Positions 1 to 42,317 of a DNA stretch of 42,317 nucleotides are shown here, one piece after another. Below the pieces are notes generated by a model. That model saw nothing but the letters and a program-made list of their open reading frames with translations, had not been told where the DNA came from and ran no database searches. Numbering within the stretch: the stretch's first letter is position 1; the number at the start of each line of letters is the position of its first letter. This DNA comes from a virus: the IMG/VR virus record IMGVR_UViG_3300017782_000046, positions 1-42,317 of that record. One strand, given 5' to 3'. A program made the position numbers and the translations under genes.

Positions 1-5
1 AGCAT

Positions 6-545
6 TCATACTTCGTTCCCCCAACTATCCCAACCTTCTCTCTTCTGTCTTGCAAAGAGTTCAATGTATGGACCGTTTAATAAGTTTTCAATATGTGTAT
101 ACATTATATCTGGTTTCTTACTATGTCGTTCTCTTTGTGATACGACTAATTGTGGTACTGATTTAGATTTTCTTTTAGGTTTACCTTTAGTTGCAAGTAA
201 ACACATTTCAGGATTACCTCTAGTCCAATATCCTAAACCTGTAAAGAAACCTAGTTTATTCTTATTTGTTTTTGCCCAAGTAAATCCTACCGTCTTATAC
301 TGAAAACCCCAGGCGTCTATTACATCAAATGCTAAATCTAAACTATGGTCAACAACCCACATCAATAAAGTACAATTGTCATCTGCAATATCTTTTACTG
401 GTAAGTCTGTTATATCTTTAAGTTCTAAAGTCTGATAGTGTTGACTAGGATTTCTGTCATCACCTTTCGGACTAAACGATTTAAAAGACCACGGTGGGTC
501 TGCATAGATTACACTATACTTTTTTTTCGGTAAGTTTATACTCAA
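6..545 (-). CDS. MT-A70-type N6-adenine methyltransferase
   Basis: This protein probably transfers a methyl group from S-adenosylmethionine to the N6 of adenine in DNA or RNA. The sequence shows the catalytic DPPW motif at residues 16-19 (YADPPWSFK), followed by the aromatic-rich core typical of the MT-A70 family (LLMWVVDH, GFTWAKTNK, GYWTRGNPEMCLLATKG) and the late ELFARQKREGWDSWGNEV segment. The length, 179 residues, fits compact phage members. The start is a TTG that overlaps the upstream acetyltransferase by 32 bases; no earlier or later ATG would keep DPPW near the N-terminus. The stop TGA overlaps a further ATG at position 9, so another gene probably begins at the left edge. Likely roles are protecting phage DNA from restriction or marking transcripts; the target cannot be read from sequence. 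Confidence 0.9.
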   Translation of the reverse strand: MSINLPKKKYSVIYADPPWSFKSFSPKGDDRNPSQHYQTLELKDITDLPVKDIADDNCTLLMWVVDHSLDLAFDVIDAWGFQYKTVGFTWAKTNKNKLGFFTGLGYWTRGNPEMCLLATKGKPKRKSKSVPQLVVSQRERHSKKPDIMYTHIENLLNGPYIELFARQKREGWDSWGNEV

Positions 546-1011
546 AATTTTGCGTCTCTTTGTTAATTAATATTTGTTTTGCACCATTACGAATATGAAA
601 GTGTGTTGCCATAGGTGTAAGAGGTGATAATGTTACCACTCTTTCAATGTGATTTGCTTTTGCATATTCTAATACCTTATTAATAATCTCTTTACCTGCA
701 CCTCGTTTACGAGACCATACCGTGTATGCAATAGCATTTCGTTTCTCGTTCTTTAGGTCTGCAAGTTCAGACATCATATCTAATTCTTTTACACTTGTAG
801 GAATATCATTTGTAAACGCAATACAAATAATGCCTTCAATCTCTTCATTATATTTTAAACCAAATATCTTTCTACCTTTAGTAATACGCCAACCTAATGT
901 TAGTTCAGGTCTTACTGGATCCTCTGATACATCAATGTCATCTAACTCTACTAGTTCAGTTCCATTAACCCATCTAAAAAAATCATCTGTCTTATCTTTA
1001 AAAAATTTCAT
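514..1011 (-). CDS. GNAT-family N-acetyltransferase
   Basis: A 165-residue protein with a GNAT-like acetyl-CoA binding segment: a beta strand (NAIAYTVWS), then the loop RKRGAGKEI (residues 101-109, matching R/Q-x-x-G-x-G/A), then a helix (IINKVLEYAKANHIERV). A later strand and loop (MATHFHIRNGAKQI) resembles the end of the fold. GNAT enzymes acetylate small molecules or proteins; the substrate here is unknown. The gene follows the 45-residue membrane ORF by two bases and overlaps the MT-A70 methyltransferase gene, so the three are probably co-transcribed with DNA polymerase upstream. The N-terminal 40 residues are acidic and do not match the core fold. Confidence 0.72.
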   Translation of the reverse strand: MKFFKDKTDDFFRWVNGTELVELDDIDVSEDPVRPELTLGWRITKGRKIFGLKYNEEIEGIICIAFTNDIPTSVKELDMMSELADLKNEKRNAIAYTVWSRKRGAGKEIINKVLEYAKANHIERVVTLSPLTPMATHFHIRNGAKQILINKETQNFEYKLTEKKV

Positions 1012-1013
1012 CT

Positions 1014-1151
1014 TTAACTCATAGTTGCTATTTTAATTAATATACAAGATAACAAAAACGCTGGTGTTGTAATTCTTGTATATGCTATTGTTCTTCCAAG
1101 ATTGTAACCAATCAATAAACATAACCATATCGTAAATAAATCGTATGGCAT
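1014..1151 (-). CDS. small membrane protein, 45 aa
   Basis: This short reading frame starts at an ATG that shares one base with the TAA stop of DNA polymerase (TAATG), the commonest junction type in this genome, and ends two bases before the acetyltransferase start. The product (beginning MPYDLFTIWLCLLIGYNLGR and ending CILIKIATMS) has two hydrophobic stretches separated by a short polar segment, so it could be a membrane protein or hairpin. I recognise no family. The tight fit between neighbours and the lack of other coding potential in the gap support it being real. Confidence 0.55.
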   Translation of the reverse strand: MPYDLFTIWLCLLIGYNLGRTIAYTRITTPAFLLSCILIKIATMS

Positions 1152-3643
1152 TATCCGAAAAATTGTTCCAAACTTGCTTGTGGTTCAGCGTGCCAACCTA
1201 TCGCACCAAGAATAAATCTCATTGGGTCTAGGAATGTTTTTTCAAACTGCACCTCGTAATCTATATAGTCTTGCAACTTAAACTCTCTAGGTAATGTGGA
1301 CAAATAAGCACACACATTAAACTTGAAAGGATTAGGTTCTTTCAACAATATAAATTTGATTTTATCACCTTCTTGTATCAACGGATACCTTTGGTCTAAA
1401 TTCTGATTTTTCAAATGCCAATTATAAATCAAACTACCTTTGATATGAATAGGTGTACCTTTGATGAATATATCACTTGAAGATGAGTACTTTCTCAAAT
1501 TATTACAACTTCTAGGAAATGCAATTTGTTCAGGTTCGTACTTCTTATAAATTTCTTTGAAATCTGAAATGTAATTATGCAATGCGTCTTCATCTTTATT
1601 CATAATCAATCTGATTGCTTCTTTAATTGCAACACGACAAACTTCTGGTGTTGAAGATTTTACTGCTTCAATACCCATAATCTTTAGTTTAGGTTCTTCA
1701 AAACGGAAACCTTCTTCATCTAGCACATTCAACATATATCTTTTCTTGGCAGTCCAGATACCTTTGTCTGCGATAACTTCTCGTTTCATAACCATCTTCT
1801 GTTGAAACGCATTTGTATAACCTGCGACTTCTTCAAAACACTTTTCAATAAATGGTTCAATCTTACCTTTTGCAACCTTATCAACAAAGTTTAGTTTCTG
1901 TTCTTTAGTTTTATCTTTACAAAACTTATCTACTAATTTGTCTAGGCACAAATAGATACTATCAGTATCAGAAGCAACAATATAATCAATCTTATCTTTT
2001 GTTTGTAATATATCATTTACATATTTGTTGACTTGTTGTTCAACATACTGAATAATAAACTGACCAGCAGTTGTAATTGCTGACGCTTGATTGACATTGT
2101 AAAATCTAAAATACTGATTACCGATTGCACCATAAGCACTATTCAATGAAATCTTTTTTGCCCATTGAATATTATGACAACGAGATATTTCTTTCTCATA
2201 GATTGGGTCTTTTGTTTTTTGAAATTCTTTCTTTGCCTGAAATTCTAATTGTTTGTAATGTACTCTATCATTATACATACCTTCCATAATCTTCGGTAAG
2301 AAACCTTGACTATCTGTTTTAAACATTGCACCGTTAGGTGTAATAGTTGCACCTTGTGTTTGTAAATGTGTAAGAGGTGTAGCGTGTTTTAATAACTTGT
2401 CTACAGATATACCATTAGGTTTAACACCAATCATCTTTTCAGGACTAATATTATATTGCATAATCAAATGAGGATATAGTGAGTTAATATCAAACGATAC
2501 AATCCATTTATGTTGACCAACTTGTGGTGTCTTAACATATGCACCGACATATTTCTCTTCTTTAATATTATCAGTACGAGGAGGAATATGTACATTGTCT
2601 TTTAATAGATGATTGTAAATTAATGTATCCCAAAGTCTAACTTCTGAAAACACATCTGTATAATTGACTTTTGCCTCATAGGCCATAGTCATAATCAATT
2701 CAATCAATCTTAACTTATCTTCTAGTTTATCAACGAGTTCAACATCTTTAATATTGTACTCAACGAAAGATTGAAAATCATTCTTATACCACTCTCTAAA
2801 AGTTTCATATGGATTATTATCTTTACCATCACCACCTAATTCTACCTTTGCGATATAATCAAGTTTATAACTTTCTTGTCTAGTCGGAATAAATTTTATG
2901 TACAAGTCTAGGTAATCTAAATTAGATATACCTGTAATCTTAAATATTGTTTGTTGTCTACCTCTAACGGTTAGTTTCTCTTCTTCAATCAAACCCCAAG
3001 GCGATAGTTTATTAATAACTTTATCACCTACAAGTCTTTTAGTTCTATTACATAGATATGGTATATCAAAAAATTTAGTATTCCAACCTGTAATAACATC
3101 AGGATAATTCTTCATCCAGAATTTGAAAAACTCCATTAACAATTGTTTTTCATTAGCACATTCTACATAGGTAACATTATCTTGTTTGACAAGAAATGGT
3201 TTAGTACCCCAAGTAATAATTTGTTTGTTAGATTGATTTTTAATTGTAAGACAAATAATTTCTTCTGTCGGATTTTCTACATCAGGAAAACCACCTTCAG
3301 CAGTTGTTTCAATATCAATTGTAAAGATTTTAATTAAACTTTTATCAAACTCAATTTGTTTTGGATATTCTTTACTGATATATTGAAAGTGCCATCTATC
3401 ATTACCATATAGTGGACTATTAGAAGTTGCATAACTTCTTTTAAATTCTCTTGCTTTTGAAATACTTTCAAAGGTAATAGGTTTTAGATTGTTGCCTTGT
3501 AAAGTTTTATGATTAGTTTCTTCTTGTGTTTGTGCATACATTGTAGGTCTAAAAGAAACCTTTTCTTTAAACTCTTGTCCGTCGTATATACCACGAACCA
3601 ACAATTTACCTCTATGTTCAACTACATCTTTATAAAAATTCAC
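1151..3643 (-). CDS. 43: DNA polymerase, family B (T4 gp43)
   Basis: The replicative polymerase with proofreading exonuclease. Exonuclease motifs are present in order: Exo I FTIDIETTAEGG (D110, E112), Exo II NTKFFDIPY (N188-D193) and Exo III YNIKDVELVD (Y296, D300). Polymerase motif A is SFDINSLYPHL (D385), motif B is KKISLNSAYGAIGNQYF (around 496-512) and motif C is ASDTDSIY (D559, D561). All catalytic acidic residues are intact. At 830 residues it is somewhat shorter than T4 gp43 (898). The start is GTG, overlapping the ferredoxin stop as TAGTG. It works with the clamp (gp45), clamp loader (gp44/62) and RegA encoded just upstream in the same replication block; the order 45-44-62-regA-43 matches T4, apart from three inserted genes. 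Confidence 0.98.
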   Translation of the reverse strand: MNFYKDVVEHRGKLLVRGIYDGQEFKEKVSFRPTMYAQTQEETNHKTLQGNNLKPITFESISKAREFKRSYATSNSPLYGNDRWHFQYISKEYPKQIEFDKSLIKIFTIDIETTAEGGFPDVENPTEEIICLTIKNQSNKQIITWGTKPFLVKQDNVTYVECANEKQLLMEFFKFWMKNYPDVITGWNTKFFDIPYLCNRTKRLVGDKVINKLSPWGLIEEEKLTVRGRQQTIFKITGISNLDYLDLYIKFIPTRQESYKLDYIAKVELGGDGKDNNPYETFREWYKNDFQSFVEYNIKDVELVDKLEDKLRLIELIMTMAYEAKVNYTDVFSEVRLWDTLIYNHLLKDNVHIPPRTDNIKEEKYVGAYVKTPQVGQHKWIVSFDINSLYPHLIMQYNISPEKMIGVKPNGISVDKLLKHATPLTHLQTQGATITPNGAMFKTDSQGFLPKIMEGMYNDRVHYKQLEFQAKKEFQKTKDPIYEKEISRCHNIQWAKKISLNSAYGAIGNQYFRFYNVNQASAITTAGQFIIQYVEQQVNKYVNDILQTKDKIDYIVASDTDSIYLCLDKLVDKFCKDKTKEQKLNFVDKVAKGKIEPFIEKCFEEVAGYTNAFQQKMVMKREVIADKGIWTAKKRYMLNVLDEEGFRFEEPKLKIMGIEAVKSSTPEVCRVAIKEAIRLIMNKDEDALHNYISDFKEIYKKYEPEQIAFPRSCNNLRKYSSSSDIFIKGTPIHIKGSLIYNWHLKNQNLDQRYPLIQEGDKIKFILLKEPNPFKFNVCAYLSTLPREFKLQDYIDYEVQFEKTFLDPMRFILGAIGWHAEPQASLEQFFG

Positions 3644-4008
3644 TACACACTCTCCATACTTCTCAAATATATTTTCAAATTGTTATGTTTCTTTTCTAAC
3701 ATAACATTACAACCTAGTCTGGAATACATTCTATCATATTCCATATTCATTTCTAATATCTCATTTTCTAAACTATTATACTCTACTCTTCCTACTTTGT
3801 CAATATCCTCTCGTATATTAATATGACAAGTACCACAAGCAGTACACCCACCACAATCGCCTGGTACTTCATCAATCGTAGGTTCGGCAAATGTTCTTGC
3901 CGCCTCCATAATTGTATAACCTGTAGGTACTATAACTTGTTGTGTCTTGCCGTTCTTACTTATGAAGTTAATAGTTATAGTATCCTTTGTTTGGATACTA
4001 TCACTCAT
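3643..4008 (-). CDS. [2Fe-2S] ferredoxin, adrenodoxin type
   Basis: A 121-residue plant/adrenodoxin-fold ferredoxin. The cluster-binding cysteines lie in GDCGGCTACGTCHINI plus a fourth cysteine in RLGCNVML near the C-terminus, the C-x5-C-x2-C...C spacing of [2Fe-2S] ferredoxins; the extra cysteine (CGGC) is unusual. The N-terminal half (ITINFISKNGKTQQVIVPTGYTIMEAA) matches the ubiquitin-like beta-grasp of the family, and CHINI/RLGCNV look more like the Isc/adrenodoxin branch than photosynthetic PetF. It would carry electrons for a reductive or oxygenase reaction, possibly the AlkB-like enzyme encoded elsewhere in the window, though that pairing is inference. It overlaps DNA polymerase by one base and starts one base from the Sm-like gene stop. 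Confidence 0.9.
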   Translation of the reverse strand: MSDSIQTKDTITINFISKNGKTQQVIVPTGYTIMEAARTFAEPTIDEVPGDCGGCTACGTCHINIREDIDKVGRVEYNSLENEILEMNMEYDRMYSRLGCNVMLEKKHNNLKIYLRSMESV

Positions 4009-4307
4009 TAAGTTATTAAACCTGGTCCAGTTAAAATTTTAGAAACTGATTGTTCATATGACGCAAGTAAATCCTGTTTAGGTTCTACTACCGTTATAAT
4101 CTTATCATCTTTAAATTTTATTTCTTCTGTTTCTGCATACGGAATGTATGTGAACATACCAAATTTAATTGCTTCGCCTGGTTTAGGCGCTGATGTTGGA
4201 TAAATGATGTAAGGTTTTTTAACAACTACTTCACCATTGCCTTGACTGAAATCGCCAATTATATCTTCACCTGTAATTATTCGTACTATCTTTATATTTT
4301 TTTGCAT
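4008..4307 (-). CDS. Sm-like small protein, paralogue A
   Basis: A 99-residue protein starting KNIKIVRIITGEDIIGDF. It aligns by eye with the 152-residue product at 23815-24273: KIVRIITGEDIIGDF against KIVKIMNGTDIVCHIP, and DDKIITVVEPKQDLLASYEQ against KDKILTITNASAEMIKSYTQ. The pattern (strand, Gly-x-Asp/Glu turn, strand, KP motif, later strand pair, C-terminal helix) resembles Sm/LSm proteins, and I recall Sm-like proteins of this type from cyanophage-like marine sequences. If correct it may be an RNA-binding ring protein. The start has a good ribosome site (GGAGATATT before ATG) and its own consensus promoter immediately upstream. Function not established. Confidence 0.65.
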   Translation of the reverse strand: MQKNIKIVRIITGEDIIGDFSQGNGEVVVKKPYIIYPTSAPKPGEAIKFGMFTYIPYAETEEIKFKDDKIITVVEPKQDLLASYEQSVSKILTGPGLIT

Positions 4308-4316
4308 AATATCTCC

Positions 4317-4345
4317 ATTATATATTAGTTGTTAGTCTTTGTCAA
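4317..4345 (-). promoter_or_regulatory. sigma-70-type promoter for the Sm-like/ferredoxin/polymerase run
   Basis: TTGACA (4340-4345), a 17-base spacer, then TATAAT (4317-4322), all on the minus strand, a perfect consensus. The -35 lies inside the last codons of the ATP-grasp gene. The surrounding sequence is nearly identical to the gp45 promoter at 8429-8457: CTATTGACAAAGA and ATATATAATG are shared. This lets the polymerase segment be transcribed independently of the clamp-loader genes. Confidence 0.85.
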
Positions 4346-5825
4346 TAGGTGGTAATCGTTTTGATAAAACAAATGTTCTATTAGGATTAACAGACGCATT
4401 GAATAATCTGATTACTTCTCTATTTAGTAATACATCTGAACCAGACCTTGGTCGTTGGTCAAGTCCAAATTCTATATCAGGATATGTGAAACCGTTAAAG
4501 GTAAGTGGTAATTGAATTGTTGTTCTAGTTTCTGATGGTTCTTCACCTTCTGCATTAGCACGAAAGACTTTACTCTCCCCGTACTTCGGTGCTGAATATG
4601 TCTTACCATTATACTTCCAGGTTACCTTTTTACCTTCTACTTTAATATTTTCAGCGTGCATTGAACAAGCGTGAGCACCGTTACCAGTATCCATTTTTGC
4701 TCTCATCTTACCGATGTCGCCTACTTCTATTGTTTCTAACCAACCTACTTCTGAAATAGATTGTCTGTCCCAATTCTTTCTTTCTGATAACCATTTAATT
4801 AAGTTAGTTACCAGTTTATCTCCTTTGATTGCACCACTATTTTCTGGATCCGAATAGAAGTCTTTATAAACATATCCTTCGTATTCTGCACCAGTACCAG
4901 GTGAACCATTGACTTCTAATACATAAGGTTTTCCTTTGTGTATAATGTGGTCAACTCCACATAGATACGCCTTGGACGCCCTGCTGGCTCGTAGTATGAT
5001 GTCTATTTCCTCGTCTTTCAACTTATAAGGAACAGCGTCAGCACCTCTATGTGTATTAGTTCTAAAATCGTCTGAGCCTTGAATTCTTTTTGTACTTGCA
5101 AAGATTTTATTATCTACTACAAATGTTCTAATGTCAAAATCACTTGGCATAAATTCTTGTATCAATAGTTCAGCACCGTGTTTCCATAGTGCCTGAATAG
5201 TAGATACTAGTCCGTCATAACTATCTACCTTTACAACACCGATACCTTGTGTACCAGTTAATGACTTTAAGATTACAGGAAACTTATCTACACCACCAAT
5301 TAATTCTAATGCGTCATCTATATTTTTTTCGTTAGATATAAATGCTGTTTTAGGTGTTGGTATACCAAACTTCTCAAATAGTAAAGCAGAAGTAAGTTTG
5401 TTATTACAAGTTAACATTGCGTTTCTTGTATTACACATAAATGAACCAGAGTTTTGAAAAGCAGAAACGATTGATAAACCACTTTCATCTTCTACAGAAC
5501 CTGCTCTAGTAATACAAACGGTATCTTTACCTATAAATGTATATTCAGTATCTTTACCATCAAAATTATAAACGGTTAAAGTATTTTTTTCTTCGTCTTT
5601 ACCTGTGATAATAGCGTGTCTAGTTTCAATAACTATACACTTAATCTTTAATTTTTCGCAAGCGTCATTGATTAACTTAACCGTCAGTTCTTTACTTTCC
5701 TTACCACCAACTTTTCTCTTCTTCAAGTCAGGATTAGTTTTAGTAATTACTGCAATTGTGATTGGTTTGTTTTCTCTATCTAAAGTTTGTTCAGATAAGA
5801 AATCGGTAAAGTTTTGTACTTGCAT
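4332..5825 (-). CDS. ATP-grasp ligase (RimK-like) fused to a retropepsin-like protease domain
   Basis: A 497-residue two-domain protein. Residues about 140-345 look like a RimK-type ATP-grasp ligase: FPVILKSLTGTQGIGVVKV (nucleotide-binding loop, 191-197), ELLIQEFMPSDFDIRTFVV, and LEVNGSPGTGAEYEG (metal-binding end, 303-310). Residues about 360-490 resemble the RimB/PF05618 family, called 'ATP-dependent zinc protease' but related to retropepsins: GWLETIEVGDIGKMRAKMDTG with the aspartic DTG at 379-381, then HACSMHAENI and a distal SGSDVLLNREVI. RimK adds glutamates to ribosomal protein S6 and RimB homologues are thought to trim them, so the fusion could both add and remove amino-acid tags on a host protein; that is inference. 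It starts at a TAATG overlap with regA and has an AAGGT ribosome site. Confidence 0.82.
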   Translation of the reverse strand: MQVQNFTDFLSEQTLDRENKPITIAVITKTNPDLKKRKVGGKESKELTVKLINDACEKLKIKCIVIETRHAIITGKDEEKNTLTVYNFDGKDTEYTFIGKDTVCITRAGSVEDESGLSIVSAFQNSGSFMCNTRNAMLTCNNKLTSALLFEKFGIPTPKTAFISNEKNIDDALELIGGVDKFPVILKSLTGTQGIGVVKVDSYDGLVSTIQALWKHGAELLIQEFMPSDFDIRTFVVDNKIFASTKRIQGSDDFRTNTHRGADAVPYKLKDEEIDIILRASRASKAYLCGVDHIIHKGKPYVLEVNGSPGTGAEYEGYVYKDFYSDPENSGAIKGDKLVTNLIKWLSERKNWDRQSISEVGWLETIEVGDIGKMRAKMDTGNGAHACSMHAENIKVEGKKVTWKYNGKTYSAPKYGESKVFRANAEGEEPSETRTTIQLPLTFNGFTYPDIEFGLDQRPRSGSDVLLNREVIRLFNASVNPNRTFVLSKRLPPIDKD

Positions 5826-6274
5826 TATTGACCTTCATTTGAAACTGCTTTATCTTCTGTTTTTTCATCTAACTTTTTACCAATATTATATTTGGCAGAT
5901 AGATTCCACTCTTTCTTTTCTTTGAAAGGTAGTACTTTGATTTGTGATAAAGGTGCTTTGGTTGTAGCGTCCTCTGGTTTCACTATAGTTATTAAGTTCC
6001 AGTCAGTAAGTAATACTGCAATAGTATTTCTTCTCTGGATATCATTGTCGGTCAAGGTTGCTTTCTTACCATCAAGGGCAAATAATTCTTTGAAGTGTAC
6101 AATATAGTACTTACCTTGTTTGTGTAGTATGTGGCAACTTTGAAATAGTGTTTTGTCTTTACGACTAGCAACACCAATTCTTGTTAGTGTTTCTCTTACT
6201 TTTAGGAAATCGTCAGGCTGCTTGATTGTAACCTCTAGCATATCTTCCGGTGACCATTTTACATTGTCTGTCAT
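5825..6274 (-). CDS. regA: RegA translational repressor
   Basis: RegA binds the ribosome-binding regions of many early phage mRNAs and turns off their translation. The first 110 residues match T4 RegA closely: LEVTIKQPDDFLKVRETLTRIG, KDKTLFQSCHILHKQGKYYIVHFKELFALDG, DIQRRNTIAVLLTDWNLITIV, and the end FKEKKEWNLSAKYNIGKK. A roughly 25-residue Lys/Glu-rich tail extends beyond the T4 protein. It sits between gp62 and the ATP-grasp gene, in the same place as in T4 (between 62 and 43). Its ATG overlaps the gp62 stop (ATGA). Confidence 0.97.
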   Translation of the reverse strand: MTDNVKWSPEDMLEVTIKQPDDFLKVRETLTRIGVASRKDKTLFQSCHILHKQGKYYIVHFKELFALDGKKATLTDNDIQRRNTIAVLLTDWNLITIVKPEDATTKAPLSQIKVLPFKEKKEWNLSAKYNIGKKLDEKTEDKAVSNEGQ

Positions 6275-6666
6275 TTTCTTTTTCTCCCACCCTTATTTAA
6301 GGATTTTTTTATATGTTCAATATCGTTTTTAGTCAATATGCTTAGAGCGGTTTTAGCTTTCTCATTACTATAGCCATAATACTCTTTTACATAGTCTAAA
6401 TCTTTAAGCTTTTCTGCTTTCATCCATTTCGCAAAACGCTTTTTCTTTCTTACTATATTTAGTAAAAAATGATATTGCATATTATTGGGAAGAAAATGAT
6501 ACCCATTCATTTCGTTGGCAGCGATTAAGGTATCATAATGATAAGATAAACACTTGTTTACTATAAACGCAGGATACTTCTTTTCCCAAGTCAAGTCTTC
6601 GGTGTTCATCACATCCTGTTTAGTAAAGTTAATACTATTCAGGTATTCTTTGAGTTCGTAAGCCAT
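6271..6666 (-). CDS. 62: clamp loader small subunit (T4 gp62)
   Basis: The 131-residue product is short for T4 gp62 (187) but matches the compact form found in marine T4-like phages: an N-terminal ELKEYLNSINFTKQDVM, then DLTWEKKYPAFIVNKCLSYHYDTLIAANEMN, and a basic helical C-terminus ending KKSLNKGGRKRK. Its place, overlapping gp44 by one base upstream and regA downstream, is the conserved T4 order. With four gp44 subunits it forms the loader that opens and places the gp45 ring. Confidence 0.9.
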   Translation of the reverse strand: MAYELKEYLNSINFTKQDVMNTEDLTWEKKYPAFIVNKCLSYHYDTLIAANEMNGYHFLPNNMQYHFLLNIVRKKKRFAKWMKAEKLKDLDYVKEYYGYSNEKAKTALSILTKNDIEHIKKSLNKGGRKRK

Positions 6667-7610
6667 TATTTAAACTTACAATTTGCCATTATCTCGGTAA
6701 GACAAGCGACCATATTGATTTCTTGGTCTGCGACAAAAGCCGCCTTGTACTGATAACCAGCGATAACTAAAACTGCCTGTGGTATAGATTTAGGATCAAG
6801 TGCTTTCTGCAATACTTCGTATATATTACGGAACATACTTGTAGGTTCTTTATCTATGTTTTGAATAACCCACTTTCGCATATCATTAAATCGTTTTTCT
6901 TTTAATGTAGCGACTAGTTCTTTGTTATTTGCTTCAGATAATGTAAATAAAATACCACTATCAATCTTACCTCTTACAGAATATCTTTGAAGTTCATTGA
7001 TAGTCCGTCTGAAATCAGGAAAGTATTTAATAATAAGTTCTGCCAAAACTTTCTTATCAAAAGGAATAGATTGTTCATCTAATACTTTACCTAATCTAAT
7101 CATCATAGCGTCAGCACACTTCTTCTTTTGTCCGTTGACAATTTTAAAGTCTACTACCGTACAACGACTATGTAATGGTGGTATGATTTTGTTTTTGAAA
7201 TTACAAGTTAGAATAAATCTACAATTGTTATGGAATTCTTCCATAAATGCTCTCATTGCAGGTTGTACAGAATCAGCATTTGTATAATCTGCTTCATCTA
7301 TAATAACTACTTTATGATTAGCGTCTTCTGTTAAAGACACCGTACTTGCAAAGTTCTTAATTTTAGTTCTTAATGTATCAATTTGTCTACCTTCATCTGA
7401 ACCATTGATGATAAGATAATCACATTTTAACTCTTCACATAAGGCACGAGCAACCGTTGTCTTACCTGTACCTGCTGTACCTGATAAGAGTAGATTTGGT
7501 ATCTCGCCTTGTTTTAAAAAGTTTTGAAAAGTTGATTTTATATCTTCTGGTAAGATACACTCTTCAATTTTCTTCGGTCGGTATTTCTCAACCCACAAAA
7601 AGTCTGCCAT
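6666..7610 (-). CDS. 44: clamp loader AAA+ ATPase subunit (T4 gp44)
   Basis: A 314-residue AAA+ ATPase of the RFC/DnaX type. It starts DFLWVEKYRPKKIEECILPE (RFC box II), has Walker A SGTAGTGKTT (43-52), Walker B VVIIDEADY (101-109), sensor 1 RFILTCNF and the SRC arginine finger at 148-150, then helical collar segments. It uses ATP to load the gp45 sliding clamp on primer-template DNA. A ribosome site GGAGAA lies before the ATG, and a 38-residue membrane ORF fills the gap from gp45. Confidence 0.98.
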   Translation of the reverse strand: MADFLWVEKYRPKKIEECILPEDIKSTFQNFLKQGEIPNLLLSGTAGTGKTTVARALCEELKCDYLIINGSDEGRQIDTLRTKIKNFASTVSLTEDANHKVVIIDEADYTNADSVQPAMRAFMEEFHNNCRFILTCNFKNKIIPPLHSRCTVVDFKIVNGQKKKCADAMMIRLGKVLDEQSIPFDKKVLAELIIKYFPDFRRTINELQRYSVRGKIDSGILFTLSEANNKELVATLKEKRFNDMRKWVIQNIDKEPTSMFRNIYEVLQKALDPKSIPQAVLVIAGYQYKAAFVADQEINMVACLTEIMANCKFK

Positions 7611-7627
7611 AATATATTCTCCATAAT

Positions 7628-7744
7628 TTAAATTGTACCTTGTAATAGATTAAGTACAAGTGATAACGCTATCAAAAAGCAAGCGATACCACTTACACCA
7701 ATTACATACTTGATTGCGATTTTAACTTTACTATTAAAATTCAC
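7628..7744 (-). CDS. 38-aa single-span membrane protein between gp45 and gp44
   Basis: A GTG-started frame overlapping the last 11 bases of gp45 in another frame and ending 17 bases before the gp44 start. The product begins MNFNSKVKIAIKYVIGVSG and continues with a strongly hydrophobic run (GIACFLIALSLVLNLL) before the short tail QGTI. A basic N-terminus followed by one hydrophobic segment suggests an inner-membrane peptide. I recognise no family. Without it, the 123 bases between two essential replication genes would be empty, which is unusual for this compact genome. Confidence 0.5.
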   Translation of the reverse strand: MNFNSKVKIAIKYVIGVSGIACFLIALSLVLNLLQGTI

Positions 7745-8402
7745 TTTCAGGCTCTAATGCAATCCAGTATTGTACTGGTCTTGTTCTATTAACAAAATGT
7801 GAAATCTTTTGTTTTGAGATTGCCACATCATAGTCATCTGATAACATTTTAAAGTTTTCTGCTTTGAAGAACGCTTTAAATGTTTTGTCAGTAGTGCCTA
7901 CTTGGATATCAAACTTGTTAGAAGCTTTATTCTTTCTGTCTTCTGCAACAAGTGTCATATTTTTACCATCACCAACAACTGAAATGTCAGGTAAGTTAAG
8001 AGTAACCACACCTTTCATTAATCTCTCCATATCTGCTTTCTTAAATAAGAAAGATACTTCTGTATCTGGCATAGAGATTGTTTTGGTAGGTGCAACGATA
8101 ACAGATTCATCAGCAAAAGTATATTTACTTTGTGACCTTCCGTCTTTACCAGAAATACCTACACTAGAACCACCATTGAATTTTAAGTTAGGTGTCTCAA
8201 ATAAGTCAACCGTTCTTAAAAACTCTGGTAAGTCATAGATTGCAAACTGCTGGTCAAAGTCTTCTTTAATATCTGCTGTTGCTAGAATATTTTTCATAGT
8301 AGAAATTGTATTTAATTTCTTACCAGGTTTAATCAAAATATTCTGATTTATATTTGCAAAGTTTTTAAGCAATGCAAGCGTGTCGTTAGATAAGTTCATC
8401 AT
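7734..8402 (-). CDS. 45: sliding clamp (T4 gp45)
   Basis: The trimeric DNA polymerase processivity ring, which in T4-like phages is also the activator of late transcription with gp55 and gp33. The N-terminus MNLSNDTLALLKNFANINQNILIKPGKKLNT matches T4 gp45 almost residue for residue, followed by FAIYDLPEFLRTVDLFETPNLKF and a C-terminal HFVNRTRPVQYWIALEPESEF. The length, 222 residues, is close to T4's 228. A consensus sigma-70 promoter lies just upstream and an AAAGGAGAA ribosome site precedes the ATG. The annotated frame begins MMNLSN; the second ATG gives the T4-like terminus. Confidence 0.97.
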   Translation of the reverse strand: MMNLSNDTLALLKNFANINQNILIKPGKKLNTISTMKNILATADIKEDFDQQFAIYDLPEFLRTVDLFETPNLKFNGGSSVGISGKDGRSQSKYTFADESVIVAPTKTISMPDTEVSFLFKKADMERLMKGVVTLNLPDISVVGDGKNMTLVAEDRKNKASNKFDIQVGTTDKTFKAFFKAENFKMLSDDYDVAISKQKISHFVNRTRPVQYWIALEPESEF

Positions 8403-8428
8403 ATATTCTCCTTTGTCATTATTAGAAC

Positions 8429-8457
8429 ATTATATATCATAGTATCGTCTTTGTCAA
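8429..8457 (-). promoter_or_regulatory. sigma-70-type promoter for gp45 and the replication block
   Basis: TTGACA (8452-8457), 17-base spacer, TATAAT (8429-8434), a perfect consensus about 27 bases upstream of the gp45 start. Flanks match the promoter at 4317-4345. It would drive 45, the 38-aa ORF, 44, 62, regA and the ATP-grasp gene. Confidence 0.88.
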
Positions 8458-8461
8458 TAGC

Positions 8462-9007
8462 CTATTCACTTTGTCGTAAATAGTCTAACATCTTCTCTGG
8501 AGTTGTTTCTTCATAAGGGTCGTCATCTTTTCCTTCATTGTTGATACCTGCTTCTTGGAACCATTTCTCAACAACGCCGTTATTAATAACTGCCATATAT
8601 CTCCAACTTCTATTACCGAAACCTAAATGGTTCTTACCAATTAGCATTCCCATAAATCTTGTAAAGTTTCCAGAACCATCTGGAATGAATTTTACTTTTT
8701 CAATGCCCATATGGTCTGCCCAGGCATTCATTACAAAACTATCATTTACTGAAATACAATAAACTTCATCTATTGTAAACTTTGTGATAGTATCATATAG
8801 TTCTTCAAACCCTGGCAACTGCTGACTTGAACAAGTCGGTGTAAATGCACCAGGTAGACTGAATAATACAACTCTTTTATTTTTGAAATAATCGTTTGTT
8901 GTCTTATTCAACCATTGACCACCGATAGCACAACCGCCATCAGTTTCTACTTCGTCACCTTCTCTTACTCTAAAAGTGACCTTTGGTATCTTCATTTCAT
9001 TTTTCAT
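8462..9007 (-). CDS. peroxiredoxin, bacterial Prx5-like
   Basis: A 181-residue thiol peroxidase that reduces hydrogen peroxide and organic peroxides. The family signature PGAFTPTCSSQQLPGFEELYD carries the peroxidatic cysteine C59 and its partner threonine; VYCISVNDSFVMNAWADHMG, NHLGFGNRSWRYMAVINNGVVEKWFQE and the C-terminal DDDPYEETTPEKMLDYLR follow the Prx5-type bacterial proteins closely. Cysteines also occur at 26 and in VYC; a separate resolving cysteine is not obvious. It has its own promoter and an AAAGGAAT ribosome site. A peroxidase fits a phage of sunlit surface water, where host peroxide defence is thin, but that is inference. It was probably acquired from a bacterial host. Confidence 0.93.
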   Translation of the reverse strand: MKNEMKIPKVTFRVREGDEVETDGGCAIGGQWLNKTTNDYFKNKRVVLFSLPGAFTPTCSSQQLPGFEELYDTITKFTIDEVYCISVNDSFVMNAWADHMGIEKVKFIPDGSGNFTRFMGMLIGKNHLGFGNRSWRYMAVINNGVVEKWFQEAGINNEGKDDDPYEETTPEKMLDYLRQSE

Positions 9008-9031
9008 ATTATTCCTTTTGTAATTCTCTAT

Positions 9032-9060
9032 AATATAACATAACTAAACAATTAAGTCAA
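9032..9060 (-). promoter_or_regulatory. sigma-70-type promoter for peroxiredoxin
   Basis: TTGACT (9055-9060), 17-base spacer, TATATT (9032-9037), about 25 bases upstream of the ATG. The -35 directly abuts the 3' arm of a 10-bp inverted repeat (9061-9103). Confidence 0.75.
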
Positions 9061-9103
9061 TAGGCGATGGTTGAATTCTATCTGGCGCACTTCCCATCGC
9101 CTA
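9061..9103 (-). repeat. 10-bp perfect inverted repeat between hsp20 and peroxiredoxin
   Basis: TAGGCGATGG (9061-9070) and CCATCGCCTA (9094-9103) pair perfectly around a 23-base loop. The stem is GC-rich in an AT-rich setting, but no U-run follows on the minus strand, so it is not a standard intrinsic terminator. It could be a transcript-end stabiliser, an RNA processing site or an operator-like element. Confidence 0.6.
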
Positions 9104-9130
9104 TGTAAACCGTTCTCCTTTGTGTATGTT

Positions 9131-9170
9131 ATTAAGTAATATCCGAATCTAATTCTGCGACTTACTTAAT
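9131..9170 (-). repeat. 9-bp inverted repeat at the end of hsp20
   Basis: ATTAAGTAA (9131-9139) pairs with TTACTTAAT (9162-9170), the latter including the hsp20 stop codon, with a 22-base loop. It is AT-rich and not followed by a U-run on the minus strand; a weak 3'-end structure is possible. Confidence 0.4.
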
Positions 9171-9608
9171 TTTGATTGTTCTAGGTTTTTTACTATCTGG
9201 AACAATCTTCTCTAAACTGACTTTTAAAAGTCCGTCTTTGAGTTCAGCACCTTTGATTTCTACATCATCAGCGATTGTGAAAGACCTACTAAAATGTCTT
9301 TTCGCAATACCTTTGTGTAAAACTTCAGGTCCTTTTTTATCACTCTCTTCTTTATGTAAAGATTTGATAGATAAAACACTATCAGCATAATCAACAGAAA
9401 CATCTGATTTAGAATATCCTGCTAATGCTAATTCAATATCGTAAGTAAAGTCTCCAGTCTTTACGATATTATATGGTGGAAAGTTTGGGACTCTATTACC
9501 GAAGTCTGTAGTATCTAACATAGTTTCAAAACTATTAAATACATCATCAAACCCTACGGTCATAGGTCTTAAATTGTTAAAAAATGAAATTGCTCTGTGA
9601 TTGGTCAT
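9162..9608 (-). CDS. hsp20: small heat-shock protein Hsp20
   Basis: A 148-residue alpha-crystallin-domain chaperone of the IbpA type. The N-terminal MTNHRAISFFNNLRPMTVGFDDVFNSFE is followed by the core: NFPPYNIVKTGDFTYDIELALAGYSKSDVSVDYADSVLSIKS, then KGIAKRHFSRSFTIADDVEIKGAELKDGLLKVSLEKI, with the characteristic G-L-L-K-V-S strand and a C-terminal basic tail. It holds unfolding proteins in a refoldable state. Hsp20 is part of the common gene set of T4-like cyanophages and related marine phages. It has a strong AAGGAGG ribosome site and a combined early/late-type promoter upstream. Confidence 0.96.
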   Translation of the reverse strand: MTNHRAISFFNNLRPMTVGFDDVFNSFETMLDTTDFGNRVPNFPPYNIVKTGDFTYDIELALAGYSKSDVSVDYADSVLSIKSLHKEESDKKGPEVLHKGIAKRHFSRSFTIADDVEIKGAELKDGLLKVSLEKIVPDSKKPRTIKIK

Positions 9609-9672
9609 TATGAACCTCCTTATTAGTAAGCAAAGTTAATGTTAAGAGAACCCATTATGGCGTTCTCATAGT

Positions 9673-9704
9673 TATTTATATAATCATTATATCTCATTTG
9701 TCAA
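9673..9704 (-). promoter_or_regulatory. hybrid early/late promoter for hsp20
   Basis: A perfect T4-type late box TATAAATA (9673-9680) lies 65 bases before the ATG, and TTGACA (9699-9704) lies 18 bases further upstream, so the late box can also act as a sigma-70 -10 (TATAAA). Both early (host sigma-70) and late (gp55) reading are possible. Confidence 0.65.
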
Positions 9705-9724
9705 GTCTTTCAAATAAATTAAGT

Positions 9725-9906
9725 GGTGGTTTCTTTTAATTGTGTACCACCAAAACAATCAGCGCTTTAGGTTCAGAATTTAGAGAGCAGAACCAGAGGT
9801 AACTTAATACCTAACTTACTCTAGCGACACCGTATTTAATGTTCTATCTACATTGGGTAATTACGGCACCCTATATCCTCTAATAGGTCTTATGAATTGC
9901 CTATCA
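9725..9906 (-). ncRNA. candidate structured RNA between bS21 and Hsp20
   Basis: The 341 bases between bS21 (stop at 9950) and hsp20 (start at 9608) hold no convincing gene but a series of ordered inverted repeats. In minus-strand order: TGATAGG with CCTATTA (9900-9906/9881-9887, one G-U pair); CCGTA with TACGG (9862-9866/9830-9834) enclosing AATGT with ACATT (9850-9854/9838-9842); CGCT with AGCG (9823-9826/9763-9766) enclosing two hairpins, AGGTA/TACCT (9808-9812/9797-9801) and GGTTC/GAACC (9790-9794/9770-9774), which makes a three-way junction; and GGTGGT with ACCACC (9746-9751/9725-9730). It could be a riboswitch-like leader of hsp20, a bS21-binding RNA or a free small RNA. It does not form a tRNA cloverleaf. 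I match it to no known class. Confidence 0.45.
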
Positions 9907-9949
9907 GTATTATATATACACTCACAATCGGTGAGGAGGATAATTCCAT

Positions 9950-10159
9950 CTAAAAGCCTCTTTGTGCTTTTAATTTCTTTTGTTTCTTCTTCCAGGCAGC
10001 AGCCATTTCTTTATTCTTACGGATCCTTTTATCACTAGGTTTCTCGTAATATTGTCTTTGGCGTATCTCCTTGACTAGTCCTTCTTTAGCAACTTTTTTC
10101 TTAAGCACTCTCATTGCTTGTTCCAAGTTACCATTACGAACGGTTACAAGTATACTCAA
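9950..10159 (-). CDS. rpsU: ribosomal protein bS21
   Basis: A 69-residue homologue of the small-subunit protein bS21: SILVTVRNGNLEQAMRVLKKKVAKEGLVKEIRQRQYYEKPSDKRIRKNKEMAAAWKKKQKK. bS21 sits near the mRNA exit and anti-Shine-Dalgarno region, and phage-encoded copies, known from pelagic phages, probably replace the host protein on ribosomes to favour phage mRNAs. The start is TTG, placed nine bases after a full GGGAGG ribosome site; this site overlaps the end of the DUF3310 gene, so the two are coupled. The structured RNA follows directly downstream. Confidence 0.96.
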   Translation of the reverse strand: MSILVTVRNGNLEQAMRVLKKKVAKEGLVKEIRQRQYYEKPSDKRIRKNKEMAAAWKKKQKKLKAQRGF

Positions 10160-10161
10160 AC

Positions 10162-10437
10162 TTATTTACCTCCCTTCAAGGTATTGTCTTCACTACTCAT
10201 TAATAATATAACATAATGGATTGCTTTCAGCAAATCCTTTCTGTTTCTTCCTGCTTTCTTACCATACCTGCAAAGATACTTAATAGCATTTGCTTGGCAA
10301 AAATCTTTATCTACATTCAAGTGTCTTAACATATCTTGCACTTGAAAACCATCTTTGGTTGTACTATAATGTTCACCATATGTGCTTTCAACATATGTTT
10401 TAATTTCTTTTATAATTTTATCTTCATTGTATTTCAT
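10162..10437 (-). CDS. DUF3310 protein (T7 gp1.7-like)
   Basis: The core GEHYSTTKDGFQVQDMLRHLNVDKDFCQANAIKYLCRYGKKAGRNRKDLLKAIHYVILLM matches DUF3310, the domain found in T7 gene 1.7, which has been described as a nucleotide kinase. The protein here is 91 residues, little more than the domain, so enzymatic activity is uncertain. I start it at the second in-frame ATG (10437), which follows GAAGG by 7 bases; an upstream ATG at 10461 would add MNINRRYI and overlaps a late box. A terminator separates it from the AAA+ gene. Confidence 0.78.
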   Translation of the reverse strand: MKYNEDKIIKEIKTYVESTYGEHYSTTKDGFQVQDMLRHLNVDKDFCQANAIKYLCRYGKKAGRNRKDLLKAIHYVILLMSSEDNTLKGGK

Positions 10438-10448
10438 AATGTACCTTC

Positions 10449-10456
10449 TATTTATA
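10449..10456 (-). promoter_or_regulatory. possible T4-type late box before DUF3310/bS21
   Basis: A perfect TATAAATA on the minus strand, directly after the intrinsic terminator of the AAA+ gene. With the T4 spacing (-13 to -6) transcription would start near 10443, only 6 bases before the ATG and inside the ribosome site, so either the mRNA is nearly leaderless or the match is chance. Confidence 0.4.
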
Positions 10457-10472
10457 TTCAAATTACTAGTGT

Positions 10473-10505
10473 AAAAAATGGAGAGAGGCCACTACACCTC
10501 TCCCC
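10473..10505 (-). terminator. intrinsic terminator after the MoxR/CobS-like gene
   Basis: On the minus strand GGGGAGAGG (10497-10505), loop of 8, CCTCTCTCC (10480-10488), then A and six Ts (10473-10478). The 9-bp stem has one G-U pair and is strong for this AT-rich genome. It closes the AAA+ transcript 26 bases after the stop codon. Confidence 0.85.
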
Positions 10506-10530
10506 AAGGACCACACTATGAATAGATTTA

Positions 10531-11784
10531 TTAGACGAAGTCCTCTTCGGATTCGTCATCTTCCTCACTATCATTGGACATCATTTGTTCCTTTAATGCT
10601 GTGTCTTTCTGCTCTTGAGCAATACTCTCGGCAGTAGCACCGGCATCCACTTTCGTGTACAAGTCAACAAAAGAAGCTTTTGTATCGTTATCAAATCTAT
10701 TAGTACATAGTTCAATCGCCTTCATCTTATTTCCAAAGATTGAATAAGCTTGTACAATGTGTACTAATCTTCTTGTACTGATAATCTCATCAACCCCACC
10801 GTCAAAGTAGGTCTTTCTGATTACATCAGCCCAAGTTGATAACTTCTCAACATACTGAACATCTTTCTTACCTGATTGAGCAAGAGTGTTGTTAAGTATT
10901 TTTTGTTCAGTTTTAGCAGATGGATACTGCTGTTCAAAGGTAACTGGAAATCTTTCTAGGAAAGCTTCGTTCAGTATGTTAGTACCGATAAACTTACCAT
11001 CATCACTTCCTTGACCTTTAGTATTAGCAGTAGCGACTACATTGAAACCAGCACTTGGTTTAACGAATTTGTTAATCTTCTTAACATAAACTCCGTTACC
11101 TTCAAGGATTGGTTGTAGACACATAATCTTGTTAGAAGCAAGGTCAACTTCATCAAGGAGCAATATTGCACCTCTCTCCATCGCCTCAATAACAGGACCA
11201 TTCTGCCAAACGGTTTGACCGTCTCTTAATCTGTAACCTCCAAGTAAATCATCTTCATCGGTTTCAATTGTAATGTTTACTCTTATCAGTTCTCTCTTTG
11301 CCTCAGCGGCAGCTTGAACAACTGAAAAAGTTTTACCATTACCAGATAGACCGGTTATGAATATTGGATAAAATTGTTTTGACTTAACAATGTTTCTAAC
11401 ATCAGGATGATTTCCGAAAGGAACGAAAGTAGCGTCTTTGTTCGGAACAAGGTTATCAACTAAAGACGAAACAACATACGCAGCTTCAGAAACTTTAGTA
11501 GTCTCTTCAACTTTTGGTATTGTTGGTGTTTCAGTTGCCTTATCATTTAAGACATTAGGCATTGTAATTGGAGTAGCAGTTGGCACTTCGCCATTCGTAG
11601 GAATCTTATAAGTTCCTCTGCCTACTCTTAACTCTGGATTCCTAACTAACCATTGTGGTTTGAAATTCATACCGAGAGATTTAGATACTGATAATAATTC
11701 TGCATTATCTAAAGTATCTTTTTTCGGAAACATCTTTGTACAAGCGTTTACGAATTCTTGTTGTTTTTCATTTAGTGTTATCAT
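10531..11784 (-). CDS. MoxR/CobS-like AAA+ ATPase
   Basis: A 417-residue AAA+ ATPase. Walker A is GLSGNGKT (145-152), Walker B ILLLDEVD (207-214), sensor-1 region NVVATANTKGQGSDDGKFIGTN, and an arginine-containing LNEAFLERFPVTFEQQYPS follows, the pattern of CobS and MoxR ATPases (marine T4-like phages often carry one annotated CobS). Residues 1-140 include a Thr/Pro/Val-rich linker; the C-terminus is very acidic (SNDSEEDDESEEDF). The preferred ATG follows AAAGGAAA by 7 bases, but an in-frame ATG ten codons upstream (MYKMKQKENTM reading) cannot be excluded. Partner of the VWA protein encoded immediately upstream; together they resemble a MoxR-VWA or CobS-CobT chaperone/chelatase pair. True cobalt insertion is unlikely because no cobalamin gene is near. 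Confidence 0.88.
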   Translation of the reverse strand: MITLNEKQQEFVNACTKMFPKKDTLDNAELLSVSKSLGMNFKPQWLVRNPELRVGRGTYKIPTNGEVPTATPITMPNVLNDKATETPTIPKVEETTKVSEAAYVVSSLVDNLVPNKDATFVPFGNHPDVRNIVKSKQFYPIFITGLSGNGKTFSVVQAAAEAKRELIRVNITIETDEDDLLGGYRLRDGQTVWQNGPVIEAMERGAILLLDEVDLASNKIMCLQPILEGNGVYVKKINKFVKPSAGFNVVATANTKGQGSDDGKFIGTNILNEAFLERFPVTFEQQYPSAKTEQKILNNTLAQSGKKDVQYVEKLSTWADVIRKTYFDGGVDEIISTRRLVHIVQAYSIFGNKMKAIELCTNRFDNDTKASFVDLYTKVDAGATAESIAQEQKDTALKEQMMSNDSEEDDESEEDFV

Positions 11785-11816
11785 AGTGTTTTCCTTTTGT
11801 TTCATTTTATACAAGT

Positions 11817-11845
11817 ATTATACCACACTTAAAAGCATATGTCAA
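11817..11845 (-). promoter_or_regulatory. sigma-70-type promoter for the AAA+ gene
   Basis: TTGACA (11840-11845), 17-base spacer, TATAAT (11817-11822): perfect consensus. Upstream of the -35 are A-tracts resembling an UP element. CTTGACATATGCT is shared with the VWA gene promoter at 14244-14272, and the transcript leader of each contains the same 15-mer AAATGAAACAAAAGG (11793-11807 here). Confidence 0.9.
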
Positions 11846-11904
11846 GCGAAAAGTGAGCATTTTTTCATTTTTTTTTACTAAGGTTTTCAACGATTTCTCC
11901 CCCA

Positions 11905-14211
11905 TTAGGCAACCTGTCTGATAAATTTACTTAACAGCACTCTGGATACCGTTCTGGATTTCATTGATTTGGTAAATATTCTCTTAATATCACCTTTCTT
12001 AGCGTCTTCTTTTAACTCATTAAGGTCAGAATTTTGTACTGACATATCCTTACCATTAATAAGATAAAATTCATTGTAACCGTTTTGAGATACAGCAACT
12101 GATTTGTTTTTTGAAAACTCTTTTTTCAATTGCATTGTTTTTTGTTCTCTCAAAGACCAATCTTTTATGTGTTCAAGTCCAAGGTATCTTTCAAACTCCC
12201 AACTTCTTCTAGTCTTAACAATAAAGAAACCGATAGTTGTAATACCATATTTCTTTTTAAGTCCTTGAAGTAATAAAGCAGTTGTATTACCTTTAGTCTT
12301 AATATACTTACTACCAATTTTTAGTAATGCTGTCTTACCGTAACCGTCTCTTTTGACAGCAAGTCCATCTTCTGTATTAGTGTAAGTAGACTTGTTATCA
12401 TTATTTGAGTGACCATCGGTCAATGTAATTAATGACATTTTTTCTACTTGATACTTTTGTTTGAACATTGGAATAATCTTATTCATTGCAGCCAAACTTT
12501 CATTCAACGGTGTAGAAGAAAGACAAAATGCTCTTGGAGGATATAGATACTCAACATATCCGTCTCTTCTCCAGTTTCTATTATCTGAATAATGTTTAGC
12601 ATATGACCACAAGAACATCATAGATTGCTCAAGGTCTGTTTTCTTTAATGTATGAGAAGCAACTTCTACTAGATTAAAGTCATCAAAGTGAGCGTTACCA
12701 ACATTATAATTAAATGACTTTCTTGCTTTTCTAATTTCGTCTCTTTTCATCCAGTTGTAATCATCATCACTATCAATCTTGTCAGCAAAGAAATAAACTT
12801 TGAATGGAATATTGATTTGTTTTACAAACCAAACTAGTTGACATAATTGTTCAACCGTTTTGTCAATAATAGGTGCCATACTTCCTGACCAATCAAGTAA
12901 TAAAATCATACCGTGGTTTTTAGCGTCAGGAATAACAGACATTCTTTTGAAAATATCTTCTGAAAATTTGTAGTCTTTTAGTTTAAGAGGATCCAAGATA
13001 CCGGTTTTATCGGTAGTCATTCTCTTATAACCATCAGCAGACTTTTTCATTTCAAATTCTTTTACAAGGTACTGAATAGTTTTTTTACTATCTCTATGGA
13101 ATGTTTTAAATCTTTCCATATTGTCTTTATATGTGTGAGTATAGTTTTGAGCATTTTTAATATTTCTATTTAACCATTGTTTAGTTGGAATAATAATGTC
13201 ATCAAGGTTACTATCAGGTAAAGTCATATATGAATAACCTCTATGTTCGGTATTCACATAATCTTTTTTAGTATTCTGTTCGGCACTCTCACTAGTAATA
13301 GACTTCAAAGGCATATTGATTTTTACATCTTTACCACCTGCACCGTCTGGATTAGCGTGTTGGTCTTTTACACTAGAAGATTTATCTTCTTTGTCTTCGC
13401 CGTCTCCGTTGTTCTTGTTTTCTCCGTCTTCTGATTTTGATGAGTTGTCTCCTTCTTCTTTTGAAGATTTGTTTCCGTCTTGTTTATTTTCTCCACTCTC
13501 CGTCTCTTCGTTAGATTGGTCAGACGATTGAGATTGAGAAGGTGATTGTGAATTTCCATCAGTTTCTTGTTCCTTTTCTTTTTGTCCGTATGCTTTCACT
13601 AGAGGGTGATTATCAAAGTCAGGAAGTTTAGATAAATTCTCGTTCATCTTCTTCTGCCAATCAGCAAGTCTCTTAGCAAGTTCAACAACATCTTTGTAAG
13701 TTTTAATTTTTTCTACTTCAGCAAACCAAGTCTTATCAATATCTGATAAATCAAATGATAATGTTTCAGATGATTTGTAAAAAAGGTTAATCTTGTCAAT
13801 TAACATTAAGTCTGTATTTAAATTTTTGTCTGAACAACCAAAGAAGTTATCAGCCCATAAGATTTTGAAACCGTCTTGGTAGTCGGCAACTACACCAGGA
13901 TATTGTTTCTTAATAATTTTGTCAATTCTGCAATCTTCTAATACATTGATATAATCTCTAATATCACCATTCTCTTCTACTGATTTTTTCCAACCTTTTT
14001 GAGGAGTATGTAAAGCGTGGGCAACTTCGTGGGCAATCAACATATCGTAAACTGCACCTTTTGGATTTTTGAAAACTGGAATAGTAAGTACCCTATCTTC
14101 TAAATTAAAAGAAGCGGTCTGTACATTGTCGTGTTGTACTTGTAGATTTTCTGTTGCTAATAATTTAGCAAGTCCTGATTTTGCGTCAAAATTTATAGTA
14201 GTGTTTTTCAT
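11905..14211 (-). CDS. VWA protein with HEXXH metallopeptidase-like domain (CobT-like)
   Basis: A 768-residue protein. The N-terminal domain has HEVAHALHTP (61-70) and a downstream NVLEDCRIDK (glutamate at 92), the arrangement of zinc metallopeptidases. Residues about 210-290 are a low-complexity acidic/Ser/Asn linker. The C-terminal half is a von Willebrand A domain with MIDAS motif LLLDWSGSM (D440, S442, S444) and TLTDGHSN further on. It resembles CobT-type partners of MoxR/CobS ATPases, in which the VWA domain contacts substrate or the ATPase ring. The preferred ATG follows AAAGGC by 8 bases; an in-frame ATG seven codons upstream (MKQKATLM) also exists. It lies directly upstream of the AAA+ gene with a 120-base gap holding that gene's promoter. 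Confidence 0.85.
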   Translation of the reverse strand: MKNTTINFDAKSGLAKLLATENLQVQHDNVQTASFNLEDRVLTIPVFKNPKGAVYDMLIAHEVAHALHTPQKGWKKSVEENGDIRDYINVLEDCRIDKIIKKQYPGVVADYQDGFKILWADNFFGCSDKNLNTDLMLIDKINLFYKSSETLSFDLSDIDKTWFAEVEKIKTYKDVVELAKRLADWQKKMNENLSKLPDFDNHPLVKAYGQKEKEQETDGNSQSPSQSQSSDQSNEETESGENKQDGNKSSKEEGDNSSKSEDGENKNNGDGEDKEDKSSSVKDQHANPDGAGGKDVKINMPLKSITSESAEQNTKKDYVNTEHRGYSYMTLPDSNLDDIIIPTKQWLNRNIKNAQNYTHTYKDNMERFKTFHRDSKKTIQYLVKEFEMKKSADGYKRMTTDKTGILDPLKLKDYKFSEDIFKRMSVIPDAKNHGMILLLDWSGSMAPIIDKTVEQLCQLVWFVKQINIPFKVYFFADKIDSDDDYNWMKRDEIRKARKSFNYNVGNAHFDDFNLVEVASHTLKKTDLEQSMMFLWSYAKHYSDNRNWRRDGYVEYLYPPRAFCLSSTPLNESLAAMNKIIPMFKQKYQVEKMSLITLTDGHSNNDNKSTYTNTEDGLAVKRDGYGKTALLKIGSKYIKTKGNTTALLLQGLKKKYGITTIGFFIVKTRRSWEFERYLGLEHIKDWSLREQKTMQLKKEFSKNKSVAVSQNGYNEFYLINGKDMSVQNSDLNELKEDAKKGDIKRIFTKSMKSRTVSRVLLSKFIRQVA

Positions 14212-14243
14212 TAGTGTTGCCTTTTGTTTCATTTAATATATAC

Positions 14244-14272
14244 ATAATACCATAGTTCGTAGCATATGTCAA
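14244..14272 (-). promoter_or_regulatory. sigma-70-type promoter for the VWA gene
   Basis: TTGACA (14267-14272), 17-base spacer, TATTAT (14244-14249). The 15-mer AAATGAAACAAAAGG (14220-14234) lies in the leader, as in the AAA+ gene. Upstream A-tracts (14295-14312) look like an UP element, with a short inverted repeat GAGCAT/ATGCTC at 14282-14294 beside them. Confidence 0.85.
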
Positions 14273-14377
14273 GCACTTTCCGAGCATTATGCTCATTTTT
14301 TTCACTTTTTTTATCCGTATGGAATATAGGGTTTTGTGTATATCTTATCAATTTCTGCTAAAATCGTCAAAAAACGA

Positions 14378-14409
14378 GGGGCTAGGAGGGCGGACAAGAG
14401 GGTTTAGGG
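14378..14409 (+). other. G-rich tract in the gap between methyltransferase and VWA gene
   Basis: The 228-base gap 14212-14439 has, besides the promoter, a GC-rich patch unlike the rest of the window. On the plus strand four G-runs (GGGG 14378-14381, GGG 14388-14390, 14400-14402, 14407-14409) are separated by loops of 6, 9 and 4 bases, a relaxed quadruplex pattern; the minus-strand transcript would be C-rich. A palindrome GGGAGCTCCC follows at 14407-14416. Role unknown. Confidence 0.45.
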
Positions 14410-14439
14410 AGCTCCCGTGAGTGTTAGTATCTGCCGGAT

Positions 14440-15588
14440 TTAGGGTTTTTGTAGTATAAAGACTGGCTCGTATTTAGCGCCACTCTCTTGTGATGATAGT
14501 TGAAGCTTGTATGTATCAGTATGTTTGAAGCCTTCCTCAACTGCGATTCGCACCGTATCGTCTTCAAAGGTTTTATGTGATTTGATATTCGCTACATTCA
14601 ATCCCATAAACTTACCTGGTTTCAATCCTTGATAAACATTCTTAATAGTCTCTCGTAAGAAGCCATTGTTCCAATCTTCGTTAGTGCTGAAGTTTTTAAA
14701 TGATTGTTCAGCGTCATCACTATATTGTTCCCAATTGAAATACGGTGGACTTGTAAATGCAAAGTCTAGTGTATTCTCTTTAGGTTTAAATGTTTCACTA
14801 CCTTGTTTATTTAAGAAGTAGTGTCTATTAGGATTAGCGTGATTTGCTTTAATTTCTGTTAGTCCTTTAAATGTCAATGTCGCTGGGTCTGTACCTACAT
14901 AGTTAATATCTGAAATCATTGCACCAAGTATACGACCACCATAACCCATACTCATATCCCAGACTAGTTCTCCAGGTTGCATAAAGTTTTGATATAAACA
15001 AGCAGCTGCTGTTGGTCTGAAATTAGATACACATTGAGTACCTGTATATCTTCTTAATAGACTTCGCATTGTACTTTCTGCTTTGTGTTTTGCTTGGTCG
15101 CTTGTATGTGTCTCATTACCATAGATGTCATATGAAATAGGTTTCAATTGATTTACTGAATACTTACCAAAGAAAGAACCAGTTAATAGTTTCTTAATAC
15201 CTTTCTTAAAGTGTTCTTCGTTCTCATATATCTCCATAGGAGTTTTCATCTTACCACATCTAATACCAAAACTATGTGGCATATAAGACCAAGCAAGTGA
15301 TAGACCTTCTTGGTGTGGTTTGATTACTTTATCTTGTGTCAATAAATCTTTACAATTTACAGCAGATAGTTTAGCAAACTTTTCTTTTCTCCATTGTTCG
15401 TCTACAGAATAATAAGGAAAGCCTCTAGTCTGCCAATACTCATAGACTTCATCTATGTTTCTTTCTAGTTCAGCTTCATCGGTTACAACACCTTTGAGAT
15501 TACCTTTACTTGTGATATTCTCTTCGCCTTGTATGTCAACAAACGCTTCTAGTGAAGCACTACCTTTTGTATCTGTAAGTTTTTTCAT
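14440..15588 (-). CDS. DNA methyltransferase-like protein with TSPPY motif
   Basis: A 382-residue protein. The catalytic motif of amino-methyltransferases, FAFTSPPYFNWEQYSDD, is at 277-291 (TSPPY 279-283). The SAM-binding region precedes it: ELVWDMSMGYGGRILGAMISDINYVGTDPA (207-235). TSPPY suggests methylation of an exocyclic amino group (N4-cytosine or N6-adenine). The N-terminal 200 residues (ERNIDEVYEYWQTRGFPYYSVDEQWR, RRYTGTQCVSNFRPTAAACLYQNFM) may recognise the substrate; I do not know this part. It lies four bases after the 93-residue unknown gene. No restriction partner is visible. Confidence 0.78.
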   Translation of the reverse strand: MKKLTDTKGSASLEAFVDIQGEENITSKGNLKGVVTDEAELERNIDEVYEYWQTRGFPYYSVDEQWRKEKFAKLSAVNCKDLLTQDKVIKPHQEGLSLAWSYMPHSFGIRCGKMKTPMEIYENEEHFKKGIKKLLTGSFFGKYSVNQLKPISYDIYGNETHTSDQAKHKAESTMRSLLRRYTGTQCVSNFRPTAAACLYQNFMQPGELVWDMSMGYGGRILGAMISDINYVGTDPATLTFKGLTEIKANHANPNRHYFLNKQGSETFKPKENTLDFAFTSPPYFNWEQYSDDAEQSFKNFSTNEDWNNGFLRETIKNVYQGLKPGKFMGLNVANIKSHKTFEDDTVRIAVEEGFKHTDTYKLQLSSQESGAKYEPVFILQKP

Positions 15589-15591
15589 ATT

Positions 15592-15873
15592 CTATTGTCC
15601 ACTCATATCTGATTTACCGGTGCCTTTAGGTCCATTTACTGGAACTTTGTCACCATATTCTACGGTTGCATTGCCGTAGGCTTCTTGTTGTCTTATAGAA
15701 GTTAAATCAGGAAGAGGTGCTGTACCTTTGTCTTTACCGGATTCTACTTCTTGTTTATTAAATCTAGGTTTTCCTGATTTGTCTAAACTGCCGACATTCA
15801 ATGGAAATCCAGGTCTTAACTTCTCTACTTTGCCACCTCTTTTTAAAAACTCTTCAACGGTTTCTTTTTTCAT
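15592..15873 (-). CDS. uncharacterised 93-aa phage protein
   Basis: The product starts MKKETVEEFLKRGGKVEKLRP and then is Gly/Pro/Lys-rich without obvious hydrophobic core (PDLTSIRQQEAYGNATVEYGDKVPVNGPKGTGKSDMSGQ), so it may be largely flexible. The motif VEEFLxRGGKV occurs in small proteins of marine phages as far as I recall, with no known role. I take the ATG that overlaps the upstream stop as ATGA rather than an earlier in-frame start that would run back into the neighbouring gene. Confidence 0.65.
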   Translation of the reverse strand: MKKETVEEFLKRGGKVEKLRPGFPLNVGSLDKSGKPRFNKQEVESGKDKGTAPLPDLTSIRQQEAYGNATVEYGDKVPVNGPKGTGKSDMSGQ

Positions 15874-16019
15874 AGGTATTTCTTTTTGTACCACGCATAG
15901 AATCTTTTATCAGTAAAGTATTCTGCAATCGCATTAGCAGGAACTTGGTCACTTCTAATACAATCTGCTACATCCTGATAGTCTGTTATATCTACTTTGT
16001 GTTGTGTTTTCATTTTCAT
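15870..16019 (-). CDS. uncharacterised 49-aa protein
   Basis: The C-terminal part (KVDITDYQDVADCIRSDQVPANAIAEYFTDKRFYAWYKKKYL) looks like a compact folded helical domain with a strongly aromatic, basic end. A longer frame reaches back to 16133 but there it only overlaps the 52-aa gene in another frame, so I prefer the ATG at 16019, one base after that gene's stop; an ATG at 16076 is a second possibility. Function not recognised. It overlaps the next gene by four bases (ATGA). Confidence 0.6.
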   Translation of the reverse strand: MKMKTQHKVDITDYQDVADCIRSDQVPANAIAEYFTDKRFYAWYKKKYL

Positions 16020-16020
16020 A

Positions 16021-16179
16021 TTACTTAATGTTATTAGTGTTCTTCTTCTTTTTTCCTTCTCGTAGGATTCGTCCATAATTAGGCCACCCAAACTTATCAG
16101 GACTTTCGCCAACATATCGCCAACGAATAACACCTGTGTTTGGATTCCTTTCGTATATTTTTTCTTTATTTTTATTCAT
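16021..16179 (-). CDS. uncharacterised 52-aa protein
   Basis: A short gene directly after a promoter. The product contains YERNPNTGVIRWR and YVGESPDKFGWPNYGR, a tryptophan-, glycine- and asparagine-rich region that looks conserved rather than random, and ends in a basic tail (EGKKKKNTNNIK). The ATG lies about 8 bases downstream of the -10 element, so the mRNA leader would be very short and no Shine-Dalgarno site is visible. I do not recognise the family. Confidence 0.6.
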   Translation of the reverse strand: MNKNKEKIYERNPNTGVIRWRYVGESPDKFGWPNYGRILREGKKKKNTNNIK

Positions 16180-16186
16180 AGTACTT

Positions 16187-16215
16187 ATTCTACACTACTT
16201 TCCCAAACTTGTCAA
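16187..16215 (-). promoter_or_regulatory. sigma-70-type promoter for the small genes and TSPPY methyltransferase
   Basis: TTGACA (16210-16215), 17-base spacer, TAGAAT (16187-16192), overlapping the last codons of the upstream methyltransferase-like gene. Confidence 0.72.
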
Positions 16216-16885
16216 GCAGGTCTAAACGATTAAAGTATGATTTATCAAAAACCTCTTTGTCTAGTTCAACTCCAATATATTGTCTTCTCATTTCTTTTGC
16301 AATCCAAGGTACAATACCACTACCAGCAAATGGGTCAAATACTATTTGATTCTCTTTTGATAGATAATCAACTATAAGTTTAATAAAATTATCGTTCCAC
16401 ACATATAGATTGAAAGGACCTTTGATATTACCTAGTCTTTTTGTTTCATATACTAATATATTCTTTAACCAGTCACCACCTCTTTTGATAGTACCTTTCT
16501 TTGTAAATACAAGTGTATGTTGATAATTGAAGTAATACATATCTCTTTTTTCAACAGGTGTATTTCTTACCATTATCTTATAGTCTTTTAATTTAAAACC
16601 ATTTCTTATCATTGCTTGATGATATGTTATATGGTTAGGTAGTATCTCACCATTAATCTTTCTATCTGTTTGAGATATAACTACAAAACCTTCATCTTTC
16701 GTAATTCTTGCCATCTGGTCGCAACTTCTATTTTGAAACTCTTGGTATTGTTCTATGTCTTTACCCCACGGACCTTGTGATATATCAGGTAAACTAGTAA
16801 AGGTCAAATCAATACTCTTGTCTGCTACTTTAGGAAATATATCAAAAGCGTCACCGTGATGAAACTTATTAACTACATCTTTCAT
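16190..16885 (-). CDS. methyltransferase-like protein with altered catalytic motif (TSLPD)
   Basis: A 231-residue protein with the layout of a beta-class amino-methyltransferase: catalytic region first, SAM motif last. The SAM motif is textbook, IVFDPFAGSGIVPWIAKEMRRQYIGVELD (181-209, DPFAGSG). At the place of the usual T/D-SPPY there is LTFTSLPDISQGPWGKD (TSLPD at 30-34), so the double proline and tyrosine that hold the target base are gone. It may therefore act on something other than DNA amino groups or be a binding protein. It begins four bases inside the preceding oxygenase gene, with GGAGAT before the ATG, and is last in the run that starts at gene 55. Confidence 0.72.
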   Translation of the reverse strand: MKDVVNKFHHGDAFDIFPKVADKSIDLTFTSLPDISQGPWGKDIEQYQEFQNRSCDQMARITKDEGFVVISQTDRKINGEILPNHITYHQAMIRNGFKLKDYKIMVRNTPVEKRDMYYFNYQHTLVFTKKGTIKRGGDWLKNILVYETKRLGNIKGPFNLYVWNDNFIKLIVDYLSKENQIVFDPFAGSGIVPWIAKEMRRQYIGVELDKEVFDKSYFNRLDLLDKFGKVV

Positions 16886-17421
16886 TTCTTTATCTCCGGT
16901 ATATAATATGCAAAGTGTATCAATCTTCTATTCCCACTTCCGTTGTTTGCTCTATGTTCAAATTGAGGCGATTGATTTAACCAGACAAATTGTCCTGGTC
17001 TACAGAATATTCTACACTTACTTACACCATATGGTATGCCATCTTTATCTAAAATGTCTTCACCTGCAATCTCAATATAGTTTTCATTCATATCGTTACC
17101 TTCATCTAGGTATACTAATATGTTTGAATTAAATTTATCTCCTGCAACAAAGTCATTATGAAATTCATTATTCTCTTTGGTTACTCCGTTCCACAAACCA
17201 GGTTCTTCTGTAAGTTCAAATTTAGGATATGTTTCTGATATAACTTCTTCTAGTTGTTCTTGTACTTTCTTAATCTCTTGTTTACAATTATCAGGTAGTT
17301 TTAAGTCTTCAGGATTGTAATCAATACTAGGAAACTTTACATCATCAAATATTTGTACATTAATATCTACATCACCTGTATAAAAACCATCTTTAAAAAA
17401 TGTTGTCATATCATACTTCAT
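16882..17421 (-). CDS. 2OG-Fe(II) oxygenase
   Basis: A 179-residue double-stranded beta-helix oxygenase. Iron ligands appear as H88-N-D90 in NNEFHNDFVAGDKFNSNILVYLDEG and the distal H156 in SPQFEHRANNGSGNRRLIHFAYYI, with arginine 165/166 in position to bind 2-oxoglutarate. Such enzymes hydroxylate proteins, nucleic acid bases or small molecules; several are normal in marine T4-like phages. The start has a strong GGAGGT site and overlaps the PLP enzyme gene by four bases, which suggests coupled translation and related work. Substrate unknown. Confidence 0.85.
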   Translation of the reverse strand: MKYDMTTFFKDGFYTGDVDINVQIFDDVKFPSIDYNPEDLKLPDNCKQEIKKVQEQLEEVISETYPKFELTEEPGLWNGVTKENNEFHNDFVAGDKFNSNILVYLDEGNDMNENYIEIAGEDILDKDGIPYGVSKCRIFCRPGQFVWLNQSPQFEHRANNGSGNRRLIHFAYYIPEIKK

Positions 17422-18317
17422 TGTATACCTCCGGTTATTTCGTGTACTTCACTTTGATTTAGTCTTCTACCAACACACCAGAATACATTAGTACCTTCAT
17501 ATATGTTTATGTTCTCGGTCATCCATTTATGTGCTTTTGCTTCGTATAAGTCATCTAACATAAATGATTTTTCTTTAGGATAGTACTCTTCTGAATCCGT
17601 GTAGTTAGGATTTGTTATCTCCGTTTTCAGAGGAGTACTATAACTAGTTTTAGGTGTGTGAAATTCAAAAGGATAATCATTTTGTTCTATGCCAAAATAA
17701 CTTCTTATATTCTTTGTTCTATCAGGTCCTACGCCGACACCGATAACTCTTTTTACTTTCTTATTATATTTCTTTAAACCATACATTACTGCTGACATCT
17801 GAATACCTACACCACAACTCATAACTAAATTGTCTATTTCATCTGGTAAGTTTTGCACTTGTTCGCCATTAGTCTCTAACATCAATTCAGGTTCTTCCAT
17901 AATCCATTTATCAAAAGATGTATAGAAGTATTTTTCTTTTTCTATAATATCTTTTGTTCTCTTTGCAAGTACACTATTGATACCGTGTCCTGCAACTATT
18001 CTTATCTCTCCACCATAGTATTGTGCAAGGTGCATTATATGGCGTTTTTGTAATGTTTCAGGTTTAGTACCACCAACTGCAAATATTGATTTAAAACCAA
18101 ACTCTTTTGCAACTCTACTGATAACACTAGCGGTAGGACTATGTACTGAAACAGATTGTATAACTCCGTTATTGTGTTCATTTTTTATCCTGTCTTTATA
18201 TTTTTCAAACAAGGCAATCGTTTGTCTCATTTTGCCACCATTGACATCACCATATGGAGCAAACAAATCGTCTCGTTTATAATATATATTATCGTATTTT
18301 TCTATGGGCGTCAGCAT
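17418..18317 (-). CDS. PLP-dependent enzyme, fold type II (D-cysteine desulfhydrase/ACC deaminase-like)
   Basis: A 299-residue protein with KRDDLFAPYGDVNGGKMRQ (14-32), the segment that carries the pyridoxal phosphate lysine (K29) in D-cysteine desulfhydrase and ACC deaminase relatives, then SVSVHSPTASVISRVAKEFGFKSIFAVGG, and a glycine-containing phosphate-binding loop SCGVGIQM. The C-terminus (NINIYEGTNVFWCVGRRLNQSEVHEI) lies where family members close the active site. It should use an amino acid, but the reaction (elimination, deamination or replacement) cannot be fixed. It sits between two 2OG oxygenase genes with overlaps of 29 and 4 bases, which hints at a shared amino-acid or peptide modification path. 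Confidence 0.75.
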   Translation of the reverse strand: MLTPIEKYDNIYYKRDDLFAPYGDVNGGKMRQTIALFEKYKDRIKNEHNNGVIQSVSVHSPTASVISRVAKEFGFKSIFAVGGTKPETLQKRHIMHLAQYYGGEIRIVAGHGINSVLAKRTKDIIEKEKYFYTSFDKWIMEEPELMLETNGEQVQNLPDEIDNLVMSCGVGIQMSAVMYGLKKYNKKVKRVIGVGVGPDRTKNIRSYFGIEQNDYPFEFHTPKTSYSTPLKTEITNPNYTDSEEYYPKEKSFMLDDLYEAKAHKWMTENINIYEGTNVFWCVGRRLNQSEVHEITGGIQ

Positions 18318-19488
18318 TAAATAATTTTCTCACTTTATCATTTGCAACAACATCAATAACTAAATGTGTTCTCCATTCGTCACCATTGTTAATTGCCATA
18401 TGTGGTTTTCTAATATCTAGGTACCAGCAACTTCCTTCTTCCATATTAGTCATCACTTTAGTACCTGAAGTAGACCAACTTGTAAACTCTACATCTGGAT
18501 TTGTTTTGATAGGTATATGTATTCTCATTAATCTACCATCTGCAATTCCTAGGTCTGGGTCTACTTGGTCTGTATGTCTTTGTAATTCTCCACCACCTGG
18601 TTTCAAATTCATAAATCTTACTCTATGTATTTCTGTTTCAAATACATCTAATATCTTTTCTACTAGAGGAAACTTCTTACGCCAATCTGTATCTTGTAAT
18701 TCAAATTGTTCATCTTTGTTTTCTTCTTTCCACTTCTTATTCATTTCTACAGGTTTTGTAATAAACTTATAATCAGAAGAATAACCTCTTAATGAGATTG
18801 CACTCCAAGACTTTGCTTTGTTGTAGTTTGAATAGTGATTAGTAAACTCTACTTCCATATCGTGTAATTGTTTTGCAAGTTGTTTTGTAATATCATCAAA
18901 CGATACATTCATAGGTTTCAATGTATACTTCTCATAGACAGGTATTTTTGGGTGTTGTCTATCTTCTAATACATTACCTGCGTGTCTAAAATAAACTCCT
19001 ATAATATCTGCAACTGAATTAAACTTACTACCTACATAATCAAATCCTGTCTCACTTGCGATATGTTTATCAGGACCACTTTCTTCATTAATAAACAACC
19101 ATACATTATTGTTAATATATTGTGTATCTTCCATTAATGTTGTAATAATATTTCTTTTATCAAATTCGTCTGTATAACCTAGATGTTTAATATGAATATC
19201 GCCAGGTAGTTTAGTACCTATCAATACACCAGGAAACATAAAGATATTAGATTTAACTTTTACTTGTGAATAGTGAATAAGACCTTTACCTAATAGTTGC
19301 AATTCATCTTTAGATAATGCTTCTGCAATATTGTTCTTCTTAAACTTGCTCATTTCGTGCTGAGCATAGTCATTATAAGAAGTAAATCTTTTTTCTAAAT
19401 CTTTTAAATAATCTATTTGGAATCCTTTTTGCCAAGGTTTACTTTCTGTGGCTGGGACTCCTTCATTGCTTTTTGGTATCGTTTCCAT
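18289..19488 (-). CDS. aspartyl/asparaginyl-hydroxylase-like 2OG oxygenase with unknown N-terminal domain
   Basis: A 399-residue protein. The C-terminal third resembles aspartyl/asparaginyl beta-hydroxylases: GGGELQRHTDQVDP (iron ligands H305, D307), GRLMRIHIPIKTNPDVEF, EGSCWYLDIRKPHMAINNGDEWRTHLVIDVV (H363 and R373). Residues about 60-200 form another domain (GVLIGTKLPGDIHIKHLGYTDEF, ASETGFDYVGSKFNSVADIIGVYFR) that I do not recognise; the strand pattern is loosely like an acetyltransferase. The ATG has GGAGATG just before it and lies 76 bases inside the deformylase gene, a long overlap. A later ATG at residue 46 would remove it but lacks a comparable ribosome site. Confidence 0.78.
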   Translation of the reverse strand: METIPKSNEGVPATESKPWQKGFQIDYLKDLEKRFTSYNDYAQHEMSKFKKNNIAEALSKDELQLLGKGLIHYSQVKVKSNIFMFPGVLIGTKLPGDIHIKHLGYTDEFDKRNIITTLMEDTQYINNNVWLFINEESGPDKHIASETGFDYVGSKFNSVADIIGVYFRHAGNVLEDRQHPKIPVYEKYTLKPMNVSFDDITKQLAKQLHDMEVEFTNHYSNYNKAKSWSAISLRGYSSDYKFITKPVEMNKKWKEENKDEQFELQDTDWRKKFPLVEKILDVFETEIHRVRFMNLKPGGGELQRHTDQVDPDLGIADGRLMRIHIPIKTNPDVEFTSWSTSGTKVMTNMEEGSCWYLDIRKPHMAINNGDEWRTHLVIDVVANDKVRKLFNADAHRKIR

Positions 19489-20285
19489 TTTTTCATCTCC
19501 TTTTCTGCCTTACGATATGCTAAGTCTAATTTTAGTTTGCTAACTTTCTGAACCATTAACTCACCTTTTTGGTGGTCGTATTCGTGTTGGCATACTCTAC
19601 TCATCATACCATCTAAATGTGCTTCTTTTAAATCTCTATTCTCGTCTTCGTATTTCATAACACATTTACGAGGTCTATTAATACTAACAAATAAAAAAGG
19701 AAAAGTCAAGCAGCCTTCTTTCATTAGTACATCTTCACTACTGGTCTGTATAATTACTGGATTAAAGGCCGCTATCTTCAATCCTTTTTCTATTGATTCG
19801 TGGTCTCCTGCAACAAACATATTGAAAGGTAACCCAATCTGTATCGCACTTAAACCGATACCACCATATTTGTGCATAAGAGCAAACATACCGTCCACAA
19901 GTTCTTGTCTACTTTTTAGACCATACTCTTCTAGCATTTCATCTTTGAAAGGTGCTACAGGTTGTCTAACTCTTGGATCCTGTGGTGGTAATAATTCGTA
20001 TTGAAATGATTTAGGGTCTATACCTTTTCTAATTTCAACATCTTTATTCTTATCTGTCATATCTTCAACAAAGCCTTGGTCTCTTTGTTCATTTAATTTT
20101 TTCATAATATCTTTGTTATCAATCCATTGACCATCTTCTTGTTGTTCAACTTCACCTTTTTTAATCATACCTTCTGCTTGTTTCATCAAGTCATCTTTAA
20201 ACTTTTCTTCTTCTGCAACAGACATTCTTTGTCTATCACCTGTATGAACAGCAGTAGTTGGATTATCTTTTAAATCTTTAGACAT
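19413..20285 (-). CDS. def: peptide deformylase with long N-terminal extension
   Basis: The enzyme removes the formyl group from the N-terminal methionine of new proteins. All three motifs are present: GIGLSAIQ (142-149), EGCLTFP (190-196, metal-binding cysteine C191) and HEYDH (234-238). The serine of the usual EGCLS is threonine. The catalytic domain begins near residue 95; the first 90 residues are charged, low in hydrophobics, and not part of known deformylases. Phage deformylases are known from marine myoviruses, where they are thought to speed maturation of host photosystem or other rapidly turned-over proteins. It overlaps gene 46 by eight bases. Confidence 0.94.
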   Translation of the reverse strand: MSKDLKDNPTTAVHTGDRQRMSVAEEEKFKDDLMKQAEGMIKKGEVEQQEDGQWIDNKDIMKKLNEQRDQGFVEDMTDKNKDVEIRKGIDPKSFQYELLPPQDPRVRQPVAPFKDEMLEEYGLKSRQELVDGMFALMHKYGGIGLSAIQIGLPFNMFVAGDHESIEKGLKIAAFNPVIIQTSSEDVLMKEGCLTFPFLFVSINRPRKCVMKYEDENRDLKEAHLDGMMSRVCQHEYDHQKGELMVQKVSKLKLDLAYRKAEKEMKKWKRYQKAMKESQPQKVNLGKKDSK

Positions 20286-21993
20286 TTTCTAACCTCGTAA
20301 AGTTTTGGTACTTTTCAAATTTAATTATATTAGTAAATTTGTCAAACATAATATCTCCTTTATGTGATATGATAAAGACATTTTCTTTTGAAAGTGTAGC
20401 GATAATCTTAAAGAAGTCATCTGTTCCTTGACCATCTAAACTACTATCAAATATCTCATCAAGTATTAATAAATTTGTATTAACGGAGTTTTTCATCTTC
20501 GCAATACTTCTCCAAGTGAATAGTAATGACAAGTCAATTCTCATCTTCTCACCTTCACTAAAATTATTGTAGTTAAAAGAATCCATATGTCTACTCTTAA
20601 CCGTCTCTTTAAACTCTTCGTCTAAATGAAAAGATATAAAGAAGTCCATTGATTGTAGGTACTGATTAATAAGTGTATTCATTACTGGAATATACTTCTT
20701 AATAATTTGTGCTCTTGCACCACTATCGTCTACAATCTGTCTTAATACATCAATATATTTCTTCTCTTCAATAACTTCGTCTCGCTCTGCTATTGTCTTA
20801 ACTAGGTCTTGCTTCAACTTCAATATCTCTTCTTTGATATTTAGGCCTGAGGCATCCTCTACTTGTAGCAGTTCAATCTCATCTTGTATTCTATCACTAT
20901 GTCTTTTAATCTCATCAACACTATGATTAAGTTTTGAAACATTTGTTTCTATAGTTCTAATAGTTTCTGATACTTTATCAAGGTTTAGTATCTTCTCTTC
21001 TGTATTAGTAATTTCAGTTAATAGTTGTTTATAACCTTCATTAAGTTTATCTACAGCAGCCTTCTCTTCATTGATTTTCTCTTGTTTGAAACTAGGTTCA
21101 AGTTCTTGTGTACAAACAGGACAATTAGTATTCTCTTCAAAGAATTTTAATGTTCTTTTGTGTGTCTTTAAATTAGTATCAATCTTACTTTCTAGTTTCT
21201 GTAATTGAAGAAACTTACTTTTAGTCGTTTCTTTGTTTTGTAGTTTTAATTTGTTTGTTTCAATTTCGTTATTGAGACTATTGATACGAACCATATAATC
21301 TCTTTTACCTTGTTGTGCTTTCTCTATGTCTTCTTTTTTTCTAGTGATAGCGTCTGTATCTCTACCTTGTAATTCTTCGTAATGTTTCTCTTGTAGATTA
21401 ACTTTGTTTTCAATTAAATCTACCTGATGTCTCATTGTGGTAATGTCTTTGGTCAAGTCTTGTTGTTTACTTCTTAACAATAAGTTCATACTTGCAAATA
21501 CTTTAATGTCTAGTATCTCTTCAATTACATCCCTACGATAACTTGCTCTCATCTTCATAAATGGTTCATAAGAAGAAGAACCTAAAATTACAACTTGACA
21601 AAATGACCTGTAATTAAGTTTCATTATATTCTGTTCAAGGTACTTTTGATAATCTATAGAAGAAGCATCCTGATTTAATAAAATGCCGTCTTGGTATATT
21701 TCAAATATGTTAGGTTTAATACCTCTTCGTATTTTGTATTTCTTTGGACCAATACTAAAGTAAACTTCAACAACGGTATCAGCATTGTTGATTGTATTAA
21801 CCATCTGGTCTTTTTTAATAATTCTAAAAGGTTTGTTAAACAATGCAAAGCATAAAGCGTCAAGTAAAGTTGATTTACCTGAACCATTAGTACCTATGAT
21901 TAATGTCGTAGGTGATTCATTTAAGTTTACGCTGATTGGTGTATTACCTGTAGAAAGAAAGTTCTTCCAGGTTATGTTATGAAATATTATCAC
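20278..21993 (-). CDS. 46: recombination nuclease ATPase subunit (T4 gp46, Rad50/SbcC-like)
   Basis: A 571-residue SMC-type ATPase. Walker A IIGTNGSGKST (32-42) is at the N-terminus, long coiled coils fill the middle around a zinc hook (NTNCPVCTQE, C-x-x-C near residue 295), and the C-terminus has the ABC signature NNFSEGEKMRIDLS and Walker B LLILDEIFDSSLD. With gp47 it resects double-strand ends for recombination-dependent replication and helps break down host DNA. It begins four bases inside gene 47. Confidence 0.97.
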   Translation of the reverse strand: MIIFHNITWKNFLSTGNTPISVNLNESPTTLIIGTNGSGKSTLLDALCFALFNKPFRIIKKDQMVNTINNADTVVEVYFSIGPKKYKIRRGIKPNIFEIYQDGILLNQDASSIDYQKYLEQNIMKLNYRSFCQVVILGSSSYEPFMKMRASYRRDVIEEILDIKVFASMNLLLRSKQQDLTKDITTMRHQVDLIENKVNLQEKHYEELQGRDTDAITRKKEDIEKAQQGKRDYMVRINSLNNEIETNKLKLQNKETTKSKFLQLQKLESKIDTNLKTHKRTLKFFEENTNCPVCTQELEPSFKQEKINEEKAAVDKLNEGYKQLLTEITNTEEKILNLDKVSETIRTIETNVSKLNHSVDEIKRHSDRIQDEIELLQVEDASGLNIKEEILKLKQDLVKTIAERDEVIEEKKYIDVLRQIVDDSGARAQIIKKYIPVMNTLINQYLQSMDFFISFHLDEEFKETVKSRHMDSFNYNNFSEGEKMRIDLSLLFTWRSIAKMKNSVNTNLLILDEIFDSSLDGQGTDDFFKIIATLSKENVFIISHKGDIMFDKFTNIIKFEKYQNFTRLENV

Positions 21994-23051
21994 TTATCTT
22001 GCACCTCACTATATAAGTCTTTCACTATACTATTCATCTTATTTTTATCTAATTCAGTATCTAAACTATTAATATAATTTTGTAAGAAAGATAATGTATC
22101 TTCTCCTTGGTCCACTATATTAACATCAGCAGTTGAATTGATATTATAACTATCTTCAATAACATTTACTTCGTTTGTGTGTATATCATTATGTAGTCTA
22201 TCAATAAAGTCACCAAACTGGTTGACATCTGTTTTTTCTTCTACAATAACTTTGACAAAACAATCTTCGTATTCACTTATGTCCATATTACTATATGAAT
22301 TTGTTTTATCATTATATATTATCTTCTTAAACATATTGATAGGATTAGGAATTCTTGTTAGTTCTCTTGTATCTGTATCAAAGATATGAAAACCTTTAGG
22401 ACATTGATAATCTGACCAAGTAATCTCGTATTGTGTACCTAGATAAAAGATAGTACCGTTATCTGATTTTCTATGATAGTGACCAGAATATACTTTCTCA
22501 AATCTTTTAAACAAGTCCATTTCTAAACCGTGTTCTTGGAAGTGTCCTTTGTGCATTTCAAAACCTTTAACTTCAAGGTGCCCCATACATATTTGTGCTT
22601 GACTTTCTGATATTGCTTTTAGACTTTCTTCTTCATTCTCTGGACATATCCAAGGTATGAATAGAATAGGCAAACCATCAAACTCAACCGTCTTTGGTTT
22701 CTCGTATATAAATGGTTCGTTTACACCATCAAAAGTTGTAATTAGTTGTTGCATACTATTAATAGAGTTTGTGTTCTTATAGTATGTGTCGTGGTTACCT
22801 AGTATAATATGTGTATCAATCTTCATATCCCATAGTCTCTTCCAAAACTTATTTTGAAAGTTATGAGCAGTATTAAAGTTAATAAATTTTCTTCTGTCTA
22901 CTACATCGCCTAAATGCATTAAGGTTGTGATGTTATTCTCTTCCAAGTATGGAAAAAATATCTCATCATAAAACCGGTTAAAATATTTAATAAATGCAGG
23001 ACTATCACTTCTTGCACCGAAGTGAGTGTCGTTCAACAACGCTATTTTCAT
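21990..23051 (-). CDS. 47: recombination nuclease subunit (T4 gp47, Mre11/SbcD-like)
   Basis: A 353-residue calcineurin-like phosphoesterase. Metal-binding motifs occur in order: LLNDTHFGARSD (D8, H10), LMHLGDVVDRRKF, LGNHDTYY and CMGHLEV...YSGHYHRKSD. It supplies the nuclease of the gp46/47 complex. It starts two bases after gene 55 and overlaps gene 46, the conserved 55-47-46 arrangement. Confidence 0.97.
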   Translation of the reverse strand: MKIALLNDTHFGARSDSPAFIKYFNRFYDEIFFPYLEENNITTLMHLGDVVDRRKFINFNTAHNFQNKFWKRLWDMKIDTHIILGNHDTYYKNTNSINSMQQLITTFDGVNEPFIYEKPKTVEFDGLPILFIPWICPENEEESLKAISESQAQICMGHLEVKGFEMHKGHFQEHGLEMDLFKRFEKVYSGHYHRKSDNGTIFYLGTQYEITWSDYQCPKGFHIFDTDTRELTRIPNPINMFKKIIYNDKTNSYSNMDISEYEDCFVKVIVEEKTDVNQFGDFIDRLHNDIHTNEVNVIEDSYNINSTADVNIVDQGEDTLSFLQNYINSLDTELDKNKMNSIVKDLYSEVQDK

Positions 23052-23053
23052 AA

Positions 23054-23671
23054 TTAAAAGTTCTCTAAATTTATCTTTGCTTTTCTAGTTCTTTTTAGTT
23101 TTGCACCTTTAGGTTTTGCCTCGTAAGGTTCACTTGTTGGTTCTTGGCTTGGTAAGTTCTTTTGTAAGAATTCTGTAAATTGATTTTTAAAGTCTCTATC
23201 ATCACCTGGTTGCAAAGTCATATCGTCATAGTTTGCATCCATAATAAGCTTATGTTTGATTGTTGTTTGTTTCTTTTCTTTCTGTATTCGTCTTACAAAG
23301 GCATAATAGATAATTTGTGTAAAGTATGCAAATGGATTGTTTGACTTCTCTGGATTAAAGTTACCTAGATATTGTAAACAATTCTCAATACCATCTGAAA
23401 TCATATCGTCTCTAAAAGTATAATTGATAAAGTTAGGTCTATATGATAAGTGGTTTGCAATCTTTAAAAAACATTCTCCAATGTAATTAGTAACCGGAGG
23501 TTGCTTTCTGTTTCTTGCTTCTGCTTTATTACATTTCTCTTTATACTCTACCATTGCAGCTAGAAACTCTTTGTTATTAACATAGTGTTCCTTCTTCGCC
23601 GGTGTTCGTATGCGTTTCTTTTTTTCAGGCACTTCGGCCGTTTCAATTTTTTTATCTGTTTTAGTTTTCAT
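23054..23671 (-). CDS. 55: late transcription sigma factor (T4 gp55)
   Basis: The sigma-family protein that directs host RNA polymerase to TATAAATA late promoters together with the gp45 clamp. The match to T4 gp55 runs through YVNNKEFLAAMVEYKEKCNK, NYTFRDDMISDGIENCLQYLGNFNPEKSNNPFAYFTQIIYYAFVRRIQKEKK, with a Lys/Arg-rich start and tail. The length, 205 residues, is slightly above T4's 185. Its presence agrees with the late boxes found before virion genes in this window. It has its own sigma-70-type promoter. Confidence 0.96.
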   Translation of the reverse strand: MKTKTDKKIETAEVPEKKKRIRTPAKKEHYVNNKEFLAAMVEYKEKCNKAEARNRKQPPVTNYIGECFLKIANHLSYRPNFINYTFRDDMISDGIENCLQYLGNFNPEKSNNPFAYFTQIIYYAFVRRIQKEKKQTTIKHKLIMDANYDDMTLQPGDDRDFKNQFTEFLQKNLPSQEPTSEPYEAKPKGAKLKRTRKAKINLENF

Positions 23672-23680
23672 TATGTTCTC

Positions 23681-23709
23681 ACTATACTATATGTTGTTAA
23701 ATAAGTCAA
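23681..23709 (-). promoter_or_regulatory. sigma-70-type promoter for gene 55 and the run behind it
   Basis: TTGACT (23704-23709), 17-base spacer, TATAGT (23681-23686), 10 bases from the gene 55 start. Since genes 55 to the TSLPD methyltransferase-like gene are contiguous or overlapping, this promoter may drive about 7.5 kb. Confidence 0.78.
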
Positions 23710-23744
23710 GCTCCTAACACTTTTAATTTTGTTGGCACAGGCGC

Positions 23745-23773
23745 TTGACATATCCTGGAACCTATGTTATTAT
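23745..23773 (+). promoter_or_regulatory. sigma-70-type promoter on the plus strand
   Basis: TTGACA (23745-23750), 17-base spacer, TATTAT (23768-23773), pointing against all genes of the window. It shares GCTTGACATAT, CTATG and TATTATc-like context with the VWA gene promoter. The transcript would begin near 23780 with a hairpin CAGCG-TGT-CGCTG (23774-23786) and run antisense into the Sm-like gene at 23815-24273. No plus-strand gene of useful length follows. Confidence 0.6.
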
Positions 23774-23814
23774 CAGCGTGTCGCTGGGAGAGAATAGAGT
23801 CTATAGAGTAGCGT

Positions 23815-24273
23815 CTAATGAATTGTACTTTTCTTTTTAATGTCATTAAAGGCCTCAAATATCTCGTCATACTCTTCTAATTCTGCTTCTCGCATTACTT
23901 CTCTATCCATAAGTCTTTCAGTTCTCGGATTCTCTTCTCGTCTCATAACCTTGTCGTGGTTTGTGTAGTCGCTAATAACTTGTGTATATGATTTAATCAT
24001 TTCAGCACTTGCATTTGTAATAGTTAATATCTTATCTTTAGGAATAGTAACCAATTGGTCATTTGTATATGCTGCCCACTTCACAAGCGCTATATAGTCT
24101 TTGATACCAAGATTAGTAATCTGTGGTACATATTTTATTTCTAATGGTTTGTCTAATGTCAGCAACGGATTTCGTTGTTGATTTGCTACCTGAGGTATAT
24201 GGCAAACAATATCTGTGCCATTCATAATCTTTACGATTTTAATTTCTGGTTTAGTTTCGTTGTTTTTGTCCAT
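23815..24273 (-). CDS. Sm-like small protein, paralogue B
   Basis: A 152-residue protein whose first 100 residues align by eye with the 99-residue protein at 4008-4307: IKIVKIMNGTDIVCHIP, PLLTLDKPLEIKYVP, KDKILTITNASAEMIKSYTQVISDY. The fold pattern suggests an Sm/LSm-like beta barrel. It differs by a C-terminal acidic/basic tail (MRREENPRTERLMDREVMREAELEEYDEIFEAFNDIKKK) likely to be helical. The ATG has AAAGGAG upstream and follows uvsW by one base, so it belongs to the uvsY-uvsW transcript. It may bind RNA or modulate translation; unproven. Confidence 0.65.
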   Translation of the reverse strand: MDKNNETKPEIKIVKIMNGTDIVCHIPQVANQQRNPLLTLDKPLEIKYVPQITNLGIKDYIALVKWAAYTNDQLVTIPKDKILTITNASAEMIKSYTQVISDYTNHDKVMRREENPRTERLMDREVMREAELEEYDEIFEAFNDIKKKSTIH

Positions 24274-24274
24274 A

Positions 24275-25759
24275 CTACTCCTTTAACTCCACATTATGTA
24301 TCTCGTAATCAAAGTTTTCTTCGTTGTATATATTTATTCTTTCTCTAAAGTGCTGTAGAGTATAATTCTCTTTTTCTCCATATGACACATCATCTGATAT
24401 ATCGTATAGTGTCGCATTAACCTTATTATCTCCTAGTCTTAATCCACGACCAATAGATTGTAAGTTTCTTATCCTAGACTTACTAGGACTAGAAAAAATA
24501 ATATTATGTAGGTTTCGTATGTTGATACCTGTTGAAAAGGTACCGTACGAAGCCACAATAATTGCGTTATCACTTTTTTCTGTAATTGCTCTAATTTCTT
24601 CTCTATCATCTGCTGATACTCCTCCGTATACAAAAAATACTTTACGACCATCATCTACTTTCTTTTCAATTAGTTCTTGTAATACTTTACCGTGTTTCTC
24701 TACAAATTGAAATAACAATAGTGTATTACCTTGAAGACCATTTGTCAAGTTCGTAATGTATTTGTTTCTTGCTTTACTAGCACATAAGAAATCCATTTCT
24801 TCTTGGTAGTTCTTATCTTTTAAAAAGTCCTTACTATTCTTTCCGTGTTTAAGTATTAAACAATGTATTTTAAAATCTGCTAGTTGTTTCTTCTCTATTA
24901 AGTCGGTTGTACTTGCAACTCTATTTACAGCACCGAATAGACCTTCTAGCACTAGTTTATGTGTCTTTGAACCATCTAGTGTACCAGTCATACCTATTCT
25001 ATATTTACAATTAGTCATCTTTGTCATTATACTTGTAAGGGACTGGGATTTAAATAAATGTGCTTCGTCACCAAGTATACAACCAAATTGTGCAAACCAC
25101 TTTTTAGGTAGTTTATATATTGATTGCCAAGTAGATATTACTACTTTCTTTGTTGTGTCTTTGTCGTGTCCTTGATATATTCTATGTATGTGTTTAGTAT
25201 TATAACCATAGTCACCAAAGTCTTTATACAATTGTTCTACTAATGAAGTTGTAGGTACAATAATCAATATCTTATTTGCTTTCTTTTCTTTAATTCTTAA
25301 TAGTTGAAATCTCAATATAAGATACGCAATAAGTGATTTACCACTAGCAGTTGGCGATAATAATAAACATCTATCTTCTTGTATAGCGTGATAGAAAGCA
25401 TTGAATTGATAATCTCTAATAGTAATTTTAGGTATGTTTAATGCTTTACAAAATTTAGCACACTCTAATTTATCTAATGGTTTTGCTTTCTCTTTTATTT
25501 TAGATACAATTTTTATATTGTTATCTTCACAAAACTTTCTGATATATGGTAAGAGACCATAGTAAATCTCACCACTTGCATACTTAAAAAGTCTTATCTT
25601 TCCGTCCCAATATCTATTTCTATATTGAGGCATAAACTTATAACCAGGAACTTCAAATGTAAAAAACTCCGATAGTTCTCTACGAATATCGCTCTCGGCT
25701 TCTATTGAAAGATATACTTCGTCTTTCTTATCTAATATTAAATAACGATTTTCTACCAT
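24275..25759 (-). CDS. uvsW: UvsW DNA/RNA helicase
   Basis: A 494-residue superfamily 2 helicase that in T4 unwinds R-loops and branched recombination intermediates and shuts off origin-dependent replication. Motifs seen: CLLLSPTASGKSLIAYLIL (motif I), ILIIVPTTSLVEQLYKDF (Ia), ILGDEAHLFKS (DEAH, II), RIGMTGTLDGS (III), IIVASYGTFSTGINIRNLHNIIF (V) and LQSIGRGLRLGD (VI). The N-terminus (YKFMPQYRNRYWDGKIRLFKY) matches the T4 UvsW substrate-binding domain. It follows uvsY closely, as in T4. Confidence 0.96.
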   Translation of the reverse strand: MVENRYLILDKKDEVYLSIEAESDIRRELSEFFTFEVPGYKFMPQYRNRYWDGKIRLFKYASGEIYYGLLPYIRKFCEDNNIKIVSKIKEKAKPLDKLECAKFCKALNIPKITIRDYQFNAFYHAIQEDRCLLLSPTASGKSLIAYLILRFQLLRIKEKKANKILIIVPTTSLVEQLYKDFGDYGYNTKHIHRIYQGHDKDTTKKVVISTWQSIYKLPKKWFAQFGCILGDEAHLFKSQSLTSIMTKMTNCKYRIGMTGTLDGSKTHKLVLEGLFGAVNRVASTTDLIEKKQLADFKIHCLILKHGKNSKDFLKDKNYQEEMDFLCASKARNKYITNLTNGLQGNTLLLFQFVEKHGKVLQELIEKKVDDGRKVFFVYGGVSADDREEIRAITEKSDNAIIVASYGTFSTGINIRNLHNIIFSSPSKSRIRNLQSIGRGLRLGDNKVNATLYDISDDVSYGEKENYTLQHFRERINIYNEENFDYEIHNVELKE

Positions 25760-25762
25760 CTA

Positions 25763-26191
25763 TTAAATAGCGCCAGAAGTAAACTTACGCCATTCAATAG
25801 CATCCTTGATTAGGAATCCACGATTTGATATTTGTTTGATTGTTTTATCCAGATAATCACATATAGTTTTTAAGTAATCTACTTTTTGTTTTATCTTTAT
25901 GTAATCTTCATCTGCTTCAATGTACTTATCAACATCTTGCTTTAGAATTTTTAAATTGAATGGTTTAGTTTGATAAACTGCTGGGTCCGCTTTCCCTGTG
26001 TAATATTCCCATTTATGTAATTTTATAATCTTTAACTCACTTTCAGTTTTAGTAAGCAAAAGATTAAACTTATTGTAATGTTTCAAAAACTCATTATGTA
26101 GTTGTGGTGTTTTAAGAGCTTCAATATCAAGCTCAGTATCATTGATTTTTAATTTCTTATCTGAAAGTTCTTGTAATTCTTCTAATGTCAT
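25763..26191 (-). CDS. uvsY: UvsY recombination mediator
   Basis: UvsY helps the UvsX recombinase replace single-strand binding protein. This 142-residue protein is close to T4's 137 and shows the same pattern: MTLEELQELSDKKLKINDTELDIEALKTPQLHNEFLKHYNKF, HKWEYYTGKADPAVY, and the end TIKQISNRGFLIKDAIEWRKFTSGAI, which resembles the T4 end (IKSRGFAIKHIQDMRAFEAGK). Mostly helical and charged. It begins the uvsY-uvsW-Sm-like transcript behind a consensus promoter. Confidence 0.93.
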   Translation of the reverse strand: MTLEELQELSDKKLKINDTELDIEALKTPQLHNEFLKHYNKFNLLLTKTESELKIIKLHKWEYYTGKADPAVYQTKPFNLKILKQDVDKYIEADEDYIKIKQKVDYLKTICDYLDKTIKQISNRGFLIKDAIEWRKFTSGAI

Positions 26192-26222
26192 AATCTAGTA
26201 TCTTCCTCTAGTTTTAAGTATA

Positions 26223-26251
26223 ATTATATACTAAATCTAGTTATTTGTCAA
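26223..26251 (-). promoter_or_regulatory. sigma-70-type promoter for uvsY
   Basis: TTGACA (26246-26251), 17-base spacer, TATAAT (26223-26228), a perfect consensus 32 bases upstream of the ATG. Confidence 0.87.
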
Positions 26252-26255
26252 GCTT

Positions 26256-26879
26256 CTACGAGGAGAAGTTTACTTTTGGGTCTTTGCCTGGTTCAGCAAA
26301 AGAATAAGTCGTATATTTAAAACTAACACTACTAGTTAAGTATTGAACATCACTCGCTTGTTGACTATAACTTACGCCGGTTAATGAAACAGGAAATATA
26401 TCTTTAAATCTTACTTCTTTAATCGGATTATTCTTTGCACTTAATATTGTTAGTGTGGCGTCTGACAAAATACCTCCTTGAGGAGCAGCACTTCCTTCTC
26501 TACCAGCATTAGGATTTACTCTATCTTTGCCTTGCGTAGGAAATCTATCTCTTCCAGAAGATAACAAATTTGCATAATCACTATGGTCTTCAGGAAAACC
26601 TAGACCTCTTAACCAACCAAATATCTCTTCATAGTTTTCTAACTTTTCGTCTATCATAAATGTAAGTACTAAATCTCCAAAGTCAAGTTTAGTTCCAGGC
26701 AAAGGTATATCTCTCAATGGAGTTACCTGTGTTGCATTGGTCATTTGTAGGCTTGGGATATTAACTTCTGTACAAAAGTATTCTACCTTTGGAAGCTTTA
26801 TGATATTAAACTTAAATTGCGTTGGTGACGCATAATCAAGTTGTGTTGGTTGTCGTGTTATTGCGTTTGTACTTGTCAT
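26256..26879 (-). CDS. second tail-tube-fold protein
   Basis: A 207-residue protein that aligns in pattern with the tail tube protein at 34423-34950: SPTQFKFNIIKLPKVEYFCTEVNIPSLQM against RANQFKVTMPFP...FLCQTTTIPAMNI, and KDIFPVSLTGVSYSQQASDVQYLTSSVSFKYTTYSF against RSCFPTSIGAIDLNMEPTEAVETFEVSFRYLFF. It has a Gly/Arg/Pro-rich insertion near residues 105-135. In T4 the extra tube-fold proteins are baseplate initiators gp48/gp54, so it may join tube and baseplate; I do not assign a number. A perfect TATAAATA ends only 5 bases before the ATG and no ribosome site is visible. Confidence 0.72.
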   Translation of the reverse strand: MTSTNAITRQPTQLDYASPTQFKFNIIKLPKVEYFCTEVNIPSLQMTNATQVTPLRDIPLPGTKLDFGDLVLTFMIDEKLENYEEIFGWLRGLGFPEDHSDYANLLSSGRDRFPTQGKDRVNPNAGREGSAAPQGGILSDATLTILSAKNNPIKEVRFKDIFPVSLTGVSYSQQASDVQYLTSSVSFKYTTYSFAEPGKDPKVNFSS

Positions 26880-26884
26880 ACTAC

Positions 26885-26892
26885 TATTTATA
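26885..26892 (-). promoter_or_regulatory. late box directly before the tube-fold gene
   Basis: TATAAATA on the minus strand. With the T4 spacing (-13 to -6) the first base of the transcript would be 26879, the A of the ATG, which predicts a leaderless mRNA. A terminator lies just upstream, so the gene needs its own promoter. Confidence 0.6.
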
Positions 26893-26897
26893 AGACC

Positions 26898-26931
26898 TAA
26901 TAAACCCCTAGCAAACTGAATTACTAGGGGT
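26898..26931 (-). terminator. intrinsic terminator after the AlkB-like gene
   Basis: ACCCCTAG (26924-26931) and CTAGGGGT (26904-26911) form a perfect 8-bp stem around a 12-base loop, followed by TTATTA on the minus strand, five bases after the AlkB-like stop. The U-run is broken, so efficiency may be moderate. Confidence 0.75.
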
Positions 26932-26936
26932 CATAA

Positions 26937-28004
26937 TTATACTAGTTTTTCTGCTATTTTAATCTCTTCATCACTTGCATAATCTCTATCCCATTTGTCT
27001 AAATGTTTTTTCATAAACTTATTAAACAATGGTGGTATTAACGCAATTGTGAAAAGTGTAAAGTAACCGACACCAGTATTAGGAGCACCAACATCATCAA
27101 GTTCCCAGAAGTGTGTTTCACCTCTATCGTGGTGGTCTGCTTGACGACCAATTTCTATAAAGAACCAACTTGTAAATAATGTTGAGTTATCCCAGTTATG
27201 GCGATAATCTATCGGTTGATTTTTTACTCTTATTAAACCGTAGTGTTCTAGGTAGTTCAATGCTTCTAACTCAAAGTTTGAGATAACCCACATTGTTGCC
27301 AATACAGCAATACCTGTCCAACCACCTGCTAAAAAGAATAAACTTACAATAGGTACAGACATAAGATATCCTCTTATCCATCTGTTATCAAAACTGATAA
27401 AAGATTTACCTACTCTACTTAATCTTGCTTTCTCCATTTCAAAAAGAAACTTTGATTGACCAAGATAAGACAATAGATAATGTCCGTATATTGTGCGACC
27501 ACGAGGTGCAGTCGCTGGGTCATCTTCACTTGCAAGTTCTAAATGATGATTATAACAATGAGCATAGCAAAAATGTGCTGACCCACTTAACGCCATCATC
27601 CATCTACTTACTACAAAAGACCAACCTTTTGTGTGCGATAGTTCGTGTCCATATATAATACCAATACCTAAAAAGATACCAGCAGATAATGTTGTACCAA
27701 CTAACTCTACGCCACTTACTCCATTAAAGATTTTGTAAGCAACAACTAATTGTAGGATTAAGAAAACAGGTAACATTAAATACATAACGCTGTTTTGCAA
27801 CCACGCAATACCTAATGTATCTCCATTCCCATCAACCCCAGCACCTTTAGTTTGTTTTGTGATTAATGTATCTATTATTATTCCAAGACCTAATAATGCA
27901 ACACCAGTCCACGCAAATAGACCACCTATGTGGATACCGTAAGCAGTTGTGATGATTAATATTGGTGCAATGAAATAACGAATATTTGTTAAGAGTTTTA
28001 ACAT
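26937..28004 (-). CDS. AlkB-like membrane di-iron oxygenase (alkane monooxygenase/fatty acid desaturase superfamily)
   Basis: A 355-residue integral membrane protein with about six hydrophobic segments (for example 8-48, 72-94, 104-118, 213-245). Histidine motifs match AlkB: HELSH (H120, H124), AHCYNHHLELASEDDPATAPRG (H149, H153, H154), NYLEHYGLIR (H254) and IGRQADHHDRGETHFW (H291, H292). In AlkB the last motif is RHSDHH; here the first of its three histidines is Gln288. AlkB hydroxylates the ends of alkanes or related lipids using electrons from rubredoxin or ferredoxin. A phage version may alter host membrane lipids. It has its own hybrid early/late promoter and lies between major capsid protein and a tail gene, so it is probably made late. 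Likely of host origin. Confidence 0.88.
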   Translation of the reverse strand: MLKLLTNIRYFIAPILIITTAYGIHIGGLFAWTGVALLGLGIIIDTLITKQTKGAGVDGNGDTLGIAWLQNSVMYLMLPVFLILQLVVAYKIFNGVSGVELVGTTLSAGIFLGIGIIYGHELSHTKGWSFVVSRWMMALSGSAHFCYAHCYNHHLELASEDDPATAPRGRTIYGHYLLSYLGQSKFLFEMEKARLSRVGKSFISFDNRWIRGYLMSVPIVSLFFLAGGWTGIAVLATMWVISNFELEALNYLEHYGLIRVKNQPIDYRHNWDNSTLFTSWFFIEIGRQADHHDRGETHFWELDDVGAPNTGVGYFTLFTIALIPPLFNKFMKKHLDKWDRDYASDEEIKIAEKLV

Positions 28005-28067
28005 AATATCCTCCGACTATTACTAGTCATTAATTGCATAGTGATAAGTCTTTTATCACTCTAATAT

Positions 28068-28098
28068 TATTTATAACATAAAGATGTTTTCGTGTCAA
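28068..28098 (-). promoter_or_regulatory. hybrid early/late promoter for the AlkB-like gene
   Basis: TATAAATA (28068-28075) lies 64 bases before the ATG; TTGACA (28093-28098) lies exactly 17 bases upstream of it, so the late box doubles as a sigma-70 -10 (TATAAA). Same design as at hsp20. Confidence 0.7.
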
Positions 28099-28150
28099 GT
28101 ATTTGATGTATATAATAAAATCTGAATATACTAATATTATAATTTGGGCT

Positions 28151-28182
28151 AAAAAAAAGGCGACTTTGACATCGCCTTTTTT
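28151..28182 (-). terminator. strong intrinsic terminator after gene 23
   Basis: AAAAAGGCGA/TCGCCTTTTT arms around an 8-base loop with T-runs on both strands, so it could stop transcription in both directions. A second small hairpin, GATTGT/ACAATC (28188-28193/28201-28206), lies between it and the gene 23 stop. Confidence 0.9.
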
Positions 28183-28217
28183 CGTAAGATTGTCTACTAT
28201 ACAATCGTTATTTGCAA

Positions 28218-29549
28218 TTACGCAAGGTTAACGATTTGTACTTTTCTGTAGTATCTGTTTGAGTTCGCAGAACCAGCACCGTTAACAACAGCTGCATCGC
28301 CAGAACCAGCTTCAGCAAAAGGATTTGCTTGTAAGCCGTATCTAGTTTTGAAACCGATTTTCGGTTGGAAAGTGTCCTGACCAACTGCTCTAACCATTTG
28401 TAATGGCACATAAGGGCAGTAGAACATACCAGCGTCATAAGGTGAAGTACCTTTATAACCAACAACATAAAATTGTTTGCTTGCTTGGTTTGCACTATAC
28501 GGGTCAATGTACACTTTAAATCTGCCGTTTAATACTCCAGCAAAAGTGTTTCCTGTATCGTCAACAGATAAATTGTTGTTCAATGCAGGTGTATAGTCTA
28601 AAACACCAGCCATTTGTAATGCACTAGCAACATCAGAAGAACAGATAATTACATTACCTTTTCCTCTTCTTGTTCTTTGTGCGATAGCGTTAGCGTCTCT
28701 TTCTAATTGGAACATAAGTCCTTTAAATCTTTCAACAGACCATCTACCGTTTGAGTCAGTATCTAAATCAAAGATACCAGCAGCAGTTGTGTCAGTTTGA
28801 GCACCTTTTTCTGAATTAACATAGATAGTTCTTACAACTTCTCTATTAATTTCAGCAAGGATTTCAGCAGAAAGAATATTCGCTAATTCAGACTCAGCGT
28901 CTAAACCGTGAATTGCTTTAAGGTCTTGTGCAAGTTCCATTGTGTACTCGGCTTTAAGAGCTCTTGACTTAGCAGTTACCGTTGACTTCTCAATTGAGAA
29001 TGCCATTTCAGCAAAACTATTGTTCGCAGAGTCTCCTAATGCTTCTGCCGTAGCAGTAGACATTCCACCTTCAGCAGTATATGCTCCAGGTGACGAGTCG
29101 TTAAGTACAGCAGGATTTGTTTCTCCAGCAGATGATGTTCCGGCAGAACCAGGTACATTCGCTGTAGTTTTCGCAGCTGAGAATTGTGATTCAGCTTCGT
29201 CAAATAATGCTTCAGTTCCGTTTTGAGCCTTAAATCTGCTTCTCATTGCAAAGATAAGTCCAGTTGGACCAGACATTGGTTGAACGCCGGCAATATCGTA
29301 AGCGATAAGGTTCGGCATAGCTCTTCTAACTAAACTAATTAGGATTGGATCCCAGTTAGCAATAGATGAACCAGTAGCGTTAGTAGGCGCAGTTTCAGTC
29401 ATAAACTGAGCGTCTTCTTTTAGTGCTTTCTCTTGGTTTTCAAGGATAACACTGGTAACAGCTCGTTTATAAGTATCCGTGATTTTTGGTAAATCAGGAT
29501 GCTCTAATACTGGCTGCCACTTTTTTTGGTAGTTTTCAGATAAGTACAT
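28218..29549 (-). CDS. 23: major capsid protein (T4 gp23)
   Basis: The 443-residue precursor of the main capsid protein. It follows T4-like gp23 throughout: LSENYQKKWQPVLEHPDLPKI, AVTSVILENQEKALKE, WDPILISLVRRAMPNLIAYDIAGVQPMSGPTGLIFAMRSRF, GKGNVIICSSDVASALQMAG, KVYIDPYSANQASKQFYVVGYKGTSPYDAGMFYCPYVPLQMVRAVG. T4 gp23 is cut by gp21 after about 65 residues; a similar site (AQFMTETAPTN region) is plausible. An AGGAGAGAGG ribosome site precedes the ATG. It is shorter than T4 gp23 (521), as in marine relatives. Confidence 0.98.
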   Translation of the reverse strand: MYLSENYQKKWQPVLEHPDLPKITDTYKRAVTSVILENQEKALKEDAQFMTETAPTNATGSSIANWDPILISLVRRAMPNLIAYDIAGVQPMSGPTGLIFAMRSRFKAQNGTEALFDEAESQFSAAKTTANVPGSAGTSSAGETNPAVLNDSSPGAYTAEGGMSTATAEALGDSANNSFAEMAFSIEKSTVTAKSRALKAEYTMELAQDLKAIHGLDAESELANILSAEILAEINREVVRTIYVNSEKGAQTDTTAAGIFDLDTDSNGRWSVERFKGLMFQLERDANAIAQRTRRGKGNVIICSSDVASALQMAGVLDYTPALNNNLSVDDTGNTFAGVLNGRFKVYIDPYSANQASKQFYVVGYKGTSPYDAGMFYCPYVPLQMVRAVGQDTFQPKIGFKTRYGLQANPFAEAGSGDAAVVNGAGSANSNRYYRKVQIVNLA

Positions 29550-29591
29550 ATCTTGTTCCTCTCTCCTATTATTATTTTATTAACTTGAACA

Positions 29592-30761
29592 TTAAAGTTT
29601 CAAGTCTTTTGTTTTACTAATAGCGGTAGTATAAGCAGCCATTGCATTAGATAAATCTTGTGTAGAATCTACACCGCCATTATCAGCTACCGCATTATCT
29701 ACTTCGCTGTCAGAATTAGCTTCTTTTTTAGCACCAAAATAACTTTCTTTGATAGTAGTTACCTTGTTTCTAAAATCTTCACCGTTTGAAAATTCAACCG
29801 CTTCAGTTAGTTTAGCAAATTTCTCTTTAGAGACATCTGTTAAATCCGAAGCAACATCAGCTAAAATGTCAGATTTTTCAAGTAAGTTAGTCTTACTATT
29901 CAATTCAACATTTTTCGCAATCTGTTCGTTAAGTTTAGTTTCTAACGATTCGATTTTTGAAGCTTGGTCTTCTAACACATCATATTTTTCATCAGGTACA
30001 TCTATATAGTGGTCTTCAAAAAGTTTTTTCAGACCAGAAATAAAGTCCTCAGCAATTTCGCCCTTGATACCTTTTTCAATAGCAAGTTCGTTTTCTTTCA
30101 TCCACTCGTTGACAACATAGTTCAAATAATTGTCTACCTTCTCAACTAGTTCAGATTTAGCTTTAGAGCTTTCTTCTTCAAATTTCTTATTATAGTCTAC
30201 TTCCATTTCTTCAGCAATTTCTTTTACTTTACTAGTAATTGCAGCTTCAAAAATAGTAGCAGCCTTTGTTTTAAATTCTTCGGACAAGTCTGATTCACCA
30301 GAGGTCAAAGCGTCAATGTGTTCTTTTACATCAATGTCTTTAGCTTTCTGGTCAGTAGATTCCTCAGATTTTTCAGCAGATTTAGCGTCTTTAGTTTCAG
30401 CTTCAGATTCTTTTTTCATCTTATAGCCTTCTTCTTTTGACTCTTTATCTTTCTTTTTATCTAGGAATTTTTTCAGACCGTCAGGCATTTCTCCCTCGGA
30501 AATCTTCTCGCCTTCAGAATCAGTTTCTTCCTTCTTTACAGAAGGCATTGGATCCGCACTACCAGAATTTTTCTGTTGAGCGTCACCTGAAACTTCTTTA
30601 ACTTTTTTAGTTGCGTCTGGATTACTATCTGTAGGTTTTACTACAGCAGCACCTAAATCTTCAGCACTATTAGATAGTGGTGAAGTTTCAGCAGCTACAG
30701 CGTTCTTTTTAGGAGCGTCTGGAGCCGTCATTTCTACAACCTGTTTTTCTGTCTCGGCCAT
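29592..30761 (-). CDS. 22: prohead core scaffolding protein (T4 gp22)
   Basis: A 389-residue highly charged, Lys/Glu/Ser/Ala-rich protein, largely helical with coiled-coil stretches (for example 165-230 and 270-320). The order 21-22-23 and the composition identify it as the internal scaffold around which gp23 assembles and which is later cut to peptides by gp21. The first 150 residues are disordered-looking, and EIAEDFISGLKKLFEDHYIDVPDEKYDVLE resembles gp22 of related phages. A late box lies 60 bases upstream. Confidence 0.92.
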   Translation of the reverse strand: MAETEKQVVEMTAPDAPKKNAVAAETSPLSNSAEDLGAAVVKPTDSNPDATKKVKEVSGDAQQKNSGSADPMPSVKKEETDSEGEKISEGEMPDGLKKFLDKKKDKESKEEGYKMKKESEAETKDAKSAEKSEESTDQKAKDIDVKEHIDALTSGESDLSEEFKTKAATIFEAAITSKVKEIAEEMEVDYNKKFEEESSKAKSELVEKVDNYLNYVVNEWMKENELAIEKGIKGEIAEDFISGLKKLFEDHYIDVPDEKYDVLEDQASKIESLETKLNEQIAKNVELNSKTNLLEKSDILADVASDLTDVSKEKFAKLTEAVEFSNGEDFRNKVTTIKESYFGAKKEANSDSEVDNAVADNGGVDSTQDLSNAMAAYTTAISKTKDLKL

Positions 30762-30820
30762 ATTGAAGTTCTCCTTATTTCTTTTAAAAAAAATAATTAT
30801 TTTCTTGTTTTGTTATAAGA

Positions 30821-30828
30821 TATTTATA
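30821..30828 (-). promoter_or_regulatory. late promoter box for gene 22
   Basis: Perfect TATAAATA on the minus strand, 60 bases before the ATG, overlapping the gap just after gene 21. No TTGACA at the right distance, so a pure late promoter. Confidence 0.8.
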
Positions 30829-30831
30829 ATA

Positions 30832-31479
30832 TTACAATCCTTTAAGGAACTTACTAAATACCTCTGCTTTTGCTTCGGCAAGTTTTAGTCTTTTTGCTTC
30901 CTTAATGTATTGTTTATACTCTTCAATATCTCTTTCTTTTATTACACCATTATCCCAAACCCACTCTTTTCCTTCCATAATTCCTTCTACGAAAGCGTCT
31001 GGAGCACTAGGGTCTGCTACAATGTCAGCTGCAGTTGCAAGATAAAAGTCATTTCCTACTCTTGCCTCACCACCACGACTTCTCTCTAATGAACCCATAC
31101 CACGAGAAGAAACGCCTAACTTAGCGCCTTCATCTATAAGATTTTTTACAATCTTTCCGTAGGGTGTGTCCATTATCTTTGCTTCACCGATAAAGTTGTT
31201 ACCGTCTGGATAGAGTTTTGTAATCATATGACTTACTCTTTCCAAGTTAACCGTTGGTCCATCAGGATGTCCTAATTCACCAAACGCTCTTTTCTGTTCC
31301 ACAAATTCTTTGTTATATCTACTAACTTCGTTAGATAGTGTTTCTTTAGGATAGACTCTACCATTTCTGTTTTTGATTTCAGATTGTAAAAATACACCAC
31401 GAATTTTGTAATTCGTTTTACCTTTAACTTCTTCGGTAATGTATTCTACATTTTCTAAAGTTTCTGTAATTAATTTCAT
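30832..31479 (-). CDS. 21: prohead core protease (T4 gp21)
   Basis: A 215-residue serine protease of the herpesvirus-assemblin type. Motifs seen: KNRNGRVYPKETLSNEVSRY, RAFGELGHPDGPTVNLERVSHMI (catalytic histidine region) and AKLGVSSRGMGSLE (catalytic serine in SSRG). It processes the capsid and scaffold proteins during head maturation. It lies directly upstream of scaffold 22, as in T4. Confidence 0.96.
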   Translation of the reverse strand: MKLITETLENVEYITEEVKGKTNYKIRGVFLQSEIKNRNGRVYPKETLSNEVSRYNKEFVEQKRAFGELGHPDGPTVNLERVSHMITKLYPDGNNFIGEAKIMDTPYGKIVKNLIDEGAKLGVSSRGMGSLERSRGGEARVGNDFYLATAADIVADPSAPDAFVEGIMEGKEWVWDNGVIKERDIEEYKQYIKEAKRLKLAEAKAEVFSKFLKGL

Positions 31480-31504
31480 AATAGTTTATCTCTCTCTTTC
31501 CTAA

Positions 31505-31512
31505 TATTTATA
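31505..31512 (-). promoter_or_regulatory. late promoter box for gene 21
   Basis: Perfect TATAAATA on the minus strand, 26 bases before the gene 21 ATG and just after the preceding gene's stop. Confidence 0.8.
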
Positions 31513-31519
31513 ATAATTC

Positions 31520-31915
31520 TTATCTAAATTCAACAACAATCGTATAATTATCGTTCAATGCAAAGTCTTTAGTACTTAAATAGACAAAACCGTTAGGGTT
31601 TGTCGCATTATTTACTATGTCATTTCCAGCATCCCTAAAGTCTAAATACCCTTGTCCTGATAATAATAATGATGTTGTATTTTCAGTAGCGCCTCCCCAA
31701 GCAATCTCTACTGCTGATTTTCTGTTTGCAGTATTAATAGAATACCACACTTTTGCAATCTCTTTAGTACCATCTGCTGTCATAAAGTTAGAAGTTGTAG
31801 GATTAGCAATCACGGTGTTTGTTTCACCTGTGCCGTCAGAATAGTTAGTTTGTTTTACAACATACTTAACACCTGCTGTATCCGATACTATCTGTTGTGT
31901 TACCAAATCTGCCAT
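31520..31915 (-). CDS. probable virion protein, 131 aa, beta-rich
   Basis: The product looks like a beta-sandwich: alternating strands rich in Thr, Ser, Asn and Val (VKYVVKQTNYSDGTGETNTVIANP, VWYSINTANRKSAVEIAWGGATENTTSLLLSGQGYLDFRDAG, GFVYLSTKDFALNDNYTIVVEFR). Its neighbour at 31917-32258 has a similar style. Together with their place between portal and protease genes, this suggests head decoration or outer capsid proteins. I do not recognise a named family. Co-transcribed with genes on both sides. Confidence 0.62.
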   Translation of the reverse strand: MADLVTQQIVSDTAGVKYVVKQTNYSDGTGETNTVIANPTTSNFMTADGTKEIAKVWYSINTANRKSAVEIAWGGATENTTSLLLSGQGYLDFRDAGNDIVNNATNPNGFVYLSTKDFALNDNYTIVVEFR

Positions 31916-31916
31916 T

Positions 31917-32258
31917 TTATTTTGTCTCCGTTTCTTTCTGTACTTCTACAGCCATATTAAATTTTGAAACATTAGCGTCTGTCGTAATCTCTAAAGTAGT
32001 TGCCGTATTTAATTCTTGTTCAATTACTTTACGAGCTTCACCTTCTTTTAATCCCCAATTACCAAACCCTGTTAAACTTAAAGATTGGTCTCCGAGTTTA
32101 AGAGTCGCTGTGCCTGTTCCTCTAATTTCATAATATACATTCGCTAAAGATACAGATTGACCAGCAGAATATAATGTTCCGCTTTCGTTGTCCGCACCAC
32201 TAGCCGTAATAATAGCTTTAGTGGTATCGTCTACCTTTGAGACAATACTTAATGCCAT
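31917..32258 (-). CDS. probable virion protein, 113 aa, beta-rich
   Basis: A Thr/Ser/Gly-rich, probably all-beta protein (MALSIVSKVDDTTKAIITASGAD, VYYEIRGTGTATLKLGDQSLSLTGFGNWGLKEGEARKVIEQEL, TTDANVSKFNMAVEVQ). The W-Y/W-S strand arrangement parallels the next gene, so the two may be diverged copies or partners. It is separated from that gene by one base. Likely minor head component; function unknown. Confidence 0.6.
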   Translation of the reverse strand: MALSIVSKVDDTTKAIITASGADNESGTLYSAGQSVSLANVYYEIRGTGTATLKLGDQSLSLTGFGNWGLKEGEARKVIEQELNTATTLEITTDANVSKFNMAVEVQKETETK

Positions 32259-32262
32259 CTAA

Positions 32263-32499
32263 TTACTCCGAAAAATATGTTGTCAATGCAGTCTCTACAT
32301 CGCTATCGCCTGAAGCAACTTCTGTGATTTTAGTTTCAATAATGTCAACTAAATCTTGTGGTTGCGTCCAATCAATTGCGTCAAGGCCACTTACTAAAGT
32401 TTCTACACTAGTTTTCATCGCTGGTGATAGAGCGTTATATCTATCGTTTTTGATGTAACCAGATGTATTACCTACAATACTTGATACCGTTAATGCCAT
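32263..32499 (-). CDS. uncharacterised 78-aa protein
   Basis: A short acidic protein, mainly helical (IKNDRYNALSPAMKTSVETLVSGLDAID, PQDLVDIIETKITEVASGDSDVETALTTYFSE). It lies in the portal-to-protease interval with gaps of two to four bases, so it is part of the head gene transcript. Start ATG has GGAGAATAAAA before it. I do not recognise a family. Confidence 0.6.
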   Translation of the reverse strand: MALTVSSIVGNTSGYIKNDRYNALSPAMKTSVETLVSGLDAIDWTQPQDLVDIIETKITEVASGDSDVETALTTYFSE

Positions 32500-32501
32500 T
32501 T

Positions 32502-32834
32502 TTATTCTCCTGTGTTATCAGGTGTTGCCTGATTAAATGCTTGTTGTACTTCGTCTTGTGTAGCACTTTGTCCAATAGGTGTAGCAACATCAGGTTTTGC
32601 GTCTGAATGGTCTTCAGCAGCATTTGTAGTATCAACTACATCTGTTGCCTGTCCAGTCATAACATCAGCCGCACTTTGAAATAGAGAAGAAGCATATTCT
32701 TTTCTACTTGTATCTAATGCGTCTCCGACTTTATCTCTTAAAGCGTCTTTAAAAGCGTCACCGGCTTCTGCGTTGTTGCCTTTTGCTAATTGGTCTACAA
32801 AAGTATCTACTTTACTTATTTCATTGTCTGCCAT
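32502..32834 (-). CDS. probable prohead core protein in the gp67 position
   Basis: A 110-residue acidic protein with KGNNAEAGDAFKDALRDKVGDALDTSRKEYASSLFQSAADV, a helical stretch shared, as I recall, with proteins at this place in other marine T4-like phages, and an unstructured Asp/Thr/Gln-rich tail. In T4 the genes between 20 and 21 are 67 and 68, both prohead core proteins, so the place suggests a similar role; direct similarity to T4 gp67 is not clear. Strong AAGGAGAAAA ribosome site. Confidence 0.6.
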   Translation of the reverse strand: MADNEISKVDTFVDQLAKGNNAEAGDAFKDALRDKVGDALDTSRKEYASSLFQSAADVMTGQATDVVDTTNAAEDHSDAKPDVATPIGQSATQDEVQQAFNQATPDNTGE

Positions 32835-32854
32835 TTTATTTTCTCCTTATTATA

Positions 32855-34375
32855 TTACATAATGTCGTTATCGTCAGGTACACTAGTTTGTGGAGCTGCG
32901 ATAAGACCATCATCAATTTCTTTTTTAATTTGATTATCAATTTGTTCAATTTCTCTTTCAGATTGTTTTAAAATACTTTGTCGTACAAATTTTACACTAA
33001 AGTATTTACCAACATAATCTCTCACATCATTTGCTAATGCTATTCTTTCTCTTAATAGTTCAGCGTCTTTCAGTTCCGAGAAATGACCGTCAGCAAGAAA
33101 ATCATATTTAATTTTTTCACTTATTGACTGCCAATCTTCTTCATTTATAACTGCTTTTAAAACTAATTGAGTTCTAAGCAAGTCATTAAATAAATCTGTA
33201 AATTTCTTTCTTAATCTATGTACAAACTTTGTAAATTTAAGTTCGTCTCTTGTGATTTCAGTTGTTCTACCTAAATTGAAACCTTGACTTCCTTCTAATC
33301 TACTTACTGGTACATTTAAACTTCTGTATAATTTTTTCTGGAAGTATTCAATATCAGATACTTCACCTAGGTTTTGTCCACCAGGTAATGTAGTAATATC
33401 AGTTCCTCTTCCACCTTCTCTACTAGGTAACCAAAAGTCTTCAAGCATAGACATATAGTTTCTATCGTCTCTAATCTCTCCTGTACTTGCGTCATAGACA
33501 AGTTTGTTTCTGTATCTTGCCATAACATCACGGAGATATTGCTCTGCTTTTACTTTAGGTAAATTACCTACATCAATTTTAAATATTCTTCTTTCAGGTG
33601 CTCTTGCAATTCTGTAAATAACAACAGCGTCTTCAATCATTCTTAATTGATTGACAGGTTTAATTGCCTTGTGCATATAACCCATAACCATATTCTTGTT
33701 CAAGTCTACTAATCCACTTGGACAAAATGAGATAGCGTCTGTGGCAATCTTAATACCACCACTTGCCATACCAGGTCCTGCAACACCTTTTTCATTGTAT
33801 AAAAAATATTCGTTGTAGTCGTGTACCACTTGTATGTTTGCCATAGCAACTGGACGACCTTTTTTAATCTCTCGTATTTTTTTAATCTTACGAGGATCAA
33901 TATATCTTAATTCTGTTATACCTTTTACAGGTGATTCTCTATCAATAACTTTATGATAGTAAATTCTTCCATCAACATACCATCTTCTGAATATGTCGTG
34001 TCCTTTTGTACTAAAGTTCATTAACCTTAGAATTTCTTTAAATTCATCTTCAACCTTACGCTTAACTTTATCGCTAAAGTCCGTGTCAGATAAATCTACT
34101 CGCACCGGGTCTCTATCTATCTCGTTTGCTACTATAGCCTCGTTGACAATATCTTCAACAGCCATATCACATTCAGGATGGATTGAAATCTCTCTATACC
34201 TTCTAATTAAGTCTTGCTCTGTCTTGGCATTACCTTCCATATCAAGGTATTGTCCAAAGTAACCTCCGGCAGCGACGGTTTGTGTACCGTCATCTGCCTT
34301 AGGTTGAGTAAAACTTTGCTTCGGGTCTGGAGTATCTTTAACTCTAGTAATTTGAAAACCGAAAAGTTCCGCCAT
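32855..34375 (-). CDS. 20: portal protein (T4 gp20)
   Basis: The 506-residue subunit of the dodecameric portal through which DNA enters the head and to which the tail attaches. Recognisable segments: FGQYLDMEGNAKTEQDLIRRYREISIHPECDMAVEDIVNEAIV, RRWYVDGRIYYHKVID, LRYIDPRKIKKIREIKKG, EDAVVIYRIARAPERRIFKIDVGNLPKVKAEQYLRDVMARYRNKLVYDASTGEIRDDRNYMSMLEDFWLPSREGGRGTDITTLPGG. It also nucleates prohead assembly. It sits between tail tube 19 and the head core genes, as in T4. Confidence 0.98.
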   Translation of the reverse strand: MAELFGFQITRVKDTPDPKQSFTQPKADDGTQTVAAGGYFGQYLDMEGNAKTEQDLIRRYREISIHPECDMAVEDIVNEAIVANEIDRDPVRVDLSDTDFSDKVKRKVEDEFKEILRLMNFSTKGHDIFRRWYVDGRIYYHKVIDRESPVKGITELRYIDPRKIKKIREIKKGRPVAMANIQVVHDYNEYFLYNEKGVAGPGMASGGIKIATDAISFCPSGLVDLNKNMVMGYMHKAIKPVNQLRMIEDAVVIYRIARAPERRIFKIDVGNLPKVKAEQYLRDVMARYRNKLVYDASTGEIRDDRNYMSMLEDFWLPSREGGRGTDITTLPGGQNLGEVSDIEYFQKKLYRSLNVPVSRLEGSQGFNLGRTTEITRDELKFTKFVHRLRKKFTDLFNDLLRTQLVLKAVINEEDWQSISEKIKYDFLADGHFSELKDAELLRERIALANDVRDYVGKYFSVKFVRQSILKQSEREIEQIDNQIKKEIDDGLIAAPQTSVPDDNDIM

Positions 34376-34408
34376 TATAATTTCCTCACAAGTTTACTTT
34401 TTATTATA

Positions 34409-34416
34409 TATTTATT
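34409..34416 (-). promoter_or_regulatory. weak late-type box before gene 20
   Basis: AATAAATA on the minus strand, one base from the TATAAATA consensus, 34 bases before the ATG in the 47-base gap after gene 19. Chance match is possible in AT-rich DNA. Confidence 0.3.
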
Positions 34417-34422
34417 CAACTA

Positions 34423-34950
34423 TTAAGTAGTCGTTCTTGCTTCAAAGAAAAGGTATCTAAACGATACTTCAAATGTTTCAACTGCTTCTGTTGGTTCCAT
34501 ATTCAAATCAATAGCACCAATTGAAGTTGGGAAACAACTTCTTAAAGTGTATGATTTAATAGTAGAGCCATTTCTGTCTAAATGGTCAATAAATGCGTCT
34601 ACTTGATAATCTACTGGATTAACTAATCCTTCGTTATCAGACATATTATTGATTCCATTTTGCCATCTTTCAAAAGCGTCTCTTAATTTAAAGTTTGTGT
34701 CGTTAAGTACCGTAATCGTCCAAGGTTCAAAGTTTCTATCAGCCGCCAAATATACAGGTCTTCCACGGAAGTTAACCGTAGTAGTTCCAATATTCATTGC
34801 CGGAATTGTAGTTGTTTGACATAAGAACGCCAATTCTTCTGTTTCTCCACCAACTTGTGCATAACCAGGGAAAGGCATTGTTACCTTAAATTGGTTTGCT
34901 CTAGCGCCGCCGCCAGCAAGTTTAGTTTTGAAGTCATTAATGTTTGCCAT
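34423..34950 (-). CDS. 19: tail tube protein (T4 gp19)
   Basis: A 175-residue tube subunit. It matches T4-like gp19: MANINDFKTKLAGGGARANQFKVTMPFPGYAQVGGETEELAFLCQTTTIPAMNIGTTTVNFRGRPVYLAADR, WTITVLNDTNFKLRDAFERWQNGIN, and the end SCFPTSIGAIDLNMEPTEAVETFEVSFRYLFFEA. Hexameric rings of it stack inside the gp18 sheath. Good ribosome site (GGAGAAATAAAAA). Confidence 0.96.
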   Translation of the reverse strand: MANINDFKTKLAGGGARANQFKVTMPFPGYAQVGGETEELAFLCQTTTIPAMNIGTTTVNFRGRPVYLAADRNFEPWTITVLNDTNFKLRDAFERWQNGINNMSDNEGLVNPVDYQVDAFIDHLDRNGSTIKSYTLRSCFPTSIGAIDLNMEPTEAVETFEVSFRYLFFEARTTT

Positions 34951-34969
34951 TTTTTATTTCTCCTCTTTA

Positions 34970-36901
34970 CTAACCTGCGACTTCTGTAAAAGCCACGCCA
35001 GTTCTTGTTGCGACAAAAGATAATGTGATAAAGTTGATACTTCTTGCTGGTTTAATGTAAATCTCAGCAATAAATTCGTTTCTATCAATTACTTCGCCTG
35101 TGTTATTAGTTTCATCACATACTACTAAAAAGTCTGTGATACCTCGTCTACCTTGTACTTCTCTTAAAAAAGGTTCTACTAGGTTTCTAAAGTTAGCTCT
35201 TGTAAACTCATCATTGAATTCAAAGAGTTGAAATTTAGAAGCTGTAGCAATCGCCTTCTCTAAAACGATAAACAATCTTCGTACATTTATTCTATCAAAT
35301 GCAGATGGTGTTGTTAGTCCAGTCTTATCACCAAACAAGATAATACCTTGACCAGGGAAAGAAACAACTGGGTTTACTCTCGCTCTGTAAAGTTCGTCTC
35401 GTTGAGTTTTGTTTGGACTATAAGCAAGTTTAACTGCTCCTCTAATAATACCTCTGTTTAATCCAGCAGGACTAAACCAAGCGTCATTAGTTAAATCAGT
35501 TCTTGCTGACAAACCAGCCATATCTCCGTTTAATGGTACATATCTATATACATCAGAATATCTGTCATACATATATTTGTAACCACTATCAAAGATTACA
35601 TAACTAGATGATTGGATTGTATTAAAAAATCCAAGTACATTTTTAGTTTGAGTTATAGCAGAAGCAATATTAACTACATCACTTCTTTGTGGACTTGCAA
35701 ATACTACACAATCTTTTCTTGTTTCAGCGATTGTAATTAAATCACCAATTAAGTTTGCGCTTGCGTTACCAGCCATAATCAATCCTACATCAACGGTTTC
35801 TGAATCTTGGAATAATTCAAATGCAGACTTTCTAGCACCGTCAGTTACCGTACCATCTAATCCACCTGTAAAGGTTAATGCGATTGGTCCTGCAACATCG
35901 GTGAAAGCAGTTGTCTTTGCTTGACCCCAAGTTGTTCCGTTTGAGTTATGGTCTCCCCAATAGATAAAAGATGATTTTCTGTAAATAACTTCTGGGTAGA
36001 AATTATTAGAACCACCACTATCTTTTGCGTCTTTAGCTTTTGATACTTTTTCGTATACTTCTAGTACTTCGCCTTTAGTTCCTGATATAGAACCATCAGC
36101 GTCTATAACAACAATGTGTAATTCATCATCACTACCACCAGCAGTTGCTACATCTGGAGAAGTTCCAGGTGCACCACTTACTGAATCGTAATGTGACCAT
36201 CTTCGTCTAACATTTGCGTTATCTACGATAACTCTAGTTAAACCACCAGTACCAACTCTTTTCTTAATTGTAATGTCGTTAGAAGATACGGCTGTTACCT
36301 CGTATTCAATTCCGTCATCATAATCGTTAGTTGCGGCTGTTGTTGAAAATGCAATTATGTCACCAACATTAATGTTAGTTCCACTTGTCATTGTTATAGT
36401 TGTGTCGCCAACTGATACAGCACTATCGTTAACGGTTGTTACCGCTTCTTGCTCATATGCAGTTAAAGAAGGACATACAGAAACAGATAATCCATTTCCA
36501 TAAGCGCCTGCTGTTCTAGCAACAAACTCCCTACCAGAAATACCAGTATAAGCACCATCTGCTAAGTATGTTGAGTTGTAATGGTCAGTATTTTTGACCA
36601 ATACTGCTGAACCACCGTTGGTTACAGCGTTTATAATTCCAGTGTTTTCAGTTCGTACAACTTTCAGAGCATTGGAATACTGAAGGAAAGATGAAGCAGT
36701 AAAGTACTCTTCAAAGTTGCTAGCAGTTGGTTTTCCAAAGATACTAACCAATTCTTGTTCAGAAGAGATAAGCGTTATCTCTCCAACTGGACCTCTTGTA
36801 GTATTAAAAGCAAATGCTCCAATACTAGTAGAAACAGCAGGAATTATGTTAGTTAAATCCTTTTCTTGTACGAGAACACCTGGTGATACTTGAAATGCCA
36901 T
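34970..36901 (-). CDS. 18: contractile tail sheath (T4 gp18)
   Basis: A 643-residue sheath subunit. The start MAFQVSPGVLVQEKDLTNIIPAVSTSIGAFAFNTTRGPVGE is the classic sheath N-terminus, SFLQYSNALKVVRTEN follows, and the C-terminal half has the conserved ARTDLTNDAWFSPAGLNRGIIRGAVKLAYSPNKTQRDELY, NPVVSFPGQGIILFGDKT and DRINVRRLFIVLEKAIATASKFQLFEFND segments. A 15-codon leader frame ends at the TAATG junction with this gene. Confidence 0.98.
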   Translation of the reverse strand: MAFQVSPGVLVQEKDLTNIIPAVSTSIGAFAFNTTRGPVGEITLISSEQELVSIFGKPTASNFEEYFTASSFLQYSNALKVVRTENTGIINAVTNGGSAVLVKNTDHYNSTYLADGAYTGISGREFVARTAGAYGNGLSVSVCPSLTAYEQEAVTTVNDSAVSVGDTTITMTSGTNINVGDIIAFSTTAATNDYDDGIEYEVTAVSSNDITIKKRVGTGGLTRVIVDNANVRRRWSHYDSVSGAPGTSPDVATAGGSDDELHIVVIDADGSISGTKGEVLEVYEKVSKAKDAKDSGGSNNFYPEVIYRKSSFIYWGDHNSNGTTWGQAKTTAFTDVAGPIALTFTGGLDGTVTDGARKSAFELFQDSETVDVGLIMAGNASANLIGDLITIAETRKDCVVFASPQRSDVVNIASAITQTKNVLGFFNTIQSSSYVIFDSGYKYMYDRYSDVYRYVPLNGDMAGLSARTDLTNDAWFSPAGLNRGIIRGAVKLAYSPNKTQRDELYRARVNPVVSFPGQGIILFGDKTGLTTPSAFDRINVRRLFIVLEKAIATASKFQLFEFNDEFTRANFRNLVEPFLREVQGRRGITDFLVVCDETNNTGEVIDRNEFIAEIYIKPARSINFITLSFVATRTGVAFTEVAG

Positions 36902-36948
36902 TAGGTTTTCTCCTCTATTTTATTGTTTGTATTTTTATAAAAATACAT
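36901..36948 (-). CDS. possible 15-codon leader ORF before gene 18
   Basis: ATG at 36948 follows AAAGGAAAAC by 5 bases and the frame ends with a TAA that overlaps the gp18 ATG (TAATG). The peptide would be MYFYKNTNNKIEEKT. The first codons lie over an 18-bp palindrome (36929-36946). It may couple translation to gp18 or be chance. Confidence 0.3.
   Translation of the reverse strand: MYFYKNTNNKIEEKT
36929..36946. repeat. 18-bp perfect palindrome in the gene 17-18 gap
   Basis: GTATTTTTATAAAAATAC reads the same on both strands. It lies 28 bases before the gp18 ATG. A TTGACA at 36961-36966 with TTTTAT 18 bases downstream would be a weak sigma-70 promoter here. A second hairpin, CGTAT/ATACG, is at 36971-36985. 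Confidence 0.45.
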
Positions 36949-37036
36949 AATGTTTTCCTTTGTCAAAATTCGTATTATTCATACGCCCATATTCAAATTT
37001 CTCAATCGTTTATATTTATGAAATAGGGGATCTTCA

Positions 37037-38668
37037 TTAACTACCTTTGCGTACCACGGGATGCCATACCTGTCCATATTCGTCCGAAAATGGTTGCTCT
37101 TCTGGTGTATCAACACCATTATCAACGAACCCAAACGGCGCCATATCTTGTTCTATTAACTTCTCTTGTTCTTTGTACATTTCTGCTCTGATATTTCTAT
37201 CAGTCATTTCTTTAAAATACCTTTGGTTTGCAACCCAACCTAATATAGTTAGACAAGTCATATAATCATCATTACAACCTTCTTCTGCTTGCCAACTTTG
37301 ATTTTTTCTTGTAAAGGTGGACATTTCTCCGACAATATTAAAGTCATTGATAACAAGTTTATCACTCTCAATAATTGCTTTAATATTTGCAGTACCCATT
37401 TTCTTAATCTGTTTAGTCATTCGTACACCTAATTGTGAACCTCTTTGACTGAACATTGCACCAAGTATTTGTCCTGCTCTACCTTTTTGTGTAGTCATTA
37501 GTATATTATCATATTCTAATTCATAATGTAAACCATCTGAAATCTGAGCGCCAATATCATTGACTTCTACAAGTATATGTGCTTTGTTAAATTGAGTACA
37601 AACTTTCGCAATCATTTCAGGAAACAATATAGGTTTAATTTCATTGTCTCTAAATGTTGCAACAACTTTATATGGTAAATCGGTTACATCAAATATAATA
37701 AACGCTGAGAAATCTTTTAGTGTACCTCTGGCAACATCAACCGTACATAAGTAAGTATGGCCTTTTATAGGTTCTTCAAAGATACTCAATCGTCCATTTG
37801 TTTTAAGTGGTGTCTTATACGGTGTCGCTTTGATTTTAGCAGGACTGATAAGTGTATCAATACTTCCTAAAAACTCACACTCAAACTCACTAGCAAATTG
37901 AGACTCACTAGTGTTTCTTATTGTTTCTTCTTTCCACTTATTATCTCTACCTGGTACTTCTGACCAATGTACTTCAATAGGTATGTAATCGTTTTGTCCT
38001 GCTTCAGCGTCAACCCATAGTTTATAAAATTGATTCATTCCGTGAGGAGTTGAAACAATAATAACTTTAGTTGACTTACCAGAAGTAATCGTAGGATAAA
38101 CGGAACTAAAAAATTGTTCGGCAATAGTTGTAGGTACGAAAGCAAACTCGTCAAGGAAGATAATGTTATATGAACCTCCTCGTACAGCACTTGAAGATGT
38201 TGCAGCTGCTACTACTTTACTTCCATTCTCTAATTCTATATTACCTTTATTCCAGTTTAACACACCTTGTTGTAACCATTTTGGTAAATTCTCATATGCA
38301 AGTTGTAGTCTTCCTAATATATCTCTTGCAGTAGAAGATTTGTTAGCAAGAATTGCTATATTACAATTAGGATTAAACAACGCATAGTGTAATAGATATG
38401 ATATAGTTGTTGTAGACTTACCTGATTGTCTAGGTAGTTTACAAATCGTAAATCTATTTTCGTGTATTGTATTTACAATTTTTTCTTGGAAAGGATACAT
38501 ATCAAAAGGTACTAGTCCTTCGTCAAGTGAAACAATTTGTACATACTTCTTCATAAAGTATATAGGATTATTTTCACACTTCTTAAACTCTTTAATCTCG
38601 TCCGAAGTAAACTCTTGTGGTGTGTTTACTTTTTTTAGATTAGGGTTACCTAGATATGCGTCTGACAT
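37037..38668 (-). CDS. 17: terminase large subunit (T4 gp17)
   Basis: The 543-residue DNA packaging motor and nuclease. Motifs: a Q-motif-like WYPFQEKIV region (DMYPFQEKIVNTIHENR), Walker A CKLPRQSGKSTTT, Walker B YNIIFLDEFAF with catalytic glutamate, coupling motif VSTPHG, and nuclease residues in CTVDVARGTLKDFSAFIIFD, ILVEVNDIGAQISDGLHYE and GCNDDYMTCLTILGW. It cuts concatemers and translocates DNA through the gp20 portal. It follows gene 16 by three bases. Confidence 0.98.
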   Translation of the reverse strand: MSDAYLGNPNLKKVNTPQEFTSDEIKEFKKCENNPIYFMKKYVQIVSLDEGLVPFDMYPFQEKIVNTIHENRFTICKLPRQSGKSTTTISYLLHYALFNPNCNIAILANKSSTARDILGRLQLAYENLPKWLQQGVLNWNKGNIELENGSKVVAAATSSSAVRGGSYNIIFLDEFAFVPTTIAEQFFSSVYPTITSGKSTKVIIVSTPHGMNQFYKLWVDAEAGQNDYIPIEVHWSEVPGRDNKWKEETIRNTSESQFASEFECEFLGSIDTLISPAKIKATPYKTPLKTNGRLSIFEEPIKGHTYLCTVDVARGTLKDFSAFIIFDVTDLPYKVVATFRDNEIKPILFPEMIAKVCTQFNKAHILVEVNDIGAQISDGLHYELEYDNILMTTQKGRAGQILGAMFSQRGSQLGVRMTKQIKKMGTANIKAIIESDKLVINDFNIVGEMSTFTRKNQSWQAEEGCNDDYMTCLTILGWVANQRYFKEMTDRNIRAEMYKEQEKLIEQDMAPFGFVDNGVDTPEEQPFSDEYGQVWHPVVRKGS

Positions 38669-38671
38669 AAC

Positions 38672-39160
38672 TTAATCTTTTCCTTCAATTGGTGTATCTT
38701 TAAAAGGATCGTTTGCTGTGTCTCTATTATTCTCATCAAACTTTTTATCTTTTAAATGTTTTTGTAGTTCAGCAGTTGAACCTACAAACAAAGCATTCTT
38801 AATGTTATTAGTTGTCTTGTTCGGTACATCTTTTAGTTTAGATAATTTACTTTGTAAGTCTTGTAATTTATCAACGGTGTCGGCTACATTTTTAATTAAT
38901 GCACCTGCGACTTCGTATGCTCTCGGGTGTTGCCCTTCTTTTGCAACATCTAAAATGCCTTGTATTGCGTCTTGTCCTCGTTCAATTAAATTATAGTAAT
39001 TCTCTCTACTATATTTGTAATCGTTTTCTATATCATCTTTCTTTGGGTCTTCAACTCTAGGTACAGGTACAGACTTCTCTTGCAACATTAAATCTGCTAC
39101 AGGAGTACTCTCTTCTTTGATACCTAAAATATTATTTACTTTGTCTTCTAGTTTACCCAT
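38672..39160 (-). CDS. 16: terminase small subunit (T4 gp16)
   Basis: A 162-residue helical protein. The central DDIENDYKYSRENYYNLIERGQDAIQGILDVAKEGQHPRAYEVAGALIKNVADTVDKLQDLQSKLSKL matches gp16 of marine T4-like phages. It regulates gp17 and recognises DNA for packaging. Overlaps the upstream oxygenase gene by eight bases. Confidence 0.93.
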   Translation of the reverse strand: MGKLEDKVNNILGIKEESTPVADLMLQEKSVPVPRVEDPKKDDIENDYKYSRENYYNLIERGQDAIQGILDVAKEGQHPRAYEVAGALIKNVADTVDKLQDLQSKLSKLKDVPNKTTNNIKNALFVGSTAELQKHLKDKKFDENNRDTANDPFKDTPIEGKD

Positions 39161-39785
39161 TGTTTACAATCCTAAAGTTTGTATTTAAAACTATTCTATT
39201 ATTATATGCACTTGGATTACTACTTGCGTGAAATCTCCATCCATTAAAAATTACACAACGATTTGCTTTTGGTTCAACTCTCTTTGCAATAGTTAATTTT
39301 TCTGGTTTCTTATCTTTATTAAAAAACTCATTAAACAATACGGTATCACCATCTGTATCTTGTGGATAATAAATGCAAACAAGATGTTCTTCGTGTTCAT
39401 CATCAATATGTGCTATATTATACTGACCTTCTTTAAAGTCAGGATGTGGAAACATTAAATTAAATTTTGCTCTTAACAATTCTACTTTATCAAAGTCTTT
39501 AGTTAACAGACCTGCTTTACCAACCATTTCAGATAACGAATGTTTTATCGGTTCAATAGCAGGATTTTGTGGACCTTTTTGAGGTTGATTATGTAAATAA
39601 ACTCTATGTACCATTTGTGTAGATGAAAATGTATTCTCATCTTTCATAATACCTTTATTGTCCATTTGATTAGGTAGAATATCCATAGATAGGATATATG
39701 CTAACCTTGTAATGTTTTGTTGAAAGCTATTATTTACAACTTCTGGTAAAACATTGTCTAATACTAGTATATCTTCTTTGTTCAT
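39153..39785 (-). CDS. 2OG-Fe(II) oxygenase in the virion gene run
   Basis: A 210-residue oxygenase. Iron ligands are H126-I-D128 in QYNIAHIDDEHEEHLVCIYYPQDTDGDTVLF and H186 in CVIFNGWRFHASSNP; R197 in NNRIVLNTNF should bind 2-oxoglutarate. This is a prolyl-hydroxylase-like arrangement. A 2OG oxygenase between genes 15 and 16 is a repeated feature of marine T4-like phages. Its position suggests a late role, perhaps hydroxylating a virion protein, but substrate is unknown. It lies 12 bases after gene 15. Confidence 0.9.
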   Translation of the reverse strand: MNKEDILVLDNVLPEVVNNSFQQNITRLAYILSMDILPNQMDNKGIMKDENTFSSTQMVHRVYLHNQPQKGPQNPAIEPIKHSLSEMVGKAGLLTKDFDKVELLRAKFNLMFPHPDFKEGQYNIAHIDDEHEEHLVCIYYPQDTDGDTVLFNEFFNKDKKPEKLTIAKRVEPKANRCVIFNGWRFHASSNPSAYNNRIVLNTNFRIVNNG

Positions 39786-39797
39786 TTTTGCCTCTCA

Positions 39798-40610
39798 TTA
39801 TGTATCACTTCCACTTGTTGGATCATATTTCTTTCCATCATTGAAGAATGATATATTTGTTGTGAATCCAAAATCGTCACCAGGTTTTGCTGTCGTAGGA
39901 TTCGGTGTTATCACTATTCTTTCTTCTCTTGCTTTATCTATTGTATCTGTACCAAGGTCTGTTTGTACTTTTCTAACAACACCTTGATTTGAAGATGGTC
40001 CATATAGATAAGTTTTTGCAGTAAAGTTAATCGTATAAATTACTGCTCTTCTTGTATTAAAGTCTCCGTCATAATTATCTTCGTATGCAATGTCGCCTAT
40101 AACAATAGGTACATCACGCTTAATATTTAAGTCTGGTATCATATTTATAGTCACCGTATAATCAGGTTGAAAATACGGAACTATCTGTTCCATAATCTGT
40201 AATCCGTTTTCTGCTGTTGCAGTAAAGATAAACAAAGAATAAGTTATATTATACGGAACAGGTGTATAATTAAACTTCATATTGTTTTGTTGAAAAGAAG
40301 TAGAACCATCATCTGTTGTTGTTCTAGTTTTTGTCAACTTATTTAATTTTCTACTAGGGTCATATTGCAGACCAGATATTTCAAAACCCATACGAGGTAG
40401 AATAGTTGAAAATTGTGTATCTTGCAAGTCAGGTTGTTGTGTTAATCTTGTAATAAACTTTTCTTTAGGTGCATATGCAAGAGGCACCGTAAATCGTTTT
40501 ACAACTGAACCATTTGCGTCTTTTGTTTGTACAACAATCTTATTAAAAATCTGACCAAATGCAATAGTCAGTTTTCTTAATCCTTCGTTATAAAAATGTG
40601 TTCCGAACAT
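39798..40610 (-). CDS. 15: tail sheath stabiliser (T4 gp15)
   Basis: A 270-residue tail terminator that caps the sheath and tube. MFGTHFYNEGLRKLTIAFGQIFNKIVV, RFTVPLAYAPKEKFITRL, ILPRMGFEISGLQYDPSRKLNKL, PYNITYSLFIFTATAENGLQIMEQIVPYFQPDYTVTINMIPDLNIKRDVPIVI are recognisable gp15 segments. Overlaps gene 14 by one base (TAATG type). Confidence 0.96.
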   Translation of the reverse strand: MFGTHFYNEGLRKLTIAFGQIFNKIVVQTKDANGSVVKRFTVPLAYAPKEKFITRLTQQPDLQDTQFSTILPRMGFEISGLQYDPSRKLNKLTKTRTTTDDGSTSFQQNNMKFNYTPVPYNITYSLFIFTATAENGLQIMEQIVPYFQPDYTVTINMIPDLNIKRDVPIVIGDIAYEDNYDGDFNTRRAVIYTINFTAKTYLYGPSSNQGVVRKVQTDLGTDTIDKAREERIVITPNPTTAKPGDDFGFTTNISFFNDGKKYDPTSGSDT

Positions 40611-41449
40611 TACTTAACATCTCCAAATGGGTTACTTTCTGTAAAGTCTAATATATCATCTGTCACCGTTGCAGTATCAAAACCAGCAGCCGAATCTAAA
40701 TCTAAATTATCAGCGTAAACAGATTTTGTTTGTATACTTGTAGCGGCGTCTCCGTCTGTAGTAATATCATCAAATTCTTCTTGTATTACATATTGAGGAT
40801 TACCATTTGCGTCACCTTGTTCTAATTGTAAGAAACCAGAATAAGAAGACTGATTTAGTGTACCATCTTCAAGTCTAAATTGATATTGTAAACTTGTATC
40901 TAATGATAGTCTATCATCTGCTGAATCTATATCACCAATTCCTGTATTAAACTCTTCACTTGAATATTCAAAAGTTTTACATCTTAATTTGTAAACAGGT
41001 AAAGAACCTAATTGAAAGAAAGGCTCTTGGTCTTCAACAAATGAAACTTCAAAAAACTTGTTCATTAAAGGATAGTAAATTACATCACCTTCGTTAGGTC
41101 TACCATCTACTACCAAGTTTGCAGTATCATCAACTTGTTCTTGGAATCTTCTCTTTGCAATTACAAAAGTTGTATCGTCTCTTACTTCTAAACCAAACTT
41201 ACTAATTATTTCTTGTTCACCTTGGAATCCTTCTACCGTTTCAAAATACATTTCAACTAGATACGACTCGTCAAACCTAGACGCAGAGTCTTCGCCTAGA
41301 ATTAAATCTCTATTGACAAGAGTTCTTGGTAAATAGTAAACAGCGTGACCATAGATTTTTAAATTTTCAACGATTAAATCTTCTATTAATCTTTTCTCAT
41401 TTTGACTACCTATGCCATCGCCGCCTTGAAAGTAATGATTAACGGCCAT
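40610..41449 (-). CDS. 14: neck protein (T4 gp14)
   Basis: A 279-residue neck protein. The start MAVNHYFQGGDGIGSQNEKRLIEDLIVENLKIYGHAVYYLPRTLVNRDLILGEDSASRFDESYLVEMYFETVEGFQGEQEIISKFGLEVRDDTTFVIAKRRF is typical of gp14. With gp13 it completes the DNA-filled head and binds the tail. Confidence 0.96.
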   Translation of the reverse strand: MAVNHYFQGGDGIGSQNEKRLIEDLIVENLKIYGHAVYYLPRTLVNRDLILGEDSASRFDESYLVEMYFETVEGFQGEQEIISKFGLEVRDDTTFVIAKRRFQEQVDDTANLVVDGRPNEGDVIYYPLMNKFFEVSFVEDQEPFFQLGSLPVYKLRCKTFEYSSEEFNTGIGDIDSADDRLSLDTSLQYQFRLEDGTLNQSSYSGFLQLEQGDANGNPQYVIQEEFDDITTDGDAATSIQTKSVYADNLDLDSAAGFDTATVTDDILDFTESNPFGDVK

Positions 41450-41456
41450 TTTATTT

Positions 41457-42263
41457 TTATCCTATTAACATTGCTGGGTTTAATTCAAACGAGCTTCTAA
41501 TTTCTGCTTCTAATTTTTCTACATCTTGTAGTGCTTCAGAATAGATTTGTTGTCCGTTTAATGTAACCCCACCAATCATTGCTACTCCATTAAATTTAGA
41601 GAGGTTGGCACCCCATTGTTTTTTAACTAATGCAGTTGTGTATCTCTTTAACCAAATGTCATCATATACATCTGTATAAGTGTCTGGGTCTAGTTTTCTG
41701 TATGCGTCAATAACTAGATACTCACCAACTGCTAAGTCGCTTCCCCAATCCATATCAATGTGTAATTTATTGTCGTGTTGATTAAACCTTAATGGTTTTT
41801 CACCAACTAATATATGGTCTAGGAAATCTAATTGTCTCATTACAATATCATAGTTGATAACACTTGTAGATGAGAAATCGTAAAGGTCATTTAATCTTAA
41901 TTGATACCTAACATCAAATAAGTTCAGACTACCTTTATTAGAAAAAGGAAATATGTTAGTAACCGATACAATTGAATCAGGAACAACGATATAACCGTTT
42001 CCTGTTTTCCAAGTTGTGGTTACAGAATTTTTTGTAGCACCTTCAGAAGTATCTGTATTAATTCTATTATAATCTGCCTGTGTGTATTGATATTTTAAAT
42101 ATACTCTTTTGATACCGTCATAGTGATATTGTTGATAATATTGTATTGCTTCATCAACTCTATCGTCTACTTGGTCGTCATCAACATTAATTTCAATAAC
42201 AGGATGTCCCAATGCTCTCTTTGCATATGAGATAAGTGTCTGTCTAGTGTTAGGTATTGCCAT
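41457..42263 (-). CDS. 13: neck protein (T4 gp13)
   Basis: A 268-residue neck protein. RQTLISYAKRALGHPVIEINVDDDQVDDRVDEAIQYYQQYHYDGIKRVYLKYQYTQ and ALVKKQWGANLSKFNGVAMIGGVTLNGQQIYSEALQDVEKLEAEIRSSFELNPAMLIG match gp13 of marine T4-like phages. First of the virion run 13-14-15-16-17-18-19-20 in this window, with a late box upstream and an AAAGGAAT ribosome site. Confidence 0.96.
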   Translation of the reverse strand: MAIPNTRQTLISYAKRALGHPVIEINVDDDQVDDRVDEAIQYYQQYHYDGIKRVYLKYQYTQADYNRINTDTSEGATKNSVTTTWKTGNGYIVVPDSIVSVTNIFPFSNKGSLNLFDVRYQLRLNDLYDFSSTSVINYDIVMRQLDFLDHILVGEKPLRFNQHDNKLHIDMDWGSDLAVGEYLVIDAYRKLDPDTYTDVYDDIWLKRYTTALVKKQWGANLSKFNGVAMIGGVTLNGQQIYSEALQDVEKLEAEIRSSFELNPAMLIG

Positions 42264-42288
42264 AGTTTTATTCCTTTATCTTTAGCAA

Positions 42289-42296
42289 TATTTATA
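42289..42296 (-). promoter_or_regulatory. late promoter box for gene 13
   Basis: Perfect TATAAATA on the minus strand, 26 bases before the ATG. It probably drives the neck, terminase and tail genes. Confidence 0.8.
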
Positions 42297-42317
42297 ATTT
42301 TCCGTGAGGGTCGCTAT

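Follow-up and report, generated by a model that had tools for sequence, protein, structure and literature searches.

What is encoded in the long non-coding gap that separates a ribosomal protein gene from a small heat-shock gene in a marine phage, and why is it filled with ordered inverted repeats? The gap lies in a 42,317-nt stretch of DNA (positions 1 to 42,317 of IMG/VR virus record IMGVR_UViG_3300017782_000046; hereafter the window), which is a fragment of a T4-like marine phage with its genes on the minus strand. It is flanked by the following genes:

9950–10159, minus strand: rpsU, ribosomal protein bS21, the upstream neighbour (Pfam PF01165, E 1e-16)
9162–9608, minus strand: hsp20, small heat-shock protein (Pfam PF00011, E 5e-17)

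At 341 nt (9609–9949), this gap is the longest intergenic stretch of the window (the runner-up measures 213 nt), as a preliminary description made from the sequence alone had noted. That description also placed a highly structured, uncharacterised RNA at 9725–9906. The ordered inverted repeats are indeed present, and folding yielded an outer helix closing a junction, in keeping with the three-way junction it had proposed. The structure is real, but it extends from 9942 to 9724, and several of the repeats taken for hairpins are pseudoknot halves instead. The RNA is read from the minus (coding) strand, along which the gap runs from the rpsU stop through a junction domain, three pseudoknots and a second promoter into the hsp20 leader, and its functionally clearest element (9669–9603) falls outside the interval first described. 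With about even confidence, we interpret the gap as the long 5′ leader of an mRNA that the phage makes late and that continues into hsp20, the leader being composed of two functional parts. Part 1 (9942–9724) would be a new phage RNA element in which a conserved-loop hairpin, placed at the transcript's 5′ end or close to it, precedes a series of H-type pseudoknots, and part 2 (9669–9603) a ROSE-like thermometer that would hide the hsp20 ribosome-binding site until the RNA melts.

The first alternative to be weighed was that the ordered repeats merely reflect chance folding of AT-rich DNA. A comparison of folding energy with shuffled sequence, proposed along with the preliminary description, spoke for this alternative: the minimum free energy of 230 nt was no better than that of dinucleotide shuffles (z of –0.74 on the minus and –1.51 on the plus strand), and by that measure alone the claim of structure would fail. 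Since pseudoknots are invisible to this calculation, the whole-gap minimum free energy was set aside as uninformative. Instead, 80 hsp20 loci were fetched and their rpsU-hsp20 gaps compared side by side, yielding a signature pattern (TATATATA-N4-14-GGCNRYYCRTAAGNCC, which fixes the loop letters by construction) that was found a single time in the window but in none of 100 shuffles, and that matched at least 120 stretches of viral contigs. In a DNA similarity search, cultured phages matched solely at the promoter and hsp20-leader end of the gap, the remainder going unmatched because its helices drift.

As MAFFT misaligned the stems of the pseudoknots and of domain B, covariation was assessed by exchanging helix partners between relatives (5000 permutations) and by shuffling. 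Pairing was lost on partner exchange in every helix tested. Specifically, own partners outperformed swapped ones with z-scores, all inflated by the relatedness of the sequences, of 9.2 for the stem of hairpin A1, 10.6 for the outer helix P1, and 6.7 and 14.7 for the two stems of the main pseudoknot (D), with 0 of 5000 permutations as good in each case. Hairpin I of the hsp20 leader likewise paired best with its own partner (0/5000; overall z range 6.7 to 14.7). Moreover, a pseudoknot finder scored 57 of 74 representatives above all 20 of their dinucleotide shuffles, with 3.5 expected. Across the homologous gaps of more than 200 marine phage contigs, one architecture is kept while its helices covary. 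This comparative evidence overrides the energy result and confirms that the structure in the gap is real; chance folding, already contradicted by the covariation, by the absence of the signature from shuffles and by the conserved position across these contigs, retains next to no credibility.

The architecture of part 1 comprises an outer helix round a junction, the A1 hairpin and up to three H-type pseudoknots, all three of which occur in the window:

9874–9942, minus strand: junction domain as folded, with P1 (9942–9936 with 9880–9874) enclosing P1a (9935–9921) and A1
9882–9905, minus strand: hairpin A1 with loop GGC-AAUUCAUAA-G-A-CC, signature of the RNA family (signature match and stem covariation)
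9829–9871, minus strand: pseudoknot B, with stem 1 at 9871–9868/9858–9855 (GGGU/ACCC)
9867–9862/9834–9829, minus strand: stem 2 of pseudoknot B (GCCGUA/UACGGU)
9854–9850/9842–9838, minus strand: inner hairpin of pseudoknot B
9770–9823, minus strand: pseudoknot C, with stem 1 at 9823–9819/9785–9781 (UAGAG/CUCUA)
9794–9790/9774–9770, minus strand: stem 2 of pseudoknot C (GGUUC/GAACC)
9811–9798, minus strand: hairpin in loop 1 of pseudoknot C
9724–9759, minus strand: pseudoknot D, with stem 1 at 9759–9755/9743–9739 (AUUGU/ACAAU)
9752–9746/9730–9724, minus strand: stem 2 of pseudoknot D (UGGUGGU/ACCACCA)

Hairpin A1 is the most recognisable of these elements, its loop being near-invariant family-wide (GGC-NRYYCRUAAG-N-CC). 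A model (R2) scored 56.7 bits here in the window; over 563 kb, it detected a single copy per locus in 63 loci and nothing outside these positions. In HTVC008M, which was found independently, the loop is kept while the closing C-G has become U-A, and in Melnitz the stem above the loop is altered. Such a strongly kept loop may point to a specific partner. Covariation of the outer helix P1 was seen in the rpsU class, whereas the cobS class (both named after the gene upstream) lacks this helix. Pseudoknot D is present in nearly all relatives, in which 39 stem-1 and 50 stem-2 sequence pairs occur, and its U-rich loop 1 and A-rich loop 3 resemble those of triple-helix pseudoknots. Pseudoknots B and C occur in subsets of relatives, with variant pairs AGGG/CCCU, AGGU/ACCU, GCCAAC/GUUGGC and CCGAC/GUCGG for B, and GAUG/CAUC and GUUGU/ACAAC for C (the latter read by eye in few lineages).

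Several relatives carry further elements in this region. Directly after the first A1 hairpin, HTVC008M has a second A1-like one (L200, about 1411–1468; CUUGC-CUCUCGUAAAU-GCAAG), and similar paired hairpins occur in contigs L216, L229, L234 and L254. A conserved module (TTTTAGCATTTGCGCTTAGTTTCGCACCAC...CTAAAGCTGCGG), probably another structured RNA, follows A1 in only some relatives (L013, L053, L116, L175 and L201), and another recurring module (TTGGTCCATTGGCCTTCG...GGGTGAGGCCTACC...CCAATA) follows pseudoknot D in L214, L219, L242 and L304, so that RNA modules seem to have a hot spot in this gap. In Mosig EXVC030M (L201, 76–324), the annotated "hypothetical proteins" Mosig_00014 and Mosig_00015 fall within the structured RNA and are unlikely to be real genes.

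Part 1 did not reach the gathering score of any of 4227 Rfam models (Rfam 15), and relaxing the threshold to E 10 added no more than a chance snoRNA match on the opposite strand. Neither ARAGORN nor Rfam found a tRNA or tmRNA at the locus (a tRNA in L200 sits elsewhere), and no Rfam model for the glutamine (glnA) riboswitch matched there; these three identities were therefore rejected, and the earlier remark that the RNA fits no tRNA cloverleaf was borne out. With helices that covary by compensatory changes and no Rfam family to explain 9725–9906, the view of an uncharacterised, highly structured RNA is supported: part 1 is an undescribed RNA, strongly conserved and with strong covariation, that matches no Rfam family.

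Among known RNAs, the leader of T4 gene 32 mRNA likewise places an H-type pseudoknot at the 5′ end of an mRNA from a T4-like phage, but it precedes another gene, whereas part 1 has a conserved-loop 5′ hairpin, up to three pseudoknots and no known protein partner. Tandem pseudoknots are also found in tmRNA, and passages of PMC9004378 report that streamlined marine phages carry a glutamine riboswitch and a two-piece tmRNA, with Melnitz and Mosig, both members of the same phage group, having the two elsewhere in their genomes; in contrast to tmRNA, part 1 has no tRNA-like domain and no CCA. Passages of PMC9723584 show that phage genes for bS21 and Hsp20 were already known to lie close together, and the pseudoknot-rich RNA is not described in these passages or in those of PMC9004378. 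Its cultured carriers are HTVC008M, Mosig and Melnitz.

The remainder of the gap contains the putative promoters and the hsp20 leader:

9911–9918, minus strand: TATATATA box, probably a variant T4-type late promoter, relatives having the canonical TATAAATA at this place
9713–9686, minus strand: sigma-70-like TTGAAA-16-TATAAT, overlapping upstream of the second late promoter
9673–9680, minus strand: second late promoter TATAAATA, for hsp20 (sequence, consensus scan)
9603–9669, minus strand: ROSE-like thermometer over the hsp20 ribosome-binding site (Rfam RF02523, ROSE_3)
9667–9646, minus strand: thermometer hairpin I, which covaries
9637–9627 with 9622–9613, minus strand: thermometer pairing of UUUGCUU (within the former) with UAAGGAGGUU, covering the ribosome-binding site

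A UUGCUU strand opposite the ribosome-binding site is the hallmark of ROSE elements. In the window and nearly all relatives, a U(U/C)GCU strand faces the ribosome-binding site (UUUGCUU...AAGGAGG), in a 5′ UTR element that stands directly before the small heat-shock gene and ends over the hsp20 ATG. Rfam ROSE_3 scored 31.3 bits at 9669–9603 (E 9e-5 for 361 nt) and also matched the hsp20 start of Melnitz (34.1 bits) and L024 (31.2 bits), all below its gathering score of 43; since that score is a curation cut-off rather than a biological feature, the element is named ROSE-like. A phage model (R1) built from 36 leaders scored 57.4 bits as its sole match in the window and matched at the leader position in 51 of 55 hsp20 loci, many of which belong to its own building set. 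Outside this set, it matched Mosig, HTVC008M, Melnitz, HTVC103P, S-RIM2 and P-TIM40, more weakly HTVC115P, P-SSM3 and S-CRM01, and not Vibrio phage PWH3a-P1. The minimum free energy of the region was lower than that of shuffles (z –2.76). Predicted opening on heating was weak, ViennaRNA accessibility of GGAG rising only from 0.39 at 5 °C to 0.50 at 55 °C in a model that ignores the non-standard pairs of ROSE elements. Judged from its sequence, 9669–9603 is a probable RNA thermometer, and the earlier idea that the RNA senses stress thereby finds support for the hsp20 leader, though not for 9725–9906.

ROSE thermometers of small heat-shock genes (Rfam RF00435, RF01832 and RF02523; reviewed in PMC4166951) share with this element the place before an sHSP gene, the ordered hairpins and the UUGCU-type strand opposite the ribosome-binding site. 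The present element differs in its occurrence in phages, its T4-type late promoter, a score below the curated cut-off and, in this phage group, an unrelated pseudoknot RNA preceding it. In the lambda cIII RNA thermosensor, translation of a phage mRNA also depends on RNA structure and temperature (PMC4166951), but there two alternative folds give the opposite temperature response on another gene. No ROSE element in phages was found in the open-licence literature of PubMed Central, and a paper on marine-virus small heat-shock proteins makes no mention of thermometers or UTRs.

At codons 4–6 of hsp20 (window about 9597–9591), 80 of 91 phage genes carry A[AG]GCA, the complement of the UUGCUU strand, where 3.7 would be expected. 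Conserved Lys/Arg-Ala codons account for most of these matches, a few of which are out of frame, and an alternative pairing of the anti-ribosome-binding strand with codons 4–6 was rejected. Two Pelagibacterales (SAR11-labelled) host contigs, L211 and L212, carry the thermometer next to upstream genes that look cellular, while A1 and pseudoknot D are absent. Host hsp20 leaders with the same element suggest that gene and switch were captured together.

Shortly before A1, where the window has TATATATA, relatives from a second scan carry the canonical TATAAATA (among the matches listed), and the RNA keeps its own TATAAATA/TATATATA box there while the genes upstream differ. In the cobS class and in Melnitz, a TTGA box lies about 17 nt further upstream (TTGA at –23 in 10 of 17 of the cobS class). 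In the window, the transcript is predicted to start at about 9905, which suggests that A1 would form the 5′ end of a late transcript or lie close to it. The fit is loose, the base of the hairpin being no closer to this start than with shuffled stem lengths, and a hairpin starting exactly at the predicted start was therefore rejected. Moreover, P1 needs RNA from upstream of the predicted late start, so that either P1 forms in read-through transcripts only or the box is no promoter. In most genomes, the RNA and hsp20 are separated by a second late promoter, which in the window places TATAAATA at –10 (9680–9673) and would let hsp20 be made with the thermometer alone.

The pairing of P1 with sequence just past the rpsU stop, and hence in read-through RNA, fits an intergenic stabiliser or processing signal of an rpsU-hsp20 operon, one that would protect the 3′ end of the upstream mRNA or serve as an RNase III/E site, devoid of sensing or trans activity; structured ends are also common in phage operons. 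We regard this as improbable, given that the A1 loop is conserved far above the need of a plain stabiliser, that the RNA stays while the upstream gene changes, and that a promoter-like box stands directly before A1. A canonical intrinsic terminator after the cobS-like gene (10506–10479, minus strand; 11-pair stem, TTTTTT) implies that DUF3310-rpsU-RNA-hsp20 may be its own transcription unit.

The neighbourhood of the RNA was subsequently compared across phages. Among the matches listed by the first search, hsp20 was the next detected gene in all 163 uncut copies, and the upstream gene was rpsU in 134, cobS in 21 and unresolved in 8. A second scan, using the A1 loop without requiring the TATATATA box, listed 100 new loci, 88 of which had hsp20 downstream; 7 were chance matches at which all of these neighbour genes were missing, and 5 followed rpsU with hsp20 not found (one of the five being cut off). 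In at least four contigs without hsp20 (L231, L236, L245 and L263), none of which gave a convincing thermometer match, the RNA stands directly before a DUF3310-type gene, an arrangement read by ORF in L245 and L236. Upstream, the RNA is preceded by rpsU, cobS, a TIGR03299-type gene or a small protein gene, the last lying between rpsU and the RNA in many second-scan loci, as in HTVC008M. A stretch of a Porticoccaceae MAG (L213, NZEU01000035.1) is phage as well, with rpsU, the RNA and a ROSE-like hsp20 in phage order.

The varying upstream genes and the contigs without hsp20 indicate that the RNA is not an rpsU element and not exclusively an hsp20 one. An rpsU-linked hypothesis is thereby rejected, and bS21 binding, which the preliminary description had considered, is unlikely as a conserved role; a purely hsp20-specific leader is weakened. 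The main rival to the leader, also raised in the preliminary description and in our estimate possible but somewhat unlikely, is that part 1 stands alone as a late small RNA of about 100–230 nt that acts in trans, with its own promoter and its end at pseudoknot D, its proximity to hsp20 being operon geography. Such an RNA would agree with the late-type box, the single copy per locus, its retention in contigs lacking hsp20, the separate hsp20 promoter and the whole genes inserted before hsp20 in some genomes (an ORF of 323 aa in Mosig; also L006, L053 and L291). A T-run (≥6 T in 10) after pseudoknot D in 31 of 184 relatives also fits, but there is no consistent terminator: no intrinsic terminator was called at pseudoknot D of the window, and a terminator was rejected as a general explanation of this pseudoknot. 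Further points against a small RNA are that nearly all copies listed are followed by hsp20 as the next gene and that in compact classes the RNA directly adjoins the leader of the gene behind it.

For the 5′ leader, we counted the covariation in A1, P1 and the pseudoknots together with this downstream hsp20, the box kept before A1 under changing upstream genes, and the ROSE_3 and R1 matches at the hsp20 start. In the compact cobS class, the RNA leads straight into the thermometer with no space for a second promoter; with the RNA running directly into the thermometer or a DUF3310 start in compact genomes, the single assumption of a 5′ leader accounts for every arrangement. Against it stand the second promoter and the inserted genes, as if the RNA were a separate unit, as well as the mismatch of P1 with the predicted start, the loose start fit, the weak predicted heat opening and the low ROSE_3 score. 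In such a leader, part 1 would probably shield the 5′ end of the transcript, where hairpin and pseudoknots would slow decay, and/or bind a protein or other ligand controlling the downstream gene. We tentatively extend this to a new RNA class of abundant marine T4-like phages whose A1 loop and triple-helix-like pseudoknot may bind a specific partner (a phage or host protein, an RNA or a metabolite), as a late-infection switch or trans-acting RNA, placed before a thermometer so that chaperone output could integrate two signals.

Few viruses of the ocean are as abundant as the T4-like phages that infect SAR11 and related bacteria. If ROSE-like thermometers do act on phage hsp20 genes, including those of cyanophages, marine phages would use RNA to adjust how much chaperone they make to the temperature, which would bear on infection under warming.

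Elsewhere in the window, all on the minus strand, a strong hairpin with a T-run at 28194–28153 (AAAAGGCGATGTCAAAGTCGCCTTTTTT) is a likely terminator, a RimK-type ATP-grasp domain is fused to a weak Zn-protease-like domain at 4332–5825 (Pfam), and a fatty acid desaturase at 26937–28004 is an unusual gene amid structural phage genes.
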